Positions 1-64,000 of a DNA stretch of 64,000 nt are shown here, piece after piece (the stretch's first letter is position 1; the number at the start of each line of letters is the position of its first letter). A model generated the notes under the pieces. That model did not search any database. It was not told the origin of the DNA and saw only the letters and a program-made list of their open reading frames with translations. Location of the stretch: positions 1-64,000 of the IMG/VR virus record IMGVR_UViG_3300025121_000045; one strand, written 5' to 3'. Position numbers and translations under genes: made by a program. This DNA comes from a virus.

Positions 1-1
1 T

Positions 2-121
2 CCTACTTTGAGAGAACAAATCAAGGATGGATCCATTCCTGAAGAGTTTATTGATTTACACAAATACCCCAAGTTTGGGACAGTCTTTATGAAGACTATC
101 AAGATGACTGAAGTGGAGTAA
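2..121 (+). CDS. C-terminal end of an unidentified protein (partial)
   Basis: An open frame runs from the window edge to TAA at 119-121 and encodes the last 39 residues of a protein. It is lysine- and glutamate-rich with no recognisable motif. Only the tail is visible, so no function is assigned. Confidence 0.6.
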   Translation, partial: PTLREQIKDGSIPEEFIDLHKYPKFGTVFMKTIKMTEVE

Positions 122-142
122 GCTATCTCTACGCTTCTTTTT

Positions 143-146
143 CGTT
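143..146 (+). promoter_or_regulatory. CGTT-type candidate promoter motif
   Basis: TTCGTTATATAACC precedes the gene starting at 175. The CGTT(A/T) core recurs before many gap-led genes in this window. Promoter function is inferred from recurrence only. Confidence 0.35.
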
Positions 147-174
147 ATATAACCACAGCAACACGGGGCTCAAC

Positions 175-609
175 ATGCCTGGCTTTACTCGCACTTCGAA
201 GCATATGATCGAAGACCTTGGGGACACCCCTTTTGATATATCAGACCGCACTTGGACAGGCTCTTACGTTTCACTTGACGGGTGTATGGCGGGTCCTATT
301 ACTCTAGAGGATGTAGAGTCTGTAATACACCACTATGAGGATGGTGACCGATGGGATGGTAAAGAGCTTGTTGTATTAAAATTAAAAGATGGTCGATATG
401 TTGGCTATGAAACATGGTATGGCCCGACCGGATCCGGTTTTTTCCGTGACGCGTATGGTGGAGATGTAGACGTATGTTTTGCTAATGATTATCATGTTCT
501 AATGATCATGGGTATGGGAGATGAGGCGAGAGAGCGTTTCGAATATACCCCAGAGATCTTGGTGAATGTAGAACTCTTGAGTCGTATGGATATTATATTT
601 GACGAATAA
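175..609 (+). CDS. Hypothetical protein, 144 aa
   Basis: This is a soluble acidic protein with no family recognised. The stretch LKLKDGRYVGYE near residue 75 resembles a similar LKDGRYI stretch in the 133-aa protein at 56423, so the two may share a fold. It starts after a gap with a CGTT-type motif, and GGGG in ACGGGGCTC is a weak ribosome-binding site. It is followed 17 nt later by the 70-aa gene. Confidence 0.65.
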   Translation: MPGFTRTSKHMIEDLGDTPFDISDRTWTGSYVSLDGCMAGPITLEDVESVIHHYEDGDRWDGKELVVLKLKDGRYVGYETWYGPTGSGFFRDAYGGDVDVCFANDYHVLMIMGMGDEARERFEYTPEILVNVELLSRMDIIFDE

Positions 610-626
610 CTGAATAGAGGTTAGAA

Positions 627-839
627 ATGATGAGAGAAAAACTTATTGAACGTATTTTGAATATGTTCAATAATGAACATTATGATGAAGGTTACCCGGC
701 TTGTGGTACCTTACAAGACATTCAATTGTACAGTGACCTCCTAGAAGAGATCGTTACTTTTCAAGATTACCTTGAGGGCCTTACAGATGAAGGTCTAATA
801 GGCGTTTTTGAAAGTCAGTGTCGTCAAAAATATAGATAA
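627..839 (+). CDS. Hypothetical protein, 70 aa
   Basis: A small acidic, probably helical protein with no recognised domain. AGAGG precedes two adjacent ATG codons (627 and 630). It probably shares a transcript with the upstream 144-aa gene. Confidence 0.6.
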   Translation: MMREKLIERILNMFNNEHYDEGYPACGTLQDIQLYSDLLEEIVTFQDYLEGLTDEGLIGVFESQCRQKYR

Positions 840-876
840 ATCAAGCTTAGACCTCTTATTTTTTCATCTTGCCTAA

Positions 877-903
877 CGTTATTATCCTAACACGGAGGAT
901 AAT
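877..903 (+). promoter_or_regulatory. CGTT motif plus start-codon hairpin
   Basis: CGTT at 877-880 is followed directly by a perfect 8-bp hairpin (881-888 with 896-903, 7-nt loop). The 3' arm ends at the base before ATG 904. The GGAGG Shine-Dalgarno sequence lies across the loop and 3' arm, so folding would hide part of it. Confidence 0.6.
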
Positions 904-1557
904 ATGATTGTAGGACATTTCAGCGATCTCCACGGCAACCTTAAAGAATTTCTTACGGGAACGGAGACCCCAGATCTTTGGGTTTGTACCGGAGACTTTT
1001 TCCCGAATGATTCTAGGGGCAATATTGAGATAGAAGTACCATATCAGACTGAATGGCTCTATCAGCCAGTAAGTAACAGTACACTTCTTGATACGATCAT
1101 TGAACGGTTGAGTAATAAGCCTCTCCTGTGGATTGCCGGAAACCATGATTATATCAACCTTGGTGAAGAACTCCGCAAGAAAGGTTATCCGGCTTATGAC
1201 ATAACCACCGATGGGGTTGAGGTACTCGGTATCAAGTTTGCCGGGTTTCGAGAAATCAACTATATCTATGGAGAATGGGCAGGCGAGACTCATGACTTTC
1301 ATGATATTGTTGAAGCCACTATTGCTTCGAACCCGGACATCCTTGTAACACACGCCCCTCCGGCAGACATTTTGGATAAACACCCGAGTGTCCCTCTGGG
1401 TTATGGTATAACTACCCTTGCAACCGCACTTGCTTGGAGTGAGCATAAGATCAAGGCTCATTTCTTCGGACATGTTCATGCCGGTTTTGGTACTACAGAA
1501 GAGATGAACATCAAGTTCATCAATGGCTCTAACCATGTTCGTTTTCACCTCGTTTAA
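904..1557 (+). CDS. Calcineurin-like metallophosphoesterase
   Basis: This 217-aa protein carries the metal-binding motifs of the calcineurin-like phosphoesterase family in order: SDLHGN at residues 7-12, TGDFF near 30, GNHDY near 78, and GHVHAGFG near 190. Members hydrolyse phosphomono- or diesters, including nucleotides and nucleic acids, with two metal ions; the substrate cannot be told here. A second, unrelated-looking member is encoded at 2305, only two genes downstream. Start and ribosome site sit in a hairpin. Confidence 0.88.
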   Translation: MIVGHFSDLHGNLKEFLTGTETPDLWVCTGDFFPNDSRGNIEIEVPYQTEWLYQPVSNSTLLDTIIERLSNKPLLWIAGNHDYINLGEELRKKGYPAYDITTDGVEVLGIKFAGFREINYIYGEWAGETHDFHDIVEATIASNPDILVTHAPPADILDKHPSVPLGYGITTLATALAWSEHKIKAHFFGHVHAGFGTTEEMNIKFINGSNHVRFHLV

Positions 1558-1581
1558 ATCTCCTCTTATTTTCTAACCTCA

Positions 1582-1613
1582 TTTTCCGTTATCCTTATAC
1601 ACACAACGGAGAA
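1582..1613 (+). promoter_or_regulatory. CGTT motif within a start-proximal hairpin
   Basis: A 9-bp stem (1582-1590 with 1605-1613, one T-G wobble) precedes ATG 1621. Its 5' arm contains CGTT at 1587-1590 and its 3' arm contains the CGGAG ribosome-binding site. Confidence 0.5.
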
Positions 1614-1620
1614 ACCATCC

Positions 1621-2040
1621 ATGCTTAAAATGGTCAAACATTGTGAACATTGTCTTTGTCAAAAATGTACAAAGAACGACCAAAACGAAATTGGGAAACG
1701 GGCAGAGTTGCGTGTTAAAGCTGTACTAGAGGATATGGGATTTGAGGTACTTCTGGCGACTCGAGAAGAGGATAGAGAAGGTATTGATTTGTGGGTAGAC
1801 GGTATTCCTTTTCAAATTAAATCTGGAATGATGTATGGGGGTAAAAGACCTAAATATGAAGCAAGACATATGGTGGTTATTACAAGAGCGCATAAATCTC
1901 CTCAAGAACTTCCATATCGCATAGTCAAGACCTTAAAAGAATACATTCTACTTTATGGTGAAAATGGAGAAAGATTGAAGCCTCTATTAATTAAAGCAAA
2001 AACATCTATTGAAAGAGATAAAAATGGCACGAGTACTTAG
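1621..2040 (+). CDS. PD-(D/E)XK nuclease-like protein
   Basis: This 139-aa protein has an N-terminal Cys/His cluster (CEHCLCQKC). A resolvase-like core follows: EIGKRAELRVKAVLEDMGFEV, with GIDLWVDG and FQIKSG near residues 58-72. The spaced Asp and Q-x-K pattern matches PD-(D/E)XK nucleases of the archaeal Holliday-junction-resolvase type. Cutting activity is inferred. Its 3' end overlaps the next gene by 17 nt. Confidence 0.65.
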   Translation: MLKMVKHCEHCLCQKCTKNDQNEIGKRAELRVKAVLEDMGFEVLLATREEDREGIDLWVDGIPFQIKSGMMYGGKRPKYEARHMVVITRAHKSPQELPYRIVKTLKEYILLYGENGERLKPLLIKAKTSIERDKNGTST

Positions 2041-2248
2041 TGACAAACCTGTTGGTGCTTTCGAACGAGTCTGTCCGGGCTGTCATTATCGAATTGAATT
2101 CTGTGGCGCGGATATTCGAGAAGGTTCGGACCCCGATGATGGGGATCGATGGAAATATGTGACATGCCCGAGACGAGAATGTCGTCGAAAAATAGACCTC
2201 CTTGTTGAAGAACGAGAACGAGCCAAGTACGAAGATATGGATCTTTAA
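2024..2248 (+). CDS. Small zinc-binding protein, 74 aa
   Basis: ATG 2024 is preferred over the in-frame TTG at 2009. The protein has CPGC near the N-terminus and CPRREC in the middle, a probable four-cysteine zinc site, and ends in a charged helix. It overlaps the upstream nuclease gene by 17 nt and is probably translationally coupled to it. No specific family is recognised. Confidence 0.7.
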   Translation: MARVLSDKPVGAFERVCPGCHYRIEFCGADIREGSDPDDGDRWKYVTCPRRECRRKIDLLVEERERAKYEDMDL

Positions 2249-2269
2249 GAAATCTTCCTACACTTTTAA

Positions 2270-2304
2270 AATAAGCCTCTTGTAACATACATAAGAGGCT
2301 TATT
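2270..2304 (+). promoter_or_regulatory. 12-bp hairpin ending at the start codon
   Basis: Perfect stem 2270-2281 with 2293-2304 and an 11-nt loop. The 3' arm contains the AGAGG ribosome-binding site and ends at the base before ATG 2305. No CGTT motif is obvious here. Confidence 0.65.
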
Positions 2305-3111
2305 ATGAATATTCACGCTGTTAGCGATCTGCATCTTGGTAAACAAAAATGGCAAGGTAGAGGGAAAAAAGACCTCAACTCTCTTATGTCAATAGAAGAC
2401 ATTGACATCCTTTATTGTGGTGGGGATGTCGGACAAACTTTCCTAGATTTTCAAGAAGCTGTTCTACTTCTCTCTAAGATCAAAGCAAAACATAAACTAT
2501 GGGTCTGTGGGAACCATGACCTGTATATGGCCAAATGCTCTTTATTATCTTATGAGCAAGAGATACAAGACTTAATAGAAGAAGCCGGATTCAAACTATT
2601 AGATCTGTCGCCAGTAGTCATAAATAGAACTGCTTTTGTTGGTAATATAGGATGGTATGACGGATCCTTATGGAAACCCTCTCAAAGAGTAGACGATAGA
2701 TACCCAAATACCTACCAAGATACTGCTGTACGTGCTGAGAAGGCTTTCTCTTCGGCTGAAGACTACGGATTAATACCTAAAGGCTATACCAACCTGCAAT
2801 TTTTCAATTTGGTGCAGTCAAGGCTTAGAGAGCATCTTGACTTTGTATCTAAGGACTCTTCTATTGATAAGATAGTATTGGGTACACATTTTGTTCCTCA
2901 TGAGGACTTTCTGTTATATGAGAATACCTCATCTTTTGATTATGAGAACTGGTTCATGGGATTTGATGGAAGAGATTTGTATAAAAATTATTCAAAGATA
3001 GTACAAGGGCTGACTGGGCATACTCATAGACATCACACAGTTTATATGTCTGGTGTGCCTGTACAAAATATATCAGGATGGAATCAACCGACGATTGTGA
3101 GCATACCATGA
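2305..3111 (+). CDS. Calcineurin-like metallophosphoesterase
   Basis: This 268-aa protein carries the family motifs: SDLHLG at residues 7-12, GGDVG near 40, GNHDLY near 71, a later histidine in GTHFVPH, and GHTHRHH near 240. The architecture matches phage metallophosphoesterases. The substrate is unknown. Its stop overlaps the start of the endonuclease V gene (ATGA), so the two are translationally coupled, and a DNA-metabolism role is plausible. Confidence 0.88.
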   Translation: MNIHAVSDLHLGKQKWQGRGKKDLNSLMSIEDIDILYCGGDVGQTFLDFQEAVLLLSKIKAKHKLWVCGNHDLYMAKCSLLSYEQEIQDLIEEAGFKLLDLSPVVINRTAFVGNIGWYDGSLWKPSQRVDDRYPNTYQDTAVRAEKAFSSAEDYGLIPKGYTNLQFFNLVQSRLREHLDFVSKDSSIDKIVLGTHFVPHEDFLLYENTSSFDYENWFMGFDGRDLYKNYSKIVQGLTGHTHRHHTVYMSGVPVQNISGWNQPTIVSIP

Positions 3112-3602
3112 TTTTGATTACCGATGTAAAATACGATGAGGACAATCATACAGCGAAAGCTGTTGGAGTATTATTTGAAAATTGGACTGACGAAAGACAC
3201 GTCAGGTCTCATTATGTTATTTTAGATGGTTTTGGACCGTATGTACCAGGAGAGTTCTATAAACGAGAGTTGCCGTGTCTACTATCCTTGTTAGAAGAAA
3301 TTCCAGAACCTTTGGAAGCTATAATTGTTGACGGGTATGTAGACTTGGAACAAGATCATCCAGGTCTGGGAAGACATTTATATAATGCAATATCCCAGAA
3401 AACCATGGTCATAGGTATTGCAAAAAGCAGGTATGCTTCTGCAAATGCTATTCAAATTTTAAGGGGCGACAGTAAGAATCCATTACATGTTACCTCTACC
3501 CAAGATGTTGAAGTTATATCTCAAAAAGTTAAGAGTATGGCAGGTCCATATAGATTGCCTTACATGGTAAAATTAGTAGATCAATTGACTAGAGAGATAT
3601 AA
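3108..3602 (+). CDS. nfi: Endonuclease V-like protein
   Basis: Endonuclease V cuts DNA or RNA next to inosine. The 164-aa protein shows DVKY near the N-terminus (metal ligand D6), YVPGEFYKRELP (E54) and IIVDGYVDL with HPGLGRHLY (D75), followed by IGIAKSR. These are the hallmark blocks of the family. It is shorter than typical bacterial members. The usual histidine of the C-terminal G-H-R-[IL]-P motif appears as GPYRLP, so one catalytic residue may be missing. The ATG at 3108 overlaps the previous stop and is preferred over the upstream in-frame ATG 3078. Confidence 0.85.
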   Translation: MILITDVKYDEDNHTAKAVGVLFENWTDERHVRSHYVILDGFGPYVPGEFYKRELPCLLSLLEEIPEPLEAIIVDGYVDLEQDHPGLGRHLYNAISQKTMVIGIAKSRYASANAIQILRGDSKNPLHVTSTQDVEVISQKVKSMAGPYRLPYMVKLVDQLTREI

Positions 3603-3869
3603 ATGCTTGAAGATATTGAAAATGAAGAAATAGAACTTGGTCCATGGGAACCATGTCTTGACAATCACAATTGGATAATTGCGGTCGGGTGGGTCGGAAG
3701 ATATAGATGTGCAGAGTGTGGATCATTGGGGTATAAGAAACATGTTTTGGGCGGTAACATAAAGAGAAAACCGGTCGTAGCTATATATGTATGTCCAAGA
3801 TGTAAAGGCCCTACAACACGATATTCAAGGAAGGCTCAAGCATGTCCGAAATGCCAACAAAACCAATAA
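3603..3869 (+). CDS. Zinc-ribbon protein, 88 aa
   Basis: The sequence contains CAEC, CPRC and CPKC pairs spaced as one or two zinc ribbons, with a basic middle. It starts immediately after the endonuclease V stop. Nucleic-acid or protein binding is inferred; no specific family is recognised. Confidence 0.65.
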   Translation: MLEDIENEEIELGPWEPCLDNHNWIIAVGWVGRYRCAECGSLGYKKHVLGGNIKRKPVVAIYVCPRCKGPTTRYSRKAQACPKCQQNQ

Positions 3870-4354
3870 GACCAGAAATAAGTTATAAGACTCCAATTTG
3901 GGCACATTATAATGGGGTTGAAAATCTTACAGTTCAAATAGGGTCTGTCACAGAAGATTTTTATTCACGTAATGACTTTGATGACCCAAAGTATACCCAA
4001 TTATTAGGGTTGTTAGACATTCCTTTAGATGGAGATTGTGACGATGAACCTTGGTATCCAGACATTCCTCTTGAAGTTTTAGAAAAATTTTCCGAATTAT
4101 ATGGGTGTGTTCGATCTACTGTTAGAATTGCATTCCATGCAAGTTCTTTTGAACTACATATGTTTATAGGTGGCACTATTTTACATTCGGAAGAAGAATG
4201 TAAAATAGTGTTAGAAAAAGAAGAACAAGCAAAATTAGAACACAAAGAGAAGTCTAAACAATATGAAAAAGACCTACGTCAATATAACATAGACCTAGCA
4301 AGATGGAAATTAGACCAAGCAGAACAAGACCTAAAGAAGTTAGAATCACTCTGA
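3842..4354 (+). CDS. Hypothetical protein with C-terminal coiled coil, 170 aa
   Basis: The N-terminal 110 residues are of unknown fold. Residues about 115-170 are a charged heptad-like helix rich in Glu, Lys and Gln. AAGGAAGG lies upstream. The start lies inside the previous gene (28-nt overlap); ATG 3851 is an alternative. Confidence 0.65.
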   Translation: MSEMPTKPIRPEISYKTPIWAHYNGVENLTVQIGSVTEDFYSRNDFDDPKYTQLLGLLDIPLDGDCDDEPWYPDIPLEVLEKFSELYGCVRSTVRIAFHASSFELHMFIGGTILHSEEECKIVLEKEEQAKLEHKEKSKQYEKDLRQYNIDLARWKLDQAEQDLKKLESL

Positions 4355-4372
4355 TTACAGGTCGTTCACAAT

Positions 4373-4376
4373 CGTT
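4373..4376 (+). promoter_or_regulatory. CGTT-type candidate promoter motif
   Basis: TCACAATCGTTT precedes the lipoprotein gene at 4389. The same 12-base string occurs upstream of the gene at 41550, which supports it as a conserved element. Confidence 0.45.
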
Positions 4377-4388
4377 TAGAGGGATATT

Positions 4389-4607
4389 ATGAAGAAGCTG
4401 TTGGTTCTATTGACTTTAAGTTTAATGGCATGCACACCCAAGGTCATAGTGAAAACAGAGCCTTGTAAAGTTGTTGAGCCCGTAAAATCAGTTAAGACTC
4501 CATATCTTTGCTCTCCGTTTTCGAGGAGAGCTGTAATGTGTGAATTTTACGATGGTGGATTTTTTGATATTGTCACATGTAGATGTAGCAATGATTTAAT
4601 ATGGTGA
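4389..4607 (+). CDS. Small lipoprotein
   Basis: A 72-aa protein with Lys-Lys, a hydrophobic run and the lipobox LMAC at residues 12-15, so Cys15 is the predicted lipidated residue. The mature part has several more cysteines and could form disulfides. It would be exported and anchored to a membrane, which implies a host envelope and fits phage envelope-modifying or exclusion proteins. The function is unknown. Confidence 0.75.
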   Translation: MKKLLVLLTLSLMACTPKVIVKTEPCKVVEPVKSVKTPYLCSPFSRRAVMCEFYDGGFFDIVTCRCSNDLIW

Positions 4608-4610
4608 TAA

Positions 4611-4982
4611 ATGCCCACGTTCAAAATCAGAAATGACAAAGGTGAATACAGCAATGGCAAAACCTCTCTAAGGTTTACCAATAGGGGCAAAGCCTGGTCT
4701 TCTAGAGGAGCTGTAAGTCTACACCTTCAACATGTAGACTACACCAAGCATAATTGTGCTATTGTAGAATATGGTGATACAGGTGGTGTTACGGAACACT
4801 CTATGATAGAGTGGAGATCAGAATTACAAAAAAGATCAGAAAAGAGGAATGCTGTCAAAGAGATTAAAGGGCTTCAAGCACAGATAGACAATCAACAGAA
4901 AGAATTGAAGAAAAGAGAAGACTCTCTTCGTAGGATGAAAGTCAAATGGGAAACTTTAACTGGGAATAAATGGCCGTCATGA
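4611..4982 (+). CDS. Hypothetical protein, 123 aa, coiled-coil tail
   Basis: The N-terminal half is probably beta-rich. Residues about 70-115 form a Lys/Glu/Gln-rich coiled coil. The stop overlaps the HNH start at 4979 (ATGA), suggesting coupled translation. No family is recognised. Confidence 0.65.
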   Translation: MPTFKIRNDKGEYSNGKTSLRFTNRGKAWSSRGAVSLHLQHVDYTKHNCAIVEYGDTGGVTEHSMIEWRSELQKRSEKRNAVKEIKGLQAQIDNQQKELKKREDSLRRMKVKWETLTGNKWPS

Positions 4983-5320
4983 GTGCGGGTAAAAAAGCAA
5001 CTAGAGATAAATTCCGAACAGACGTATTCACCAGAGATAGATATACATGTCAGGTGTGTGGAAAGAAGTGGACTCCAAATGATGAAGACCCAGATCTCCA
5101 TCGCATCAATTCTCATCACATTTCTGATAGAACGACCCTGCCAAATGGGGGATATGTAAAAGAAAATGGGATCACGGTATGTGAGCAGCCTTGTCATCTG
5201 AAAGTTGAACAATTTCATTTGACAGGTTCGGCACTTCCAGGTCTTCACCCAGATAACTTATATGCAATTGTAAAATCCAACAAAGACCTAGCCTTTCGTA
5301 AGTCTCTCCAACTTTTATAA
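4979..5320 (+). CDS. HNH endonuclease
   Basis: This 113-aa protein contains an HNH core: RDRYTCQVCGKKW, then NSHHISDR, then ITVCEQPCHLKVE. The CxxC pair and the later Cys residues likely bind structural zinc. It lacks a long DNA-recognition extension, so it may be a free-standing phage nuclease. ATG 4979 overlaps the previous stop; an in-frame ATG at 4970 is also possible. Confidence 0.82.
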   Translation: MSAGKKATRDKFRTDVFTRDRYTCQVCGKKWTPNDEDPDLHRINSHHISDRTTLPNGGYVKENGITVCEQPCHLKVEQFHLTGSALPGLHPDNLYAIVKSNKDLAFRKSLQLL

Positions 5321-5353
5321 ACTATTTACTGCCTAAAATCAAAGTATTTTTAA

Positions 5354-5422
5354 CTGTATATGGGTTTGTCCATTAACGAATCCAAGGTAATACTTCATTT
5401 GTATCCGACTCGAACTATACAG
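5354..5422 (+). promoter_or_regulatory. Long-loop hairpin over the ribosome-binding site
   Basis: CTGTATA at 5354-5360 is complementary to TATACAG at 5416-5422, which merges into the AGGAG before ATG 5433. The loop is 55 nt. It is a weaker member of the start-hairpin group. Confidence 0.35.
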
Positions 5423-5432
5423 GAGAAAACAC

Positions 5433-5876
5433 ATGCCAGATCAATCCTCACAAACACCCATGAGATTTGAAGATAGGTACTCTGTTAATAGCCTAGAGTT
5501 ATTGCTTTTAGAACAGAAAAGCATAGCTGCAAAGCTTGATAATTTAGACAGATCTGTCCAAGAATTGAATCTAACTTTTCAACAAGCAGAAATATCTCGA
5601 AAGAGAGAATTAGAGTTAACCCAAAGATTATTGGATGAAGATAGAAGATTCAGTAAAGATATAGTCCGTCAGGATCGGGAAACTGTACAGAAAAATACTC
5701 AAAGAGATATAGAAAAGAGAGAAACAAACAGAAAGGTTTTGATAAATATTGGTTCATCTATTTGGGAGAAAGGTGGACAGTGGATAGTAGCCGCACTATG
5801 TTTTTTGATAGTGGTAAAACTACAATCTTGTGCTGGGGGGTTGGATTTAATTAAACTCATAAGTGTGACAAAATAA
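5433..5876 (+). CDS. Coiled-coil membrane-anchored protein, 147 aa
   Basis: Residues about 20-105 are a long charged coiled coil. One hydrophobic segment follows (WIVAALCFLIVVKL, near residues 112-125). It sits directly upstream of and overlaps the receiver gene (TAATG), so it may belong to the same signalling operon. Function unknown. Confidence 0.7.
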   Translation: MPDQSSQTPMRFEDRYSVNSLELLLLEQKSIAAKLDNLDRSVQELNLTFQQAEISRKRELELTQRLLDEDRRFSKDIVRQDRETVQKNTQRDIEKRETNRKVLINIGSSIWEKGGQWIVAALCFLIVVKLQSCAGGLDLIKLISVTK

Positions 5877-6286
5877 TGACAACACATAAAGTTATGTTGG
5901 TCGAAGACCGTCCTCAAGACATGAGGTTAACTGTTAGAGCTTTAAAAAAAGCTGGGTATGACGTTGATGTTGTTATGGCAAGCCATGGCAAAGAAGCTGT
6001 TGATATGTTAGATGCGGGTTCTAACCCAGATTTAATTCTTCTAGATTGGAGATTACCGATCATGTCGGGAGAAGAAGTATTAAAGTATGTACGATCAAAA
6101 GAAAACATGAATATCATACCTGTAATAGTATTAACCACCAGTAGTGATTCCGAAGATGTTGATGTTGCGTATAGATCCGGGTGTAATGCATATCTCACTA
6201 AACCTGTAAACACTACAGAGTTTGACGACACAATCGAGGCTTTGGGGTTGTTCTGGCTTAAGAAAGTAATTCTACCTAAAAGATAA
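5876..6286 (+). CDS. CheY-like response regulator receiver
   Basis: This 136-aa single-domain receiver has the acidic pair E10-D11, phospho-acceptor D57 in LILLDWRLP, switch threonine T87 in VLTTSS, and K109 in LTKP. All active-site residues are present, so phosphorylation is expected. There is no output domain. It overlaps the downstream histidine kinase by one base and is the likely phosphotransfer partner. Short receivers of this kind pair with phytochrome-type or PAS kinases in bacteria. Confidence 0.93.
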   Translation: MTTHKVMLVEDRPQDMRLTVRALKKAGYDVDVVMASHGKEAVDMLDAGSNPDLILLDWRLPIMSGEEVLKYVRSKENMNIIPVIVLTTSSDSEDVDVAYRSGCNAYLTKPVNTTEFDDTIEALGLFWLKKVILPKR

Positions 6287-8568
6287 TGATAATGAAACAA
6301 TTTAGAATATTGATAGTACTCCTACTAACATCTTTATTTTTAGGTTATGGAACTTTGGGGTTATATAACATTCAATGGTTCTCTAATAGTATAAGCCCTT
6401 TCTGGGCTCTCGCATTAATTTATATAAGTGGTACTTTATCTTTTTTCACATACTCTGCTATATCAGTCCAAATAATTTATCTCACAAGAAAATATAAATC
6501 CGAGATAGGTAAGAGCAATACCTGGGTCTTAATTTTCTTAGCTTTATTCTTATTTTTGTGTGGTGTTGGACATTTTATAGACGCTACATATATATCTAAC
6601 AGGTCAGTAGACAGTATAAAAGCACTTGGTAAAGTAGCAGCCACTCTTACGACGTTGACAACAGCACTTTTATTTTGGCCACTAGCAGTAGCTGGAGTAA
6701 ATGCTTTTTATGCGCTTAAGAAAGAGCGAGACTCTTATGAATACGAAGCTTTTAGATGGACGAACCTTCCTGGTACTCTCATGGCTACTCAAAAATTACA
6801 AGACCCTAATGGATGTTATTTATGGGTCAATAAAGAATGGGAGACCTTATTAGGATGGACTAGTGAAGAAATGGCCTCAAGACCTTGGAGAACGTTTGTA
6901 CATCCTTCGGATGTACCTATCTGTTCGAATATAGATGGATCAAAGATAGCTTTACCTACGTGCATGTCTGGGTACTTGATTAGATACAGACATAAGGTAG
7001 ATAATCAAGATGGGAGTCCTAGATGGGTATGGACTAGATGGGACGCGGTAGCGTTCCAAAGCACAGGACTGGTATATGGTAGTGCTAGAGATGTAACGGA
7101 TCAAATAGAGGCATCTAGAGAAGCTAATATAACCAGAGCTCACTTAGATAACTGGCTTACAGTCTTTCCAGATTTATTGGTGACTGTAATTTTAGACGAC
7201 ACACCAGTAGAAAAGAAAAGATATTTATGGGTAAGTCCATCTTGCGAAAATTTACTAGGCTGGACCCCGGAAGAGCTAAAGGATGTTACCCTTGTCTCTT
7301 TAATACATCCAGAGGATTTTAATAGTTTCTTGAAAGAATATGCACGGTATGATAACCAATCAGAGGATAGGGTATCCAAGATCACTTTTAGACAAAGAAT
7401 AAAGCATAAGAATGGGGAGTGGAGATGGATAGAGTGGTCCGGTGTTTCTGACCATGATCTCAAAATGACTTATAATGTAGGCCGCGACATAACTGAAATG
7501 GTACATAGACAACAGTCTTTAGAGATGTCAGAAAATAGATTTAAGTCTGTCATGCACAATGCTCCTATAGGGTTAGCCCTTATATCTATAGATGGAAGAT
7601 GGTTAGATATAAATTTTTCTTTGTGCAGTATTGTTGGGTATGCTCAACAGGACTTATTAAAAAAGTCTTTCACAGAAATAACACACCCTTTAGATCTTAA
7701 TACGGACAAAGAGTTGATAAAAGATTTGATATCTAGAAAAATATCAAAATACCAAATAGTGAAAAGATGCATACATAAAAAAGGCCATATTATAACACTA
7801 GACATAAGCACGAGCCTGGTTTGGACTGGCGATATACCCCAACATTTTATATTACAGGTTAGAGACCTAACTGAAGAAGTTAAACAACAAGAAGAAATAG
7901 AAAGTCACATTAGAGACCTGGAACAGTTCGCTTCAGTAGCTGCTCATCAATTAAAATCTCCACCTAGAACCATATATGGTATGGCTCAAGCCTTGTTAGA
8001 AGACTATGGCAATGTAATAGGAACTGATGGAAAAGTGTTTCTAGAAGACATAAAACAAGATGCTGAAAACATGGCAGAAGTAGTAGACGGTTTATATAGG
8101 TTCTCTAAGGTACGTACATCTAGCGATATTGAAAAAGAAAATGTTGATTTGAATAAGGTTATTAATGCTATCTGTTCTGTACGTAAAGAGCAAAGTAAAA
8201 GTATCTCTGTAAAGGTACTAAATGTGTTACCAATAATAACCTCAAATAAGATACTGATACAAGAAGTGTTCTATAATCTCATAGACAATGGGTTAAAGTT
8301 CAATAGTTCAGAAGAACCTTCAATAGAAATAACTTCTGAAGACGCGGAGTACAGCCATGTCATATCCGTGAAAGATAATGGCATCGGAATACCTCGGGCC
8401 TATTATCCTAAATTGTTCAAAATGTTTGAAAGATTACACCCTACTTATCCAGGTACCGGTGTAGGACTTTCAGTAGCCGCTTCTATAGTTCAGAAACTAG
8501 ATGGAAAAATAGAAGTAGAATCAGAGCCTGGACAAGGTACTACATTTATTCTATATTTTCCGAAATAA
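6286..8568 (+). CDS. Membrane PAS-domain sensor histidine kinase
   Basis: This 760-aa kinase has four predicted membrane segments in residues 8-137. LCGVGHFIDATY near 91-102 resembles ethylene-receptor-type transmembrane sensors. Three PAS/PAC units follow at about 155-275, 285-405 and 415-535. The kinase core has the H-box FASVAAHQLKSP with His554, N-box YNLIDNGLKF near 663, G1 DNGIGI near 697 and G2 GTGVGLS at 723-729. It is complete and apparently functional. Together with the receiver it forms a phage-encoded two-component system. ATG 6292 is an alternative start. Confidence 0.93.
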   Translation: MIMKQFRILIVLLLTSLFLGYGTLGLYNIQWFSNSISPFWALALIYISGTLSFFTYSAISVQIIYLTRKYKSEIGKSNTWVLIFLALFLFLCGVGHFIDATYISNRSVDSIKALGKVAATLTTLTTALLFWPLAVAGVNAFYALKKERDSYEYEAFRWTNLPGTLMATQKLQDPNGCYLWVNKEWETLLGWTSEEMASRPWRTFVHPSDVPICSNIDGSKIALPTCMSGYLIRYRHKVDNQDGSPRWVWTRWDAVAFQSTGLVYGSARDVTDQIEASREANITRAHLDNWLTVFPDLLVTVILDDTPVEKKRYLWVSPSCENLLGWTPEELKDVTLVSLIHPEDFNSFLKEYARYDNQSEDRVSKITFRQRIKHKNGEWRWIEWSGVSDHDLKMTYNVGRDITEMVHRQQSLEMSENRFKSVMHNAPIGLALISIDGRWLDINFSLCSIVGYAQQDLLKKSFTEITHPLDLNTDKELIKDLISRKISKYQIVKRCIHKKGHIITLDISTSLVWTGDIPQHFILQVRDLTEEVKQQEEIESHIRDLEQFASVAAHQLKSPPRTIYGMAQALLEDYGNVIGTDGKVFLEDIKQDAENMAEVVDGLYRFSKVRTSSDIEKENVDLNKVINAICSVRKEQSKSISVKVLNVLPIITSNKILIQEVFYNLIDNGLKFNSSEEPSIEITSEDAEYSHVISVKDNGIGIPRAYYPKLFKMFERLHPTYPGTGVGLSVAASIVQKLDGKIEVESEPGQGTTFILYFPK

Positions 8569-8644
8569 TTCTAGTGAACCACTCTAACTATTCATCAAAG
8601 TCATTGTATTATATAGCACCACACATTAAGAAGGTTTAGACATC

Positions 8645-8692
8645 ATGAAACGCATTCGATACTATTATAAGTGGCGTAGAGCCCAATACTGA
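8645..8692 (+). CDS. Possible 15-aa basic peptide
   Basis: A short Arg/Lys/Tyr-rich peptide follows AAGAAGG. Its TGA stop lies inside a 9-bp hairpin, and the frame stays open for 17 more codons after it. The call is speculative. Confidence 0.25.
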   Translation: MKRIRYYYKWRRAQY

Positions 8693-8714
8693 GGATGGTT
8701 TGCGACATCCTCAG
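8689..8714 (+). repeat. Perfect 9-bp hairpin at a stop codon
   Basis: CTGAGGATG at 8689-8697 pairs with CATCCTCAG at 8706-8714 across an 8-nt loop. No T-run follows, so it is not a typical terminator. The TGA of the 15-aa frame is in the base of the stem. Confidence 0.5.
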
Positions 8715-8742
8715 TAGCATATAAAATTGCACTGAGGGTGAG

Positions 8743-8826
8743 ATGATGTTGACCTACCAATATCGATCTTTAGAGTTCGATCTCTTACTCCCTCCAATTT
8801 TTCTCTTACTTCTTAGCATAAGATAA
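8743..8826 (+). CDS. Possible 27-aa membrane peptide
   Basis: GAGGGTGAG precedes ATG ATG. The peptide ends in a strongly hydrophobic Leu/Phe/Ile stretch, compatible with a tiny membrane protein. It stops one base before the CGTT motif of the next gene. Confidence 0.4.
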   Translation: MMLTYQYRSLEFDLLLPPIFLLLLSIR

Positions 8827-8830
8827 CGTT
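8827..8830 (+). promoter_or_regulatory. CGTT-type candidate promoter motif
   Basis: AACGTTTATTTGTCATAAC lies 35 nt before ATG 8865. It belongs to the recurring motif set. Confidence 0.35.
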
Positions 8831-8864
8831 TATTTGTCATAACAACATTCAATTGAGATTGATT

Positions 8865-9095
8865 ATGTGGCATGATTTAAAACGTGTTGCAGAAGAGAAG
8901 TTTCTGGACACATCGGCTTTTGAAAAGTTTGCGATGGAACTGGAAAATGTATCTCGATACAGCATTTATAATTACCAGGTGAGCTCTTGGCATGTAGATG
9001 CTCTCGTAAAAGCGTACCGGGATCAGAGACCCAATTACGAGGCCGAATATGACCGAGTAGCTCAGGAGCAAATTGCAAAACGACGTGCTTGGTAA
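8865..9095 (+). CDS. Hypothetical protein, 76 aa
   Basis: A small, mixed-charge helical protein with no recognised domain. ATG 8865 is chosen over the in-frame TTG 8853. The preceding GAGATTG is a weak ribosome site. Confidence 0.6.
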   Translation: MWHDLKRVAEEKFLDTSAFEKFAMELENVSRYSIYNYQVSSWHVDALVKAYRDQRPNYEAEYDRVAQEQIAKRRAW

Positions 9096-9173
9096 TGTAA
9101 ACTATTTAATAATATGGGGTAGCGCCAACGCGGGAGAGTTGGACTTGGCTTTTTGAACTTAATATTACTAATC

Positions 9174-9216
9174 CGTTTATACTAAATATCTCCAAGTAGG
9201 TTCGATTGGAGATATT
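9174..9216 (+). promoter_or_regulatory. CGTT motif plus 11-bp start hairpin of an HNH gene
   Basis: CGTT at 9174-9177 is followed by a perfect 11-bp stem (9185-9195 with 9206-9216, 10-nt loop). The stem contains the GGAG ribosome site and ends at the base before ATG 9217. RBS-masking hairpins are known for homing-endonuclease genes in T4. Confidence 0.65.
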
Positions 9217-10008
9217 ATGAAAACATGTGAGTCGTGTTCTAATGAACACCTGGGTAATTATGGTTCAGGAAGATTTTGTAATGTAAAATGTTCAAGGTCC
9301 TTTTCAACTAAAGCAAAAAGACTTGAAATAAATTCAAAAGTTTCCAAAACTTTATCTGGAAATGAAAAGGATGTAGATCAGAAATTAAAATTACGAAATA
9401 GTCATTTAAAAAGACTTAGAGTGACAGAAAAAGTATATGAACATAAAATAAATGCAAATTGCTTTACAAGAGGCGGGAGCATTTATAATGTGGTGTGTAG
9501 AAATTGTTTATGTGATTTTGAAACAACTATAATAGAACAAGAGTTTTGTTCTAGTTCGTGTACCGCGACATTTAATCAAACTGGAAAAAGATTAAGTGAC
9601 AAGCATAAAAATTCTATTTCGGAAGCTCTAAAAGAAAAATATAAGGGTAAGATTTTTTCTGATGAGGAGAGGAAGATTTTATCTTTAGCAGTTGGATCTT
9701 ACACAAAGGGTAAATTCAAAAGCGGTCACATTAATTCTATATGGGATGGTTCCTCTAGAACACGATTAAAAATCTTGAAAAGATTAAATTGTAGTACAGT
9801 TTGTGTTTCGTGTGGTTGGGATAAAGATGAATGCGATGTTCATCATATAAGGGGAAGAAAAATAGAAAACCCACATGCACATTCCAATTTGATTTTACTA
9901 TGCCCAAACTGTCATAGATTAGTACATAAAGGTAAACTGTCTCTATTAGGTCTTAAAACATTAGAAGATTTGTTTCCTTCAAATTGGAAAGATATGTATT
10001 TTGGATAA
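9217..10008 (+). CDS. HNH homing-type endonuclease
   Basis: This 263-aa protein has N-terminal CxxC clusters (CESC, CNVKC, CRNC, CSSSC) that form zinc fingers. The middle is basic with NUMOD3-like repeats (SDKHKNSISEALKEKYKGK). A C-terminal HNH core follows (CVSCGW, VHHIRGRK, NLILLCPNCHRLVHKG). It begins the tRNA region, typical territory for mobile nucleases. Its start is enclosed in a hairpin. Codon use is very AT-rich. Confidence 0.88.
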   Translation: MKTCESCSNEHLGNYGSGRFCNVKCSRSFSTKAKRLEINSKVSKTLSGNEKDVDQKLKLRNSHLKRLRVTEKVYEHKINANCFTRGGSIYNVVCRNCLCDFETTIIEQEFCSSSCTATFNQTGKRLSDKHKNSISEALKEKYKGKIFSDEERKILSLAVGSYTKGKFKSGHINSIWDGSSRTRLKILKRLNCSTVCVSCGWDKDECDVHHIRGRKIENPHAHSNLILLCPNCHRLVHKGKLSLLGLKTLEDLFPSNWKDMYFG

Positions 10009-10010
10009 GT

Positions 10011-10032
10011 GGTGGAGGCTTCGGCCTCCACC
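10011..10032 (+). promoter_or_regulatory. 9-bp hairpin with C(UUCG)G tetraloop
   Basis: GGTGGAGGC pairs perfectly with GCCTCCACC across TTCG, an exceptionally stable tetraloop. It lies between the HNH stop and the AGGAG site of the next gene at 10043. It could block upstream ribosomes or stabilise the 3' mRNA. There is no T-run. Confidence 0.6.
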
Positions 10033-10042
10033 AGGAGTAAGT

Positions 10043-10273
10043 ATGAAAATCAAGGTTGACGACAAAGTTGCTCTAAAACGTGACATTTACAGGACCTCTC
10101 ACATTACGAGAGAGGTCGAGCTTTATGCCTCAAAGGGTGAGACAGGGTCTGTAGAAAATGTATTTCCGAGTTCAGGGTCGGGACATATGTCCAAAGATGT
10201 AAGGTGGAATGCAAAAGTACGAATTGGTAATGTCTTGAAAACTTTTCGTGTTACAAGCTTAGAGGTTGTTTAG
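10043..10273 (+). CDS. Hypothetical protein, 76 aa
   Basis: A basic, probably beta-rich small protein; the pattern KIKVDDKVALKRDI suggests an SH3-like barrel, which is inference only. AGGAG lies 5 nt upstream of ATG 10043. An in-frame TTG at 10001 would run back through the tetraloop hairpin and is rejected. Confidence 0.6.
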   Translation: MKIKVDDKVALKRDIYRTSHITREVELYASKGETGSVENVFPSSGSGHMSKDVRWNAKVRIGNVLKTFRVTSLEVV

Positions 10274-10286
10274 GTTTTAGAAAATT

Positions 10287-10360
10287 GGGTCCATAATTCA
10301 ATGGAAGAATCTCCGGCTTTTAACCGGATTACCTCGGATCAATACCGAGTGGACCCACCA
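10287..10360 (+). tRNA. tRNA-Lys (anticodon TTT)
   Basis: Acceptor GGGTCCA pairs with TGGACCC, then A and encoded CCA. The anticodon stem TCCGG/CCGGA holds loop CTTTTAA. First gene of the tRNA cluster. Confidence 0.9.
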
Positions 10361-10367
10361 AATTAAT

Positions 10368-10447
10368 GGGGTTGTAGCCTAGAGGCCAGGCATCTGACTC
10401 TTAATCAGCGGCGTAAGCCAACGCAGGTTCGAATCCTGCCAGCCCCA
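10368..10447 (+). tRNA. Class II-like tRNA with Lys anticodon CTT
   Basis: Acceptor GGGGTTG pairs with CAGCCCC. The T-arm GCAGG-TTCGAAT-CCTGC is perfect. The anticodon loop is CTCTTAA on a 4-bp stem. The variable region of 13 nt contains the small stem GGC-GTAA-GCC, unusual for a lysine acceptor. The tail is A-CTA, not encoded CCA. Confidence 0.75.
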
Positions 10448-10490
10448 CTAAAAAGATACAAAAAGTATCTGAGAAAAGAGACTAAGTAAT

Positions 10491-10540
10491 CGTTACTATG
10501 ATGTGAACGTGACATAAACCAAAACACGGAGCGCATCATG
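10491..10540 (+). promoter_or_regulatory. CGTT motif plus hairpin containing the start codon
   Basis: CGTT at 10491-10494. TATGATG at 10497-10503 pairs with CATCATG at 10534-10540, which includes ATG 10538. CGGAG is in the loop. Confidence 0.45.
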
Positions 10541-10750
10541 AACGGCATTAAGGTTGGCTACCGGGCGAGTGGTAAGAAAATTCAGGATTATGCAATCATC
10601 CTGTTTTCAATGTTGTTTGTGCAGGAGTTCGGTATGACAGCCGGACTGGTATTTGGTGGAATGTGTGTGATCCTTGTGTGTGTTGTATATTACCAACTCG
10701 GCAAAGAACACAATCCGTTCCGTGATATGAAACGTAAACTGACTCGATGA
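10538..10750 (+). CDS. Small membrane protein, 70 aa
   Basis: Two hydrophobic segments are visible at about residues 18-32 and 33-52, followed by a basic C-terminal tail. CGGAG is a good ribosome site. It lies between tRNA genes and its function is unknown. Confidence 0.65.
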   Translation: MNGIKVGYRASGKKIQDYAIILFSMLFVQEFGMTAGLVFGGMCVILVCVVYYQLGKEHNPFRDMKRKLTR

Positions 10751-10755
10751 AATAT

Positions 10756-10839
10756 GGGTGTGTTGAGCAGGTGATGGGCTCATCTGGCTGTAAACCAGAC
10801 TCTTCGGACGTGTAGGTTTGATTCCTTCCGCACCCACCA
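10756..10839 (+). tRNA. tRNA-Tyr (anticodon GTA)
   Basis: Acceptor GGGTGTG pairs with CGCACCC, then A and CCA. Loop CTGTAAA and a class II variable arm are as expected for bacterial tRNA-Tyr. It follows the membrane-protein gene by 5 nt. Confidence 0.85.
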
Positions 10840-10863
10840 ATTTTAATGTTTAAGAGGAGTATT

Positions 10864-10986
10864 GTGGAAGTTCCATACACTGGGAAATGTGCAAAAGAGC
10901 AGGAAAAGCGCCGTCGCAGGCTGTATGCGGATACTCCTCGGCGCTTTGTTTCTGGAAAGAAAAACCTCGGTGCAAAGGGGCTTTGA
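10864..10986 (+). CDS. Small basic protein, 40 aa, frame open past TGA
   Basis: A GTG start follows AGGAG at good spacing. The peptide is Arg/Lys-rich. After the TGA at 10984-10986 the same frame stays open for 22 codons (an acidic segment) to TAA 11053-11055. It could be a truncated gene or a readthrough case. Confidence 0.45.
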   Translation: MEVPYTGKCAKEQEKRRRRLYADTPRRFVSGKKNLGAKGL

Positions 10987-11092
10987 ATCCTTGCCTCTGA
11001 AAAAGAGGTAGAAAAAATTGCTCTTCAGGATCTTAATAACATAGATCTTGATTAACGAAAGGCTTTTGGTTATTGTTTAGTATAGTAACGAT

Positions 11093-11167
11093 GGCTCCGT
11101 GGTATAAAGAATGTGCACCGATCTTCTAAATCGGATTATAAAGGTTTGAGTCCTTTCGGAGTCACCA
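11093..11167 (+). tRNA. tRNA-Arg (anticodon TCT)
   Basis: Acceptor GGCTCCG with CGGAGTC, loop CTTCTAA on CCGAT/ATCGG, encoded CCA. Matches the heavy AGA usage of the genes here. Confidence 0.88.
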
Positions 11168-11177
11168 GCAAGGAGCA

Positions 11178-11211
11178 CGATTTAGAGAAAGCTATAGATT
11201 TTTCTAAATCG
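11178..11211 (+). repeat. 13-bp hairpin between two tRNA-Arg genes
   Basis: 11178-11190 pairs with 11199-11211 (one G-T wobble) across an 8-nt loop. A smaller GTCGG/CCGAC hairpin follows at 11212-11228. Not a terminator by sequence; may be an RNA-processing element or tRNA debris. Confidence 0.5.
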
Positions 11212-11264
11212 GTCGGTAGAAGGCCGACGCAACACGGTGCGATAATTCGTGGAATCTTTTAAAT

Positions 11265-11341
11265 GCGCTTGTAGCTCAATTGGATAGAGTACTGGTCTTC
11301 TAAACCGGGGGTTGCAGGTTCGAAACCTGCCAGGCGCACCA
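11265..11341 (+). tRNA. tRNA-Arg (anticodon TCT), second copy
   Basis: Acceptor GCGCTTG with CAGGCGC, T-arm GCAGG/CCTGC, loop CTTCTAA, encoded CCA. The sequence is clearly different from the copy at 11093. Confidence 0.88.
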
Positions 11342-11533
11342 TATAGCAGAAAAAGGCGAAGTACAAGCTGGAGGAGTTGAAGTTCATTGGCGGTTTAGGT
11401 TATGTTTATTACGCTGGCGTTAACCGACGTGTAATAAATGGGTTCGAATCCCTTGCTAGGTCGCAAGCCCAGCAAATGCCGCTTCAACGAATCACTGCTA
11501 TTTTGATTTTAAAAATCAAGTTGTGTAATATGT
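11342..11533 (+). other. Unassigned structured, tRNA-like intergenic segment
   Basis: It contains GTTGAAG...CTTCAAC arms, a TTTATTAC/GTAATAAA hairpin, a GGG-TTCGAAT-CCC T-arm-like stretch, and a TTGATTTT/AAAATCAA inverted repeat just before tRNA-Val. I could not fold it into a convincing tRNA. An open frame across it runs into tRNA-Val and is not believable. Confidence 0.4.
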
Positions 11534-11608
11534 GGCCGAGTATATCAAAGGAAGATGGCCTCTCTTACAAAGAGGAGGTAGCGGGATCAATACCCGCCTC
11601 GGCTACCA
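11534..11608 (+). tRNA. tRNA-Val (anticodon TAC)
   Basis: Acceptor GGCCGAG with CTCGGCT (one G-T), anticodon stem CCTCT/AGAGG with loop CTTACAA, T-arm GCGGG/CCCGC, encoded CCA. Confidence 0.85.
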
Positions 11609-11610
11609 AA

Positions 11611-11646
11611 TAGGCTACAGAAGTTCGATTCTTCTATCGCCTACCA
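11611..11646 (+). pseudogene. tRNA relic: acceptor and T-arm only
   Basis: TAGGC pairs with GCCTA around the T-arm AGAAG-TTCGATT-CTTCT and ends in CCA. The D and anticodon arms are absent. It looks like an internally deleted tRNA or a minihelix. Confidence 0.6.
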
Positions 11647-11663
11647 AGTTTATTTTAGTTTAT

Positions 11664-11740
11664 CCGACCGTCATCCAATCCGGTTAAGATGCCGTGCTGA
11701 TAACGCGGTCATGGAGATTCAAATTCTCCCGGTCGGACCA
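11664..11740 (+). tRNA. tRNA-Ile (anticodon GAT)
   Basis: Acceptor CCGACCG with CGGTCGG, loop CTGATAA on CCGTG/CGCGG, T-arm GGAGA/TCTCC, encoded CCA. The next base after CCA begins the HNH gene's ATG. Confidence 0.85.
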
Positions 11741-12340
11741 ATGTCTGCTGTAATAATAAAAATGGGGTCTCGAAAACATATTAAAGAAGCCTTAGTTGAA
11801 GCTATGGGCGGAAAATGCTCTGTTTGTGGCTATAATAATACTTTAGAAGCTTTATGTTTTCATCATGTTGACCCAAAACAAAAAACTTTCAATTTTGGGT
11901 CTTATCATGTTTTGAATTTTACGAAATTCAAAGAAGAGATGTTAAAGTGTGTTCTCTTATGTTGTAGATGTCATTCAGAAATACATTCTGGTTATATTCC
12001 GCAAGAAAAGGTATTAGAAATATATAAGCCGGAAATTTATAAAAATATTGTATTGCAAGAACGTAAAATAGTCAGAAACTGTCCTATAATTAATTGTAGA
12101 ATATGTGATACTGAATTTCAAACTACTAGTAATGGACAAAAATATTGTAGTAATAAATGCAGCTCTATATCCAGTAGAAAATTTGAAATTTCAAAAGAAA
12201 AATTAGAAGGGCTTGTGAATACTAAACCCTTAATAAAGATAGGTAACATGTTTGGTGTTTCAGAAGCAGCAATACGTAAAAAGTGCGAGGTTTATGGTAT
12301 TCTTTACAAGAAACGAGACTTGAATAAAACACAAACATAA
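11741..12340 (+). CDS. HNH homing-type endonuclease in tRNA cluster
   Basis: This 199-aa protein has HNH core CSVCGY, ALCFHHVDP, LLCCRCHSEIHSG, a second zinc pair (CRICD, CSNKC) and a C-terminal helix-turn-helix-like tail (FGVSEAAIRKKCEVYGILYKK). It is a close paralogue of the proteins at 12525 and 14352. Its ATG 11741 abuts the CCA of tRNA-Ile; ATG 11762 is an alternative. No good ribosome site is visible. A tRNA 3' fragment follows its stop, consistent with insertion into tRNA DNA. Confidence 0.85.
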   Translation: MSAVIIKMGSRKHIKEALVEAMGGKCSVCGYNNTLEALCFHHVDPKQKTFNFGSYHVLNFTKFKEEMLKCVLLCCRCHSEIHSGYIPQEKVLEIYKPEIYKNIVLQERKIVRNCPIINCRICDTEFQTTSNGQKYCSNKCSSISSRKFEISKEKLEGLVNTKPLIKIGNMFGVSEAAIRKKCEVYGILYKKRDLNKTQT

Positions 12341-12344
12341 AAAT

Positions 12345-12373
12345 CAAAGGTTCAACTCCTTCTCGTCGCACCA
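12345..12373 (+). pseudogene. tRNA 3'-end fragment
   Basis: The T-loop TTCAACT between AAGG and CCTT, followed by a 3' acceptor-like strand TCGTCGC, then A and CCA. No matching 5' half is nearby. It lies directly after the HNH stop. Confidence 0.6.
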
Positions 12374-12380
12374 AGATTTA

Positions 12381-12427
12381 CGACATAAAGGGTTTAGAGT
12401 TGACCTTATGTCGATTATAACAACTCT
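12381..12427 (+). ncRNA. tRNA-leader pseudoknot, copy A
   Basis: Stem 1 is 8 bp (12381-12388 with 12406-12413). Its loop contains AGAGTTG (12396-12402), which pairs with CAACTCT (12421-12427), giving an H-type pseudoknot. Stem 2 ends exactly 2 nt (TT) before the first base of tRNA-Lys at 12430. Copies B and C have the same geometry with different stem sequences. Confidence 0.72.
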
Positions 12428-12429
12428 TT

Positions 12430-12503
12430 GGGTCCATAGTTCAATGGTAGAACATCTGGCTCTTAACCAGACTACGAAAGTTCGATTCTTTCTGGACCCA
12501 CCA
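12430..12503 (+). tRNA. tRNA-Lys (anticodon CTT)
   Basis: Acceptor GGGTCCA with TGGACCC, loop CTCTTAA on CTGG/CCAG, T-arm GAAAG/CTTTC, encoded CCA. Preceded by pseudoknot A. Confidence 0.9.
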
Positions 12504-12524
12504 ATGTTTTTAATGTGGTAATGA

Positions 12525-13262
12525 ATGGTTTGTATAAAGTGTGGGTTAAATTTCCCTCATCTCTTGATGATAAAAGGTAGACAAGAAGATTTAAGTAATA
12601 GGGTATATTGTTTATCTTGTTGTCCTTTTGGTATTAAAAATATTAGAGATTTCGTAGATCCTTTAAATGAAGAAACAGAAGTTGAAATAGATTTTAGAGG
12701 AACATTTAAACGAGCTTTAGTAATAGCTATGGGTAACAAATGTGCCATATGTGGTTACAAGGCTACAATACAAGCTTTATGTATTCATCATATAGATCCG
12801 TCCAAGAAAACATTTAGTTTTGGATCCTATAATGTGTTGAATTTCGAAAAATATAACTTGGAGATGAAAAATTGTTTGTTATTATGTCTTAATTGTCATT
12901 CAGAAATACATTCTAAACATATCCCAGAAGAAAAAGTTTTAGAAGTGTATAAGCCAGAGTTGTATAAAACTTTGGTCGCTAAGAAAAGACTTTTAAAAAA
13001 GGTTTACCCTATAGTAGATTGCAAAGTTTGTAATAAACAATATCAACCTTCTACGGGAAACCAAAAGTATTGTTCTAATGAATGTCAAAGTATCGGTAAG
13101 AAGAAGTTTGACATAACAAAAATAAAATTGGAACTCTTAATAAGAGAGAAACACCCTGTAGAAATAGGGAAGTTATTTAATGTATCAGAAGCAAGTGTAA
13201 GGAAAAGATGCGAGAAATATGGAATTTCATATAAAAAGAAATACATGAAAGTCAGAAATTAG
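12525..13262 (+). CDS. HNH homing-type endonuclease, paralogue
   Basis: This 245-aa protein has an N-terminal zinc cluster (CIKCG, CLSCC), HNH core CAICGY, ALCIHHIDP, LLCLNCHSEIHS, a second CxxC pair (CKVC, CSNEC) and the same C-terminal FNVSEASVRKRCEKYGISYKK tail as its neighbours. It lies 21 nt after tRNA-Lys and 4 nt before tRNA-Ile. The extra N-terminal finger distinguishes it from the copy at 11741. Confidence 0.87.
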   Translation: MVCIKCGLNFPHLLMIKGRQEDLSNRVYCLSCCPFGIKNIRDFVDPLNEETEVEIDFRGTFKRALVIAMGNKCAICGYKATIQALCIHHIDPSKKTFSFGSYNVLNFEKYNLEMKNCLLLCLNCHSEIHSKHIPEEKVLEVYKPELYKTLVAKKRLLKKVYPIVDCKVCNKQYQPSTGNQKYCSNECQSIGKKKFDITKIKLELLIREKHPVEIGKLFNVSEASVRKRCEKYGISYKKKYMKVRN

Positions 13263-13266
13263 ATAT

Positions 13267-13344
13267 GTGACGGTGGCCAAGTCTGGTTAAGGCTCTGTGC
13301 TGATAACGCAGAAACCGGAGGTTCAAATCCTCCCCGTCACACCA
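13267..13344 (+). tRNA. tRNA-Ile (anticodon GAT), second copy
   Basis: Acceptor GTGACGG with CCGTCAC, loop CTGATAA on CTGTG/CGCAG, T-arm GGAGG/CCTCC, encoded CCA. Confidence 0.88.
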
Positions 13345-13351
13345 AGTTTTA

Positions 13352-13397
13352 GACGTACAAGGTTTAGGGTTGACTGTACGTTGAATATAACAACCCT
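13352..13397 (+). ncRNA. tRNA-leader pseudoknot, copy B
   Basis: Stem 1 ACGTACA (13353-13359) with TGTACGT (13375-13381), plus a G-T wobble outside. The loop segment AGGGTTG (13366-13372) pairs with CAACCCT (13391-13397). Two T bases separate it from tRNA-Lys at 13400. Compared with copy A, an A-T pair in stem 2 has become G-C and stem 1 is wholly different yet paired. Confidence 0.72.
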
Positions 13398-13399
13398 TT

Positions 13400-13476
13400 G
13401 GGCAGGTAGTTCAACAGATTAGAATGTCGATCTCTTAAATCGAAAGATGTGGGTTTGACTCCCACCCAGCCCACCA
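13400..13476 (+). tRNA. tRNA-Lys (anticodon CTT), another copy
   Basis: Acceptor GGGCAGG with CCAGCCC (one A-A mismatch), loop CTCTTAA on TCGAT/ATCGA, T-arm GTGGG/CCCAC, encoded CCA. Confidence 0.82.
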
Positions 13477-13492
13477 AGTATTGGAGTTTAGA

Positions 13493-13882
13493 GTGTTATT
13501 ACATAGAAGCACAGTAGATGCATGTATTAAAGCCTTAGAGGCTTATAGTGAATCTTTAAAGGGTGTTGAAAGAGATCATATTATAGGGTTGATATGTGAG
13601 CTAGAAGGAGAAGCTTCTAACATGGGTCATATATCTTATGATCCTACGTATCCAGATTTTGTGGAAACAAAATGGGGTTATGAAGTTAGTTTGGACACGG
13701 TAGGGCCAAACGTTGTTCAAGTAATGAAATTAATAAGAGAAACAGTTGGTTTAGAACTACAAAAGCTACAGGCAATGATACGTAGTGTACCCGCAATTCT
13801 TTTATCCGAAATGAGTAAAGAAGACGCGGAATGTATAAAGCAAAAGTTTGAAGCTGTTGGGGCTACAGTATCTTTTAAGTGA
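13493..13882 (+). CDS. Protein with ribosomal bL12 C-terminal-type domain
   Basis: GTG 13493 follows GGAG at 6-nt spacing; the in-frame TTG 13481 lacks one. The 129-aa product ends (about residues 70-129) in a sequence matching the bL12 (L7/L12) C-terminal domain: VMKLIRETVGLELQKLQAM, then VPAILLSEMSKEDAECIKQK and AVGATVSFK. That domain recruits translation GTPases on the ribosome stalk. The N-terminal part is not the usual bL12 dimerisation domain. Phage-encoded bL12 is reported in some large phages. It sits within the tRNA cluster, consistent with a role in translation. Confidence 0.75.
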   Translation: MLLHRSTVDACIKALEAYSESLKGVERDHIIGLICELEGEASNMGHISYDPTYPDFVETKWGYEVSLDTVGPNVVQVMKLIRETVGLELQKLQAMIRSVPAILLSEMSKEDAECIKQKFEAVGATVSFK

Positions 13883-13941
13883 GTCCATATTCCATCTAAA
13901 TAATGGATCTTTTGTTCCGTGTATATAACATGGAGGACGTT

Positions 13942-14103
13942 ATGGAAGAAAAAGCTAGATTGGTATGGTGTAAAGGTACTTGGCCAGAAGACAATTATGA
14001 GGATTTTAAGGTTTTCCAGGTTCGTCCAGATGAAACTGACGAAGATGCCTTTAAACGGGCAGAGGAAGCGTATAGCGTAGAGAATGAGTTTTATATTAAG
14101 TAA
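13942..14103 (+). CDS. Small acidic protein, 53 aa
   Basis: GGAGG lies 5 nt before ATG 13942, which is preferred over the in-frame ATGs at 13903 and 13930. The protein is acidic with aromatic residues and has no recognised domain. tRNA follows 5 nt after its stop. Confidence 0.6.
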   Translation: MEEKARLVWCKGTWPEDNYEDFKVFQVRPDETDEDAFKRAEEAYSVENEFYIK

Positions 14104-14108
14104 TATCT

Positions 14109-14193
14109 GGGGTCGTGGTATATCGGCTGTACACCGGACTTTTAATCCGTGACCGAAAGGTCTAGGTAGGTTCGACTCCTACCGGCCCAACCA
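14109..14193 (+). tRNA. Class II-like tRNA with Lys anticodon TTT
   Basis: Acceptor GGGGTCG with CGGCCCA gives six pairs and a G1-A72 mismatch; then A and CCA. Loop CTTTTAA on a 4-bp stem. The long variable arm GACC-GAAA-GGTC is class II-like, as in the tRNA at 10368. Confidence 0.72.
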
Positions 14194-14202
14194 TGTTAAT
14201 TT

Positions 14203-14278
14203 GGGTCCTTAGCTCAGCAGGTAGAGCATCTGGCTTTTAACCAGAGGGTGCCCGGATCAAGACCGGGAGGACCCACCA
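14203..14278 (+). tRNA. tRNA-Lys (anticodon TTT), class I
   Basis: Acceptor GGGTCCT with AGGACCC, loop CTTTTAA on TCTGG/CCAGA, T-arm CCCGG/CCGGG, encoded CCA. Confidence 0.9.
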
Positions 14279-14314
14279 AACTTGTCTTATGTTATTTTTG
14301 CACTAATGTTTTTG

Positions 14315-14352
14315 TATAAATCCTCATATGTAAATTAATTTGAGGATTTATA
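14315..14352 (+). promoter_or_regulatory. 12-bp start hairpin of an HNH gene
   Basis: Perfect stem 14315-14326 with 14341-14352 (14-nt loop). The 3' arm carries GAGG and its last base is the A of ATG 14352. Same architecture as at 9185-9216. Confidence 0.65.
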
Positions 14353-15095
14353 TGAGAATTAGAACAAGTCCTATATGGGATCTTCCAAAAGAAGAGTTTG
14401 AGTCTTTAGTAGCAAAGAGTGAAACTTTTACAGCAATATTAGCTCATGTTGGATTACGAAATATCGGCCATAATTGGAAAACTCTAAGAACCCGACTTTT
14501 AGAAGATGGAATAGACTTTAGTCATATAGGTACTGGTCGTACTTGGGCAAAAGGTAAATTTTTTAGAAGAGCTTCAAATGAAGAAGTTTTTGTAAAAGGT
14601 CCTGGTTACGGCAAAAGTCATATAAAAGAAAGAATAATAAAAGAAAACCTATTATCATATATATGTGCTAATTGTAAACTAGAGCCAGTTTGGAATGGTG
14701 AAAAATTAGTTTTGCATTTAGACCATATTAACGGTGACGGAACTGATGACAGATTAGAGAATTTAAGATTTTTATGTCCTAACTGTCACAGTCAAACAAA
14801 AACTTATACAGGTAGGAATAAAATACTAGGAAGGCATGTTCCAAAATATTGTATAGATTGTAATAAACAGGTATCTCATAATCAATATGATAGATGTTTT
14901 TTATGTTCTCAAAAATGGAGAGGTTTAACACAGAGAAAATTTGACCCCTCAAAAGAGGAGTTAGAAAATTTAGTAAAGTCTAATTCTATAATAGACATAG
15001 GATTGATGTTTAATGTGTCTGAAGCTGCTGTAAGGAAAAGATGTGAGCTTTTAGGCATACTGTATAAGAAAAAAGATTTAAAAATGCGCCTCTAG
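14352..15095 (+). CDS. HNH homing-type endonuclease, third paralogue
   Basis: This 247-aa protein has an N-terminal region unlike its paralogues (SPIWDLPKEEFESLVAKSE), then the HNH core CANCKLEP, LHLDHINGDGTDDRLENLR, LCPNCHSQT, a CxxC pair (CIDC, CFLC) and the shared C-terminal FNVSEAAVRKRCELLGILYKK tail. Its last ten bases are also the first ten of tRNA-Arg(ACG), so the coding end overlaps a tRNA. Start as described by the hairpin at 14315. Confidence 0.87.
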   Translation: MRIRTSPIWDLPKEEFESLVAKSETFTAILAHVGLRNIGHNWKTLRTRLLEDGIDFSHIGTGRTWAKGKFFRRASNEEVFVKGPGYGKSHIKERIIKENLLSYICANCKLEPVWNGEKLVLHLDHINGDGTDDRLENLRFLCPNCHSQTKTYTGRNKILGRHVPKYCIDCNKQVSHNQYDRCFLCSQKWRGLTQRKFDPSKEELENLVKSNSIIDIGLMFNVSEAAVRKRCELLGILYKKKDLKMRL

Positions 15096-15161
15096 CTCAA
15101 CGGATAGAGCAAGGGTTTACGAAGCCCAAGACGGTGAGTTCAATTCTCCCGAGGCGCTCCA
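15086..15161 (+). tRNA. tRNA-Arg (anticodon ACG)
   Basis: Acceptor GCGCCTC with GAGGCGC, T73, CCA. Loop TTACGAA on AGGGT/GCCCA (imperfect ends), T-arm GTGAG/CTCCC imperfect. The first 10 nt overlap the HNH coding end. Confidence 0.82.
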
Positions 15162-15185
15162 GACGATTATATTAAGACCTCGTCC

Positions 15186-15233
15186 TAACATCAGAACTAT
15201 AAGGTTGGCCTGATGTTAAGTATTTTCAACTTT
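15186..15233 (+). ncRNA. tRNA-leader pseudoknot, copy C
   Basis: Stem 1 TAACATCAG (15186-15194) with CTGATGTTA (15210-15218), 9 bp perfect. Loop AAGGTTG (15201-15207) pairs with CAACTTT (15227-15233), one G-T wobble. Exactly two T bases precede tRNA-Arg at 15236. Confidence 0.7.
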
Positions 15234-15235
15234 TT

Positions 15236-15310
15236 GGACCATTAGCTCATCGGACAGAGCAACTGCCTTCGAAGCAGAAGAGGGGTGTTCAATTCACCCA
15301 TGGTCCTCCA
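15236..15310 (+). tRNA. tRNA-Arg (anticodon TCG)
   Basis: Acceptor GGACCAT with ATGGTCC, T73, CCA. Loop CTTCGAA on CTGC/GCAG, T-arm GGGTG/CACCC. Confidence 0.88.
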
Positions 15311-15322
15311 ATAATATTCAAT

Positions 15323-15397
15323 AGGGGTCAGCGTAGGTTGTGCCTAAAGGACTCCAAATCCTTTTAGCGATGGGTTCAAATCCCTCGGCCCCTGCCA
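15323..15397 (+). tRNA. tRNA-Trp (anticodon CCA)
   Basis: Acceptor AGGGGTC with GGCCCCT, discriminator G73 as expected for Trp, encoded CCA. Loop CTCCAAA on AAGGA/TCCTT. Confidence 0.88.
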
Positions 15398-15533
15398 TTT
15401 AATCTCTTTTCTAATCTCTTCCTTTAAATTCTTCAATAAATTCTCTACCTTTTAATACCTTATTTTCGTTTAGGTGTAAACCTTTCACCAGGAATTTTCC
15501 GATGAAAGTCTATCAGATTTTGAAAGGATGCTA

Positions 15534-15827
15534 ATGTACCAGATTCCATCTCATTCATCTGACCAAGAGCAGAGTAAAAATCCTCGAACAGCTAAATATA
15601 AGTGTGCTCGAGTTTACCTCAATGGGGACATTATTAGGTCATATTGGGACGATGGCATTGAAGATTGGGTAGAATACAATTCTACCTTTAGGTTTGGGAA
15701 CGCTCTGTTTGTTAACGGAGAATGTGTCCGAAATGGTTATCTCTCAGAAGACAGATGTAAAGAGTTAGAGATTCAATTTCGTACAGAATTAGGTCTCCTA
15801 ACAGAACACATCTTTTCCGTAAGCTGA
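15534..15827 (+). CDS. Hypothetical protein, 97 aa
   Basis: ATG 15534 lies 6 nt after AAAGG and is preferred to ATG 15528. The middle YLNGDIIRSYWDDG suggests a small beta domain; no family recognised. Its coding end runs into what looks like a decayed tRNA. Confidence 0.55.
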   Translation: MYQIPSHSSDQEQSKNPRTAKYKCARVYLNGDIIRSYWDDGIEDWVEYNSTFRFGNALFVNGECVRNGYLSEDRCKELEIQFRTELGLLTEHIFSVS

Positions 15828-15853
15828 GAGTTCGAATCTTCCTGGACCCGTCA
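15823..15853 (+). pseudogene. Decayed tRNA 3' half, Lys-like
   Basis: Contains TTCGAAT T-loop and the acceptor strand TGGACCC of the Lys tRNAs here, followed by G-TCA. Upstream AGAACACATCTTTTCC loosely resembles the D/anticodon region of tRNA-Lys but lies inside the coding frame. Confidence 0.5.
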
Positions 15854-15913
15854 ATATATTCTATAAAGTTTTAATAAAATATTGTCTAAATCTTAGACAT
15901 AAGGATCTCTTAT

Positions 15914-16261
15914 ATGAATTTAATTTCTAAAGAAATAAAACAGTTATCACAAGTTATTAAGAATTCTAATCACACAAAGGTTTCATCATGGATGCGTGAA
16001 CCTGGTCCTGATCCGTATTGTTGGATGAGGATTATTGTAGGAGGGAATCCGAAATCTTTAGAAGATAGGGTGGCTTTTTGTGAAAAAAGCCCAAGAATTA
16101 GGGTAGCCCCTTTTACAACACATTCTGAAGAAAGTGACAAGTGGAAATTTGGACCAAAAGGCGGCTATGATGATGCCGAAAATTTAGAGTGGTGTGATAT
16201 AGAGCTTAAAAAATTAGGTTATGTTATTACGGATACCACTATACCAGATGAGTGTAGTTAA
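15914..16261 (+). CDS. Hypothetical protein, 115 aa
   Basis: A soluble protein with Trp/Cys-containing motifs but no recognised family. AAGGA precedes ATG. A 7-bp tri-loop hairpin (15883-15899) sits just upstream, outside the ribosome site. Confidence 0.6.
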
Positions 16262-16295
16262 GAATCCATATTGTGTGTCACTACTTGAGGTAGAC

Positions 16296-17561
16296 ATGTT
16301 AGATGTACGTTTCGTTGTAGAACATACAGATAAGATTATAGAGAATCTTAGAAAAAGACATACAGATTTTAATTTAACTCATCTCCTGAACCTCTTTAGT
16401 CTTCATAAAAACACCCTTCACAAGTTAGAGATGCTCAAAACTGACCGTAACAGGTTAGCTTCCGAGATAGGCAGACTTAAAATACAGAAACAAGACACGA
16501 CTATTCTTCAAGAACATGCTAGAGAATTAGGAAACGACATCAAGTCTTTTGAGATTGACTGTAAAGACTTGGCGGATAGGCTACATTCTCAAGTTTTGTT
16601 ACTGCCTAATCTATTGCAAGACACCGTGCCAGACGGCGTTGACGCTAACGACAATGTGTTAGTACGTACTTGGAATACCCCTACAGCATTTACCTTTACT
16701 CCAAAGGCCCACAACGAGATTGGGGAGGGTTTAGGTATTATAGATTTCCAAAGAGCGGCCAAGATTTCTGGGTCCCGGTTTGCCGTCCTACGAGGAGCGG
16801 GAGCTGCTCTAGAACGAGCTTTGATAAATTTATTCTTAGATACACATATAAGACACGGGTACCAAGAAGTTATGGTTCCATATCTTGTCAATGCCACTAC
16901 TATGACAGGTACAGGTCAACTCCCAAAATTTGAGGAAGACTTATTCAAAATACAAGGATCTGACCTGTACCTAATACCGACTGCAGAGGTCCCGGTCACC
17001 AATCTACATGCAGGAGAGATTTTAGCAGAAGATGGCCTACCCCTCAGGTATTGTGCTTTTACCCCATGTTTTAGAGCAGAAGCCGGTTCGCATGGACGCG
17101 ATGTAAAAGGTTTGATCCGTCAACATCAATTCCATAAGGTAGAGCTGGTACAGTTTGCACATCCAGACCAATCTCGAAATATTCATGAAGAATTAGTTAG
17201 GTATGTTGAGTGTTTGTTAGAGCTGCTTCAACTACCATACAGGACTATGCATTTATGTGCGGGTGATACAGGCAATGGGTCTTCTAGGACATACGACATA
17301 GAAGTATGGATGCCTGGACAGAATCAGTATAGGGAGATATCCTCTTGTTCTAATTTTCTAGATTATCAGGCACGTAGAGCCAATATCAGATTTAGACCTA
17401 AAGTCGGTGGTAAACCTAGATATGTACATACCCTGAATGCTTCTGGTTTGGCCATAGGCCGAACTATGGTGGCTATCTTAGAAAACTATCAACAAGAAGA
17501 TGGGTCTGTCATAGTTCCAGAAGTTTTAAGACCTTATATGCATATGGATGTCATAAAATGA
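16296..17561 (+). CDS. serS: Seryl-tRNA synthetase
   Basis: This 421-aa class II synthetase has full bacterial length. It begins [14 protein letters not shown], then a charged antiparallel coiled-coil arm (about 25-100). Motif 2 is [21 protein letters not shown] and motif 3 is [17 protein letters not shown]. It would charge tRNA-Ser with serine. ATG 16296 matches the family start and follows GAGG by 5 nt; the frame opens further upstream but that segment overlaps the previous gene. No tRNA-Ser is visible here. The next gene overlaps its stop (ATGA). Confidence 0.95.
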
Positions 17562-17824
17562 CAGAAACAGAAAACTGGATTAAAGTGTTGTCAGAGGCCC
17601 CTTCGACTCAGATTGACCCGCTGATAACAGCAAAGCTTAAAGACCTTCTTACAATACACCCGGTTCAAAGACCTGACATCCTGAGAAATATATTAGATGA
17701 ATGCATATATGGAGCTTTAGCTAGTGGCTTTTCCATGACTACAATGGACATAGTCTGGAAATTGTCGATAGAAGACGCTTCCGAGATACATTCGGTATCG
17801 AGAGAAGAAATGTTATCCGAATAA
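17558..17824 (+). CDS. Hypothetical protein, 88 aa
   Basis: An acidic, mostly helical protein coupled to serS by an ATGA overlap. No domain recognised. Confidence 0.6.
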
Positions 17825-17861
17825 TTATTCTTTTTAAAGTGGACTATACATGAGTAATTAT
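17821..17861 (+). promoter_or_regulatory. 7-bp hairpin with start codon in the loop
   Basis: ATAATTA at 17821-17827 pairs with TAATTAT at 17855-17861; ATG 17850 is in the loop. A weak member of the group. Confidence 0.25.
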
Positions 17862-18032
17862 AAACCCACCAATAGAGAAAAGAAATTAGCGACAAGAACT
17901 GGAGTATTTTGGTGCCGTTGCGACGCAAATCAAGTAGGCCCATGGGAGAAATGTTCTGTTTGCAAATCTCGTAATCCATCCTATCGCTTAAAACGTAATT
18001 TTGTGCTTAACAAAAACTGTCGAGAGATGTAA
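17850..18032 (+). CDS. Basic zinc-finger-like protein, 60 aa
   Basis: CRC at 23-25 and CSVCKSR near 35-41 give a likely four-cysteine zinc site in a very basic protein. Nucleic-acid binding is plausible but not proven. Confidence 0.6.
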   Translation: MSNYKPTNREKKLATRTGVFWCRCDANQVGPWEKCSVCKSRNPSYRLKRNFVLNKNCREM

Positions 18033-18036
18033 TATT

Positions 18037-18064
18037 ATGACATACCTGCACAGGAGTATGTCAT
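18037..18064 (+). promoter_or_regulatory. 9-bp hairpin ending in the start codon
   Basis: ATGACATAC (18037-18045) pairs with GTATGTCAT (18056-18064), which includes the AT of ATG 18063. AGGAG lies across the loop and 3' arm. Confidence 0.55.
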
Positions 18065-18221
18065 GTCTATGGAAGAATTCTATAGGACTTTAGAGTTAGA
18101 TCGATTAACAGTTCGACAAAAATTACGTCTTATGGCTCTCTTACTTCGAGACATTGTCTCTGTTTCTTCAGAATACTCTCATTTACAGCCTCTCCTGTCT
18201 ATTATTAACTTAGAACCTTAA
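18063..18221 (+). CDS. Hypothetical protein, 52 aa
   Basis: A Leu/Arg-rich helical small protein with AGGAG upstream inside a hairpin. No domain recognised. Confidence 0.5.
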   Translation: MSMEEFYRTLELDRLTVRQKLRLMALLLRDIVSVSSEYSHLQPLLSIINLEP

Positions 18222-18294
18222 CGAAAGATTTTTAGTTTTTGTTCAATTTTTATGAAAATCTTCATTTAGCATCTTATTTCTCCTTCGTCATTAT

Positions 18295-18298
18295 CGTT
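18295..18298 (+). promoter_or_regulatory. CGTT-type candidate promoter motif
   Basis: TTATCGTTGTTAATTAAAC precedes GGAGG and ATG 18325. Confidence 0.35.
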
Positions 18299-18324
18299 GT
18301 TAATTAAACATGATGGAGGTCCTT

Positions 18325-18489
18325 ATGATGATTGTATTTACACGTCCTAATGCTAAGGCAAAATCCTGGTTTCGAAATGCCATGAATGGAAATGGTATTT
18401 GTATCAGTGCGGACATGGACCTAGCTCTCCTACCTTTTCTGCCTTTTTGTTGGGTAGTGTGGGTTGTAACGGAGCTTGTGAGAAAATAA
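18325..18489 (+). CDS. Small membrane protein, 54 aa
   Basis: GGAGG lies upstream of ATG ATG. The C-terminal half (LALLPFLPFCWVVWVV) is one hydrophobic segment. Its stop overlaps the next start by one base (TAATG), supporting both genes. Confidence 0.5.
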   Translation: MMIVFTRPNAKAKSWFRNAMNGNGICISADMDLALLPFLPFCWVVWVVTELVRK

Positions 18490-18710
18490 TGAATTATTCA
18501 GAAGATTTGCATGCTGTTGTTACACATGTCTTAGATCCTGATCTAATGAAAAAAGGTCTTTGCCAACATCATGTTGATTTCGTTAAAAAGATAGTCTCTC
18601 GTTGGAAAGAAGAAGGGACCTACTCAGAAGACCGAGATCTAGAACTTAATAGACTATATGTGAATTTTGCAGAGTCTTGTTTTAAACTCCTAGACCAGCT
18701 CAATAAATAA
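18489..18710 (+). CDS. Hypothetical protein, 73 aa
   Basis: ATG 18489 overlaps the previous stop. An upstream in-frame TTG would add residues but overlaps the membrane-protein gene. Helical, with CQHH near the middle; no family recognised. Confidence 0.55.
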   Translation: MNYSEDLHAVVTHVLDPDLMKKGLCQHHVDFVKKIVSRWKEEGTYSEDRDLELNRLYVNFAESCFKLLDQLNK

Positions 18711-18735
18711 AAATACCCAGGATAAAAATATTGAC

Positions 18736-18773
18736 CGTTGTATGTGTCTGAACCAAACATAAGGACACATATA
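18736..18773 (+). promoter_or_regulatory. CGTT motif plus 10-bp start hairpin
   Basis: CGTT at 18736-18739 runs into a stem (18739-18748 with 18764-18773, one G-T). The 3' arm follows AAGGA and ends at the A of ATG 18773. Confidence 0.55.
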
Positions 18774-20152
18774 TGGGATCATTCCGAGTAAATAGTGATC
18801 GTGGGTTAAGAGCAATAGATACTGAATTTCTGACAGGAAAATGGAAATTATTTAAAAATCTTTTAGATATTTGGTCTAGACCTTACGAGGGTCATTCAAT
18901 AATAGTTAGGTCGCAACAAGCATTTTCTACCTTTGAAGCTGTGTATGTTTACAAGAAAGAAAATGATCCTACCTTTGCATTACGCAAATACAAAAACCCT
19001 ATCATCGAGTATCTCAAAAAGATAGGGTATCTTTACAACCCTGATCCTCATGCTAGGTTGTCGGATTTTATACTCTCTTACTCAGACCCCAAAAACAGGT
19101 ATAAGTTTGAAGAAACTAGTGAAGAACTTATAGAATGTTCGTTGCCTGGAGGGTTGAAATATTATATGACATCATTCCATCAAGATGATGGAAGTAATAT
19201 AACCGGAGCAGGCCCTTATTTACGTTCTGAGAGTGATTATTCAGAATTTAAGAAGAGATTTGCTGACTCCGTTTGGGAAAAAGAAGGTAATGATGGTCTT
19301 CAATTAATAATGGATGAGAGGTCTAAATATGAAGCTCAAGTCCAACTATCCAAATTAGATAAACAGGATGCATATGTTAGCATACCGTCAGAAGACTCGC
19401 CTTGGACACATTTAGCGTCTCTTACTACTAGATGTCAAGCCTTTTTAAATGCCAAACTATCTAGAAAAATATTGTTCCATGGTCCACCAGGAACAGGAAA
19501 AACCTCTCTTGCTCGACAATTATCTTGTAATTTAGGTGGCCGAACTTTAAGAATTGACCCAGAAGCTTTGAATTATTGTGGTATAGACTATATTAGCGAT
19601 TTTGTATCTCATTTAAATCCTGGAGTTGTATTATTTGACGATTTAGACAGAAACCCTGGGGTTAAAAAATTACTTCATTATATGGAAGATAAAAAATTCA
19701 ATAACATCATCATAGGAACGGTCAATACAGTCAAGACTTTAGACCCAGCTTTATTGCGACCTGGAAGGTTCGATGAAGTATTATATGTGGGTGAACCAAA
19801 CAAAAACTCGCGTAAAGAAATAATCAATCATTATTGCTCTCTATACAATGTAGTTTTAGATGAAGAAAATCTTGTTAACTTAACGAGAGGATTCAGTCCG
19901 GCTGACATTAAAGAAGTTTTGAAATGTCTTTCTGTTGTTGGGGAAACTCACTTGAACGCAGAAATACAGCGTGTTACCATACAAAGAGAATTATATAAAG
20001 GAGATAAGTGTGCTGAATATCTTCTTAAAGAATCTGGGCTCTTAAATTCTGACCCTGATATAGATTTTTTACCTGAAGATTTATGTGAGGATAAGAAGTC
20101 AGCCCCACAACCTCAGAGATACGTTAGTTCCGGTTCTACCGGGAGGAGTTGA
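18773..20152 (+). CDS. AAA+ ATPase
   Basis: This 459-aa protein has an N-terminal region of unknown function (1-215), then a classic AAA module: Walker A GPPGTGKTS near 238, Walker B VVLFDDLDR near 283, and the second region of homology DPALLRPGRFDE near 328. The C-terminal lid is helical and the tail is Ser/Gly-rich. The type resembles Bcs1/FtsH-like AAA proteins that remodel proteins; the substrate is unknown. It is followed directly by a DEDD exonuclease relative, possibly a working partner. Confidence 0.88.
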   Translation: MGSFRVNSDRGLRAIDTEFLTGKWKLFKNLLDIWSRPYEGHSIIVRSQQAFSTFEAVYVYKKENDPTFALRKYKNPIIEYLKKIGYLYNPDPHARLSDFILSYSDPKNRYKFEETSEELIECSLPGGLKYYMTSFHQDDGSNITGAGPYLRSESDYSEFKKRFADSVWEKEGNDGLQLIMDERSKYEAQVQLSKLDKQDAYVSIPSEDSPWTHLASLTTRCQAFLNAKLSRKILFHGPPGTGKTSLARQLSCNLGGRTLRIDPEALNYCGIDYISDFVSHLNPGVVLFDDLDRNPGVKKLLHYMEDKKFNNIIIGTVNTVKTLDPALLRPGRFDEVLYVGEPNKNSRKEIINHYCSLYNVVLDEENLVNLTRGFSPADIKEVLKCLSVVGETHLNAEIQRVTIQRELYKGDKCAEYLLKESGLLNSDPDIDFLPEDLCEDKKSAPQPQRYVSSGSTGRS

Positions 20153-20154
20153 AA

Positions 20155-20745
20155 ATGTCAGATTTATTTATAAGTGTGGATGTACAAACCTCTGGACCTA
20201 TTCCCGGAGATTATTCGTTATTAAGTCTAGGTATGTCAGTATGTGGTTATGATTTAGACCCAGACAAGAATTTCTACATAGAGATAAGACCTTTGTCTGG
20301 ATCCAAACATGATCAAAGTTACCTGGAGTCTGCTAGATTTGATTGGAAGAAAATAAATGAAGATGGATGGGGGTTTGACCCTAAAGAAGCTATGTCTCAA
20401 TCTCTAAAATGGGTACGCAGAGTCTCCGGCCCAGACAAACCTGTCTTAGTGTCTTGGAATGGTTTCTATGACCACATGTTTATCACATGGTATTTTACTC
20501 ATTTCTTGGGTACTAATCCATTTGGAACAGGACAAGGAAGATCTATAGATCTTAAATCACTTCTTATTGGACGAACCGGAATAGAATACGGGGATGTGTC
20601 AGAACGCTCTTTAGCTAAAATAGGTATTACCAACACTTACAAACATACAGGTAATGCTTTAGAGGAAGCAAAATTGCAGGGGGACTTTTTCCAGAAATTG
20701 TCAGAGTACAACAAGCTTCGAGTACAAAGTTTGACGAGAACTTAA
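20155..20745 (+). CDS. DEDD exonuclease-like protein with altered active site
   Basis: This 196-aa protein has the exonuclease layout SVDVQTSGP near the N-terminus, SWNGFYDHMFITWYF near 100, SIDLKSL and HTGNALEEAKLQGDFF near 172-187. In active DnaQ-like enzymes the first motif is DxE and the last acidic residue is Asp. Here they read DVQ and HTGNALEEA, so catalysis may be weak or lost. ATG 20155 follows GGGAGGAG; the in-frame TTG 20149 is not needed. Confidence 0.72.
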   Translation: MSDLFISVDVQTSGPIPGDYSLLSLGMSVCGYDLDPDKNFYIEIRPLSGSKHDQSYLESARFDWKKINEDGWGFDPKEAMSQSLKWVRRVSGPDKPVLVSWNGFYDHMFITWYFTHFLGTNPFGTGQGRSIDLKSLLIGRTGIEYGDVSERSLAKIGITNTYKHTGNALEEAKLQGDFFQKLSEYNKLRVQSLTRT

Positions 20746-20887
20746 TATCATAATCTAATTTTTAGACGTCAATTCACGTTTAATACGTGTTGCAGTAAAA
20801 CAATTCTCCATAAATCTTCTAACGGAGGCAGGAACATGCTATTCTCGTACTACCTTTGAGCTGACCAACTATTTATTCCGTCCACAT
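20746..20887 (+). other. Intergenic segment with hairpin and mini-leader
   Basis: It contains a CACGT/ACGTG hairpin flanked by CAA/TTG (about 20768-20795) with a CGTTTAATA motif inside. GGAGG then precedes a 7-codon frame from ATG 20835 ending in TGA, a possible leader peptide. No other feature seen. Confidence 0.3.
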
Positions 20888-21079
20888 ATGCATCATAAAG
20901 ACCGAATCATGATGCATAATAAACAAGACCGTAAGGTCCGAAGGTTAGCTTCTATGAAGCTAAAATGTTTATCTCTTGAGAAGAGATTATCTGATATTTG
21001 GTTTAGCACCCTTAATTCGTGGGAACGCTGGACAGTATTGTTAGATGGAAGCCTGCCTGTTTTTGAAGAACCTGCCTAA
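20888..21079 (+). CDS. Hypothetical basic protein, 63 aa
   Basis: A His/Lys/Arg-rich N-terminus with no clear ribosome site before ATG 20888. Codon pattern is compatible with coding. Low-confidence gene. Confidence 0.4.
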   Translation: MHHKDRIMMHNKQDRKVRRLASMKLKCLSLEKRLSDIWFSTLNSWERWTVLLDGSLPVFEEPA

Positions 21080-21156
21080 ATTTCTCTTAATCTTTCCAAT
21101 GTCAAAAACGTTGACTTTTCATAAGTTCAAAACAAATAATAATTAGAAATGAGTTT

Positions 21157-21348
21157 ATGTATCAAGTTTTCACACAATATATCTCTCAAGGTATGTCTTT
21201 CAAACCCCATGTTATTGAAAGCACCCGTTCAAAAGAAGACATAGAAGTCTATCTTAAAAGTTTGTCCGAGATAAGTACGGTTCGGCGTGTTGAAATTAAG
21301 TATAATGACAAAAGACATTCTGCCGTAGTGATTGTCACGGAAGTTTAA
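21157..21348 (+). CDS. Hypothetical protein, 63 aa, with decayed paralogue downstream
   Basis: The sequence QVFTQYIS...KPHVIES...VRRVEIKYND matches the pseudogene at 22205 along its length, defining a small phage family of unknown function. Confidence 0.6.
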   Translation: MYQVFTQYISQGMSFKPHVIESTRSKEDIEVYLKSLSEISTVRRVEIKYNDKRHSAVVIVTEV

Positions 21349-21361
21349 TAAAGGTACTCAA

Positions 21362-21544
21362 ATGTTTAAGGTGAAGGTACTTGGGGATAGAGACTCTGAT
21401 TATGATACGGCTGAAAGCATGACAGACTCTATTCACATAGAGGTTGAGAGCAATGGAGGTGATTCTGTAAAGTTTTATGACGGTCCTGCTTCAGATGTTT
21501 ATGCTTGGGCAGAAAATCTTGGTTTTTATGTGGAAGTCGAATGA
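21362..21544 (+). CDS. Hypothetical protein, 60 aa
   Basis: A small acidic protein. AAAGG lies upstream of ATG 21362, which is preferred to the in-frame upstream start inside the previous gene. Its stop overlaps the next start. Confidence 0.6.
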   Translation: MFKVKVLGDRDSDYDTAESMTDSIHIEVESNGGDSVKFYDGPASDVYAWAENLGFYVEVE

Positions 21545-21882
21545 AAACGAAATCTTATATCTTAATTATGACTTCAACCAATGGCCATAAATACGGTTAT
21601 GTAGAAGAGTCCTTTAGTATGTGTCTTGACCCAAACCGAGTACGTGTATTCACAAAGACTAAGTACTCTAGGAAGACATACAATGCTGACACAGTAAATA
21701 TGCTACAGGATGCGAAGCTAGGAGTATGGAAGGATGTACATGGTAAATTCGTACACATCGTGAAAGCCGAAGTTTACCGTGTAGGGTCTAAAAACTGTCC
21801 CTTTAAGATTGATTGGAGAGAAAGATTTATAGACTCCACTTCAAAGTATAATTGGAGGAATTTGCCGTTTGTGAGTAAGTAG
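21541..21882 (+). CDS. Hypothetical protein, 113 aa
   Basis: A basic, Tyr/Lys-rich protein. ATG 21541 overlaps the previous stop (ATGA) and follows GTGGAAG. No family recognised. It ends five bases before a structured RNA. Confidence 0.6.
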   Translation: MKTKSYILIMTSTNGHKYGYVEESFSMCLDPNRVRVFTKTKYSRKTYNADTVNMLQDAKLGVWKDVHGKFVHIVKAEVYRVGSKNCPFKIDWRERFIDSTSKYNWRNLPFVSK

Positions 21883-21886
21883 AATA

Positions 21887-22166
21887 TACCAGAGGCCCGT
21901 TCGCCGTGATCTAGAACAGGAAGTTGACCCTTAATTTTGAGGTAACTCAAAGCGCAGGGTACGTTAGGTAACTTAAAAATCATATGCGTGTAATCGTAAA
22001 AAGATGCATATGGAAATAGAGACCATTACCTAACATTGTAGAGAGATGACAAATATTGTGTATACGTTCTACAAATACATCCGTATATGTGATATGAGGA
22101 ATTTCTTTACGACAAAGCCGTTCGATGCCTAGATCTTTCAGGGTTCGACTCCTTGATCTGGTACTA
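21887..22166 (+). ncRNA. tRNA-ended structured RNA (tmRNA-like topology)
   Basis: TACCAGA (21887-21893) pairs with TCTGGTA (22157-22163), followed by a CTA tail. The 3' side has a T-arm CAGGG-TTCGACT-CCTTG (22138-22154). GATCTAG (21908-21914) pairs with CTAGATC (22129-22135) in the position of an elongated anticodon stem. Inside are a TTTGAG-gtaa-CTCAAA hairpin, a long stem GTTAGGTAA/TTACCTAAC capped by CATATGC/GCATATG, and a pseudoknot formed by TTGTAG/CTACAA and TGTATAC/GTATATG. The topology resembles tmRNA, but the G3-U70 pair and an ALAA-type tag are missing. A Ro-associated or other RNA is also possible. Confidence 0.55.
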
Positions 22167-22204
22167 ATGTTTTCAACCTATAAACCTTAACTATACTTAT
22201 AACT

Positions 22205-22393
22205 ATGAATGTGCAACTTTTTACTCAATATATTTCAAAGTCTCTAAAAACGAGACCTCACATCGTAGAAAGTATTTTCGATAAAAGCAAACTGGAAGAG
22301 CTTAAAAAATCATTTTTATCTCTTAAAAATGTACATGCTGTAGAAATTTGTTGAGAAAATGATATTGTAATTCTTACGGTCTTAGAAGATTAA
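22205..22393 (+). pseudogene. Paralogue of the 63-aa gene, interrupted by TGA
   Basis: The product begins MNVQLFTQYISKS and matches the protein encoded at 21157. An in-frame TGA at 22352-22354 stops it after 49 residues. The frame then continues for 12 matching codons (ENDIVILTVLED) to TAA 22393. A recent nonsense mutation is the simplest reading. Confidence 0.65.
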
Positions 22394-22470
22394 TTATAAC
22401 CTCTCTTAGAAAAATCTACCTCAAATCGTTTCTTCAATATTACAACAACCTTCAACGAACGGAAGTACAA

Positions 22471-23964
22471 ATGAAAGCCTGTAATAAAGGGACTTGCCGT
22501 TTTGCAAAACCCCTTGTTCTAAAGCGTGCATACGGAATATGCACCGACTCTGATGCCAACCACAATAAAGCATATAGCGCAGAGCTTCATCAAGACGAAG
22601 GAACATCAAATTATACGGTGTTCGTGAGTTACGGACGTGTAGGCGAGAAGATGGCTGAGCGCGAGTACCTGAATGATAACGGCTCTGCTCTTTCTCAGTA
22701 TGAAGCTGAACAGCAGTACAATGATCTTCTGAAGGACAAGTTCGGAGCCCCTAAGTGCTCTGCTTGTGGTAATAAGACGGATGTCGCAGGCGTTATGACC
22801 TGCTCCAAATGTAGCCGCAAGTACAACTTCAAGGACTATACCAAGAAATATGTGCCCGTTGACCTGGCCCAGGCGAAGGTAGGGTCAGACCACGGCAAGG
22901 CTATTGTGGATACCACCAAACTTACCACAGCATCGCAGGCTCAAGTACAGCCGGATCCGACAACTGTAATGTCAACGCCTTCTCTGGCACGTGAGATTGT
23001 GTCCTTCCTAACACATATTTTCGAGGAAGCTGGACAGGCAGCTCGATCCAGTTTGAATACTGGAGTGCTCAAGGCAACCGCTGACAATCCCCTTGGAACT
23101 CTGAGCCAGGCTCAATTGGAAGACGGTAGGGGTATTCTTGATGAGATTCGCCTTTTGCTATTAGATGGTAAAGACCATGCAACTTTGATGAAATTGACCA
23201 CTGGGTTTTATTCTACAATCCCACAGCAAATCGATAGACGGCCGGATTGGAATAGGCTTTGTATCGATAATTTGCCAAAGCTTAGTACGGCTATTGACCT
23301 TATTGACCTTCTTTCAGATGTAAAAGGAGTTCAGACTTCGTTCAAAAGTGGCACTACTGATTGGGACCGTTATGACAGTGTTGGAGCAGACCTTGAAGTA
23401 GTAGACCGTAATGATCCAGTATGGAAAAAGCTTGAGCAGAATGCTTTGAATTCTCGGGCACATAACCATCGTCAGTATGACCGAATGAAGGTTCGCAACA
23501 TTTTTAAGCTTCGTGTTTCTTCTCAGAAAGACCACAACTGGCTTGATCCGAATAAGGTGGGCAATGTGCAGGCTTTGTACCACGGTAGTCGTAATGCAAA
23601 CATCCTTGGTATTACGACTAAGGGCTTGCTTCTACGGCCTCCGGGAGCCGTAATTACAGGAAGCATGTATGGAGCGGGACTATATTTTGGGTCGAATTCA
23701 TCAAAGAGTCTACAATATTCTCAGGGCGGTTGGGGGGGTACAGGCAACAGAAGCAATAATGTTTATCTTTATGTTTGCTCCCTTGCGCTAGGACGTATTA
23801 AAGAATACACGACGGCTCAGACACATTTGACTGCCCCACCTTCTGGGTATCATTCAGTAAAGGGGGTTCCTGGGGTACAGCTGGTAAATGAAGAATATAT
23901 TGTTTATACTCTTCGTCAGCATCGACTCGACTATATTATGGACATTAGCCCTGACGGACGTTAA
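22471..23964 (+). CDS. Poly(ADP-ribose) polymerase (PARP) with WGR-like domain
   Basis: PARPs transfer ADP-ribose from NAD+ to proteins or nucleic acid. This 497-aa protein has a WGR-like segment (YTVFVSYGRVGEKM near 48-61), a four-cysteine zinc finger (CSAC, CSKC near 94-115), a helical regulatory region, and a catalytic domain with the complete H-Y-E triad: H371 in YHGSR, Y405 in GAGLYFGS and E475 in NEEYIVY. Glu at the last position fits chain-forming PARPs. The gene looks more GC-rich with less AGA usage than its neighbours, hinting at acquisition or high expression. A removal enzyme is encoded at 32347. Confidence 0.92.
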   Translation: MKACNKGTCRFAKPLVLKRAYGICTDSDANHNKAYSAELHQDEGTSNYTVFVSYGRVGEKMAEREYLNDNGSALSQYEAEQQYNDLLKDKFGAPKCSACGNKTDVAGVMTCSKCSRKYNFKDYTKKYVPVDLAQAKVGSDHGKAIVDTTKLTTASQAQVQPDPTTVMSTPSLAREIVSFLTHIFEEAGQAARSSLNTGVLKATADNPLGTLSQAQLEDGRGILDEIRLLLLDGKDHATLMKLTTGFYSTIPQQIDRRPDWNRLCIDNLPKLSTAIDLIDLLSDVKGVQTSFKSGTTDWDRYDSVGADLEVVDRNDPVWKKLEQNALNSRAHNHRQYDRMKVRNIFKLRVSSQKDHNWLDPNKVGNVQALYHGSRNANILGITTKGLLLRPPGAVITGSMYGAGLYFGSNSSKSLQYSQGGWGGTGNRSNNVYLYVCSLALGRIKEYTTAQTHLTAPPSGYHSVKGVPGVQLVNEEYIVYTLRQHRLDYIMDISPDGR

Positions 23965-23976
23965 TATTTCCTCTTA

Positions 23977-24037
23977 GATTACCCCCTCCCTATACGTTAT
24001 TATATCACCATAAAGTAATCCACTACAAGGGGTAATC
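23977..24037 (+). promoter_or_regulatory. CGTT motif inside a 9-bp start hairpin
   Basis: GATTACCCC (23977-23985) pairs with GGGGTAATC (24029-24037), just before ATG 24040. The loop holds CGTTATTATAT from 23995. The GGGG ribosome site is in the 3' arm. Confidence 0.55.
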
Positions 24038-24039
24038 AA

Positions 24040-24351
24040 ATGACAAAGACCGTTAAATACTCCGGGTACACTCAAGAAAATTTCAAAGATGCCTTTATTG
24101 GATGGGGTGACGATAGACCTGGTTTTATTCCAGACCTCAAAGAAGGAATTCCGGTCCTGCTTGAAGTCACAAAATACAAGAATGAGGACAAACCACGTAG
24201 TAAGACTGTATGGCGCAATGTAATATGGTCTTTTGACCAGAAAGTGGGTTGTGACCAAATCGTTTATGCTGCCGAATACCATAACAGCAAAGACCAAGCC
24301 TTACATCGGGACTTAATTCTAAAGTACATTGGAGGGATACTATGTACTTGA
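24040..24351 (+). CDS. Hypothetical protein, 103 aa
   Basis: A soluble protein with no recognised domain; overlaps the next gene by 10 nt. Confidence 0.62.
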   Translation: MTKTVKYSGYTQENFKDAFIGWGDDRPGFIPDLKEGIPVLLEVTKYKNEDKPRSKTVWRNVIWSFDQKVGCDQIVYAAEYHNSKDQALHRDLILKYIGGILCT

Positions 24352-24608
24352 CTAATGCAGAAAAAGACCTCCTTATTAAGGTGTTGAAAGATTACAGGAA
24401 AGAAGAACAGAGTCGTGGGTGTAGTGACTATACTATATCTAACACAGAAGATAGTTTGTCTGTATGGAAAGAAATAATTACTTCTGCTCCATGGTATGAT
24501 CCATCCGAAATGAGAGTGGAAACAGAAAGTGAAGATCCAGAATTAAGCTGCACTACTACAGAGATTCTTGATTTTCTTATCCGTAAATTAGACACAATAC
24601 AGGAATAA
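24342..24608 (+). CDS. Hypothetical protein, 88 aa
   Basis: An acidic helical protein in the same operon; GGAGGG precedes its start. No family recognised. Confidence 0.62.
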   Translation: MYLTNAEKDLLIKVLKDYRKEEQSRGCSDYTISNTEDSLSVWKEIITSAPWYDPSEMRVETESEDPELSCTTTEILDFLIRKLDTIQE

Positions 24609-24609
24609 T

Positions 24610-24978
24610 ATGAGATTTCAACCTCAAAAAGTACCTTTGAATTGCTTGCTCGGGAAAACGCTAGCACGAGTCCTTGTAGGACCCCAAACTGTTCATTTCC
24701 AGACGGTGTGTGGTAGTACCTTTACTCTCGGACATGAACAACAGTGTTGTGAGACGGTATATGTTGAGCTGAGTGAAGGTGACCAAGAAACTCTACTTGG
24801 AGAAGTGACTGTTTTTGAATTAGTAAAAGAAAAGACCAAAGGGACTATGGTATGGGCATTTTATAAGCTCACAACGAAAAATGGTTACAACACTTTCAGG
24901 TTTACAAAAGATCTAGAGACTTTTTATTCTGTTGACGTGGACTTTTGTCTCATAGACCCGGAGAGTTACCCTAAATGA
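24610..24978 (+). CDS. DUF7448-like protein, 122 aa
   Basis: The patterns LLGKTLARV, GHEQQCCETVYVE, MVWAFYKLTTKNG and FYSVDVDF match a family of small phage and bacterial proteins that I recall as DUF7448 (function unknown). It begins one base after the previous stop. Confidence 0.6.
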   Translation: MRFQPQKVPLNCLLGKTLARVLVGPQTVHFQTVCGSTFTLGHEQQCCETVYVELSEGDQETLLGEVTVFELVKEKTKGTMVWAFYKLTTKNGYNTFRFTKDLETFYSVDVDFCLIDPESYPK

Positions 24979-25033
24979 TTACCCTAACAGAAAATATGGA
25001 TTAATTTCTCTCTGATTACTTCTTTAGTGTTGT

Positions 25034-25066
25034 CGTTATTCATATGTGGTTGTTATCCAATATGAA
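25034..25066 (+). promoter_or_regulatory. CGTT motif plus 7-bp start hairpin
   Basis: CGTT at 25034-25037; TTCATAT (25039-25045) pairs with ATATGAA (25060-25066), just before the GAAAG site and ATG 25076. Upstream at 24975-25004 a 9-codon frame repeats the first six codons of this gene. Confidence 0.45.
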
Positions 25067-25075
25067 AGACTATAA

Positions 25076-25291
25076 ATGATTACTCTAACAGAAAAAGATG
25101 AATATTGTCTTGAGACAGACTTAACTACCTTAGAGGGGAAAACAGAACTTCTGAATTTCCTTCAAAACTCTTCTTTCCCTGAAAAATTGACCTTGATTGT
25201 GAATAACGAGAATTTTTATACCTTCGGAACTTCTTCAGAAAGGTTCCAATTTTCTCTTGGGTTCATATTGCTTTGGAAAATTATTGCCTAA
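25076..25291 (+). CDS. Hypothetical protein, 71 aa
   Basis: A small Leu/Phe-rich protein with a hydrophobic C-terminus. A truncated duplicate of its first codons lies 101 nt upstream. Confidence 0.58.
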   Translation: MITLTEKDEYCLETDLTTLEGKTELLNFLQNSSFPEKLTLIVNNENFYTFGTSSERFQFSLGFILLWKIIA

Positions 25292-25292
25292 C

Positions 25293-25352
25293 GTCTCCCT
25301 GACTATTATTTTGTGACTATCGTTTTCCATAGATAATAAAACTACAGGAGAC
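25293..25352 (+). promoter_or_regulatory. CGTT motif in the loop of a 6-bp start hairpin
   Basis: GTCTCC (25293-25298) pairs with GGAGAC (25347-25352), which is the ribosome site for ATG 25357. CGTT at 25321-25324 is in the loop. Confidence 0.4.
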
Positions 25353-25356
25353 TTTT

Positions 25357-25725
25357 ATGAAGCAGCTCACCCTTGGACAACTGATCACTATCCTTTCTAA
25401 CCTTCCTCAAGGTGCTTTAACTAATTGCAATGGTGGATTTTTCTCGTATCGTGGGCGATATGATGAATGTGCCATGGAACCTTCATCATATGAGAATCCA
25501 CCTAGGTATGCTACCGTTGGGGAGCTTCTAAAAGAGGCTAAAGAAGCGATGACGAGTAGAGCTTTCTGGGGTTGGAAAAATTCGGAAGAACCTTATTATT
25601 TTGACACAGAAACTCCAATGTGGATTGGAAACGATTACGAATACCCAGGGCTTGCGTTGACAGAGTTTAAAGAAATAGACGGGGTGTATAAAGCAGTAGG
25701 GGTCCTTGAAGAAGATCTGAAGTGA
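25357..25725 (+). CDS. Hypothetical protein, 122 aa
   Basis: Tyr/Trp-rich soluble protein, no family recognised; the motif SYRGRYDECAMEP is distinctive. Good AGGAG site. Confidence 0.62.
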   Translation: MKQLTLGQLITILSNLPQGALTNCNGGFFSYRGRYDECAMEPSSYENPPRYATVGELLKEAKEAMTSRAFWGWKNSEEPYYFDTETPMWIGNDYEYPGLALTEFKEIDGVYKAVGVLEEDLK

Positions 25726-25766
25726 TACTGGTTATGTGTTGTCAAAAACTACGAGGCGTTTGAATC

Positions 25767-26240
25767 ATGCAAGATGACTTAGACTTTATTGACCTTGTTC
25801 GAGGCATATATTCTAAAATAGACTCAAAGCGTATTGTAATACTATACCATGATAAAGAACTTAGCTATGCGTCTTTATTGGATGTGCATCTAGCGCCATT
25901 TAAACGCTTATGCGGAATGTACTCAGAAAAGATATTTGTATCCATGCTTACACCAGAAGTAGAAGAATATATATTAAACAGTAGCGTGATACTTATCCTA
26001 TTTGAAACTAGATTGACCTCTTCCATATCTCAAAATCTTTTGATGAGGCTAAATAAATCTGTCAAACCGAATCAAATTATATTACCTATTTTATTAAGAT
26101 CAAATCATCTTATAGAAACCACACCTTTTGCAAACACTAAAACATGTCCTTCTAAGCCTGTAGAAAAATGGCGAAGTAAAGACGAAGCTTTTGTAGAAAT
26201 TGTAAGGACAGTTAGGTATTTAACAGAATCTCGAACTTGA
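25767..26240 (+). CDS. TIR-domain-like protein, possibly catalytically dead
   Basis: This 157-aa protein has the TIR layout: KRIVILYHDKEL near 22-33, VILILFETRLTSS near 74-86, then LPILLRSNHLIETTPFA and PVEKWRSKDEAFVEIVRTVRYL. The last two blocks match bacterial TIR proteins well. In active TIR NADases a catalytic Glu follows the serine-rich turn; here the segment SSISQNLLMRLNKS has none. It may therefore be a decoy or inhibitor of TIR signalling rather than an NADase. GAGG is a fair ribosome site. Confidence 0.6.
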   Translation: MQDDLDFIDLVRGIYSKIDSKRIVILYHDKELSYASLLDVHLAPFKRLCGMYSEKIFVSMLTPEVEEYILNSSVILILFETRLTSSISQNLLMRLNKSVKPNQIILPILLRSNHLIETTPFANTKTCPSKPVEKWRSKDEAFVEIVRTVRYLTESRT

Positions 26241-26292
26241 CTACATGCCCGTATTGTATGTTTCATAGTAAACATCCATATAAGGATCTATC

Positions 26293-27432
26293 ATGGAATT
26301 TTTCACATCTAGAGAAAATGCAGCTTGGGTTAAAAAGCTTCAAGAAGCAGACATAGCTCAACCAGGGGATACTTGGAATACTAATTGGAATAGAAAGTCT
26401 GCGATTCAAGCTCAATGGAGAGCAGAAAAACTTAAAAGAATGTCTCAGTATCCTACTTACATTGTCCGGTATTTCGTAGTAGAGGTAGGGGAAGCTTTAA
26501 CAGGTAACCGTAAAGTAATTTATGATGAAGACATTTGGGAAGACATACATACATCACTCTCAGAAGATGCAGACCCTGACCTAATAATGTTGTTTAGACA
26601 AAATACAGATAAGAGTGAGGTAGGGTGCGGATTTCAAGATAGGTATGAAGCAGTAAACACCCCTCAAGTAAGATGGACCGTACATACGTTATTATCAAGC
26701 CTTGCCGTGATACCAAGGTCATGGGGACGTAGTGCTACTCTTAGGTTTTGGAGGGGGATAGGTAAACAAGCTAAGTTTGGGACAAAATACCCTGGCTTTG
26801 GAGTATTGTCTGCCGACAACGGCTGGACTACTAGAGAAGCGGACGCTATATCCTATGTCTTTTGCAAAGGGGACGTAGGTTCTCTTCTAATGGAAGATTG
26901 TTCGGATGATCAAGTCGATGCCGTTAACCGAGATGAAGATGTAGAATATGGGGTAGAATTCGTAGCTACCCGTAAAGAGCGAGACGATGCTTTCATCAAA
27001 ATGCTTTTAGGTCTTCTTGAAAAAGAAGGTTTAGACGCACCAGCACCACCTCCCAAGAAAGAAGTGAAAGAGTACGTCAAAAAGACTTTGACGGTTGGTC
27101 AAGTTATAGAACAGAAACATCTTAAAGATTTGTCTGAAGGTGATCTTTTAAGATGGACTGTGTTAGATAGGTATTCCAAAAAAGGGCATCTCGTTTATAG
27201 AGTATATGAGTTAATGTTTGTAAGTCGTAGTACAGGTAAGATTCAATATAGACCTATATGTAAAAATAAAGCTTTTGCTATACTAGAAGGTTCTTCTTCT
27301 AGATTATACGGCTATATAGGTGGAGGAAAAGAAGGAAAAGCGGAGTATCTTGGAAAGTTTTCAGGAGATATAGTAGACGTAGAAGTTAAATGGGAACCAG
27401 TAACAACACGTTCGGAGAAGATTAATGAGTGA
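26293..27432 (+). CDS. Hypothetical protein, 379 aa
   Basis: A two-part soluble protein joined by a short Pro/Lys linker near residues 251-258 (APAPPPKKE). The C-terminal part is probably beta-rich. No family recognised. It overlaps the next small gene by 8 nt. A 6-bp hairpin (ATGTTT/AAACAT) lies upstream, near 26258-26275. Confidence 0.65.
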   Translation: MEFFTSRENAAWVKKLQEADIAQPGDTWNTNWNRKSAIQAQWRAEKLKRMSQYPTYIVRYFVVEVGEALTGNRKVIYDEDIWEDIHTSLSEDADPDLIMLFRQNTDKSEVGCGFQDRYEAVNTPQVRWTVHTLLSSLAVIPRSWGRSATLRFWRGIGKQAKFGTKYPGFGVLSADNGWTTREADAISYVFCKGDVGSLLMEDCSDDQVDAVNRDEDVEYGVEFVATRKERDDAFIKMLLGLLEKEGLDAPAPPPKKEVKEYVKKTLTVGQVIEQKHLKDLSEGDLLRWTVLDRYSKKGHLVYRVYELMFVSRSTGKIQYRPICKNKAFAILEGSSSRLYGYIGGGKEGKAEYLGKFSGDIVDVEVKWEPVTTRSEKINE

Positions 27433-27607
27433 CACAATAGAAAAAGTAGAAACCTGTACACATAAGCATCATGGAATTCATTCTATGATGCCTTTTAATT
27501 GGAAATCTAAGATATATTGTACAGCTATAGCTATTCCAGGATTAGGATTCATCCTTCATTGGACAATACATATCTTATCAAATTTGTTTGGTTTGCCTTG
27601 TCCTTAA
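27425..27607 (+). CDS. Small membrane protein, 60 aa
   Basis: A His/Cys-containing N-terminus (CTHKHHGIH), then a hydrophobic segment IYCTAIAIPGLGFILHW. Coupled to the preceding gene. Function unknown. Confidence 0.6.
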   Translation: MSDTIEKVETCTHKHHGIHSMMPFNWKSKIYCTAIAIPGLGFILHWTIHILSNLFGLPCP

Positions 27608-27699
27608 ACTTACTTGAAATAAGTGGTTAAGTATGAGAAAAAGGCAGTATTAATAGTATTTCTATTTGTTCTATGGGCTTAGAACACTTCCTTAAAAGT

Positions 27700-27936
27700 C
27701 TAATTCAATATTTCTCTTAGATCTACATACCCTCCGGTAGGTGGCTCCAAATCTAATTCTGAAAATCTTCTAGAGAATACAGCAAAAATTTTATGGATGT
27801 GGTCAGCTTTATACCCCTCTGACTCTAATTGTCTAACAAAATTAATGGTATTCATAGACCTAGATTTATTCCATAGATCCTCTGGGGTCAATTCTCTAAC
27901 GTATAAGTCCCATTCTTGTAATGTGATTGGTTTCAT
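27700..27936 (-). CDS. Hypothetical protein, 78 aa
   Basis: Last gene of the minus-strand helicase operon, 10 nt after its neighbour. Helical; no domain recognised. It converges with the + strand genes across a 92-nt gap that contains a small CTTA...TAAG repeat. Confidence 0.62.
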   Translation of the reverse strand: MKPITLQEWDLYVRELTPEDLWNKSRSMNTINFVRQLESEGYKADHIHKIFAVFSRRFSELDLEPPTGGYVDLREILN

Positions 27937-27946
27937 TTATATTTCC

Positions 27947-28219
27947 TCAAAAAAGATCAGGTGATTGGTACTCTGAAAAACTCCATTGAGCTAACTTTAT
28001 TTTAGTTTTAATTTCTTTCAAATCTTTTCCAAGCATTTCAAAACTTTTTCTTTCTAAGTCTCCATAATCTCTGTAACCTGACCTATTAATAGCATCAAAA
28101 CGTTTTTCATATTCTTCTAATTTGTCAGACGTGTCTCTCAAAGCCAAAAAAACCTCGAAAGATAAATCATAGCCTGGAGACCTTTTACCATTTGTTGTAA
28201 AACCATCCTTATAAATCAT
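27947..28219 (-). CDS. Hypothetical protein, 90 aa
   Basis: A charged helical protein whose start overlaps the helicase stop (ATGA). It may be a helicase accessory subunit, inferred from coupling only. Confidence 0.62.
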   Translation of the reverse strand: MIYKDGFTTNGKRSPGYDLSFEVFLALRDTSDKLEEYEKRFDAINRSGYRDYGDLERKSFEMLGKDLKEIKTKIKLAQWSFSEYQSPDLF

Positions 28220-31200
28220 GCAGCTTCCTCATATTCTGTTTCTCCTATCCGACATGGATTAGGACTCATAGTTAATTCCATAAGTTTTCTATTCAAACCT
28301 GTATAATAGGAAGACACCCAAGTCATTTCTCTAATCTCTTTTCCAAGAGCCTCTGTTTGGCTCTCTATTACAACAGAGTCAAACAGATCCTCTTCAAGCT
28401 CCTGCATCCATCTTCTAATCTCGTCTAAGGTGGCATCTGTTTGATCTTCTACTTCATTATAAACGGCGTCTAAAGTATATTCTTTAACACTTTGAGACTG
28501 GCCTTGTCTCCAACATCTACCGGTACGTTGTTTCATTACCTCAGCGTTCCAAGTATCTCTATCAAGATTTATAGTAGTATCAAATGCTTGAAGATTTTGG
28601 CCTACCGCATAGGTAGCCGTTAAGATACATGCTATAACGTTTGGATCCGGACATATGATTCTCGATAGCACATATGTCTTCCATTCTTCAGCGGGATAAG
28701 TTTTGCCATCAAGATCAGTGTACTCTTTAGGTCTATAAGTTTTGTACGCTTTACCATTTTGGTACAATACGATCTCTGTAGGGTAGCAGACTGCTATAAT
28801 TTTCATAGAGAAACGTTGTGACAGCCTTGGAGCAACATGTCCCGCAAAGCTAGGCGTATCAGTGTGCAATAAAGATCTCGATCCTTTGTCAACCTGTTCA
28901 TCAATTATGTTGATGCATTCTTGGACCTTTGGGTTAACTATAGGACCTTGACTTCTTTCCTCCGGAGTCAGACTCGATTCAATAGTCTCTGGAGTATTAG
29001 CTAAATCATTCAAGGTTTTCAACACAGCCGCAAAGCGTATCCTGAAAGCTTCTAAATCATTTCTCTTAGCTTGTGGATCGTCCCATGCCCTATCTCTATA
29101 TTTAATGACTAATGCTTTGAGGACATCACTTATCTTTTGTGTTACTTCTCTATATCTCTTCTCTACACGAGGATCCATAGTAACTGTCTTGGTAGTAGAC
29201 TTTAGATCCGGAAGAGCTACTTCTTCTACATCTCTCTTGTCTGCATAGAATAAATTCCTCTTAACCCATACTCTAAACTCTCTTAGTATGATAGGATCGT
29301 TTTTGATGCCTACTACACGTCCACCAACTATCTCACAGAATCTACTCTTAAACTCTTGTAAAGATTTTCTGCCTTGTGGAGTATTAAGGTTTACATTATT
29401 GGATACGGCAGCTAAAGTGAATACTTCTACAGGGTTTCTTGTCATAGGCGAAGCTGTTAGAAGTATTTTTCTAGAATGTTTCAAACTCATGGCTGCTTGA
29501 GTTACTCCTGAGTCAACATTCTTGAATTTTTGAGCTTCATCAAAGAAAATAGCTACGTAATCTTCTCCATATTTAGGATCTCTATCTCTATATTGAGTAA
29601 ACTTACGATAAGTAATGATGTCTGTTACTTTCAACACTTCAGACGGGTCTTCGCAAAACTTATGTATTTCTTTGGGTAAATTACCTATTAAGGATGTGTC
29701 ACATACGAATAGGAAACGTCCATTATTATCAGGTTCCGAATCTATTCCATCTCTCTTTAATTTCTTTATCATTGCTATAGCAGAAAGAGTTTTCCCTATT
29801 CCCACGTCTAAAGCACAGACTCCATTATTGCCTCTGGATTCCATCCATGCCAAAGCTTGTTTTTGTTTTATTAGGAGTGTTACTCCTGGTCTAAACCCTC
29901 CAATGGCATCCGTTGTGTAATTCTTTAAGTTTTCCTTTTCGGTAGCTAGGTCAAACTCAGCCAGTTTCAAGAAATATTCTCGAATCTTATCTATAGCTGC
30001 CTTGGACATGGAAAAACTTCCTAAAGCTTGTCTAACAGCCGCAAAGTCTTTTGGGTCAAATCTAAAGCTAGAGCTACGACTATTAGAAACCTTTTCTACG
30101 GTACTTATTTGACCCGCTAAATTACTCAAGGCTTGACGGAATAGAGTATATTTTTGAGTAGAAGGAATCTTGATATATAATTTTCCATTCTGGTCTAGAG
30201 TGACATAAGGCTCTCTATTCACTCGGACATTTGGATTTCCGTCTTGACTTTTTATTTCTATTTTTGTAGTGAGCTGCGTATCAGGATCAAAATTGAATGC
30301 AACACCTTCTATTTGTCTACCCGCGTCATTAACCAAGTCATCAACAACAAAACCTTTGAATCTGCCCTCAGAAACAACACGTTCTCCATTTATTTCTATA
30401 GTAGGATAGATACGTGTTATACCATGTTGTTTAGCTTTGTCATCTGTTATAGCTACGTAGAGAGGTGTTTGACCTTGAGATTTTTCCGTTACGTCAGATT
30501 CTGAATATCTTCTTATTTCATTAAGATCAGTAGGGAAAATTCGTAAAGACTTTTTCTCTGCTTGTTGTTTTTCTTTCAAGTAAGAAGTAAAAGATTCATT
30601 GTCTTGAGATGTTACCATACCTGTGTTCTTATCACGGTAATAGATTATTTTGTCACCAGTCTCTGTAGTAGCAGACCAAAATAATTGTCCAAATCTTTTG
30701 GTTCTAACCGGCTCATACCCGTCAGATTTTATTTTGGATTGAATTTTTCTTTCTTCTTCCTGTAAAATCTCTTTTTGTTGGACTATTGTTTCATAGGCGG
30801 AAGGATCATCTCGTTTTAACCGCAATAAACTTTCTTCTTGATCCGTAACACTTCTAAAGAATTTCCAACTTCCTATACCTCTTTCCATACCTTTTAAGAA
30901 TACGTCTTTTTCAGCGGCTACTAATTCTATCAAATTACCATACAAAACCGCAATATCAACATAATTAGCTCTAGAAACATGTTCATTATCTACTCTTCTT
31001 AAGAGTAGAAGTAGATCCGCAGATATAGCTTTGAACTTATTCTTAGCATTTTCAGAAGTTAGTCCAGTATATATAATTCTACGCAAATTTCTAAACGCGT
31101 CTTCAAAACTATAACCTGGACTAAAAGTCTCATCTGACCATTTAGATTTCAAATGTTCATACATCGTAAAAAAGGGAAGTCTTCTAGGTCCTTGAGAGGA

Positions 31201-31299
31201 CCTAAGTTTAGACCAAACTGTTTCCGAAAATTGAGAAAACAGTGACACAAGGACACCATTTGTATTGTCTTTAATTCTTGCGGCAGATATATACGGCAT
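28216..31299 (-). CDS. SNF2/SF2-type DNA helicase or translocase, 1027 aa
   Basis: The N-terminal 480 residues are of unknown function. The C-terminal half is a superfamily 2 motor: GFRPGVTLLIKQKQALAW (Q-like), motif I LDVGIGKTLSA, motif II FFDEAQKFKN, motif III LLTASPMTRNP, and a helicase C lobe with TATYAVGQNLQAFDTTI and RTGRCWRQGQSQSVKEY (motifs V and VI, SNF2-like). It should hydrolyse ATP and move along or remodel nucleic acid. AGGAG lies before its start on the minus strand. It is the head of a three-gene minus-strand operon. Confidence 0.9.
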   Translation of the reverse strand: MPYISAARIKDNTNGVLVSLFSQFSETVWSKLRSSQGPRRLPFFTMYEHLKSKWSDETFSPGYSFEDAFRNLRRIIYTGLTSENAKNKFKAISADLLLLLRRVDNEHVSRANYVDIAVLYGNLIELVAAEKDVFLKGMERGIGSWKFFRSVTDQEESLLRLKRDDPSAYETIVQQKEILQEEERKIQSKIKSDGYEPVRTKRFGQLFWSATTETGDKIIYYRDKNTGMVTSQDNESFTSYLKEKQQAEKKSLRIFPTDLNEIRRYSESDVTEKSQGQTPLYVAITDDKAKQHGITRIYPTIEINGERVVSEGRFKGFVVDDLVNDAGRQIEGVAFNFDPDTQLTTKIEIKSQDGNPNVRVNREPYVTLDQNGKLYIKIPSTQKYTLFRQALSNLAGQISTVEKVSNSRSSSFRFDPKDFAAVRQALGSFSMSKAAIDKIREYFLKLAEFDLATEKENLKNYTTDAIGGFRPGVTLLIKQKQALAWMESRGNNGVCALDVGIGKTLSAIAMIKKLKRDGIDSEPDNNGRFLFVCDTSLIGNLPKEIHKFCEDPSEVLKVTDIITYRKFTQYRDRDPKYGEDYVAIFFDEAQKFKNVDSGVTQAAMSLKHSRKILLTASPMTRNPVEVFTLAAVSNNVNLNTPQGRKSLQEFKSRFCEIVGGRVVGIKNDPIILREFRVWVKRNLFYADKRDVEEVALPDLKSTTKTVTMDPRVEKRYREVTQKISDVLKALVIKYRDRAWDDPQAKRNDLEAFRIRFAAVLKTLNDLANTPETIESSLTPEERSQGPIVNPKVQECINIIDEQVDKGSRSLLHTDTPSFAGHVAPRLSQRFSMKIIAVCYPTEIVLYQNGKAYKTYRPKEYTDLDGKTYPAEEWKTYVLSRIICPDPNVIACILTATYAVGQNLQAFDTTINLDRDTWNAEVMKQRTGRCWRQGQSQSVKEYTLDAVYNEVEDQTDATLDEIRRWMQELEEDLFDSVVIESQTEALGKEIREMTWVSSYYTGLNRKLMELTMSPNPCRIGETEYEEAA

Positions 31300-31382
31300 G
31301 TTATTACTCCTGATTTTCTTATCACAATCACAAAAAGAATATGTTTACGATAGGGAGTTTTGTATTTACCCGAATAGCCCTA

Positions 31383-31386
31383 AACG
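31383..31386 (-). promoter_or_regulatory. CGTT-type candidate promoter motif, minus strand
   Basis: Read on the minus strand the segment is ATTCGTTTAGGGCTATTC, about 85 nt before the helicase start. It resembles the CGTTTAGAGGGAT element at 4373. The 224-nt divergent gap also holds a CCGTTG/CAACGG hairpin near 31453-31473. Confidence 0.3.
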
Positions 31387-31523
31387 AATGTTTATCTTGA
31401 TGCAAAATTTTTAGACAAAATGTATTTTTTATCTGACTTTCTGAATTGTGGGTCCGTTGGGTTTATAACAACGGGCAAAAAGGTAAGCCCATCAAAACCA
31501 ACTAATAGAAAAGGGTACTGTAA

Positions 31524-32264
31524 ATGAATGCTAATGCATCTTCTGACGTTCGTAATGCCATCACGAGTTTTGTTGCAGCCAATACGACCTTCACCAGCGG
31601 CCATGTGACCGCAGCGGTTCGTAATGCCGGGACCGAGGCTGGCACCCTGAGCCACAGCGACATCGGAACGGAGGTTCGGGGGTTTTGGAACAACGAGAGC
31701 ACCACACTGTTTCCGAACTATAGCCGCACCCTCGTGTATGCAGGAGGAGACCAGGTTTATGCGTACCACCCGGTTTCGGATGACCCGAACAGCGTGGACT
31801 TGTCGGTACGTCCTTGGCCGCGACGGGTAGACCGTAGCAATTTCTCGGGAAACACGACCACTACGGCTCCGGCTTCAGCCCCTCGGCGCACCGTGACCCG
31901 TACCGCACCTGCACCCGCAACAGTGCTTGCGGCATCTGATCTCTACAACGGCGGGAAGGATGCCAGTGACGGCGACACCTTCAAGGTGCCGTATAACGCA
32001 GACGGTTATGCGCAGATCCCACGCCCGGTTACCCGCCTCCTCGGCTTCGATCCGGGTGCCGGAGTTGTGTTGGAGGGTACGGCCCTCAGCAATACCGTTA
32101 CCCTTCGGGCGGCTCGTAACGGCGAGACCCCGGTTGCGCGCCTCCAGCCCGCAAACGGCCAGCTTCGGCTCCGTGACCGTGATCTTATGACCTACGGGGT
32201 TGGAAACGGTAACGACCTCGTGGTGACCGTGAATGCCTTGGAAAATACCCTGACCTTGACCTGA
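31524..32264 (+). CDS. GC-rich hypothetical protein, 246 aa
   Basis: The N-terminal half has no recognised fold. A Thr/Pro/Ala-rich linker lies near residues 110-136. The C-terminal part contains DGYAQIPRPVTRLLGFDPGA, faintly like AbrB-type beta barrels. Third positions are mostly G or C and Arg codons are CGN, in sharp contrast to neighbours. It is isolated, with its own upstream region and a strong terminator, which suggests high or independent expression, or recent transfer. Confidence 0.7.
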   Translation: MNANASSDVRNAITSFVAANTTFTSGHVTAAVRNAGTEAGTLSHSDIGTEVRGFWNNESTTLFPNYSRTLVYAGGDQVYAYHPVSDDPNSVDLSVRPWPRRVDRSNFSGNTTTTAPASAPRRTVTRTAPAPATVLAASDLYNGGKDASDGDTFKVPYNADGYAQIPRPVTRLLGFDPGAGVVLEGTALSNTVTLRAARNGETPVARLQPANGQLRLRDRDLMTYGVGNGNDLVVTVNALENTLTLT

Positions 32265-32294
32265 TTATAGGGACCGAGGGCAATTAAACCGAAG

Positions 32295-32327
32295 GGTACA
32301 GCCCTCTTGTAATAAGAGGGCTGTACC
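32295..32327 (+). terminator. Strong terminator hairpin
   Basis: A perfect 14-bp stem (32295-32308 with 32314-32327), 5-nt loop, followed by TGTTCTT. It isolates the GC-rich gene from the ADP-ribosylglycohydrolase. Confidence 0.8.
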
Positions 32328-32346
32328 TGTTCTTGGGAGTGATGTT

Positions 32347-33498
32347 TTGAGTAAGTCTAAAATTAAACCAATGGTAATTTTAAGATCGGCTACTACGCCA
32401 GATCTTTCTAAAAAAGAAACTCCACCTGACCTTCGGGGAGAAGGTCATAGATATTTTACAAAATCCTATGGGCCTAGTTCATACCCAAGAGACCCTGTAT
32501 TGGATAAGTTCCTTGGATGTATCCTTTGGGGTGCTTATGGAGATGCAGCAGGCATGCCTTTTGAAACAATAGCCCCGTTGGATATTTATAATCGAAATGG
32601 TAAAGCATGGGTGACCGGCCTTACCGCACCTAAGAACAGTTTTGCATCTTTTTTGAAACTTGGTGGCTGGACTGACGATACACAGCTTACCATTGCTCTA
32701 ATGGAAGCTTTTGTCGAGACTGGATCATGGGATATGAATGTTATAGCTAAACATCATGTTCGTTCCTTGGGTATCGGTGCTCGAGGATGGGGAGGATCCA
32801 CACGTGAGAGCGTGATGAGACTTAGAAGTGGAGTGCCTTGGAACAAGAGCGGTAAACCTGGTGGATCGGGTAATGGCATCCCAATGAAGATTGGAAGTGC
32901 TGGTCTTTATTTTGGTATGGTGTACTCAGATGAAATCAAGGCTGGGACATTCAAACTGAGCAGTCTCGCGAATATTGTTAAGAATATATCCATTATGACC
33001 CACAGAGATAGTAGGGCTGTAACAGCAGGTATCTTTCAGTCTATACTCATTGCTCTTGCAATGAACGATGTTGATCCCATGAGTAAATGGGATCAGATTA
33101 TGGATTATACTATAAAGGTTGAGAAACAACTTCCAGATATGGGGGAAACTTTATCGAGCCGACTTGAATTTATACCTGATAATCTACATCGAGATGTCGA
33201 ATATTTCGCACATCTGTACCGGACAGGATGTTATGTTATTGAGAGCTACCCGTTCTCTGTAGCATGTTATCTTAAATACCGAAAGAATGCACATGAAGGT
33301 GTGCTTGCTGCCGTAAACGCGGGAGGTGATTGTGACACCACTGCCGCTATTGTAGGCAACCTTTGTGGGGCTGAGGCCGGGATAGGAGATGACGCTATGG
33401 AACTGGTAAAAGACGTTGAACAATACCATAACATAGTAGGACTAGTTAATGCATTCTACAACTCAATCCGCAACGGAATGCAGCTTCAAACCCCTTGA
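32347..33498 (+). CDS. ADP-ribosylglycohydrolase (DraG/ARH family)
   Basis: These enzymes remove ADP-ribose from protein or nucleic acid. The 383-aa protein has LGCILWGAYGDAAG near 56-69, the metal site WTDDTQLT with D110-D111, and NAGGDCDTTAAI with D328 and D330. The binuclear Mg site is complete. TTG 32347 follows GGGAG at good spacing; ATG 32371 is the alternative. With the PARP at 22471 it would give the phage a write-and-erase ADP-ribosylation pair. Confidence 0.92.
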   Translation: MSKSKIKPMVILRSATTPDLSKKETPPDLRGEGHRYFTKSYGPSSYPRDPVLDKFLGCILWGAYGDAAGMPFETIAPLDIYNRNGKAWVTGLTAPKNSFASFLKLGGWTDDTQLTIALMEAFVETGSWDMNVIAKHHVRSLGIGARGWGGSTRESVMRLRSGVPWNKSGKPGGSGNGIPMKIGSAGLYFGMVYSDEIKAGTFKLSSLANIVKNISIMTHRDSRAVTAGIFQSILIALAMNDVDPMSKWDQIMDYTIKVEKQLPDMGETLSSRLEFIPDNLHRDVEYFAHLYRTGCYVIESYPFSVACYLKYRKNAHEGVLAAVNAGGDCDTTAAIVGNLCGAEAGIGDDAMELVKDVEQYHNIVGLVNAFYNSIRNGMQLQTP

Positions 33499-33682
33499 AA
33501 GCTGCAACGGCAGACAACTTCGCTCGTACTTCAAAAATACCCCTCAAGAATTAAATATCTGTAGACAATGTCGAACAAAATATGGAGTTATATTCTCTGC
33601 AGATGCCGCAGCAGATGGAGCGGATGTAGAAAATATGTTTCGGGATATAATGGCTAAACTAGCCACCGCTAAAAGAACTTAA
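33449..33682 (+). CDS. Hypothetical protein, 77 aa
   Basis: It overlaps the glycohydrolase by 50 nt in another frame. CRQCRTKYG near 38-46 and an earlier Cys pair could bind zinc. The non-overlapping part is coding-like. Low to moderate confidence. Confidence 0.5.
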   Translation: MHSTTQSATECSFKPLESCNGRQLRSYFKNTPQELNICRQCRTKYGVIFSADAAADGADVENMFRDIMAKLATAKRT

Positions 33683-33763
33683 GATAAATGTAAACTCCTT
33701 TCTAACAGACTTTACAACATCCATGTTAGAAGTAGTCAATATATACAGAAAAGGGGACAAAGC

Positions 33764-35737
33764 ATGTACAGACAAGGCATGAATATCACTCATATGCACG
33801 TTTTCGTAAACGGTGAAGGCCGTGAATTTGAATTCAATGTTCTGGACGTAGAGGAACATCCGACGGAAGCACAATTAAAGACTGCTTGTGAGATATATCT
33901 TAACCTAGAGTCGGGTCTACTTAGAAATTTTCAAGTAGAGGGATATGAAGCTTCTGGACTTGTAGTATTACGTCCGGATTCTGTACTGGGCAAAGAAGAT
34001 GAATATACTGTTAGAGCACGTATATTTGACTCTCTTATCAACTGTCCCCATAGAGAGATGGGAGATGTCCTTGCTTTGCACGAATTGATGTGTGAAGAAG
34101 ACCCAGAGTTCTACGCCCATATGGCAGTATGGGCTATGAAGAACACAAAGGTTAGAGACCATAAGGAAGCATTTTTGACTGTGCTATTTGGGTCTAAACA
34201 TGCTCTTCTAAGAGATACAGCTTTTGCAATGATCCAAGATTTCCCAGCATACCAAGTTGCTCGTATACGATCACATATGGCTGGGGCTTGGAAAGCTTTG
34301 GAAATACGAGTTAAGAAAGATTCATCTGCTCCTGAAAAGAAACGAGCGGTAGAGTTAAAACTTCTAAAGAAGGCTTTGATTGAAGTCCATGAAGCTAACG
34401 GAGACCTTACTAATATTTTAGATAAAGTCCGTACTTTCTTCAAGCTAAATAAAGACGTTCAAGTTAGAACTCGTTTTTATAGGCAAAAAGGAAAGAACAA
34501 AGAAGGAGCTTGGACTAAATTCAATAGGGTCAAAATAGAAGCTTTCCAAAAAGGCCTTCGGAAAAAGGCACCAAAAGACATGAAGGAAGCAGTACGTGTT
34601 TTCCTTAAAAGATTGGAAGGGTCCAAATCTTTTGATTATGTTTGTGTAAGACAGTTCAACGCTTTGAAAGATTTGTATGCTTCTTTCCACATAGCGCCTT
34701 CCACCTTGGCAGACTTGGTTTTATTCAAAGACACCCCTCCAGAAGGGACTATGCGCTATGAGATGAAGGCTATAGCAAAATTAAGAGATCCTCTGGAATG
34801 GGCAACGAGAGTAGTAGCTGCGGATATACCATTTTCCATTGCAGCAGGTTTGAGTCCTATCAAACTTACTCCGGTTCACCTTGTGGCACTCATCAATCAA
34901 ATGAGTGCTCAAGAGCTTTTGAACAATTTAGGGGCTCTTGAAGAACGAGGAGCAATGGAAAATGCAGAGGTAAAAACCTTAATCAACACAAAGTTGAAGA
35001 AGGCTAAAACTTCTGATAAAGTAGACGCTTTGAAGGCACAAAAGGCGGTACAGGTACTGGGAGAGAAATTATCTTCCGATGTTGTAGAAAACCTGACTCA
35101 AGTAACGGATGCTCAAGTGTCTAGGACTGTTGCTATCAAGCGTAGGACCATATTGGCTATAGATGCTTCTAGTTCTATGGATCAAGCTATCGGAGTCGGT
35201 AAAGAGTTAGGGGCTATAATAGCCCCTAGCTGCAAGAGTGATTTTGCATGCGTGTCATTCAATGATATGGCAAGAGAGCACAAAGTAACTGACCCAGACA
35301 AGAAGTCTTCATGGGATGCGGCTCTTCAATTAGTACGTGCTCAAGGTCGTACTAATATGGGATCTGTAGTTAAATTCATGGAGATGAGTGGGGTTGCTTG
35401 GGAACAAGTTATTTTGGTTACGGACGAGGGCGATAATGGTACACCAAAATTCAGTGCTGCTCTAAAGGCGTATAGAGATCTTAAGAATCTTTCTGTAAAT
35501 GTTGTCATAGTGCGACTCAAATCCAATGAAAGATGGAGCCGCGTGAGTGATGAAGTAGAAAAAGGTTTGAAACATTACGACTTTGAGACAGATGTGTTTG
35601 ATTTGACTAAAGCCGATAAGATTGACTATTATAGCTTACCCAACATTTTGCCTATGTTGGCTAAAGGGTCACGTCTAGAGTTGCTTATGTCTATCATGAC
35701 CATACCACTTCCTAGCAAAGACAAATATTTGAATTAA
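33764..35737 (+). CDS. Ro60-like TROVE and vWA RNA-binding protein
   Basis: Ro60 proteins are RNA-binding rings that hold misfolded RNAs and Y RNAs; bacterial Rsr works with PNPase. This 657-aa protein has a helical-repeat TROVE-type region (about 80-440), with EFYAHMAVWAMKNTKVRDH and IPFSIAAGLSPIKLTPVHL. A C-terminal vWA domain has an intact MIDAS (AIDASSSMD near 466, GRTNMGS, VTDEGDN). No Y RNA was proven, but tRNA-like RNAs occur elsewhere in the window. AAAGGGG precedes ATG; ATG 33779 is also in frame. Confidence 0.85.
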   Translation: MYRQGMNITHMHVFVNGEGREFEFNVLDVEEHPTEAQLKTACEIYLNLESGLLRNFQVEGYEASGLVVLRPDSVLGKEDEYTVRARIFDSLINCPHREMGDVLALHELMCEEDPEFYAHMAVWAMKNTKVRDHKEAFLTVLFGSKHALLRDTAFAMIQDFPAYQVARIRSHMAGAWKALEIRVKKDSSAPEKKRAVELKLLKKALIEVHEANGDLTNILDKVRTFFKLNKDVQVRTRFYRQKGKNKEGAWTKFNRVKIEAFQKGLRKKAPKDMKEAVRVFLKRLEGSKSFDYVCVRQFNALKDLYASFHIAPSTLADLVLFKDTPPEGTMRYEMKAIAKLRDPLEWATRVVAADIPFSIAAGLSPIKLTPVHLVALINQMSAQELLNNLGALEERGAMENAEVKTLINTKLKKAKTSDKVDALKAQKAVQVLGEKLSSDVVENLTQVTDAQVSRTVAIKRRTILAIDASSSMDQAIGVGKELGAIIAPSCKSDFACVSFNDMAREHKVTDPDKKSSWDAALQLVRAQGRTNMGSVVKFMEMSGVAWEQVILVTDEGDNGTPKFSAALKAYRDLKNLSVNVVIVRLKSNERWSRVSDEVEKGLKHYDFETDVFDLTKADKIDYYSLPNILPMLAKGSRLELLMSIMTIPLPSKDKYLN

Positions 35738-35740
35738 CCC

Positions 35741-35754
35741 TCCTCCTATGAGGA
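35741..35754 (+). promoter_or_regulatory. 5-bp hairpin over the ribosome site
   Basis: TCCTC (35741-35745) pairs with GAGGA (35750-35754), which is the ribosome site for ATG 35762. Confidence 0.35.
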
Positions 35755-35761
35755 TTGAAAA

Positions 35762-36733
35762 ATGAAAATCCTCAGTCTTTTAGAAAAAATCAACAAAGAA
35801 GATATGAAAATATCTGAACAAGAGATCTTAGCTCCTGTTCAGATAGGGTCTGCTTTCATACAAACAAAAGTAGCAAACATGATTAGAAAGTTTGCTATCT
35901 CCGAACAAAGATCCTCTGGTATCAAAATATTCAAAGCTACAGATTATGAAAATGCTTCCTATATAAGAGAAGCCTCTGAAGGTGAGATAAGATCTTATTT
36001 GGATATATTACCTAAGATTATACTCATACTCCTATACCAACAGGATGGATGTTGGTATGCATTTCCGGCTCATCAAGAACAATTCAAAAGGGTAGGACCT
36101 GCAACGGTAGTGTCTATACTCAATACCCACGAATCTTGTGATCGATTTGATTATGTCATAGCACGATATGATGGATATACTTTTTGGTATGATGATGTAG
36201 ACTATAGAGTTGATCCAGATAAACAAGAACATATGAGGTCTTCTTTAATGAAACAAAACTGGGGTAAAATACGTAATGTAGATGACCCCAATGTGTATAT
36301 TCTAGATTACAAAGGTCTAACACTAGAAGACTCTATAGCATACCAAATTGCAGCAAGAAGATTGATACAGGATTCAAGGTCTACCATAGAACAGAGATTG
36401 GAAAAAGATCTTCTAGATGTAAACGCGAAACTGAGCTCTGTAATAGAGAAAGGTGTTAATATAGAAGTAAAGTGGATAAACGCATCTGGACAAATATACA
36501 CTACGGTCATACAGAAGAATGATTTTAGAGTTGTAACTGCTGGTATATGTGTATCTGGTGAAGATAGAAAATTCGATTTAAAGAGCCTGGTTGGAGTAGT
36601 AAATTATGCAGAATCACATAAACACGTTGTTCGAGTTGGTCAGGGTCATATGGAAGAGGACTCTTATTTTAACGTACACCCCGAACCTAAAAATCTTGGT
36701 GATAGAGGAAACCGATGGAGAAACAGAAGATAA
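35762..36733 (+). CDS. Hypothetical protein, 323 aa
   Basis: No domain recognised. The central part is Tyr/Asp-rich; residues about 195-230 are probably coiled coil (SRSTIEQRLEKDLLDVNAKL). It overlaps the next gene by 19 nt. Member of the run of genes leading to thymidine kinase. Confidence 0.65.
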   Translation: MKILSLLEKINKEDMKISEQEILAPVQIGSAFIQTKVANMIRKFAISEQRSSGIKIFKATDYENASYIREASEGEIRSYLDILPKIILILLYQQDGCWYAFPAHQEQFKRVGPATVVSILNTHESCDRFDYVIARYDGYTFWYDDVDYRVDPDKQEHMRSSLMKQNWGKIRNVDDPNVYILDYKGLTLEDSIAYQIAARRLIQDSRSTIEQRLEKDLLDVNAKLSSVIEKGVNIEVKWINASGQIYTTVIQKNDFRVVTAGICVSGEDRKFDLKSLVGVVNYAESHKHVVRVGQGHMEEDSYFNVHPEPKNLGDRGNRWRNRR

Positions 36734-37326
36734 AAGTCAAGATTTTATTTGACTACATAAACTATGTGACTTTACCTTCCAATGACCCTCAGATAAAATT
36801 ATCAGAGTCTAGAAAAGTATCCTCTGCTGTCAAACAAATAAGTACCTTACTTCCATCTATATCATACTCTATGTTTTCGGAGATAGTGACACATCTTGAT
36901 CAGAATGGATCAACTTTTGAGTGCTATCTTTCTAGACAAATATCTACTCTCTATTTCCTTCTTAGACTAGCTCCTATAGCATCTGGAAGTTATGAAAATC
37001 GTCTAAATATCTTGGACCCTAATACTAAAGAGTTATTCCCGGAAGGTCTTCTATCTGAGGACCCTTATAAGTTGGTTGGACATTTATTAGGTAATTATTT
37101 GACAGAGTCTTGGAACTGGTACGTAGAACACGGACCATCCTTGACAGAAAGAGAAGTAATGTGTAATGGAAGGTTATATTCATTGATAGCAGAGATAGTT
37201 AGGATTTATGGATCTGGGACATGGCCTTTCTTTTATCATTTTGAATCATCAGATCATGTAGATAATATGCTTAAACTTATTGAGGAGAATAATGGACGTA
37301 TTCCCGTCCCGACTAGGGAGAATTGA
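36715..37326 (+). CDS. Hypothetical protein, 203 aa
   Basis: A helical soluble protein without a recognised domain. Overlaps both neighbours, so it belongs to a tightly coupled operon ending in thymidine kinase. Confidence 0.65.
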   Translation: MEKQKIKVKILFDYINYVTLPSNDPQIKLSESRKVSSAVKQISTLLPSISYSMFSEIVTHLDQNGSTFECYLSRQISTLYFLLRLAPIASGSYENRLNILDPNTKELFPEGLLSEDPYKLVGHLLGNYLTESWNWYVEHGPSLTEREVMCNGRLYSLIAEIVRIYGSGTWPFFYHFESSDHVDNMLKLIEENNGRIPVPTREN

Positions 37327-37852
37327 AATAATATGTGGACCTATGTTTTCTGGGAAAACTTCAGAGTTAATACGTAGAATAGAAAGAGCACTTTTTGCAA
37401 AACAAAAAGTCTTATTCTTCAGTAAAGACACCAGAAACAGTAAGGGTAAAATAAAAACTCACTCTGGAAGATTTTTTAACGTCACCTACGTAGACAGTGC
37501 GGAAGATATATTACAAAAAGTAACGACAGAAACAGAAGTAATAGGTATCGACGAAGGACAATTCTTTGGATCTGGATTATGTGACGTATGTATGCAACTT
37601 TCAGATGAAGGGAAAAGGGTCATCATAACGTGTTTAGACCAGGACTCAGAAAATAGACCTTTTGAAAATATTCTAAACTTATTGGCTCAAGCTGAATACG
37701 TAGACAAATTATCTGCTATATGTGAATGTGGAGACCCAGCCACTAGAACATATCGATTAATAGAATCAACCGAACGTATATTAGAAGGGTCTGAAGACTT
37801 GTACACCCCTCTTTGTCGTCATTGTTATCTCCTCAGAAAAAGAAATCTATAG
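37292..37852 (+). CDS. tdk: Thymidine kinase
   Basis: It phosphorylates thymidine to dTMP. The 186-aa protein has P-loop GPMFSGKTS near 16-24, the acidic IDEGQFF near 86-92, and the zinc site CECGDPA with CRHCYLL at the C-terminus, all typical of type II thymidine kinases. GAGGAG lies 4 nt before ATG 37292, which is preferred over the in-frame TTG 37280. It overlaps the preceding gene by 35 nt. Confidence 0.95.
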   Translation: MDVFPSRLGRIEIICGPMFSGKTSELIRRIERALFAKQKVLFFSKDTRNSKGKIKTHSGRFFNVTYVDSAEDILQKVTTETEVIGIDEGQFFGSGLCDVCMQLSDEGKRVIITCLDQDSENRPFENILNLLAQAEYVDKLSAICECGDPATRTYRLIESTERILEGSEDLYTPLCRHCYLLRKRNL

Positions 37853-37894
37853 CTCATCCTACACTATTAATCTCCTCTGTTAGTTTCATAGCCT

Positions 37895-38407
37895 ATGAAC
37901 ACCCCTTATGATAACATACTAGATCTTCTCTTAGAGGATCTCCCTTTTAGAGAACAGATGAAGAATATGTCTAAAGAAGAAATAGATAATGTCTTAAATG
38001 CTAACAGGAAAGACCGTTTCATTGAACACTATTTCCTGTTGGTGGGGCACCGTGTTGGGGATGAAATAATATGTCAAACTATTAATCCTACTACTCAAAA
38101 TGACCCTGGATGTGTCGAATTTTCGTGGGAAGACGTATGGAGACGTCACGTAGAACACAAAGATGTAGTTGGATGGCTGCATACACACCCAAAGGGTTTC
38201 TCGGGCATGTCTGGGGTTGACAAGGCCACCTTTCAGAGCTGGCTAGTAGGTATAGGCGGACCAAGATATGCCGTGATCCTATGTGACAATAAGGTTAGGG
38301 CTTGGGAGTTGGTTTTAGACGGAATTAATTTAACTTATAAAGAGTGTCTTGTCAGTATTGAAAATAAAACCACCATCATTATAAGGTTGGAGAAATGTCA
38401 AGGTTAG
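37895..38407 (+). CDS. JAB/MPN-type metalloprotease
   Basis: JAMM proteases cut isopeptide or peptide bonds next to ubiquitin-like proteins. This 170-aa protein has the full zinc motif H96-T-H98-P...S106-G-V-D109 in GWLHTHPKGFSGMSGVD, with a candidate upstream Glu. It lies three genes before an E1-like gene and overlaps its neighbour by 13 nt. That linkage recalls bacterial ubiquitin-like modification operons. The start codon sits in a palindrome (TTCATAG-C-CTATGAA) with no clear ribosome site. Confidence 0.88.
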   Translation: MNTPYDNILDLLLEDLPFREQMKNMSKEEIDNVLNANRKDRFIEHYFLLVGHRVGDEIICQTINPTTQNDPGCVEFSWEDVWRRHVEHKDVVGWLHTHPKGFSGMSGVDKATFQSWLVGIGGPRYAVILCDNKVRAWELVLDGINLTYKECLVSIENKTTIIIRLEKCQG

Positions 38408-39036
38408 GTCTGTTGTGGGAAGATGAAGACTGTTACATACCTAAAACCACATTCTTTGAAGGGGGAGAACACCTTCAAAGTCAATTACCTAGTCTAATAG
38501 CCGAGACTTTTCTCACTTGTCCTGTAGGTTATTCTGCTTTTTGGAGAGAACTTCTAGTTAACAGACCCAAAAATGTAGAACTGGATTTATGGGAAAGAAC
38601 TAAAGTTGGTGACGTTATTTTGGCAGCACACCTTTATAGTGGAAAAGGTCCTGAGAGGTTTGTGTATTTTAATGGGGAGCATATGTCTAATATTGCTTCT
38701 GGTGCATTATCTCATAATGATTTAGATAGATGGAATAGAATGAATAGAATGGCATATTGCCAAGATCGTCATTCTTTTTATTTGATGTTCCACTCAGACT
38801 ATTACAAATATAATATCAACCCAACCCTAAAATCCTGGAATTTTAGACATTGGGTAAACCTAAGATATTTACAGGGTTGTGGCTTAGCTAAGATAGGAGA
38901 AAACAAATCGTATCAAGATTTATATGGGCGTACAAGTTGTGGGGTTAATGGAGTTTTCTTCATGGATGCTTTTCGAGAATATGAGCAGAATCCAGATTTA
39001 GAAATGTCCTTTTTAAATGATGGGTCAGATATATGA
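38395..39036 (+). CDS. Hypothetical protein in JAB/E1 operon, 213 aa
   Basis: Trp/Tyr-rich soluble protein of unknown fold, between JAB and E1-like genes and coupled to both sides by overlaps. It could be a conjugation partner or substrate adaptor, but I see no E2 signature. GGAG precedes ATG. Confidence 0.65.
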   Translation: MSRLGLLWEDEDCYIPKTTFFEGGEHLQSQLPSLIAETFLTCPVGYSAFWRELLVNRPKNVELDLWERTKVGDVILAAHLYSGKGPERFVYFNGEHMSNIASGALSHNDLDRWNRMNRMAYCQDRHSFYLMFHSDYYKYNINPTLKSWNFRHWVNLRYLQGCGLAKIGENKSYQDLYGRTSCGVNGVFFMDAFREYEQNPDLEMSFLNDGSDI

Positions 39037-39365
39037 GTCGTAGAACCTTATTCAGTGAAAATAGAAAATACGAAGTAGCATTTGGACATGACCATGCGAA
39101 TGGGTTTTTTATCCAAGTTTGGGATTTAGAAAAAGACGCAAATGGGGATATTAAAGAAGACCCAATTGTAGATTATGATGATGGACCTTTCTTAGGTGGT
39201 TGCGATGCCAAAAAAGTAAAAGATACAGCTTTGATATATGGAGTTATCATAACGGAATCCGATCTACAGACCTCTCAAGCAAAAACTCCACGACGTGACA
39301 TGAATAAACATCCATTTGGTAAATTACTGTCTGTTTGGCTGAAAGAAGGCTTAAATCATGAGTAA
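39033..39365 (+). CDS. Hypothetical protein in JAB/E1 operon, 110 aa
   Basis: Small protein with a beta-rich N-terminal half (KYEVAFGHDHANGFFIQVWD). Size and position make a ubiquitin-like fold worth testing, but there is no terminal Gly-Gly. Overlaps both neighbours. Confidence 0.62.
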   Translation: MSRRTLFSENRKYEVAFGHDHANGFFIQVWDLEKDANGDIKEDPIVDYDDGPFLGGCDAKKVKDTALIYGVIITESDLQTSQAKTPRRDMNKHPFGKLLSVWLKEGLNHE

Positions 39366-39990
39366 TCATAGCAAAGCATTTTTAGGTAAGGACTACACGA
39401 AAATAGAGACAATATCCATTTTCGTATGTGGTGCTGGTGCTCTTGGATCTCATATCACTGAATCCTTAGCTCAAGAAGGATATACTCATTTATCTGTTGT
39501 GGATTTCGATCGAGTAGAAAAATCTAATGCCTGGACTCAGTTATATGGAATTCGAGACAATGGTGCTACCAAAGTACAAACATTAAGAGGTATTTTATCC
39601 AGGAAACTTGGTTTGAATATAATTATTCACGATTGCCGACTGGATGAAAAGAATGTCAATAAATTACTTCGAGGTCAAGATCTGATTATAGATGTATTTG
39701 ACAATTGGGAAAGCAGAATGTTGGTTCATGATTATTGCATGCAACATTCCATAAACTGTGTCCATGCGGGTATGAGTGAGCAGGGTTTTTCAGAAGTAAA
39801 ATGGAATGAAAGATATACTGCCCCAGATAGGGTCGAGGCACAAAAAGATTTATGCGATTATCCTCTATCGACCCCTTTAGTGAAAATAACTTCTTCTTTG
39901 CTTCATGCTGTTGTAACTCATTATGTGATAACAGGAGAAAAGATAGATAGAAGCTTCACTTTACGTGACATAACCCTACATAAATTTTAA
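39358..39990 (+). CDS. E1/ThiF-like adenylating protein
   Basis: E1-like enzymes activate the C-terminus of ubiquitin-like or sulfur-carrier proteins with ATP. The 210-aa protein has the nucleotide-binding GAGALGSHI near 25-33, VVDFDRVEKSN near 47-57 and DVFDNWESR near 115, a compact ThiF/MoeB-type core. A catalytic cysteine is not obvious. It closes the JAB-unknown-unknown-E1 operon. Either protein modification or metabolite synthesis is possible. Confidence 0.87.
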   Translation: MSNHSKAFLGKDYTKIETISIFVCGAGALGSHITESLAQEGYTHLSVVDFDRVEKSNAWTQLYGIRDNGATKVQTLRGILSRKLGLNIIIHDCRLDEKNVNKLLRGQDLIIDVFDNWESRMLVHDYCMQHSINCVHAGMSEQGFSEVKWNERYTAPDRVEAQKDLCDYPLSTPLVKITSSLLHAVVTHYVITGEKIDRSFTLRDITLHKF

Positions 39991-40004
39991 CGGAGCATAT
40001 CGCT

Positions 40005-40472
40005 GTGGATGAAGAAATAGAAAAGACTTGGATGGTTATTAAAGTATTAACCCTTAAGAATAAAGAAGAAATATTAGCCATACATGAGTTGGACAGTTTT
40101 CAAATAGGGTATCTCAGAGATTTAGTTCGTTCTGATGTTAAAATAGCTACTTTTAGAAGTGACTTTGACGATGAAGACCTCAAGACTCTTTCTAAAATGG
40201 AGATGTTGTTAGACGATCTTAAAGTAGATATGAAAGATCATAGAAGTTTTAGACTTTTTTGTATGGTTAAAGGACCCGCAGGATGGGGTTTAGTTGACAG
40301 TATTTTAGATAGTGATGACCCAGAAGGACGCACCATGCAGTCTTTCAATAGAAGAGTCGATAATGGAGACTTATACATAGAAGTAGCTGAAGCAATAGAT
40401 TGGTTGAAGCCGGGTATATACCCTATCTATGACCCTAATCTAAATGTTGCAGATTCTTTTAAAGTAGATTGA
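40005..40472 (+). CDS. Hypothetical protein, 155 aa
   Basis: GTG 40005 follows CGGAG. Acidic, helical N-terminal half; no family recognised. It directly follows the E1-like gene. Confidence 0.6.
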   Translation: MDEEIEKTWMVIKVLTLKNKEEILAIHELDSFQIGYLRDLVRSDVKIATFRSDFDDEDLKTLSKMEMLLDDLKVDMKDHRSFRLFCMVKGPAGWGLVDSILDSDDPEGRTMQSFNRRVDNGDLYIEVAEAIDWLKPGIYPIYDPNLNVADSFKVD

Positions 40473-40519
40473 AAATATTGGAAAATATATCTTGGAGATT
40501 AAGGGAAGACCACTAAATT

Positions 40520-41461
40520 ATGAATGTCAACTTGATCGTAGAAGCAGATAGACCGCCATTAACTAGACTAGAATTTGAAGAAACCTCTCCTCCTTACTCA
40601 ATAGCCGCTGATGGTTATGTAACGGGTGGGCCTTGGTATAACCCAAAAGGTCCAAGACGTAATTTCAACCATCACGAAGACGTAGATAGGCTCAGCACCC
40701 GGTCGACATCAGATCAAGTTAATATGGCCCTATGTCAGGGACTATATGAAGCTTTTAGAGTAGAGGGCATACCTACAGCACATGTACACTTCGGTGATTG
40801 CGACGAAGATGTCTGCACGACATGGACTCAGCTCAATAACCCTCATATTATACGCATTCCTTCTTTTAACAGAATTCTAAATGTTGTAGATAAGATGGAT
40901 ACTACGGCAGGTTCTTACCCTATTTTCAAAGATAGTCTTATTCTAGAAGAGACAGCTTGGATATACCAACCTTACCGACAATTTAGAAATAGTGGAGGCC
41001 TTGCACGTAGAAATTCATCTGAGTTTAAGTCTGTTATTGAAGACGTAGAAAACAGAATGTTAATGTATGTAGTAGGTAGAGGCAAGGCCATTCCTATAGA
41101 TACGAGATATGACCGTGTTGGTGGCGGTAAAGGTTGGGTAATGGTCAAAGAGATAGGGGCACAAAGTCGTATAGGTATGTTCAGTGATGGTATTGGAGCT
41201 TTTGTTTCTATACGAGATGCTAGAGAGGACCGTTTTGATTATGTTATAGGTAAGAGAAGTGAATATGACTCATTTCCTATTGGCAGAATAGCAACACGAT
41301 TAAACTTAGAAGAAAATATAACGGGTAAAGATACATGGGGTCCTTGTCAAGAAGATACTATTATATGTGGCTCTCCAAGAGTACGTGGGAGTAAGCTTAA
41401 TCCGGATAAATTGGCTTCTATAGTAGAAGATGAAGTAAAAAACTCAAAACCCGTCCAATAA
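40520..41461 (+). CDS. Hypothetical protein, 313 aa, with HHE-D motif
   Basis: The segment NFNHHEDVDRLSTRST near residues 48-63 has a metal-site look, similar to DHH-type phosphoesterase motifs, but the rest does not clearly match. GDCDEDVC follows near 102. Its place next to JAB/E1 genes may be meaningful. Function unknown. Confidence 0.65.
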   Translation: MNVNLIVEADRPPLTRLEFEETSPPYSIAADGYVTGGPWYNPKGPRRNFNHHEDVDRLSTRSTSDQVNMALCQGLYEAFRVEGIPTAHVHFGDCDEDVCTTWTQLNNPHIIRIPSFNRILNVVDKMDTTAGSYPIFKDSLILEETAWIYQPYRQFRNSGGLARRNSSEFKSVIEDVENRMLMYVVGRGKAIPIDTRYDRVGGGKGWVMVKEIGAQSRIGMFSDGIGAFVSIRDAREDRFDYVIGKRSEYDSFPIGRIATRLNLEENITGKDTWGPCQEDTIICGSPRVRGSKLNPDKLASIVEDEVKNSKPVQ

Positions 41462-41526
41462 TTTCGCACTCTTACCACATTATTGTAGTTTAACAAGTAA
41501 TTCTCTAAATCTAATCTAGTCACAAT

Positions 41527-41530
41527 CGTT
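41527..41530 (+). promoter_or_regulatory. CGTT-type candidate promoter motif
   Basis: TCACAATCGTTTTATAAAAC, 20 nt before GTG 41550; shares 12 identical bases with the element before 4389. Confidence 0.45.
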
Positions 41531-41549
41531 TTATAAAACAGGTATCACG

Positions 41550-41735
41550 GTGAGCGACACACAACAAACGTTTTTGATGAGATGTCCGCATTGTCAAAAG
41601 AATACGAACTGCATCAAACTGGAGTTACCACCAACTCCTAATAAGAAAAAGGTGAGTGGAGCACCACACGGACATAAATTCCGTTGTAAAGAGTGCAAGA
41701 TGGGTTGGACAATACCAACAGGGGGGGCTTTTTAA
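41550..41735 (+). CDS. Zinc-ribbon protein, 61 aa
   Basis: CPHC near the N-terminus and CKEC near residue 47 form a ribbon. GTG 41550 is the proposed start; ATG 41577 would remove nine residues. Function unknown. Confidence 0.62.
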   Translation: MSDTQQTFLMRCPHCQKNTNCIKLELPPTPNKKKVSGAPHGHKFRCKECKMGWTIPTGGAF

Positions 41736-41770
41736 TGCACCCAACCTAAATACAACATGAGGATAAGACT

Positions 41771-42319
41771 ATGGACCACAGTCACACGTTACTTCTAAAC
41801 AGCAGCTATGAACCTATGAGTATCATATCTTGGCAAAAAGCCATAGAGTTACTCATGGGCAACAAGGTGTATGTTCTGGAAGAGTACGATAAAGAGGTCC
41901 GATCGGCTTATCTTGTATTCAAGATTCCAGCTGTAGTTGTCCTCAAGAAATACGCCCCAGTTAAGAGCAAAGTGAAGTTCAGTCGAAAGAACATCTATCT
42001 CCGGGACGAGTTCACGTGTCAGTTTTGTGGTACTGAAGTCAAAAAACTTAAGAACGGAATCAAAGACCTCACTTTTGACCACGTTCTTCCAAGGTGTCAG
42101 GGTGGTATCACTACATGGACCAACATTGTTACGGCATGTTGGAAATGTAACCATAAGAAGGGCGGACAGACGCCAGAACAGGCTAAGATGCGACTCATCC
42201 GGAAACCGGAAGTGCCAAAGTTGCTTCCTATGTTTGCCATCAGTCTTTTTGGGAAACCACACACCCCGGACCAGTGGAAGTCTTATTTGTACTGGGAAAC
42301 TGCATTGGAAGAGTCGTAA
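41771..42319 (+). CDS. HNH endonuclease (McrA-like type)
   Basis: This 182-aa protein has the widespread bacterial HNH layout: LLLNSSYEPMSIISWQKAI at the N-terminus, then RDEFTCQFCGTEV, LTFDHVLPRCQGG, NIVTACWKCNHKKG. The first block is typical of chromosomal HNH proteins rather than homing enzymes. The target is unknown. GAGGATAAG precedes ATG. Confidence 0.87.
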   Translation: MDHSHTLLLNSSYEPMSIISWQKAIELLMGNKVYVLEEYDKEVRSAYLVFKIPAVVVLKKYAPVKSKVKFSRKNIYLRDEFTCQFCGTEVKKLKNGIKDLTFDHVLPRCQGGITTWTNIVTACWKCNHKKGGQTPEQAKMRLIRKPEVPKLLPMFAISLFGKPHTPDQWKSYLYWETALEES

Positions 42320-42353
42320 CTGACTGTTTCTTAAAATTTACCTACCTCACAGG

Positions 42354-42398
42354 ATATGACCTGTTATGTTAAACCATGATGAACATAACAGGTCATAT
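42354..42398 (+). promoter_or_regulatory. 17-bp perfect hairpin with the start codon in its loop
   Basis: 42354-42370 pairs perfectly with 42382-42398. The 11-nt loop holds both candidate starts, ATG 42376 and 42379. No ribosome site is within normal distance, so this structure probably governs translation of the clamp-loader gene. Confidence 0.7.
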
Positions 42399-43332
42399 TG
42401 ATGCCATCAAATTACTCCAATCTCATTCTTCCCAACCAAGGTCCTCTTATATTTTTCATGGACCCGAGGGTGTTGGGAAATGTCATGTAGCTAAAGAATT
42501 TTTCCGATACATAGCCTGCAAGACAAAAGATATAAACTGTGACTGTAGAGATTGTCATCAATTTAAGTCTGGATCTCACCCGGACTTGAGAGTTTTATCT
42601 CCGGAGGGTAAATCCTATGGTGTGGCAGAAATACAAAGTATTTTAGAAGATGCTCAAAACTATCCAGATTCTGCCACGTATAAATTTTATGTTTTGCAAG
42701 AAGCAGACACTCTTACTCAAAATGCCGCAAATGCTTTGCTAAAAATATTAGAAGAAGGGGTAGGCAGGTCCATTTTTGTATTTTGTCTCGAAGATGAAAA
42801 TCAAATATTGAACACTATTCGAAGTAGGTCTGTATCTATAAGATACACTACATTATCAATGGACTTGATAATATCTCATTTAAGTAAATACGACCTGGAC
42901 AAAGATAAAGTAAGGTTGTGTGCAAATCTTAGTGGTGGGTCAATAGGGGTAGCTTTAGAAAATTTGAGAAGTGGTAGACTTCAGTTGAGGGATCAAGCTC
43001 TAGAGTTGTTACAATCGTTACCCAGAAAACCTTATCATCAGCTTACTCATTTTGTTAATGAACAAGAAAATCCAGAATCACTATTCTATTTGTTGAGGAG
43101 CCTTTTCACTGATTTGATATATCTGCAAGCCGGTATCAAAGATAGAGTCGCCAATTTTGATATATGTGACCAACTTCAGACAGTTTTAAAATCTTATTCA
43201 AAGGGTAGCCTCAAAACATGTATCGAAATTTTGAACGATTTATATTCCAAGCAAGCTTTGATCAAAGCCACCTTTTCTTCTCATCTAAAAATAGCTCTCC
43301 TACAAATTAAAAGGTCTGTTCAAAGTGGATAA
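42376..43332 (+). CDS. holB: DNA polymerase III delta'-like clamp-loader subunit
   Basis: This 318-aa protein has the AAA+ clamp-loader layout: SYIFHGPEGVGKCHVA (P-loop with Cys where Ser/Thr is usual), CDCRDCHQF zinc site, LQEADTLTQNAANALLKILEE and IRSRSVSIRY. These are typical of bacterial HolB. The altered P-loop suggests it does not hydrolyse ATP, as in HolB. It overlaps the delta-like gene by 8 nt. Start lies in a hairpin loop. Confidence 0.88.
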   Translation: MMNITGHIDAIKLLQSHSSQPRSSYIFHGPEGVGKCHVAKEFFRYIACKTKDINCDCRDCHQFKSGSHPDLRVLSPEGKSYGVAEIQSILEDAQNYPDSATYKFYVLQEADTLTQNAANALLKILEEGVGRSIFVFCLEDENQILNTIRSRSVSIRYTTLSMDLIISHLSKYDLDKDKVRLCANLSGGSIGVALENLRSGRLQLRDQALELLQSLPRKPYHQLTHFVNEQENPESLFYLLRSLFTDLIYLQAGIKDRVANFDICDQLQTVLKSYSKGSLKTCIEILNDLYSKQALIKATFSSHLKIALLQIKRSVQSG

Positions 43333-44311
43333 ATTCATATCTAAAGTCAAAGGCGGTGGGTCACCACATGTGTTCCTCGTCAAAGGTGACGAACCTTATT
43401 TCCATCATCGCATATTGACAGAAGTGACTGCTCACTACAGACGTAAAGGCGTTTTGATTGAACATCTTGAGGGTACTAAAACATCTGACGCAGAGATAGT
43501 AGATGCGTTAGAGACTTCTTCACTGTTTGGAGAGACTAAATTCGTAGTGATTAGAAGTGCAGACAAGATAAAAGGTAAAGTACCTCTAATGACCGAGTAC
43601 CTTAAAAATCCATCTGAAAATACTATAACGTTATTTGAAGGTAGTGGGGGCATAGAGACACCACTAGGGAAGATGTTAGACGCGTATGCGATAACATACA
43701 TCAGTAAAGTATTAAATCCATACAAAAAAGATATAGAATCTTGGCTTATAACAGAATCCTCTAAGATGGGGTATTTGCTGCCGGAAGGGTTGGCTAAAGT
43801 AATACGTAATAACATTGGAGAGAGCCTGTTCTCTTTGCACAATGCCTTGAGAAAAGTATTGATGCACGTCGACGGTAAGGTTATAGATAAATCAGATTTG
43901 ACAGCCGTATTAAGCAGGACAGCAACTAATCCTATATTTGAGATAACGAATGCTTTTGGTGATAGAAATCTAAATAAGTCACTTCAACTGGTAGATTTAT
44001 TTTTTCATCAAGATGAAGACCCGAGCTTGATAATAGTTTCTTCTCTACTCAATTTCATTGAGAAAATGATTAATGCTAAAAGCCTTCTTGGATATGGTCT
44101 TGCGTCACAGGATGCGGCTAAAGTATTGAGTATGTCCCCTTGGTTATTTCAAGAAAAATTGTCACCCCAGTTGAAGAAATATTCGATAGATGAGTTATTA
44201 GAAGCATACATACAGATATGTGAAGTAGATATTTTGATAAAGGGCAGCAGCCTGGATAAGAAAACTATTATAGAAAACTTTTTAGTACGTATACTCGGAG
44301 AAAATACATGA
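43325..44311 (+). CDS. holA: DNA polymerase III delta-like clamp-loader subunit
   Basis: The 328-aa protein has the HolA pattern: VFLVKGDEPYFHHRI, ETSSLFGETKFVVIRSADK, and three-domain length. Delta opens the sliding clamp. GTG 43325 is the start, overlapping delta'. The pairing of delta' and delta is bacterial in style rather than T4-like. It overlaps the reductase start (ATGA). Confidence 0.82.
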   Translation: MDKFISKVKGGGSPHVFLVKGDEPYFHHRILTEVTAHYRRKGVLIEHLEGTKTSDAEIVDALETSSLFGETKFVVIRSADKIKGKVPLMTEYLKNPSENTITLFEGSGGIETPLGKMLDAYAITYISKVLNPYKKDIESWLITESSKMGYLLPEGLAKVIRNNIGESLFSLHNALRKVLMHVDGKVIDKSDLTAVLSRTATNPIFEITNAFGDRNLNKSLQLVDLFFHQDEDPSLIIVSSLLNFIEKMINAKSLLGYGLASQDAAKVLSMSPWLFQEKLSPQLKKYSIDELLEAYIQICEVDILIKGSSLDKKTIIENFLVRILGENT

Positions 44312-46800
44312 CCCATAATGACGTTAAATTTGAAGACTACACTTATGAAGAAGCTTATGAATCTTGTCTAAAATATTTCGCGGGAGATGCCTTAGCGGCG
44401 TCTACTGTCGTGAAGAAATATCTCTTAAAGGACAAACAAGAGGTTTTCCATGAAAAAACCCCTCTAGACATGCATCACAGGTTAGCATCAGAATTTGCAA
44501 GAATTGAAGCCAAGTATCCGAACCCATTATCTAAGGATGAGATATTTGGCATGCTTGATGAATTTTCAGAATTAGTTCCACAGGGTAGCCCCATGAGTGG
44601 AATAGGTAATCCATTTCAGACACAGAGTCTTAGTAACTGCTTCTTCGTAGAAACAGGAGACTCTTATGGGTACATCTGTAATACAGATCAACAACTAGCT
44701 CAAATATACAAAAGAAGAGGAGGTGTGGGAACAGATATTAGTGATATACGCCCTAAATACCTTCCCACTAGCAATGCGGCTAGGACTACAGAAGGCATTG
44801 TTCCTTACATGGAACGTTTTTCAAACACCACAAGAGAAGTAGGGCAGAACTCCAGACGGGGAGCTTTGATGATAAGTATAAGCTGTCATCATCCTCAAAT
44901 TTTAGACTTTATTCGAGTAAAGAGAGATAAGACAAAGGTCACAGGGGCTAACATATCTGTTAGATGGTCGGATGAGTTTCTAACAGCTGTTGAAAGTGAT
45001 GCAGACGTTGAGCTTAGATGGCCTGTTGATAGTAAGGACCCAACTTTTTCCAAATTTGTCAATGCTAAATCTATTTGGAATGAATTTATAGAATCAAATT
45101 GGGATTCTGCTGAACCAGGGTCTATGTTTTGGGACAATATTATCAAATATAGTCCTACTACATCATATGCAAAATATGGCTTTCTATCTAAAGGGACGAA
45201 CCCTTGTTCTGAAATACCCTTATGTCATCTAGACGCATGTCGTTTATTATTTGTCAATTTAACTAGTTGTGTCGTAAATGCTTTTACAGAACAGGCTTAT
45301 TTTGACTGGAACAAATTTGCAAAATTAGTGACTGCTGCACAGCGTTTGATGGATGATTTAGTAGATTTAGAAATAGAAGCTGTTGATAAAATTATTGCTA
45401 AAGTACAGTCTGACCCAGAACCAGAAGACATAAAATATACAGAGCTCAATCTTTGGAAGAAAACTAAAGAAAAAGGTATCCAAGGTAGGCGTACTGGACT
45501 TGGCGTAACCGCTTTGGGGGATGTTCTAGCCATGTTAGGGATAAGATATGGATCAGATGAATCTATATCTTTAACGGATCAATTATATAAAGAATTAGCT
45601 CTCAATGCATATAGATGTTCCATAACTTTAGCTCAAGAAAGAGGACCTTTTCCTATATGGGAATGGGAATTAGAAAAAGACAATGCATTCTTAAATAGAA
45701 TTTGGGAAGCCGATCCTATTTTAAGAGAATTAAATATAAAGCATGGAAGAAGAAATATTGCTTTATTGACTACCGCTCCAACTGGTACAGGATCTTTAGT
45801 TTCTAGAATATTGCCTGGATTGCATGGTACTACTTCAGGTATAGAGCCAGCATACCTTTTAGAATACAAAAGACGTAGAAAAATTGACCCTAATGATACG
45901 CATGCAAGGGTTGACTTCAAAGACGAACTTGGAGACAAATGGCAAGAGTATGTTGTATACCATCCTGGGTATACAGCTTGGATGAGTATAACAGGTAAAA
46001 ATAATATCCAAGATTCTCCTTATTACAAGTCTACCGCTAATGACATAGATTGGATGGCTTCTGTAATGTTGCAATCCGCAGCACAATATTGGGTAGATCA
46101 TTCTATCTCTAAAACTTGTAATGTACCAAAAGACATACCCAAAGAATTAATTTCAGAAATGTATTTGGCTGCATGGAAGGCTGGGTGTAAAGGGTTTACC
46201 ATTTACAGAGATGGATGTAGAACTGGGGTGCTTGTAAAAAATGAAGATACTGTAGATTCTATTACATATAAGGATGCCCCGAAAAGACCTTCAGAACTTC
46301 CGTGTGTTATACATCATTGGAAAGTAAAAGGACAGAAATGGACCATTATTGTGGGGATGTTAAGTGGTAGACCTTATGAGGTATTTGCAGGTCCCGCAGA
46401 CATAGTAGATATACCACCTACTATAACAGATGGATTTTTAATAAAACATTCTCGTAAATCTATGAACTCCAAATATGACTTACGATACGGAGATGATGGG
46501 TCTACAGTCCTTAAGAATATAGCTTCATGGTTCGAGCATAATGACTATGGCACTTTGAGCCGCATGGTCTCTATGAGCTTACGGCATGGTGTTCCAATAC
46601 AGTTCATTGTAGAGCAACTTCAGAAAGATCTTAATGACGATCTGTGGAGTTTTAACAATGTCCTCGCCAGGGTTTTGAAAACCTGGATTACAGATGGCAC
46701 TAAGAGATCTAAAGCATGTACAGAGTGTGGACAGGATAATTTAATCTATGAAGAAGGCTGTCTTCGCTGTTCAAACTGTGGTCATTCGAAATGTGGATAA
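44308..46800 (+). CDS. nrdJ: Class II (B12-dependent) ribonucleotide reductase
   Basis: It reduces ribonucleotides to deoxyribonucleotides with adenosylcobalamin. The 830-aa protein has QSLSNCFFVE near the first catalytic Cys, KGTNPCSEIPL, and TTAPTGTGSL for phosphate binding. The C-terminal CTECGQDNLIYEEGCLRCSNCG tail is a redox/zinc region typical of NrdJ. There is no sign of an intein, although NrdJ genes are frequent intein sites. B12 dependence implies a host that makes or imports cobalamin. Confidence 0.92.
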   Translation: MTHNDVKFEDYTYEEAYESCLKYFAGDALAASTVVKKYLLKDKQEVFHEKTPLDMHHRLASEFARIEAKYPNPLSKDEIFGMLDEFSELVPQGSPMSGIGNPFQTQSLSNCFFVETGDSYGYICNTDQQLAQIYKRRGGVGTDISDIRPKYLPTSNAARTTEGIVPYMERFSNTTREVGQNSRRGALMISISCHHPQILDFIRVKRDKTKVTGANISVRWSDEFLTAVESDADVELRWPVDSKDPTFSKFVNAKSIWNEFIESNWDSAEPGSMFWDNIIKYSPTTSYAKYGFLSKGTNPCSEIPLCHLDACRLLFVNLTSCVVNAFTEQAYFDWNKFAKLVTAAQRLMDDLVDLEIEAVDKIIAKVQSDPEPEDIKYTELNLWKKTKEKGIQGRRTGLGVTALGDVLAMLGIRYGSDESISLTDQLYKELALNAYRCSITLAQERGPFPIWEWELEKDNAFLNRIWEADPILRELNIKHGRRNIALLTTAPTGTGSLVSRILPGLHGTTSGIEPAYLLEYKRRRKIDPNDTHARVDFKDELGDKWQEYVVYHPGYTAWMSITGKNNIQDSPYYKSTANDIDWMASVMLQSAAQYWVDHSISKTCNVPKDIPKELISEMYLAAWKAGCKGFTIYRDGCRTGVLVKNEDTVDSITYKDAPKRPSELPCVIHHWKVKGQKWTIIVGMLSGRPYEVFAGPADIVDIPPTITDGFLIKHSRKSMNSKYDLRYGDDGSTVLKNIASWFEHNDYGTLSRMVSMSLRHGVPIQFIVEQLQKDLNDDLWSFNNVLARVLKTWITDGTKRSKACTECGQDNLIYEEGCLRCSNCGHSKCG

Positions 46801-46830
46801 ATTCTATAACAAAATCAAAGAGATACACAC

Positions 46831-47859
46831 ATGAGTAAAAAAGATTATTATGAGATATTGGGCGTAGACAGATCTTCAACTCAAGAGGATTTGAAGAAAG
46901 CCTATCGAAAACTGGCGTTACAATATCATCCTGACAGGAATCCTGACAACCAAGATGCGGAAGCTAAGTTCAAAGAAATATCTAATGCTTATGGTGTATT
47001 GTCTGATGAAGGCAAACGTGACGCATATAATAGGTTTGGTCCAGATTTAAAACCAGCCTATAATCCAATAGAGGAGGCATTCGCGGGTTTTGGAGATATA
47101 TTTGGAAGAATGTCTTCATTCAAAATGAAGTCTCGTGAAATGTCAGGCGAAGATATATCTTCTTCTATCTTTATCACATTAGAGGACATATTTAAGGGAT
47201 GTCAAAAAGAGATAAAGATAAAACAGCACCTACAATGTAAGACTTGCAAGAATACGGGTATAAAAGACGGAACGACACTAAAGCCTTGTTCTTTTTGCAA
47301 AGGCAATGGCTTTATGGCTCAAAGACTAGGGGCTATAAATATCCAACAAACATGCACGATGTGTAAAGGGGTTGGGACTACATATGAAAGGTGTGAATCT
47401 TGTAATGGGACCGGTTTAGAAACTCCTGCTATTACAAAGACCTTAAAAATAACCATACCTAAAGGCATCCAAGATGGTAATACCTTGAGATTAACCGGAG
47501 AAGGGGATCAGGGTAGATGTGGTGGACCACCTGGGGACTTATACATAAAAATAAGGGTTAAAGAACACCTACACTTTAAGATAGAGGGTCAAGATTTATA
47601 TTATCGACTATCTGTAAAACTGTCAGACATATTACTAGGTACGGACAAAGAGATACCTTTATTGGATGGGCCTATAAAGCTGACTTTACCCAAGGGTACT
47701 AATTTAGACCATACCTTTGTTCTCAAAGAGAAAGGGTTACCATCTTTTAGATCTGATGAAAAAGGGTCATTAATAGTACAGTTGCATCTTAATGTTCCGT
47801 CTGTGTTAACTCACGAACAAGAAGAACTAATAAGATCCTTAGCGAAAGTTGGTTTATGA
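46831..47859 (+). CDS. dnaJ: DnaJ (Hsp40) co-chaperone
   Basis: A full type I DnaJ of 342 aa. The J-domain has HPDR near 33-36. A short Gly/Phe linker follows, then four zinc repeats ([32 protein letters not shown]) and the substrate-binding C-terminal domains (PGDLYIKI). It stimulates DnaK ATPase; no DnaK is in this window, so it probably recruits the host protein. Its stop overlaps the methylase start. Confidence 0.95.
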
Positions 47860-48677
47860 GTATAGAAAGACCTGTATTAGCTTATCCCGGGGGTAAGTGG
47901 AGGATAGCTCCCTGGATCCTACAACATGCACCTTCACATACATATTATGTTGAGCCTTTCGGAGGAGGTGGTAGTGTTCTCTTATCTAAATCCAGAAGTA
48001 GATATGAGATTTACAATGACATCAACAAAGAAGTCGTATGTCTGTTTCGCGTGTTGAGAGACAACCCGGATGAATTCATCCGGAAAGTAGAACTTACTCC
48101 GTACTCTAGAGTAGAATATGAGATAGCTTTTGAAGATACCCTTGAAGATATAGAAATAGCTAGAAGACTTTTATATAGGGTCTCTGCTTCTTTTGGAACA
48201 GAAGGAGTCCTTAAAAATAAAGGCACATGGTTATATTCGAAATATAGAGAACACGCTTTAACTTGGAGCTATTTGGCTGATCATCTCTTGTCTTATACGG
48301 AAAGATTGAAAGGTGTGTACATAGAATGCAAAGACGGTTTAGAAGTTATCCAACAGTGGGACGATAAAGACACCTGGCATTATGTGGATCCTCCCTATGT
48401 ATTAGACTCTAGAGTCGAGTCACAAGTTTACTCAAATGAAATGACAGATGATAATCATAAAAAATTATCAGATGTTCTTCATCAAGCCAAGGGTAAGATA
48501 AGTCTCTCCGGGTATAATACCCCTTTATATGAAGACCTATATAAAGGGTGGCATAAGATCGAAAAAGAAGTACAAGTCTGGGGTCATAAGAGTGATGGAA
48601 CTAGAGCAAAACGTATAGAGTGTTTGTGGATGAATTATACCCCAGAAACAGAAGACCTTCCATTCTTCAATTTATAG
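47856..48677 (+). CDS. dam: DNA adenine methylase (D12 class)
   Basis: This 273-aa N6-adenine methyltransferase has YPGGK near 10-14, [11 protein letters not shown] near 33-43 (AdoMet site) and the catalytic YVDPPYV near 175-181. Motif order matches Dam/DpnM enzymes, so GATC is the likely target, though that is inference. It may protect phage DNA from restriction. It is coupled to dnaJ by an ATGA overlap. Confidence 0.93.
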
Positions 48678-48932
48678 TGTTGAAAATCTGGCCTGATAAA
48701 CGGCTCTAGACAATTCTTTGAATTTCTTTGACTTTAATTTCTTAACCATACCTTCAAGGGAACCCTGACCTTCGAGTTGCAAAGTTAGCCATCTACGAGA
48801 GGTACGGTCTGTAAAATTTTTATCAAAAATACCCCAGTCCTTGGGATTGAAAAAGTCCATCACTTCATCAAAACAGTCTTTAGGGAGAATTATTACTTTA
48901 GACCCAACGTTAACAAAAAACTCTTTTTCCAT
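48672..48932 (-). CDS. Hypothetical protein, 86 aa
   Basis: A basic small protein convergent with the methylase, overlapping its end by 6 nt. ATG 48932 follows GGAG; an upstream in-frame TTG is less likely. No domain recognised. Confidence 0.65.
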   Translation of the reverse strand: MEKEFFVNVGSKVIILPKDCFDEVMDFFNPKDWGIFDKNFTDRTSRRWLTLQLEGQGSLEGMVKKLKSKKFKELSRAVYQARFSTL

Positions 48933-48974
48933 GAAGGTCTCCAATTGTGACGGTATAATATAGGTTATCTAACT

Positions 48975-48978
48975 AACG
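48975..48978 (-). promoter_or_regulatory. CGTT-type candidate promoter motif, minus strand
   Basis: Minus-strand reading AGTCGTTAGTTAGATAACC, about 43 nt before ATG 48932. Confidence 0.38.
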
Positions 48979-49007
48979 ACTTAAGGTTAAAATAAATCAG
49001 AGGAAAT

Positions 49008-49580
49008 ATGGACCTACAAGAATATTCTAAACTGGCATCCCTAACGGCTCTTTATCCTAATAGAGGGTCTAACCTATCTTATGCGGTTCTAGGCTTAGCT
49101 GGGGAGTCTGGAGAGGTGGCGGGTAAAATAGCTAATTATCTTAGTACAAATACCACCTTTACAGATGACCAAAAACAAAACATTAAAAAAGAGCTTGGGG
49201 ATGTATTATGGTATATAAACGCCTCTTTTCATGAAGCGGGGTTAGATTTTATCTATACATCTTTAGATGATGTTTTAAATACTATGGAGGATGTAGAAAT
49301 AATAAAAGACAGTGATATATGGGTCCCTTTTTTAAAACTAACTGAAGCATCTGGAAAAGTTTCAGAAAGAACAAAAAAGTTGATGAGGGATCATGGAGGG
49401 ATAATTACAGAATCCTATAGAGAACTTATTAGATATGATTTACTAAAGGTACTTAGAATATTAGGGTTATGTGGCTCTATTATAGGGTACTCGTTAGAAG
49501 ATATAGCATTTACTAATATACATAAATTGTTTGATAGAGGATTGAGGAATAAGATAAAAGGGGACGGGGACAATAGATGA
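49008..49580 (+). CDS. MazG-like nucleotide pyrophosphohydrolase
   Basis: MazG-type enzymes hydrolyse NTPs or (p)ppGpp. The first half of this 190-aa protein has the all-alpha core LGLAGESGEVAGKI and KKELGDVLWYI, the EExxE...ExxD metal motif. The second half (LTEASGKVSERTKK and the final helices) looks like a degenerate second copy. Phages use MazG to adjust nucleotide pools or ppGpp. AGAGGAAA precedes ATG. Confidence 0.88.
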   Translation: MDLQEYSKLASLTALYPNRGSNLSYAVLGLAGESGEVAGKIANYLSTNTTFTDDQKQNIKKELGDVLWYINASFHEAGLDFIYTSLDDVLNTMEDVEIIKDSDIWVPFLKLTEASGKVSERTKKLMRDHGGIITESYRELIRYDLLKVLRILGLCGSIIGYSLEDIAFTNIHKLFDRGLRNKIKGDGDNR

Positions 49581-49846
49581 TATCTGTCTTGGCGTCTAAG
49601 ACAGATAATGATGTGGTCATATATTCTGTGTTAGTACCAGAGATGAATAAGACCTATAATTTTGAAGTACGGGATCCTAAGCTAATACCCAATGCCTATC
49701 TAATATCTTGTTGTGATTTTGACAGAGAGTGTATTTTTGATAATAAGAATGGTGATTGGGATTACTGGCACTCTGTCTACAAGGCGGTTGGGAAACATCA
49801 TAGATCTGTTATTCAATCCCCCAAAATCGATACGCATTCGCAATAG
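49577..49846 (+). CDS. Hypothetical protein, 89 aa
   Basis: Coupled to the MazG gene by an ATGA overlap; its end overlaps the opposing cREC gene by 38 nt. Beta-rich start (MISVLASKTDNDVVIYSVLV). No family recognised. Confidence 0.6.
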   Translation: MISVLASKTDNDVVIYSVLVPEMNKTYNFEVRDPKLIPNAYLISCCDFDRECIFDNKNGDWDYWHSVYKAVGKHHRSVIQSPKIDTHSQ

Positions 49847-50156
49847 CTTGACGCATTTTCGGGTTGGCGACACTGTTATCGCTGTGTGCAAAGATCTGAA
49901 GGGGTTTGAGAAGTCCTGGCGATGAGTTGTAACGTGTCTGAAAAGCCTGCTCTTCAATCCAACAGGCTACCTCATATCCTTCTCTTTGTCCATCTCCAAG
50001 GTCGTTATCCAAAGAAATACTTTCTACCCCACCAGCCTCGAGGAGTAAAATAGCTTCTTCAACGGTCTTCACCCACACTTCGTCTCCGCAAGCCCCATAG
50101 TGGATCTGGTAATATTCTTCTGTAGGGTTTCTAATGTCGTCGAGCCAAATTTTCAT
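49809..50156 (-). CDS. Cyclic-phosphate-processing receiver-like (cREC) protein
   Basis: This 115-aa protein begins MKIWLDDIRNPTEEY and continues VKTVEEAILLLEAGGVESISLDNDLGD with YEVACWIEE. This matches the receiver-like family whose LDDxR and LDHDLG motifs form an acidic site. I recall it linked to cyclic-phosphate RNA or nucleotide processing. ATG 50156 follows GGGAAG; the frame extends further upstream without a better start. Confidence 0.75.
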   Translation of the reverse strand: MKIWLDDIRNPTEEYYQIHYGACGDEVWVKTVEEAILLLEAGGVESISLDNDLGDGQREGYEVACWIEEQAFQTRYNSSPGLLKPLQIFAHSDNSVANPKMRQAIANAYRFWGIE

Positions 50157-50188
50157 AAAGGTCTTCCCTATTTTATAGTTTAAAGATA

Positions 50189-50192
50189 AACG
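50189..50192 (-). promoter_or_regulatory. CGTT-type candidate promoter motif, minus strand
   Basis: Minus-strand TACGTTTATCTTTAAACTAT, about 33 nt before ATG 50156. Confidence 0.4.
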
Positions 50193-50225
50193 TAACACAC
50201 ATAATTATTTTCAGAGAGGATTTGT

Positions 50226-50669
50226 ATGTCGGGTTTACTAAAAGAAATACAACAAGAATTGGATCTGCTAGCTATGGAAGACCAGGCCAAACGACTTAAT
50301 GAAGAGATTAATTATACTGAAACACAATCTTGGATAATAAAACGTTCAGAAGAAGAGTTTGTTTTGTTGATGCCCATTATAAAGGACGGAATCAAAAAAC
50401 TGATTCTTACTAAAGAGTGGACAATAACCCTTGTTGGAGGGTGGCATTTATACAAACACGAGTATAAGTACAATGTATTAACCTTTAGTATTAGTCCACC
50501 TCATTATTCTGATTTACAATTAGCTATGTTGAGTTTGATAAAAACAGAGTTACAGAAAGACGGAATGACTGTTGAGTTTAAAAGTGAATTGTGCGAAGGA
50601 GCCAATGAAGGGGAAGACGTCTCTTGGCGTGCCAAGTTAAATGTTAAATTAGATTTAGGGAATGTTTGA
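50226..50669 (+). CDS. Hypothetical protein, 147 aa
   Basis: Helical acidic N-terminus, beta-rich C-terminus; no family recognised. AGAGAGG precedes ATG and its stop overlaps the next start (TGATG). Confidence 0.62.
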   Translation: MSGLLKEIQQELDLLAMEDQAKRLNEEINYTETQSWIIKRSEEEFVLLMPIIKDGIKKLILTKEWTITLVGGWHLYKHEYKYNVLTFSISPPHYSDLQLAMLSLIKTELQKDGMTVEFKSELCEGANEGEDVSWRAKLNVKLDLGNV

Positions 50670-51145
50670 TGTATTTGATAAAAGATCCATATTATTTAAG
50701 CAGACAAGTCCTTTTTGATGTGAAAGAACATCAAGTCCCAGGGCTTATACAAAATATCAAAGCCATGATCACGCTATGTCGAAATAATGGTTTAGAAAAC
50801 ATGAGTGCTCCAGAAGCAGGTCTACCTTATAAATTTTTTATTGCCAAAAATCCTGACCCAAGAGATCCAGATTTTGAAGTAGTTTTCTCACCAAAAATAA
50901 TGGCTACATCTGAAGAAGAATCCGAGATAGAAGAACTATTTGTATCTGGAAACAGAGGTGTTGTAGTCAGGTATAATGTAATAGAAATGGAATGGTTTCA
51001 TCACAATGGTAGAAAATTTGAAAAGAAATCTGGAGTGTTTGAAGGAGAGCTAGCCTTCATAGCTCAAAAGCATTGTGAGAGATTAGACCGTATGTATAGA
51101 ATACCGAACGACATAATAACTTCGAATTCAACCCAAACAAATTGA
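50669..51145 (+). CDS. Peptide deformylase homologue with lost metal site
   Basis: The 158-aa protein follows the deformylase layout: MSAPEAGLPYKFFI (cf. GLAAPQ), FEVVFSPKIM, EELFVSGNRGVVVRY (cf. EGCLS) and AFIAQKHCERLDRM (cf. QHExDHLDG). The metal-binding Cys and both His residues, and the catalytic Glu, are not at their expected places. It is therefore probably inactive as a deformylase and may bind the ribosome tunnel exit or another partner. ATG 50669 overlaps the previous stop. Confidence 0.7.
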   Translation: MYLIKDPYYLSRQVLFDVKEHQVPGLIQNIKAMITLCRNNGLENMSAPEAGLPYKFFIAKNPDPRDPDFEVVFSPKIMATSEEESEIEELFVSGNRGVVVRYNVIEMEWFHHNGRKFEKKSGVFEGELAFIAQKHCERLDRMYRIPNDIITSNSTQTN

Positions 51146-51154
51146 GATTGTGTA

Positions 51155-51418
51155 ATGATTACATCCCTTGGCCCACTTGTAGAGGGTAAGCTCATACTCA
51201 TATCTAGTGATAGATGGGCTATTGTTCAAGATAAAGGACCGCATATATTTGTAGATGATCTTCTGAAGAAGATGCAGGGGAAGAACGTTAGACTGATACT
51301 AACGGATCTTGACGTATTAGAAGGTCTCGTAAATATAGGATTGAAGCAAGGTCAAGAAACGCAGTTTATAGAAAACATGAGTTCAGAACAAATAACTCAA
51401 TTGGTGAAAAATGTCTGA
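51155..51418 (+). CDS. Hypothetical protein, 87 aa
   Basis: A small mixed alpha/beta protein just upstream of the ligase; its end overlaps the ligase start by 8 nt. No family recognised. Confidence 0.6.
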   Translation: MITSLGPLVEGKLILISSDRWAIVQDKGPHIFVDDLLKKMQGKNVRLILTDLDVLEGLVNIGLKQGQETQFIENMSSEQITQLVKNV

Positions 51419-52058
51419 AGAATACACTGAACTATTTAATGATCCCTCCATAGATGTGAATAACCGTACCGACGAGTTAGTACATCTTATCAAATACCAC
51501 AGAAATCTATATTATAATGACACATCGGTTATTTCGGATGAGGAGTTTGATGCATATGTAGATGAGCTTCGAGAGCTAGACCCATCCCACAAAGTCTTGT
51601 TCGAAGTAGGGTCTAACACTCCTGATGATAGTCCATGGAAGACTGGACGTCACGGGATCGCTATGACTTCTTTGGATAAGGTAAACTCCAAAGAAGAGAT
51701 TAGAGATTGGGTTCGTAAGAGAAACGTTAAGTGGCTGTGTCCACAAGAGAAGTTGGATGGATTTTCTTGCTTTGATGGAGATACTAAAATTTGGTTGGCA
51801 AACGGGGAGACTGTACCAATTAGAGATTTAGTAGAAGAAAACACACCTACTCAAATATTGTCTTGGAATCAAGATAAAGGCATCCATATATCTGAAGCAA
51901 TACATTTTATAGATAATGGTTTGAAAGATAATTGGATTAAATTGACTTTTGAGGATGGGTCTACCGTATCTGTAACAGAGGAACATCTATTTTTTGTTGA
52001 AGGTGAAGGTTGGATAGAGGCAAAACATTTGCTAAACAAAGATATAAAACAATTTTAA
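51411..52058 (+). CDS. ligA: NAD-dependent DNA ligase, N-terminal extein plus split-intein N-fragment
   Basis: Residues 1-119 are the ligase Ia domain (YYNDTSVISDEEFDAYV) and the start of the adenylation domain, ending at active-site motif EKLDGFS with Lys114. Cys120 (codon 51768-51770) opens an intein: CFDGDTKIWLANG (block A) and TFEDGSTVSVTEEHLFF (block B with T-x-x-H). The fragment ends at stop 52058. The partner C-intein is encoded at 53029. Trans-splicing would join the ligase after FS and before CSFTY. A nuclease gene lies between the halves. Confidence 0.93.
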   Translation: MSEEYTELFNDPSIDVNNRTDELVHLIKYHRNLYYNDTSVISDEEFDAYVDELRELDPSHKVLFEVGSNTPDDSPWKTGRHGIAMTSLDKVNSKEEIRDWVRKRNVKWLCPQEKLDGFSCFDGDTKIWLANGETVPIRDLVEENTPTQILSWNQDKGIHISEAIHFIDNGLKDNWIKLTFEDGSTVSVTEEHLFFVEGEGWIEAKHLLNKDIKQF

Positions 52059-52070
52059 TAGTCAATTTAT

Positions 52071-52114
52071 ATATACCTCCCATCGACAGTTTTAATTAAC
52101 TATGGAGGGTGTAT
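52071..52114 (+). promoter_or_regulatory. Start hairpin of the intein-associated nuclease
   Basis: 52071-52080 pairs with 52104-52114 (five G-C-rich pairs, one bulged G, five more pairs with one wobble). The 3' arm is the GGAGG site and reaches into ATG 52113. Confidence 0.55.
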
Positions 52115-53057
52115 GTTAGGAGGAGACCTATGGGTAATCGATCATTTATCACAAATAAAGGGACAAGGACATACTAAAGAAGGAATGGTTTTTGTTAAAA
52201 GAGTGAAGCAAGAAAATGGAAAGATAGCTATAATATGTGATGTATGTGGTTTAGAAGAGTTAGTGGTAGGAGACATTCCACATATTAGATTAATGTTTGG
52301 GAGGGCAAACAATTCAATACAAAAATGGGGACATCACAAATGTCTTAAGTGTGCAAATTTAGCTCGAGATAAATCTAGATTAATAACAATGTCTAAACCA
52401 GAATGGAAACAACAACAAAAGTTAAAACCTTCTTGGCAATCTAGAGCGGATGAAAATTTAGTAAAAAAATGGAAAGAAAACATAGGCAGTGCTAACAAAA
52501 ATACTTGGGGTAAAAGAACTAAAGAAGAAAAATTTTTGCATGCAAGAAAATATTGGGACTCCTTAACAGAAGAACAAAAAGAAAGAAGAGCTAAAAAGAT
52601 TGGTGTTTGGGCTAAAAGTTTTTGGGAGAATTTAACACCTCAAGAACGAATATTACATGTGGAAAAATGCGTTAAAGGTTTGCCTAGATCCAAAGCTTCT
52701 GAAGTTTTTAAACAGTCTTTAGTAAAACATGACCTCTATGACGGGTTTCAAAGTGAGATTGGAATTGCAGGCTATATTGTAGATGAGGCTAATGTTGACA
52801 AAAAATTAGTAGTAGAATTTTTTGGTGATTTTTATCATTGCAATCCAAGAATATATTCTTCAGACTTTTTTAATCGAACTTTACAAATGACCTCTTCTGA
52901 AAAATGGGAGTATGATAGAAGGCGTTTAGGTGCTATTAGAGCCTGTGGTTATGATATTTTGATTATTTGGGAAAACGAATGGACTGTTTCCCCTGAAAAA
53001 TCTTTAAATAAAATGAGGAAATTTATAAATGAAAGTCGTGAAAGTGGAAAAAGTTGA
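52113..53057 (+). CDS. Vsr-like (EDxHD-type) homing endonuclease between split-intein halves
   Basis: This 314-aa protein has CxxC pairs near the N-terminus (CDVC, CLKC), a basic helical middle, and a C-terminal Vsr-like nuclease fold: SEIGIAGYIVDEAN, KKLVVEFFGDFYHCNP, WEYDRRRLGAIRACGYDILIIWENEW. Such enzymes lying between split inteins define the 'fractured gene' arrangement in phages. It would target the uninterrupted ligase gene. Its last 29 nt overlap the C-intein gene. Confidence 0.87.
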   Translation: MLGGDLWVIDHLSQIKGQGHTKEGMVFVKRVKQENGKIAIICDVCGLEELVVGDIPHIRLMFGRANNSIQKWGHHKCLKCANLARDKSRLITMSKPEWKQQQKLKPSWQSRADENLVKKWKENIGSANKNTWGKRTKEEKFLHARKYWDSLTEEQKERRAKKIGVWAKSFWENLTPQERILHVEKCVKGLPRSKASEVFKQSLVKHDLYDGFQSEIGIAGYIVDEANVDKKLVVEFFGDFYHCNPRIYSSDFFNRTLQMTSSEKWEYDRRRLGAIRACGYDILIIWENEWTVSPEKSLNKMRKFINESRESGKS

Positions 53058-53967
53058 AGGGACCAGAAAAGCATATGATCTCACTATTAAAAATACTCAT
53101 TGTTATTTTGTAGGTCCTGGAGTATTAGCGCATAATTGTTCTTTTACGTATGTAGACGGAGTGTTACAGCGTGTACTTACTCGAGGCGGTGGAGAAGAAG
53201 GGGAAGACATCACACGTAATGCTCTAAAAATGAGAGGTGTAAAGCGGGTTTTGTCTACTCGCTTTACCGGGGATCTTCGGGGCGAGGCAATGTTTGTTGC
53301 TCCGGAATTTGCCGCATACAATGCAAAAGCGGCATCCACTAAGAATTGGACTGTTTTCAAAAATATGAGGAACGGGGCTTCTGGACTTGCCAGAAGACAT
53401 AGCGGAGATGGTGTTGAGTTCTTACGAGTTTTCTTTTATGAATTGAAGAGTGATGTGTTAGACTTTGACTCTCATTTTGAGAAAATGTCCTACTTACGAA
53501 AAATTCTTGGACTTTGGACTCCGTGGTATGCTCGTGTTGATCTAAAAGGTCTTGAAGAGATTTATGATAAATACGAATCAGAGATTCGAGAAAATCTAAT
53601 TTATGAGATAGATGGACTGGTTATCAAAGTAGACTCAGCTTCAGAATGTGAAGACATCGAATCAACTATGCAAACCAGTTCTAGAACTACTGCAAATCCC
53701 AAATCTCAAGTAGCTTGGAAGTTCATGGCGGAGACCAGAGTTACTACCTTGCTTGATGTCGAATGGGAATTTGGACTGGGGGGGAGAATAACTCCTGTAG
53801 CTATTTTAAGTCCTGTTATGATCGGAGGCGTAGAAGTTAGGAGAGCTTCTTTATCTACATTTTCTCGTGTAGCAACACTTAAATTATGGAAAGGGTGTAA
53901 AGTATTAATTTCAAGAAGAAATGATGTGATTCCATATTTGGAGAAAAATCTTGAAATTAATATGTGA
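53029..53967 (+). CDS. ligA: Split-intein C-fragment plus ligase adenylation and OB domains
   Basis: Residues 1-36 are the C-intein (KAYDLTIKNTHCYFVGPGVLAHN, ending His-Asn). Cys37 (53137-53139) is the +1 extein residue. The extein continues the adenylation domain (SFTYVDGVLQRVLTRGGG, later YEIDGLVIKVDS, QVAWKF) and the OB fold (LGGRITPVAILSPV, ISRRNDVIPY), then stops at 53967, just before where the zinc finger should begin. After splicing the ligase chain would be 395 aa. GAGG precedes ATG 53029. Confidence 0.93.
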   Translation: MKVVKVEKVEGTRKAYDLTIKNTHCYFVGPGVLAHNCSFTYVDGVLQRVLTRGGGEEGEDITRNALKMRGVKRVLSTRFTGDLRGEAMFVAPEFAAYNAKAASTKNWTVFKNMRNGASGLARRHSGDGVEFLRVFFYELKSDVLDFDSHFEKMSYLRKILGLWTPWYARVDLKGLEEIYDKYESEIRENLIYEIDGLVIKVDSASECEDIESTMQTSSRTTANPKSQVAWKFMAETRVTTLLDVEWEFGLGGRITPVAILSPVMIGGVEVRRASLSTFSRVATLKLWKGCKVLISRRNDVIPYLEKNLEINM

Positions 53968-54898
53968 TATGTGTCATATAAAATTACTTCGTCCACACCC
54001 TAAGAGGAATTTTTGTATTAACTGTTTACCTAAGGCACGTAGGGAAAGAGAACGATTACTATATGGTATAAAAGTAGTAGATCCTTTAACATGCCCTGTA
54101 TGTGGTTTTATGACATCCTTTATAACTACACAGCATATAAAAGAACACGGTTTTCTAACCCCAGAAGATTTTAAAAAAGAATTTAATTTACCATATCTTC
54201 AATCGGAATCTTTTAGAAAAGTACAAAGTGAAAGAAATAGCAAAAATAACCCAATGATGAAAGGTCATACAAAAGAGTCTAAAGATAAAATATCTAAAAA
54301 TAGAACTGGTAAAGGTATCGGAATAGTAGGAAAATATGTAAGAACACCTGAAATAAGAGCAAAGATATCCGTTGGAGTAGCTCAAGCATATATAGAAGGC
54401 AGATTGATAACGTCTTCGTATCCAAAGGGGAATGCAGAATGGGTTAGATCTAAGAAAGCAGGACTTGTTTTTGTTAGGTCATCTTGGGAAAAACGTATAT
54501 TAAAAATATTAGATTTACACCCATATGTTTTAGCTGTAGAATATGAGCCATGTAGAATATCATATGAGTTTGAAGGTAGGACTAAAAGCTATATTCCAGA
54601 TTTTTTAGTATATTTTGATGGTATGATAAAAGAACTATGGGAAATAAAACCTGACTATTTAATAAAAGATTCAAAAAATTTAGCTAAAACCATAGCATTA
54701 AATGAATATATTAAAAGAATGAATTATAACGGTAGAATAGTAGATTTAGCTCAAATAGAAAATATGGAAAGAGAAGTTGGTATATTACCTTGGAATGGAA
54801 AAGGTCATTCTTGGTCAGACTTTGATAATTCTGCTGTTAAAACACATTTAGAATATTTAAAACATTTTAATGAAGATCTTTTTGAAGGAGATTTATGA
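53951..54898 (+). CDS. NUMOD3/PD-(D/E)XK homing endonuclease inside the ligase
   Basis: TTG 53951 is proposed as the start: GGAG lies 7 nt upstream, and only this start keeps the complete CDMC...CINC zinc pair. The 315-aa protein has two NUMOD3-like repeats (NPMMKGHTKESKDKISKNR, TPEIRAKISVGVAQAY) and a TnsA-like nuclease core (SYIPDFLVYFDG, ELWEIKPDYL). It overlaps the ligase middle fragment by 17 nt and ends in the ATGA start of the last ligase fragment, so both ligase pieces keep translation signals. Confidence 0.87.
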   Translation: MKLICDMCHIKLLRPHPKRNFCINCLPKARRERERLLYGIKVVDPLTCPVCGFMTSFITTQHIKEHGFLTPEDFKKEFNLPYLQSESFRKVQSERNSKNNPMMKGHTKESKDKISKNRTGKGIGIVGKYVRTPEIRAKISVGVAQAYIEGRLITSSYPKGNAEWVRSKKAGLVFVRSSWEKRILKILDLHPYVLAVEYEPCRISYEFEGRTKSYIPDFLVYFDGMIKELWEIKPDYLIKDSKNLAKTIALNEYIKRMNYNGRIVDLAQIENMEREVGILPWNGKGHSWSDFDNSAVKTHLEYLKHFNEDLFEGDL

Positions 54899-55692
54899 AT
54901 AGAGTCTATTTTGCGGTACCTACCTCTTGTCCAAAATGTGTATCAACTTTAGTGACGGACGGTGAATATCTTCGATGCGTGAATACTTCTTGCCCAGGTA
55001 TTATTGCAGGCAATGTTCGAAAGTGGGTTACAAATCTAGAAATTGACTTCTTTGGTATGGCTATTATTGAGGCGATGGTAGCTACAGGAAAATTGAAGAC
55101 TGTAGCGGATCTATATCGATTAACAGAGCAAGATATAGCTGACGAGTGTGGATCGGGTAATGCACGACGGGCAGTAGCAAATCTACAAGCTAAGAGCGTT
55201 ATACCTCTTCATCTTTTGTTTGGATCTTTGAACATTACCAACTTTGGACGAAGCCTAGCTAAGCTTCTTGTCAAAGCGGGTTATGACACCGTAGATAAAA
55301 TGTTAGCAGCCACCATTACGGACATGGCTAAGGTAGAGAAGTTTGGAGTAGAACGAGCTACTCAGGTTTGGAATGGTTTACGAGAGATGGAGTCCGTGAT
55401 CAGAGACCTAGAAAAACTGGTAACAGTTCAAACAGCTACTCCTAAAGCCACGGGGGGTATTTTAGCTGGTAAGAGTTTTTGTATCACGGGTTCTTTGAGC
55501 CAGCCTAAGAAAGTATTCCAAGATATGATTGAAAGCAACGGAGGAGAGTATTTGGATTCTGTTAAGTCGGGGCTTACGTACCTTATTGCGGCAGATCCAA
55601 CAGGTACAAGTGGTAAGCTTGACTCTGCTCGTAAGAAAGGCATTCAAGTTATTGGCGAGGATGGTTTGAAGAAATTGCTTACGGGCAATTAA
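54895..55692 (+). CDS. ligA: NAD-dependent DNA ligase C-terminal fragment (zinc finger, HhH, BRCT)
   Basis: This 265-aa product carries the four-Cys zinc finger (CPKC, CVNTSC near 12-34), helix-hairpin-helix repeats (about 40-170) and a BRCT domain (GGILAGKSFCITGSLS to the end). No intein sequence is present, so it must act as a separate subunit with the spliced 395-aa part. Together they make about 660 residues, normal LigA length. GGAGA before ATG 54895 is inside the nuclease gene. Confidence 0.93.
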   Translation: MNRVYFAVPTSCPKCVSTLVTDGEYLRCVNTSCPGIIAGNVRKWVTNLEIDFFGMAIIEAMVATGKLKTVADLYRLTEQDIADECGSGNARRAVANLQAKSVIPLHLLFGSLNITNFGRSLAKLLVKAGYDTVDKMLAATITDMAKVEKFGVERATQVWNGLREMESVIRDLEKLVTVQTATPKATGGILAGKSFCITGSLSQPKKVFQDMIESNGGEYLDSVKSGLTYLIAADPTGTSGKLDSARKKGIQVIGEDGLKKLLTGN

Positions 55693-55910
55693 TCTGACTC
55701 TTTATATAATCTTTCCGCTATGTCATCTATTAAATATAAGACATAGCTCTTCCTAATGTCTAATTCAGCATATTTAATACCATTTTGAAGTATATCAAAT
55801 ATTCTGGAGTTTAAATAAGTTTTTAGACGAATTAGACGAGGGTCTTCTTCATCTAAATCTAAAGCCTGTATATTTCTACTCAATTTGTCTATTCTATCTT
55901 TTGTAGTCAT
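55689..55910 (-). CDS. Hypothetical protein, 73 aa
   Basis: Helical, charged; converges with the ligase end (4-nt overlap). GAGAGG precedes its start on the minus strand. No family recognised. Confidence 0.62.
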   Translation of the reverse strand: MTTKDRIDKLSRNIQALDLDEEDPRLIRLKTYLNSRIFDILQNGIKYAELDIRKSYVLYLIDDIAERLYKESD

Positions 55911-56005
55911 TATTAATCCTCTCGTGTACGAAATTATACTTTACTGGCTAAAGGTCACTATAACCTTTTCTTCATATCGATGAACAGTGGCTTTTAAACC
56001 AGTAG

Positions 56006-56365
56006 TCATTTTTTAGGTTTGTCTTGATAAAAAATTAATCCTACTCTATTTCGGGTACTAGAAACTACTGCTCTTACATCATCTTTTTCATAATTCATTC
56101 CAGTTTGATTAATAGTTCCAAGAGCAGGGTAGACGTTAGTTAATTTCTTAAATCCAGAAGATTCTAATTCAGAGCACACCTGTTCTAGAGTAGTCCCTGA
56201 AGGTAATTCTAAAGCCTTTGTTATAAGATGTGGGTATTCTCCATAATTTGGCTCCTTTATAGAACCAGGGAATTTTTTAAAAAATTCATTTCTGAACTTG
56301 TCTGGAGAGGACGCAGCTTGTTTTATGTGAGTTGCCAATGTGTTTAATCTCGTAGATAAAGTCAT
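56006..56365 (-). CDS. Hypothetical protein, 119 aa
   Basis: A basic protein with an N-terminal helical region and no recognised domain. It is divergent from the gene at 56423 and shares an AACGTT promoter-like site with it. Confidence 0.62.
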   Translation of the reverse strand: MTLSTRLNTLATHIKQAASSPDKFRNEFFKKFPGSIKEPNYGEYPHLITKALELPSGTTLEQVCSELESSGFKKLTNVYPALGTINQTGMNYEKDDVRAVVSSTRNRVGLIFYQDKPKK

Positions 56366-56389
56366 TGTCTTAGGACTTCCAATATAAGA

Positions 56390-56395
56390 AACGTT
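56390..56395. promoter_or_regulatory. AACGTT: CGTT motif on both strands of a divergent gap
   Basis: The palindrome gives AACGTTTCTTATATTGG on the minus strand (gene ending at 56006) and AACGTTATATGACTATACC on the plus strand (gene at 56423). This supports the motif as a promoter element. Confidence 0.45.
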
Positions 56396-56422
56396 ATATG
56401 ACTATACCATTATAAAAAGATT

Positions 56423-56824
56423 GTGACGTTGAATACACAGACTAAAAGTGATTATGGAGTTCTACTACTTCTAGCCAATATGGACTCTACCTTTAAAGGA
56501 CATAAGCAACAACCTTTTACAGCGGAAGATGCTTATGCGGATTTTCAAATCCCTTTTTGCCTCATATACAACGGTTTTCAAAACGGACTGGATGACCTAA
56601 AAGTCATTCTGGAGCGTAATGCAAATTCCTTAGTTCCTTCAGACGTGCGACATGATAATGTGATTTTAACTAAATTGAAAGATGGACGTTACATTATCAA
56701 GAATGCATCCTGGAAAGAAGTTTGTAGCTACATTCCGAATGCTCAGGAAATTTTTGATAAATATTGTCCAAATCCAGAGCCGGTTAAATCTTTTTGGCAA
56801 AAACTGTTTCAGAGGTGTTTGTGA
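56423..56824 (+). CDS. Hypothetical protein, 133 aa
   Basis: GTG 56423 is proposed; the next in-frame ATG would remove 19 residues. LTKLKDGRYIIKNASW resembles the protein at 175. It overlaps the exoribonuclease start (GTGA). Confidence 0.58.
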   Translation: MTLNTQTKSDYGVLLLLANMDSTFKGHKQQPFTAEDAYADFQIPFCLIYNGFQNGLDDLKVILERNANSLVPSDVRHDNVILTKLKDGRYIIKNASWKEVCSYIPNAQEIFDKYCPNPEPVKSFWQKLFQRCL

Positions 56825-57309
56825 AATACTGGTTTGACACGGAATTCATTGAAGACGGACAGACTATTGACTTAATAAGTATCGGAATTGTTTCTGAAGA
56901 TGGCAGAGAGTTTTACGGAATTTCAAACGAGTTCGATGATACTAAAGCAAACAACTGGGTAATAGAAAATGTTTTCTCTCATCTTTTAGACGGATTTGAA
57001 GACCAAAAAGTATGGTATACAAGAAAAGAATTAAAGCAAGCTATTATTGAGTTCATTGGAAATGATCAAAATCCGGAATTTTGGGCATATTATGCTTCAT
57101 ATGACTGGGTGGCTTTATGTCAACTCTTCGGAACTATGATGCAATTGCCTAAACATTTTCCTATGTTCTGTATGGATTTGAAGCAGCTTACCGTTATGGT
57201 AGGAAACCCAAAACTTCCGGATCAAACCTCTACAGAACATCATGCTTTAGCAGACGCTCGGTGGAATAAAGAAGCATATGATTTTTTGATGGAAAGGATG
57301 AAGAAATGA
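56821..57309 (+). CDS. DEDDh 3'-5' exoribonuclease (Rv2179c-like)
   Basis: This 162-aa enzyme begins KYWFDTEFIEDG (D and E ligands), with YASYDWVALCQLF near 88-100, FCMDLKQL near 116-123 and HHALADARWNKEAYDFL near 139-155. All four acidic residues and the His are present. Relatives degrade RNA 3' to 5'. GTG 56821 overlaps the previous stop and follows GAGG, preferred over the upstream in-frame TTG 56794. Confidence 0.85.
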   Translation: MKYWFDTEFIEDGQTIDLISIGIVSEDGREFYGISNEFDDTKANNWVIENVFSHLLDGFEDQKVWYTRKELKQAIIEFIGNDQNPEFWAYYASYDWVALCQLFGTMMQLPKHFPMFCMDLKQLTVMVGNPKLPDQTSTEHHALADARWNKEAYDFLMERMKK

Positions 57310-57509
57310 AATGTCCTTGGTGTTACGGTCAAGGTAAAAACGCTATCAATTCTTCTGCAATATGTGATCTATGTAATGGTAGAAAAGAAGTTACATTAGA
57401 GCATTGTCGAGCCGTACATGCTTCTATCAAGCTTATGAGTAGATACCTGAATCATGAAATGAGAATAAATTTAAGAGGTATTTTGAATATGCTTGAGAAA
57501 GTAATCTAA
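57306..57509 (+). CDS. DnaJ-type zinc-finger protein, 67 aa
   Basis: CPWCYGQGK and CDLCNGRK repeat the DnaJ CxxCxGxG pattern, forming one zinc site, followed by a helix. No J-domain. Coupled to the exoribonuclease by ATGA. Confidence 0.68.
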   Translation: MKCPWCYGQGKNAINSSAICDLCNGRKEVTLEHCRAVHASIKLMSRYLNHEMRINLRGILNMLEKVI

Positions 57510-57513
57510 AATT

Positions 57514-57792
57514 ATGAAATTCTATAAGATACGTCACAAACCTACCGGACTATTTTTTCGTCCATCACGTCACATGGATAAACGTAATTTAAGTAAGATA
57601 GGGAAAGCTTATTCCAGAAAACCTTCTCTAAGTTTTTTAGGAACGATATATGCACACCCTTATACAGGCCCCAAACCAGTTAGAACCTGGCAAATGTTGG
57701 AGATAGATTTACAGCATTATAATGGTTATGAAATGAAAATTGTTATATTAGATGAATGGGAGATTGTAGAGTACGAATCTATTCAGCAATAA
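57514..57792 (+). CDS. Hypothetical protein, 92 aa
   Basis: Basic N-terminus (KFYKIRHKPTGLFFRPSRH), beta-rich C-terminus. No family recognised and no clear ribosome site. Confidence 0.6.
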   Translation: MKFYKIRHKPTGLFFRPSRHMDKRNLSKIGKAYSRKPSLSFLGTIYAHPYTGPKPVRTWQMLEIDLQHYNGYEMKIVILDEWEIVEYESIQQ

Positions 57793-57795
57793 TAA

Positions 57796-57835
57796 TCCAT
57801 ATGTATGCTAAGTCCTTGCACCCCTTATATATGGA
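57796..57835 (+). promoter_or_regulatory. 7-bp start-proximal hairpin
   Basis: TCCATAT (57796-57802) pairs with ATATGGA (57829-57835), the ribosome site of ATG 57842. Confidence 0.45.
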
Positions 57836-57841
57836 GACTTT

Positions 57842-58174
57842 ATGCAGCTTAGGTTTATCCTGTTATGTGTGCTTCTTTTTATCTCTACCCCTACCTTTGC
57901 TAATAATTTTGATTTAACTTCCAATACCTACCCAGAAACAATTCTTGTATCCTCTGCACCTACTCAAGTTGTATTATCTGACCAAATAAACATCAATACA
58001 GCTGACTTATCAACTTTAATGTTATTTCCAGGCATTGGAAAAGTAAAAGCTCAAGCTATTATAGACTACAGGTCCAAGAATGGGTCTTTTGTTTCCTGTA
58101 ATGGCTTAGATAAAGTTAAAGGTATTGGAAAGAAAACGTTAGAAAAGATACGAGACAAATGTTCTATTAAGTAA
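57842..58174 (+). CDS. ComEA-like secreted helix-hairpin-helix DNA-binding protein
   Basis: The 110-aa protein has a signal peptide (hydrophobic core LLCVLLFIS, cleavage near TFA-N at 20-22), a short linker, and the ComEA-type domain INTADLSTLMLFPGIGKVKAQAIIDYR and GLDKVKGIGKKTLEKI. ComEA binds incoming DNA in the periplasm during competence. An exported phage copy might bind injected or environmental DNA outside the inner membrane, or simply be misannotated as secreted if the leader is retained. Good GGAG site. Confidence 0.85.
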   Translation: MQLRFILLCVLLFISTPTFANNFDLTSNTYPETILVSSAPTQVVLSDQININTADLSTLMLFPGIGKVKAQAIIDYRSKNGSFVSCNGLDKVKGIGKKTLEKIRDKCSIK

Positions 58175-58190
58175 CTTTACCCTTCCTGTT

Positions 58191-58194
58191 CGTT
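58191..58194 (+). promoter_or_regulatory. CGTT-type candidate promoter motif
   Basis: TTCGTTCTTCCTTGTATC, 45 nt before ATG 58239. A 5-bp TCCTT/AAGGA pairing covers the ribosome site. Confidence 0.33.
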
Positions 58195-58238
58195 CTTCCT
58201 TGTATCTATCTACAAACCAAATTCTCAAAGGACAGTCC

Positions 58239-60383
58239 ATGCCAGACTTTAAAGGACGTATTACTCGCATAGTATACCGAAACGAAAACTTTTGCATATT
58301 CTCAGCTAAATGTGGGGCTGAGGAAATGAAATGCAAAGGTACTTTCGTTGGCATAGAGCCACGAGAACATATGGACATCGAATTTACTGGGTCATGGCAG
58401 AGGAATGAAAAATATGGTAACACTTTAAATGTAACCGCTATAAAAGAAGTAGAGCCAAACGATGTATCCGGTATTACAAGATACCTTGAAGCAAATGTAA
58501 AAGGAGTGGGTTGGATAACCGCCAATAGGATTGCTGAACATTTTGGAGAAAATACAGTAAAGATACTTACTGAGGATCCAAAACAGATCCATACTGTGAC
58601 ATTTTTGACAGACTCTCAAAAAGACCTTATATATAGAACCCTTACTGAGAATTCTAACTATCGAGATGTAAGTGTTTTTTTGATGAGCTTTGATGTGTCT
58701 CCAAATATGGTAGAGAGTATATACAAAAAATGGGGTAATGAAGCAATACAAATTCTAACGGAAGACCCATATGTTTTAATGGATATACGAGGAATAGGTT
58801 TTAAGAAAGCGGATGAAGTGGCTACCCGTATGGGTATTGATCCTAGATCTCCCGTTAGAATAAAAGCCGTTATACGTTATATCCTTGAAGAAGTGGTCGG
58901 TAAAGAAGGCCATTTATTTGTTTCCTTGAAAGAACTTCAAGAACAAGCCCTAAAACTTTTAGATAGTGTATCGTCAAAAACTTTTTCTGAGTGTTTAGAT
59001 GACTTGGTTTTGAAAAATACCATAGTATTAGATAATGGACGTGTTTATAGCTCCTGGAGTTACAATAATGAGACGGGTGCCGCTATGGCACTTAGTACCA
59101 TGGTAGGTACTGTTTCTCGAGAGTTTGATGTAGCGTCTTTTATCGAAGAATATGAAAGAATACATTCTTCGGAACGTCCTTTCAAATTTAGTCCAGAACA
59201 AGTCCAAGCTATTTATGTTGCTCTTACCAGTAAAGTAATGGTGCTCACAGGCCTACCGGGGACTGGGAAAACTACCCTTCTCAAAGCAGTAGTAAATATG
59301 TTCGATAGGTTCACTACTAAGATAGCTTTGATGGCTCCTACTGGTATAGCGTCTAAGAAATTAAAAGAAGCTACAGGAAGACCTACTGGGACCATACATC
59401 GCATCCTTGGTTGTAAAGGGGATGGAAAATGGGATTTTCATGAGTCTAACCCTCATCCTGCAGATTTAGTGATAGTAGATGAGTTTTCTATGGTAGATAT
59501 GAGTCTTTTCTATAAATTGCTTCAAGGTATTAGAGAGGATGCTACTTTGATATTAGTAGGAGATGTAGCACAATTACCGTCGGTAGGACCTGGACATGTT
59601 TTGAATGAGTTAATAGGGTCTGGAGTTGTACCCGTAGTATCTTTGTCTACCATTCATAGACAAGAGGAGGCTTCTGATATTATTCTTAATGCACATAGAA
59701 TTCAAAGAGGAGAGTCTCTTATTATAGACAACAAAGGGGACACGGATTTTAAGTTCATTCATCTTCATGATGATAATATGCTACTAGACCGTATTAGGCG
59801 TACAGCTAAATCTTTGCATGATAGAAATGTAAATTTCCAATGTTTGTCTCCCAGACATGATGGATTGCTCGGTGTAAGTAATCTTAACGAGTGTCTTAGA
59901 GATGACATAAACCCAGATGTAGGTCAAGACAGTATACCATTAGGTAAAAAGTCGTTCAGGATTGGCGATAGAGTCATGGTCACCAGGAATAGATATGAAC
60001 ACAAAGTATTCAATGGTGACATAGGGACTGTAATACACATAGATAGGAGAGACTGTACGATACAGTTTCAAATAGATGAAGCACCAGAACCTACAGTCTT
60101 TAAATATGGAGACGCTCAAAGTGATTTGGTATTGGCTTACTGTATTACCTGTCACAAGAGCCAAGGATCCCAGTGGGATGTAATTTTACTTCCTATAGTC
60201 AAATCTTTTTCTATACAGCTTGTACGTAATCTGTTTTATACAGCTATCACAAGAGCTAAAAAGAAAGTGCTTTGTTACGGTCAAATGGATGCTGCTGATA
60301 AGGCTATAAGGAACAATAGGGTAAGTAAAAGAAATACTATATTTGGAGACCGTTTAAAATCCTTATCTATTCTTAATTCATAG
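58239..60383 (+). CDS. recD2: RecD2-like superfamily 1 DNA helicase
   Basis: The 714-aa protein has an N-terminal OB-like region (KGRITRIVYRNENFCIF), HhH repeats (GVGWITANRIAEHFG; DIRGIGFKKADEVA) and an SF1B motor: motif I LTGLPGTGKTTLL near 345, Ia MAPTGIASKKL, motif II VIVDEFSMVD, motif III LVGDVAQLPSVGPG, motif VI FYTAITRAKKKV. It unwinds DNA 5' to 3'. AAAGGA precedes ATG 58239, so this is chosen over the in-frame TTG 58200. Confidence 0.93.
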   Translation: MPDFKGRITRIVYRNENFCIFSAKCGAEEMKCKGTFVGIEPREHMDIEFTGSWQRNEKYGNTLNVTAIKEVEPNDVSGITRYLEANVKGVGWITANRIAEHFGENTVKILTEDPKQIHTVTFLTDSQKDLIYRTLTENSNYRDVSVFLMSFDVSPNMVESIYKKWGNEAIQILTEDPYVLMDIRGIGFKKADEVATRMGIDPRSPVRIKAVIRYILEEVVGKEGHLFVSLKELQEQALKLLDSVSSKTFSECLDDLVLKNTIVLDNGRVYSSWSYNNETGAAMALSTMVGTVSREFDVASFIEEYERIHSSERPFKFSPEQVQAIYVALTSKVMVLTGLPGTGKTTLLKAVVNMFDRFTTKIALMAPTGIASKKLKEATGRPTGTIHRILGCKGDGKWDFHESNPHPADLVIVDEFSMVDMSLFYKLLQGIREDATLILVGDVAQLPSVGPGHVLNELIGSGVVPVVSLSTIHRQEEASDIILNAHRIQRGESLIIDNKGDTDFKFIHLHDDNMLLDRIRRTAKSLHDRNVNFQCLSPRHDGLLGVSNLNECLRDDINPDVGQDSIPLGKKSFRIGDRVMVTRNRYEHKVFNGDIGTVIHIDRRDCTIQFQIDEAPEPTVFKYGDAQSDLVLAYCITCHKSQGSQWDVILLPIVKSFSIQLVRNLFYTAITRAKKKVLCYGQMDAADKAIRNNRVSKRNTIFGDRLKSLSILNS

Positions 60384-60395
60384 AATATTAATATC

Positions 60396-60413
60396 TTCTC
60401 CAAAGAAGGAGGA
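60396..60413 (+). promoter_or_regulatory. 6-bp hairpin masking the ribosome site
   Basis: TTCTCC (60396-60401) pairs with GGAGGA (60408-60413), one wobble, 6-nt loop; ATG 60423 follows. Confidence 0.45.
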
Positions 60414-60422
60414 TCAATATAT

Positions 60423-60761
60423 ATGACTGCATCTACGCTTATAAAAAGCTTATCAAGAGATTTAATTTCCACACAGAAATTGTCTACGGTTTCATTTACT
60501 ATTCGAGAAGGTGTTAAAGTAAAGTTAACGGATGAAAATTTTGATTGGGAGAATAATGTCAAATCTGACGAAATAACTGTTCGCAAAGATTTACATTTTG
60601 ACGGAAAACATGTAATCATTGATCCAATCGGAAGTTTGTCAGATCAAGATATATTAGAGCATGATTATGCTGCCTCCCTTAAAAGGAGAGGTTTTTACGT
60701 GTTCAAAATTTATTGGAGATCTGAAAATAAATATTTGATAATAGACAAAGATGATCTGTAA
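60423..60761 (+). CDS. Hypothetical protein, 112 aa
   Basis: A soluble protein with no recognised domain; the C-terminus (FYVFKIYWRSENKYLIID) is beta-rich. Confidence 0.62.
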   Translation: MTASTLIKSLSRDLISTQKLSTVSFTIREGVKVKLTDENFDWENNVKSDEITVRKDLHFDGKHVIIDPIGSLSDQDILEHDYAASLKRRGFYVFKIYWRSENKYLIIDKDDL

Positions 60762-60786
60762 ATCCCACCTTTAAAAAAGCTACCTC

Positions 60787-60851
60787 TGTCCTTTTCTAGT
60801 AGTTCCATCATTTATCAAAATAGTCCACATGGTCTTAACTAGAAAAGGACA
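60787..60851 (+). promoter_or_regulatory. 14-bp perfect hairpin over the ribosome site
   Basis: 60787-60800 pairs perfectly with 60838-60851 across a 37-nt loop. The 3' arm carries AAGGA, 5 nt before ATG 60857. Confidence 0.62.
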
Positions 60852-60856
60852 TCGCA

Positions 60857-61192
60857 ATGAAAGCAAAAGATCTTCGTAATCGAGTATTGGTCGAAAGGGT
60901 GACAGTAAGCTGTGCTCTAACATCTGGACGCAGAGGTGATGGGGAGTTCGTTTCTCTTACGGTAAAGGCGTTAGAAGGTGATTTCACGCTTGAAGAAGCG
61001 CATCTCGTACATAAGATGGTATCTCGTGAATGTACTGAAATGGCCTATATGGACGCTTTAGCCAAAGGGCACATAACAAAAGAGCAATTAGACAGGGATC
61101 TAAATAAACGCAGAGGAAATTTCGATAAACTCATTACTGCTCTAGAACGAAAATTCTCCGAATCAGACACTCCAAAGCAATTAACCGAATAA
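60857..61192 (+). CDS. Hypothetical protein, 111 aa
   Basis: Charged helical protein with a Leu/Glu-rich middle and no recognised domain. It heads a pair with the gene at 61206. Confidence 0.65.
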   Translation: MKAKDLRNRVLVERVTVSCALTSGRRGDGEFVSLTVKALEGDFTLEEAHLVHKMVSRECTEMAYMDALAKGHITKEQLDRDLNKRRGNFDKLITALERKFSESDTPKQLTE

Positions 61193-61205
61193 TAAAGGAA
61201 TAAAG

Positions 61206-62108
61206 ATGGACAGCAATACTTCAGAGACTGCGGTCTCTCAAGTCCCTGATTTTATATTAAACGAACAGGTAGAGACTGTATTCAAAAAATTGGATACAAT
61301 GACTGTACGTCTGGAAAAAGACCCGACAGTCATGGGCCCCAGTTATGTTCATGCCAAGCTGAAAGAATGTAGAGATTTTTCAAATGACATAGAACAAATG
61401 ATGGTAACTTTTCTGGACATAGAACGAAAAGTTAAAAACATGCTCGCAACTGAAAAAGAGTCAATGAGGATACAAAGGTCTGAATTGATAGCTTTAGATG
61501 ACTGGGTATTAAAAGGTAAATCCTCCTCAGATAGAGAAGCTCGAGTTGACATTAAATTAAAAGACCAAGCAGAAGTAGTGGCAGACTTACAGGAGCAATC
61601 AATAAATGTCTTGTATGTTCTTAGAGCTGTAGAACTAAAAAGAGAAGGTTTGAACAGGGTAAATAATGACATCAAGAAGCAAGTTTCTTTAATGGAATTT
61701 GCAAAAACAAATTCCTACCCACTAATGTCAGATGACATTGAAGAAGAAACTTCGGCTAAACCAGCTTATACATTGGATGATTCTGCAGAAGATATGGAAA
61801 ATCTATTCGGATCTTTACCATTATCTGAAGAACCACCTCAAGAAATAAGCCCCAAAGCTTTAAGACATATGGACAATACTTCAACTATCGAAGAGTTTGA
61901 GAACAAAGATACAGATATAGATTCTTTTCTCACCAACTTAACCATAGAAGAAACTGATTTTTCGTCAAACCAAGAAGTAAACTCTATGGATGATGAAATA
62001 GATTCTACCTTATTCACCTTCCGGGAACCTGTAGACCAAAAGATTTCTAAAAGCTTCTCTGTAGATGAAGAAGTAGTAGATATTGGTGCTTTCTTAAGTC
62101 ATTCCTAA
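61206..62108 (+). CDS. Hypothetical coiled-coil acidic protein, 300 aa
   Basis: Residues 20-175 are long helices with heptad patterning; residues 180-300 are acidic, Ser/Asp/Glu-rich and probably disordered. Such layouts occur in replication or scaffold partners. Position next to recombination genes hints at DNA metabolism. Confidence 0.62.
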   Translation: MDSNTSETAVSQVPDFILNEQVETVFKKLDTMTVRLEKDPTVMGPSYVHAKLKECRDFSNDIEQMMVTFLDIERKVKNMLATEKESMRIQRSELIALDDWVLKGKSSSDREARVDIKLKDQAEVVADLQEQSINVLYVLRAVELKREGLNRVNNDIKKQVSLMEFAKTNSYPLMSDDIEEETSAKPAYTLDDSAEDMENLFGSLPLSEEPPQEISPKALRHMDNTSTIEEFENKDTDIDSFLTNLTIEETDFSSNQEVNSMDDEIDSTLFTFREPVDQKISKSFSVDEEVVDIGAFLSHS

Positions 62109-62283
62109 AATAAAATTCGCGCATTTAGATTAAATCTGAAAGTTGATATAGATGTTGATACTATTGCACATCAACAAACAGTCAACGACCAAAAATGTAG
62201 GCCAAAACGCACCATGACCTAAAAATGTCCCTTGTGTGTCAAGCCTATCCTGTCAAAGACCTTTAACCTTATGGAGTAATGCA

Positions 62284-62916
62284 ATGGCTGATAATTATTA
62301 TGACGAAATCGGTTTTGATGATGATAGCGTAGGTGGTGAGAAAGTAGATAGATATAAAGGACGGAAAGGATATACAGACCGTGTAGGTTTTGTTTTTCCA
62401 ACCCGTATTAAGAAGGCAAAGGTACATTTCAAAGATAAGTACATCGTTTGTAAGAACGGTTTGTGCTGTGAGAAACTTGGACCCGCTACTTTCCGTCTAG
62501 GGTTAGTGTTAGTGCAATACGGCACAGACAAGATGGGTATTTTAGAAAAGCCATTTCGTTATGATGTGAAACAATGGGTGTTTTCTGGTAAAAAATACGA
62601 GGACCTCCGTTCGTTGAATTCTGAGTGGCCTCTACAAGACCACGACGTGAAGATAACATGTATTGAGGAGGGCTTCCAGCAACTAAAATATGTTGCATGT
62701 AAGGATTCTGTTTGGCAGGGCAATGATAAGCTAAAGGTTCAGATAGAGCGTGAAGCAGAAGCTGCCCTTAAGAGTCTACATCTGGCTAAAGAAATGACTC
62801 TTGATGAACTAAAAGAACATTTAGGCATTGAGAGCTCTGGTCCTTCTGACGGTTTCGATCCATCCTCAGAAGGAGAGTTTGATGATATGTTAACTGGCAT
62901 GGATCTAGCCTCGTAA
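62284..62916 (+). CDS. Candidate phage single-stranded DNA-binding protein
   Basis: The 210-aa protein has a basic, aromatic-rich body (KVHFKDKYIVCKNGLCCEKLG; LVLVQYGTDKMG) and a strongly acidic C-terminal tail (DGFDPSSEGEFDDMLTGMD), the usual sign of an SSB that recruits partners. It lies immediately before RuvC-like and RecA genes. Assignment is inference, since no OB-fold signature is conclusive. GGAG precedes ATG 62284, preferred over the upstream in-frame ATG 62236. The 175-nt gap before it holds a TGTTGAT/ATCAACA hairpin. Confidence 0.6.
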   Translation: MADNYYDEIGFDDDSVGGEKVDRYKGRKGYTDRVGFVFPTRIKKAKVHFKDKYIVCKNGLCCEKLGPATFRLGLVLVQYGTDKMGILEKPFRYDVKQWVFSGKKYEDLRSLNSEWPLQDHDVKITCIEEGFQQLKYVACKDSVWQGNDKLKVQIEREAEAALKSLHLAKEMTLDELKEHLGIESSGPSDGFDPSSEGEFDDMLTGMDLAS

Positions 62917-62934
62917 TTGTTTCCACACCTATTG

Positions 62935-62972
62935 ACAAGAGGCCAAGAAGACTAGTCTTCTTGGCCTCTTGT
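62935..62972. terminator. 38-nt perfect palindrome, probable terminator
   Basis: 19-bp arms with no spacer (minimum loop CTAG) followed by ATTTT on the + strand. It should terminate transcription after the candidate SSB gene and isolates RuvC/RecA. Confidence 0.85.
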
Positions 62973-62988
62973 ATTTTGGAGGACTTGC

Positions 62989-63828
62989 ATGCTTTATTTG
63001 GGTCTTGATCCATCTCTATCATCTTATGGATGGAGTGTATATGATTCTAATCAAACTGGTATAGCTAAACTGGTAGAAAAAGGAAGATGGAAAACTGCTT
63101 CAACTTTAGTTGAACCCGCCAGATACATGCATCAAAGAGATGCGTTAAAGGCTTTAGTTCAGAAATACAAAATCACAAAAGCCGCTATGGAAACTCCTCC
63201 TGTAGGCCCCAACGGCGCTTGGAGCCAAGAGAAGCTATATGCTTTGTACGTATATAACATGGAAGTAATGTATACCGAGAAAGTAGATATAATTTTAGTA
63301 GCACCTCTCCAATTACAACTATTTGCAAAAGTATGGGGGTCTGGAACTGTATCCGGCGATTGGTTTAAGTCAGACATGCAAGAAAGGTCTAGAGTGGATC
63401 TTCTGGATCTTTATACATATCCGAAGCATAAAGATTATTATGACAATTCTCCGACCAAATTGGAAAAAATTCGAAAACTTGGTTATGAGAAAAATCCTTT
63501 CCCAATTGTAGATGTAGCTTCTTATCCAAAAGATATTAGAAAACAACTTAAAATACAATCTGACGAGGCTGACGCATACCTTTTATCCAAGTTTGCATCT
63601 AGATTCTGGAATTTTTATGACAAATTGATACCGGAAGAGGATTTAACCCCTTCTGAATGGGATGTCTTTGCAAAAATAAAGACTTATACAAAGGGAGATA
63701 AAAAAGGTGTAGTGGACAGAGATGGTATTATTTACAAAGAAGAAGCAAGATTCTTCCGTTTTGCAACAAGCACAAAATATAGCCCTTTAAGAGGGGACCT
63801 TATTATAACAGGAGAAAATGATGGCTAA
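62989..63828 (+). CDS. RuvC-like Holliday junction resolvase
   Basis: This 279-aa RNase H-fold enzyme has the motifs YLGLDPSLSSYGW (first Asp), AAMETPPVG (Glu) and SDEADAYLLSK (final acidic pair). Similar phage RuvC-like enzymes resolve branched DNA before packaging. It has a longer C-terminal region than bacterial RuvC. It overlaps the RecA start by 8 nt. Confidence 0.85.
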   Translation: MLYLGLDPSLSSYGWSVYDSNQTGIAKLVEKGRWKTASTLVEPARYMHQRDALKALVQKYKITKAAMETPPVGPNGAWSQEKLYALYVYNMEVMYTEKVDIILVAPLQLQLFAKVWGSGTVSGDWFKSDMQERSRVDLLDLYTYPKHKDYYDNSPTKLEKIRKLGYEKNPFPIVDVASYPKDIRKQLKIQSDEADAYLLSKFASRFWNFYDKLIPEEDLTPSEWDVFAKIKTYTKGDKKGVVDRDGIIYKEEARFFRFATSTKYSPLRGDLIITGENDG

Positions 63829-64000
63829 AATGACTAAGCAACAGAGAGTTGAGCAAAGAGCAAAGGCTTTAGCTCATTTGAAAAAAGCTGGTATGGACGA
63901 AGCATATGTTCCGTTAGATTCAAAAACAAGACCCGATATAGAAGTGATTTCTTCTGGGTCTATAGTATTAGACCAAGTGTTAGGGTGTGGTGGATGGCCT
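63821..64000 (+). CDS. recA: RecA recombinase, N-terminal part (cut by window end)
   Basis: The visible 60 residues contain IEVISSGSIVLDQVLGCGGWP, the sequence preceding the Walker A loop in RecA/UvsX. ATG 63821 lies 6 nt after GGAG; ATG 63818 is alternative. Confidence 0.85.
   Translation, partial: MAKMTKQQRVEQRAKALAHLKKAGMDEAYVPLDSKTRPDIEVISSGSIVLDQVLGCGGWP

What the first reader, a model, noticed from the sequence alone, without database searches (positions are those of the whole stretch)
12381..15233. Three covarying H-type pseudoknots placed exactly 2 nt upstream of tRNA genes
Copies at 12381-12427, 13352-13397 and 15186-15233 have different stem-1 sequences (CGACATAA, ACGTACA, TAACATCAG) that each pair perfectly. 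Stem 2 covaries (AGAGTTG/CAACTCT, AGGGTTG/CAACCCT, AAGGTTG/CAACTTT). Loops have similar lengths. In all three, TT separates stem 2 from base 1 of the tRNA. Compensatory change plus constant spacing argues for a selected RNA structure, perhaps guiding 5' processing by RNase P, blocking 5' exonucleases, or self-cleaving. I do not recognise it as a named motif.
Basis: seen in the sequence. Interest (0 to 1): 0.9.

Follow-up and report, generated by a model that had tools for sequence, protein, structure and literature searches.

The report
Pseudoknot RNAs fused to phage tRNAs
Three short knotted RNAs sit 2 bases in front of tRNA genes in this phage, and many unrelated phages carry different knotted RNAs, or a known toxin-neutralising RNA, in the same spot, so phages may use tRNA maturation to release small RNAs aimed at host defences; that function is inferred, not shown.

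Summary
Three H-type pseudoknots end exactly 2 nt before tRNA genes. They are homologous copies: 8 of 16 base pairs carry a change on both sides, 97.9% of cells pair, and slid controls reach at most 39%. They match no Rfam family. A model of them finds only these three copies in the 72.8-kb record and in 0.8 Mb of phage tRNA loci.

The fold-plus-position is not private, though. In 1152 tRNA leaders from 171 phage contigs, sequence-unrelated H-type pseudoknots ending within 10 nt of the tRNA are about tenfold over shuffles (24 vs 2.55). They recur in named mycobacteriophages (Wildcat, PegLeg, Reindeer, Nanosmite), in one case with strong stem-2 covariation and conserved loops. A small bacterial set shows none at score 30 or more (0 of 123).

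The known RNA antitoxin abiF uses the same slot in phages. Of 90 distinct abiF-type RNAs, 77 lie 3-9 nt before an ARAGORN tRNA and 8 more before a tRNA-like half, although most belong to one phage lineage.

Best explanation: small protein-binding RNAs whose 3' end is cut by RNase P, probably counter-defence. Structure and position are shown; excision and function are inferred.

The parts
12381..12427 (+). Pseudoknot copy 1: S1 12381-12388/12406-12413, S2 12396-12402/12421-12427
12428..12429 (+). TT spacer between copy 1 and the tRNA
12430..12503 (+). tRNA-Lys(CTT) directly downstream of copy 1
12346..12372 (+). 3' half of a former tRNA (T-arm and CCA), resembling the tRNA-Ile at 13267; upstream flank of copy 1
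   Evidence: weak Rfam tRNA match 12340-12370, model 42-71, 12.7 bits
13352..13397 (+).
13398..13399 (+). TT spacer between copy 2 and the tRNA
13400..13476 (+). tRNA-Lys(CTT) directly downstream of copy 2
13267..13344 (+). tRNA-Ile(GAT), upstream flank of copy 2, 7 nt away
15186..15233 (+). Pseudoknot copy 3: S1 15186-15194/15210-15218, S2 15201-15207/15227-15233
15234..15235 (+). TT spacer between copy 3 and the tRNA
15236..15310 (+). tRNA-Arg(TCG) directly downstream of copy 3
15086..15161 (+). tRNA-Arg(ACG), upstream flank of copy 3; 24 nt containing GACGA..TCGTC lie between it and the pseudoknot
11711..12340 (+). HNH-type endonuclease ORF, upstream unit of copy 1 (no Pfam match of its own; family assigned by alignment with its neighbours)
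12525..13262 (+). HNH-type endonuclease ORF, upstream unit of copy 2 (51% identical to the previous one)
14340..15095 (+). HNH homing endonuclease ORF, upstream unit of copy 3
   Evidence: PF01844; PADLOC homing endonuclease 2.4e-15

Best explanation
Each element is a small structured RNA of about 50 nt carried in the 5' leader of a phage tRNA gene. Shown here: the pseudoknot fold is supported by covariation, the spacing to the tRNA is fixed, and many other phages have an H-type pseudoknot, or the antitoxin RNA abiF, in the same position. Inferred: the RNA is transcribed with the tRNA array; RNase P cleaves at tRNA base 1 and so makes its 3' end, leaving a 2-nt tail after stem 2; its 5' end comes from 3' processing of the upstream tRNA or tRNA remnant. 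Inferred with less certainty: the released RNA binds a host protein, as abiF RNA and type III antitoxin pseudoknots do, and neutralises a defence nuclease, so that the tRNA array doubles as a store of counter-defence RNAs that homing endonucleases help to duplicate and move.
For: Covariation in the three copies. Phage-wide enrichment of sequence-unrelated H-type pseudoknots in the same slot: strict survey 24 vs 2.55 shuffled in 19 contigs; the excess is confined to the first 15 nt upstream and shows the expected geometry, L1 shorter than L3 in 18 and longer in 0 at score 30 or more. Bacterial tRNA leaders 0 of 123 at score 30 or more against 33 of 1241 phage leaders (small sample). Orthologous slots keep a pseudoknot while sequence turns over: Thr leader of PegLeg, Skinny, Reindeer and Nanosmite has four of five S2 pairs changed on both sides with loops kept; Gln leader has one S1 pair changed on both sides with loops identical; Asn leader holds different pseudoknots in PegLeg, Reindeer and Nanosmite, Trp leader in Wildcat and EniyanLRS. 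abiF RNA: all 3 above-cut-off hits in the first 50 phage records lie 3-5 nt before a tRNA; in cyanophage S-CREM1 it lies 4 nt before tRNA-Gly; in a pattern scan made without regard to tRNAs, 77 of 90 lie 3-9 nt before an ARAGORN tRNA and 8 more before a tRNA-like half. No Abi_2 toxin gene was found in those three records or in the complete S-CREM1 genome. AbiF RNA is a proven antitoxin whose stem tolerates compensatory mutations (PMC12373285). T4 carries stable rnaC and rnaD in its tRNA cluster.
Against: No expression or processing data. The window's pseudoknots match neither abiF nor ToxI, have longer stems than the Clostridia ToxN-linked repeats that I read by eye, and have no toxin gene beside them. 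Simple hairpins are also enriched in the slot, so part of the signal may be a general wish for structure there. Of the 94 abiF-tRNA contigs, 83 fall into one nucleotide-level cluster. About 3 of the 24 strict hits look like decayed tRNA T-arms. The link from abiF to the pseudoknots is by analogy of position only.
Confidence: 0.45

Rival explanations
1. The pseudoknot acts in cis on tRNA maturation: it folds the spacer into a compact unit so that it cannot mispair with the tRNA, sets the RNase P cleavage, or blocks exonucleases at the cut ends.
For: Constant spacing next to base 1; different sequences of the same fold at the same tRNA; plain hairpins also enriched in the slot; for copy 2 the leader disturbs the predicted tRNA fold when the pseudoknot is left out.
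Against: Most tRNAs in the same arrays lack such an element; loops, not only stems, are conserved in orthologues; the bacterial leaders sampled lack it; abiF RNA, an antitoxin, uses the slot; a rigid fold 2-4 nt away would seem to hinder the leader contacts of the RNase P protein (general knowledge).
Confidence: 0.3
2. The pseudoknot guards the 3' end made by RNase P: with a 2-4-nt tail it stops 3' exonucleases and protects the upstream RNA, with no partner protein.
For: Tail lengths mostly 2-5 nt, shorter than what 3' exonucleases need (general knowledge); sequence matters little in some slots.
Against: Mature tRNAs need no such guard; conserved loops; several elements lie 8-10 nt away.
Confidence: 0.12
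3. A DNA-level or transcription element: promoter, terminator or homing site of the neighbouring HNH nucleases.
For: TTGAC-N10-TATAAC occurs in copies 1 and 2; HNH genes sit in each unit and one replaces a pseudoknot slot in phage Cosmo.
Against: Spacing 10 is wrong for sigma-70 and no promoter or terminator was called there; a DNA site does not explain paired changes in two interleaved helices or the sense-strand geometry in other phages.
Confidence: 0.06
4. A self-cleaving ribozyme or riboswitch aptamer.
For: Pseudoknots are common in both.
Against: No Rfam family matches; no invariant core is shared with the other phage leaders.
Confidence: 0.05

Closest known systems
abiF RNA (Rfam RF03085), antitoxin of AbiF HEPN toxins
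   Same: Short structured RNA; in phages it stands 3-9 nt before a tRNA gene; stems vary while the core is kept
   Different: 37 nt, described as a hairpin, with a conserved core absent from the window elements; no Rfam match here
Type III antitoxins (ToxI, RF02519; TenpI, CptI) and the ToxI mimic of phage PhiTE (PMC3475682)
   Same: Small H-type pseudoknot RNA; a phage-borne antitoxin mimic is already known
   Different: Tandem repeats beside a ToxN-family toxin; no Rfam ToxI match; no toxin here; no tRNA link
T4 stable RNAs rnaC and rnaD
   Same: Small stable non-tRNA RNAs in a phage tRNA cluster
   Different: 119-139 nt, at the downstream end of the cluster, function unknown
manA, wcaG and skipping-rope RNAs of phages
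   Same: Structured RNAs inside phage tRNA arrays (S-CREM1 manA abuts tRNA-Asn; skipping-rope in L183)
   Different: Larger, conserved families; manA and wcaG were described as candidate 5' UTR riboswitches (PMC2864571)

Membership tests
Type III toxin-antitoxin RNA (ToxI/TenpI/CptI) | RNA unit folds as an H-type pseudoknot | tested here: met
Type III toxin-antitoxin RNA (ToxI/TenpI/CptI) | Match to the ToxI model RF02519 | tested here: not met
   best in G000 0.29, elsewhere in the record
Type III toxin-antitoxin RNA (ToxI/TenpI/CptI) | Tandem repeats directly upstream of a ToxN-family toxin | tested here: not met
   Single copies, 1-2 kb apart; no PF13958 in the record (the same search rings in 36 of 391 Clostridia)
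Type III toxin-antitoxin RNA (ToxI/TenpI/CptI) | RNA binds and neutralises an endoribonuclease | not testable with these tools
   needs experiment
abiF RNA (RF03085) | Score above the Rfam gathering cut-off | tested here: not met
abiF RNA (RF03085) | Placed a few nt before a phage tRNA (a feature found here, not part of the published definition) | tested here: met
   window elements 2 nt; abiF RNAs 3-9 nt
Phage tRNA-leader pseudoknots (class proposed here) | H-type pseudoknot ending 0-10 nt before a tRNA gene, helices covarying | tested here: met
Phage tRNA-leader pseudoknots (class proposed here) | Released as a stable small RNA by tRNA processing | not testable with these tools
   no RNA data held
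Self-cleaving ribozymes and riboswitches in Rfam | Family model match | tested here: not met

The most novel reading that the evidence does not exclude
Phage tRNA arrays are also arrays of counter-defence RNAs: pseudoknots and abiF-type antitoxins are fused to tRNA 5' ends and released by the host's own RNase P, an enzyme the host cannot switch off, giving each phage its own set of RNA inhibitors of RNA-targeting defence proteins.
Probability: 0.35. Interest if true: 0.93.

Novelty: new variant of a known kind. Interest (0 to 1): 0.78.

Why it matters
Why phages carry tRNA arrays is an old question. If structured RNAs travel as tRNA leaders, the arrays do more than supply tRNAs, and a simple rule (look 0-10 nt before phage tRNAs) would find new small RNAs and perhaps the defence proteins they block. 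The abiF result makes this testable at once with a known toxin and antitoxin pair. I found no paper describing the link between phage tRNA 5' ends and pseudoknots or abiF RNA, though subscription journals are mostly not held.

Tried and rejected
Sequence homologues of the three copies: DNA patterns in viral and genome contigs gave only chance hits or unrelated tRNA leaders; a covariance model of the copies (stem 1 only, as models cannot hold pseudoknots) found only the copies. Relatives through the seryl-tRNA synthetase were mostly bacterial genes in contaminated phage records and were dropped. The 727-aa helicase gave no close viral relative. Promoter idea: TTGAC-N10-TATAAC has the wrong spacing. 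My early reading that stem 1 is rewritten wholesale between copies was an alignment-register error; the alignment shows ordinary compensatory change. ToxI relationship: only noise, and the Clostridia ToxN-linked repeats have shorter stems by eye. Some survey hits are terminators (L249) or decayed tRNA T-arms (L168, L255, L282) and were discounted. The MAFFT alignment of the Asn leaders was too gappy to count pairs on; those three are compared only by eye.
Full report
What was checked. The window is bases 1-64000 of a 72,824-base virus record. Fourteen tRNA genes lie between 10287 and 15310, with three HNH-type endonuclease ORFs between them. Each has the order S1-L1-S2-L2-S1'-L3-S2'-TT-tRNA. 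A descriptor search on both strands of the window ranks them second to fourth on their own strand; comparable knots are expected about 0.47 times per 64-kb strand by chance, so three at exactly 2 nt from tRNA base 1 cannot be chance.

Covariation. On an alignment of the three copies, 46 of 47 cells form standard pairs, eight pairs carry a change on both sides, and sliding the partners by one to three columns drops pairing to 24-39%. Stem 1 has six such pairs of nine, stem 2 two of seven. Copies 1 and 2 belong to repeated tRNA-Ile/pseudoknot/tRNA-Lys units; in unit 1 only a tRNA 3' fragment (12346-12372) remains after the HNH gene. A nested fold with stem 1 and a short inner hairpin is also stable, so stem 2 stands on covariation.

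Not a named family. Rfam gives only tRNAs in the window at curated thresholds, and nothing relevant at permissive thresholds over the elements. A covariance model of the copies finds these three only, both in the record and in 0.8 Mb of phage tRNA loci.

The slot is used by many phages. I collected phage loci by an HNH homologue search and by a DNA pattern for tRNA pairs with a spacer, neither of which asks for pseudoknots. Among 1152 distinct leaders from 171 contigs, 24 hold an H-type pseudoknot of score 28 or more ending within 10 nt of the tRNA, against 2.55 (at most 6) in dinucleotide shuffles. The excess lies in the first 15 nt upstream and vanishes beyond. Loop geometry is that of real H-type knots, with a short L1 and a longer L3. 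About three of the 24 look like decayed tRNA arms. In a bacterial control 0 of 123 leaders reach score 30, against 33 of 1241 phage leaders; the control is small, and at 2.7% about three would be expected, so the phage-bacteria contrast is only suggestive.

Named phages. Mycobacteriophages of the Wildcat and Bongo/Rey groups carry several. The Thr leader of PegLeg, Skinny, Reindeer and Nanosmite keeps loops GAC, A and CTTAGCGGCGAAC almost unchanged while four of five stem-2 pairs change on both sides. The Gln leader shows one compensatory pair in stem 1 with identical loops, too little for a firm claim alone. The Trp leader holds different pseudoknots in Wildcat and EniyanLRS, and the Asn leader in PegLeg, Reindeer and Nanosmite. 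In phage Cosmo an HNH gene replaces the Lys pseudoknot slot.

A known antitoxin in the same slot. Rfam marked an abiF RNA three bases before a tRNA in L120. Of 50 phage records searched, three had an abiF RNA above cut-off, all 3-5 nt before a tRNA; 50 further records had none above cut-off. In cyanophage S-CREM1 the published abiF RNA (PMC9964418) lies 4 nt before tRNA-Gly, which the passages I read do not remark on. Most (83 of 94 contigs) form one nucleotide cluster, so independent support is about ten lineages. None of the three records, nor the complete S-CREM1 genome, has an Abi_2 toxin gene, so these look like orphan antitoxins. AbiF RNA is a demonstrated antitoxin whose stem can be changed if pairing is kept (PMC12373285).

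Mechanism. Shown: fold, spacing, recurrence, shared slot with abiF. Inferred: release by RNase P, protein binding, counter-defence. Phage tRNAs are already known as anti-defence agents that homing endonucleases amplify (PMC13096335), which fits tRNA-pseudoknot duplication beside HNH genes here. The main rival is a role in cis in tRNA maturation, which I cannot exclude: plain hairpins are enriched in the slot too, and different sequences of the same fold recur before the same tRNA.

Verdict. The exact family is private to this phage; the class is widespread in phages and, as far as the library searched shows, undescribed. I file it as a new variant of a known kind (small structured phage RNAs of the antitoxin sort) because the function is unproven.

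Noticed in passing
L444-L563, L393-L395, L408: abiF-type RNAs in viral contigs stand 3-9 nt before a tRNA gene in 77 of 90 distinct cases (8 more before a tRNA-like half), most often tRNA-Arg, usually first in the array, though most are one phage lineage.
   Followed up: yes
window 10287-15310: Six of 14 tRNAs are tRNA-Lys and four tRNA-Arg, isotypes that several anticodon nucleases attack; the set may be an anti-defence supply.
   Followed up: no
window 13481-13882: ORF with a ribosomal protein L7/L12 C-terminal domain (PF00542) directly behind a tRNA-Lys.
   Followed up: no
window 16221-17561: Phage-borne seryl-tRNA synthetase (PF00587, PF02403), about 50% identical to bacterial-type SerRS.
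   Followed up: partly
window 6286-8568: PAS-domain histidine kinase of 760 aa in a phage genome.
   Followed up: no
L120 14503-14827: A bacterial class A RNase P RNA (RF00010, 187 bits) within a phage tRNA array that also carries pseudoknot leaders and an abiF RNA.
   Followed up: no
window 11610-11645 and 15806-15852: Further tRNA 3' halves (T-arm and CCA-like end) without a 5' half: remnants of disrupted tRNA genes.
   Followed up: no
L015 (CAKLQH020000002.1): Record named Acinetobacter phage MD-2021a is bacterial chromosome in this stretch (sdh, gltA, rpoD, ribosomal protein genes).
   Followed up: no
L297 8565-8732 (phage Cosmo): An HNH gene occupies the Thr-Lys spacer where Wildcat and EniyanLRS have a pseudoknot.
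   Followed up: partly
L183 1708-1777: skipping-rope RNA (RF02924) in the same phage tRNA array as two pseudoknot leaders.
   Followed up: no
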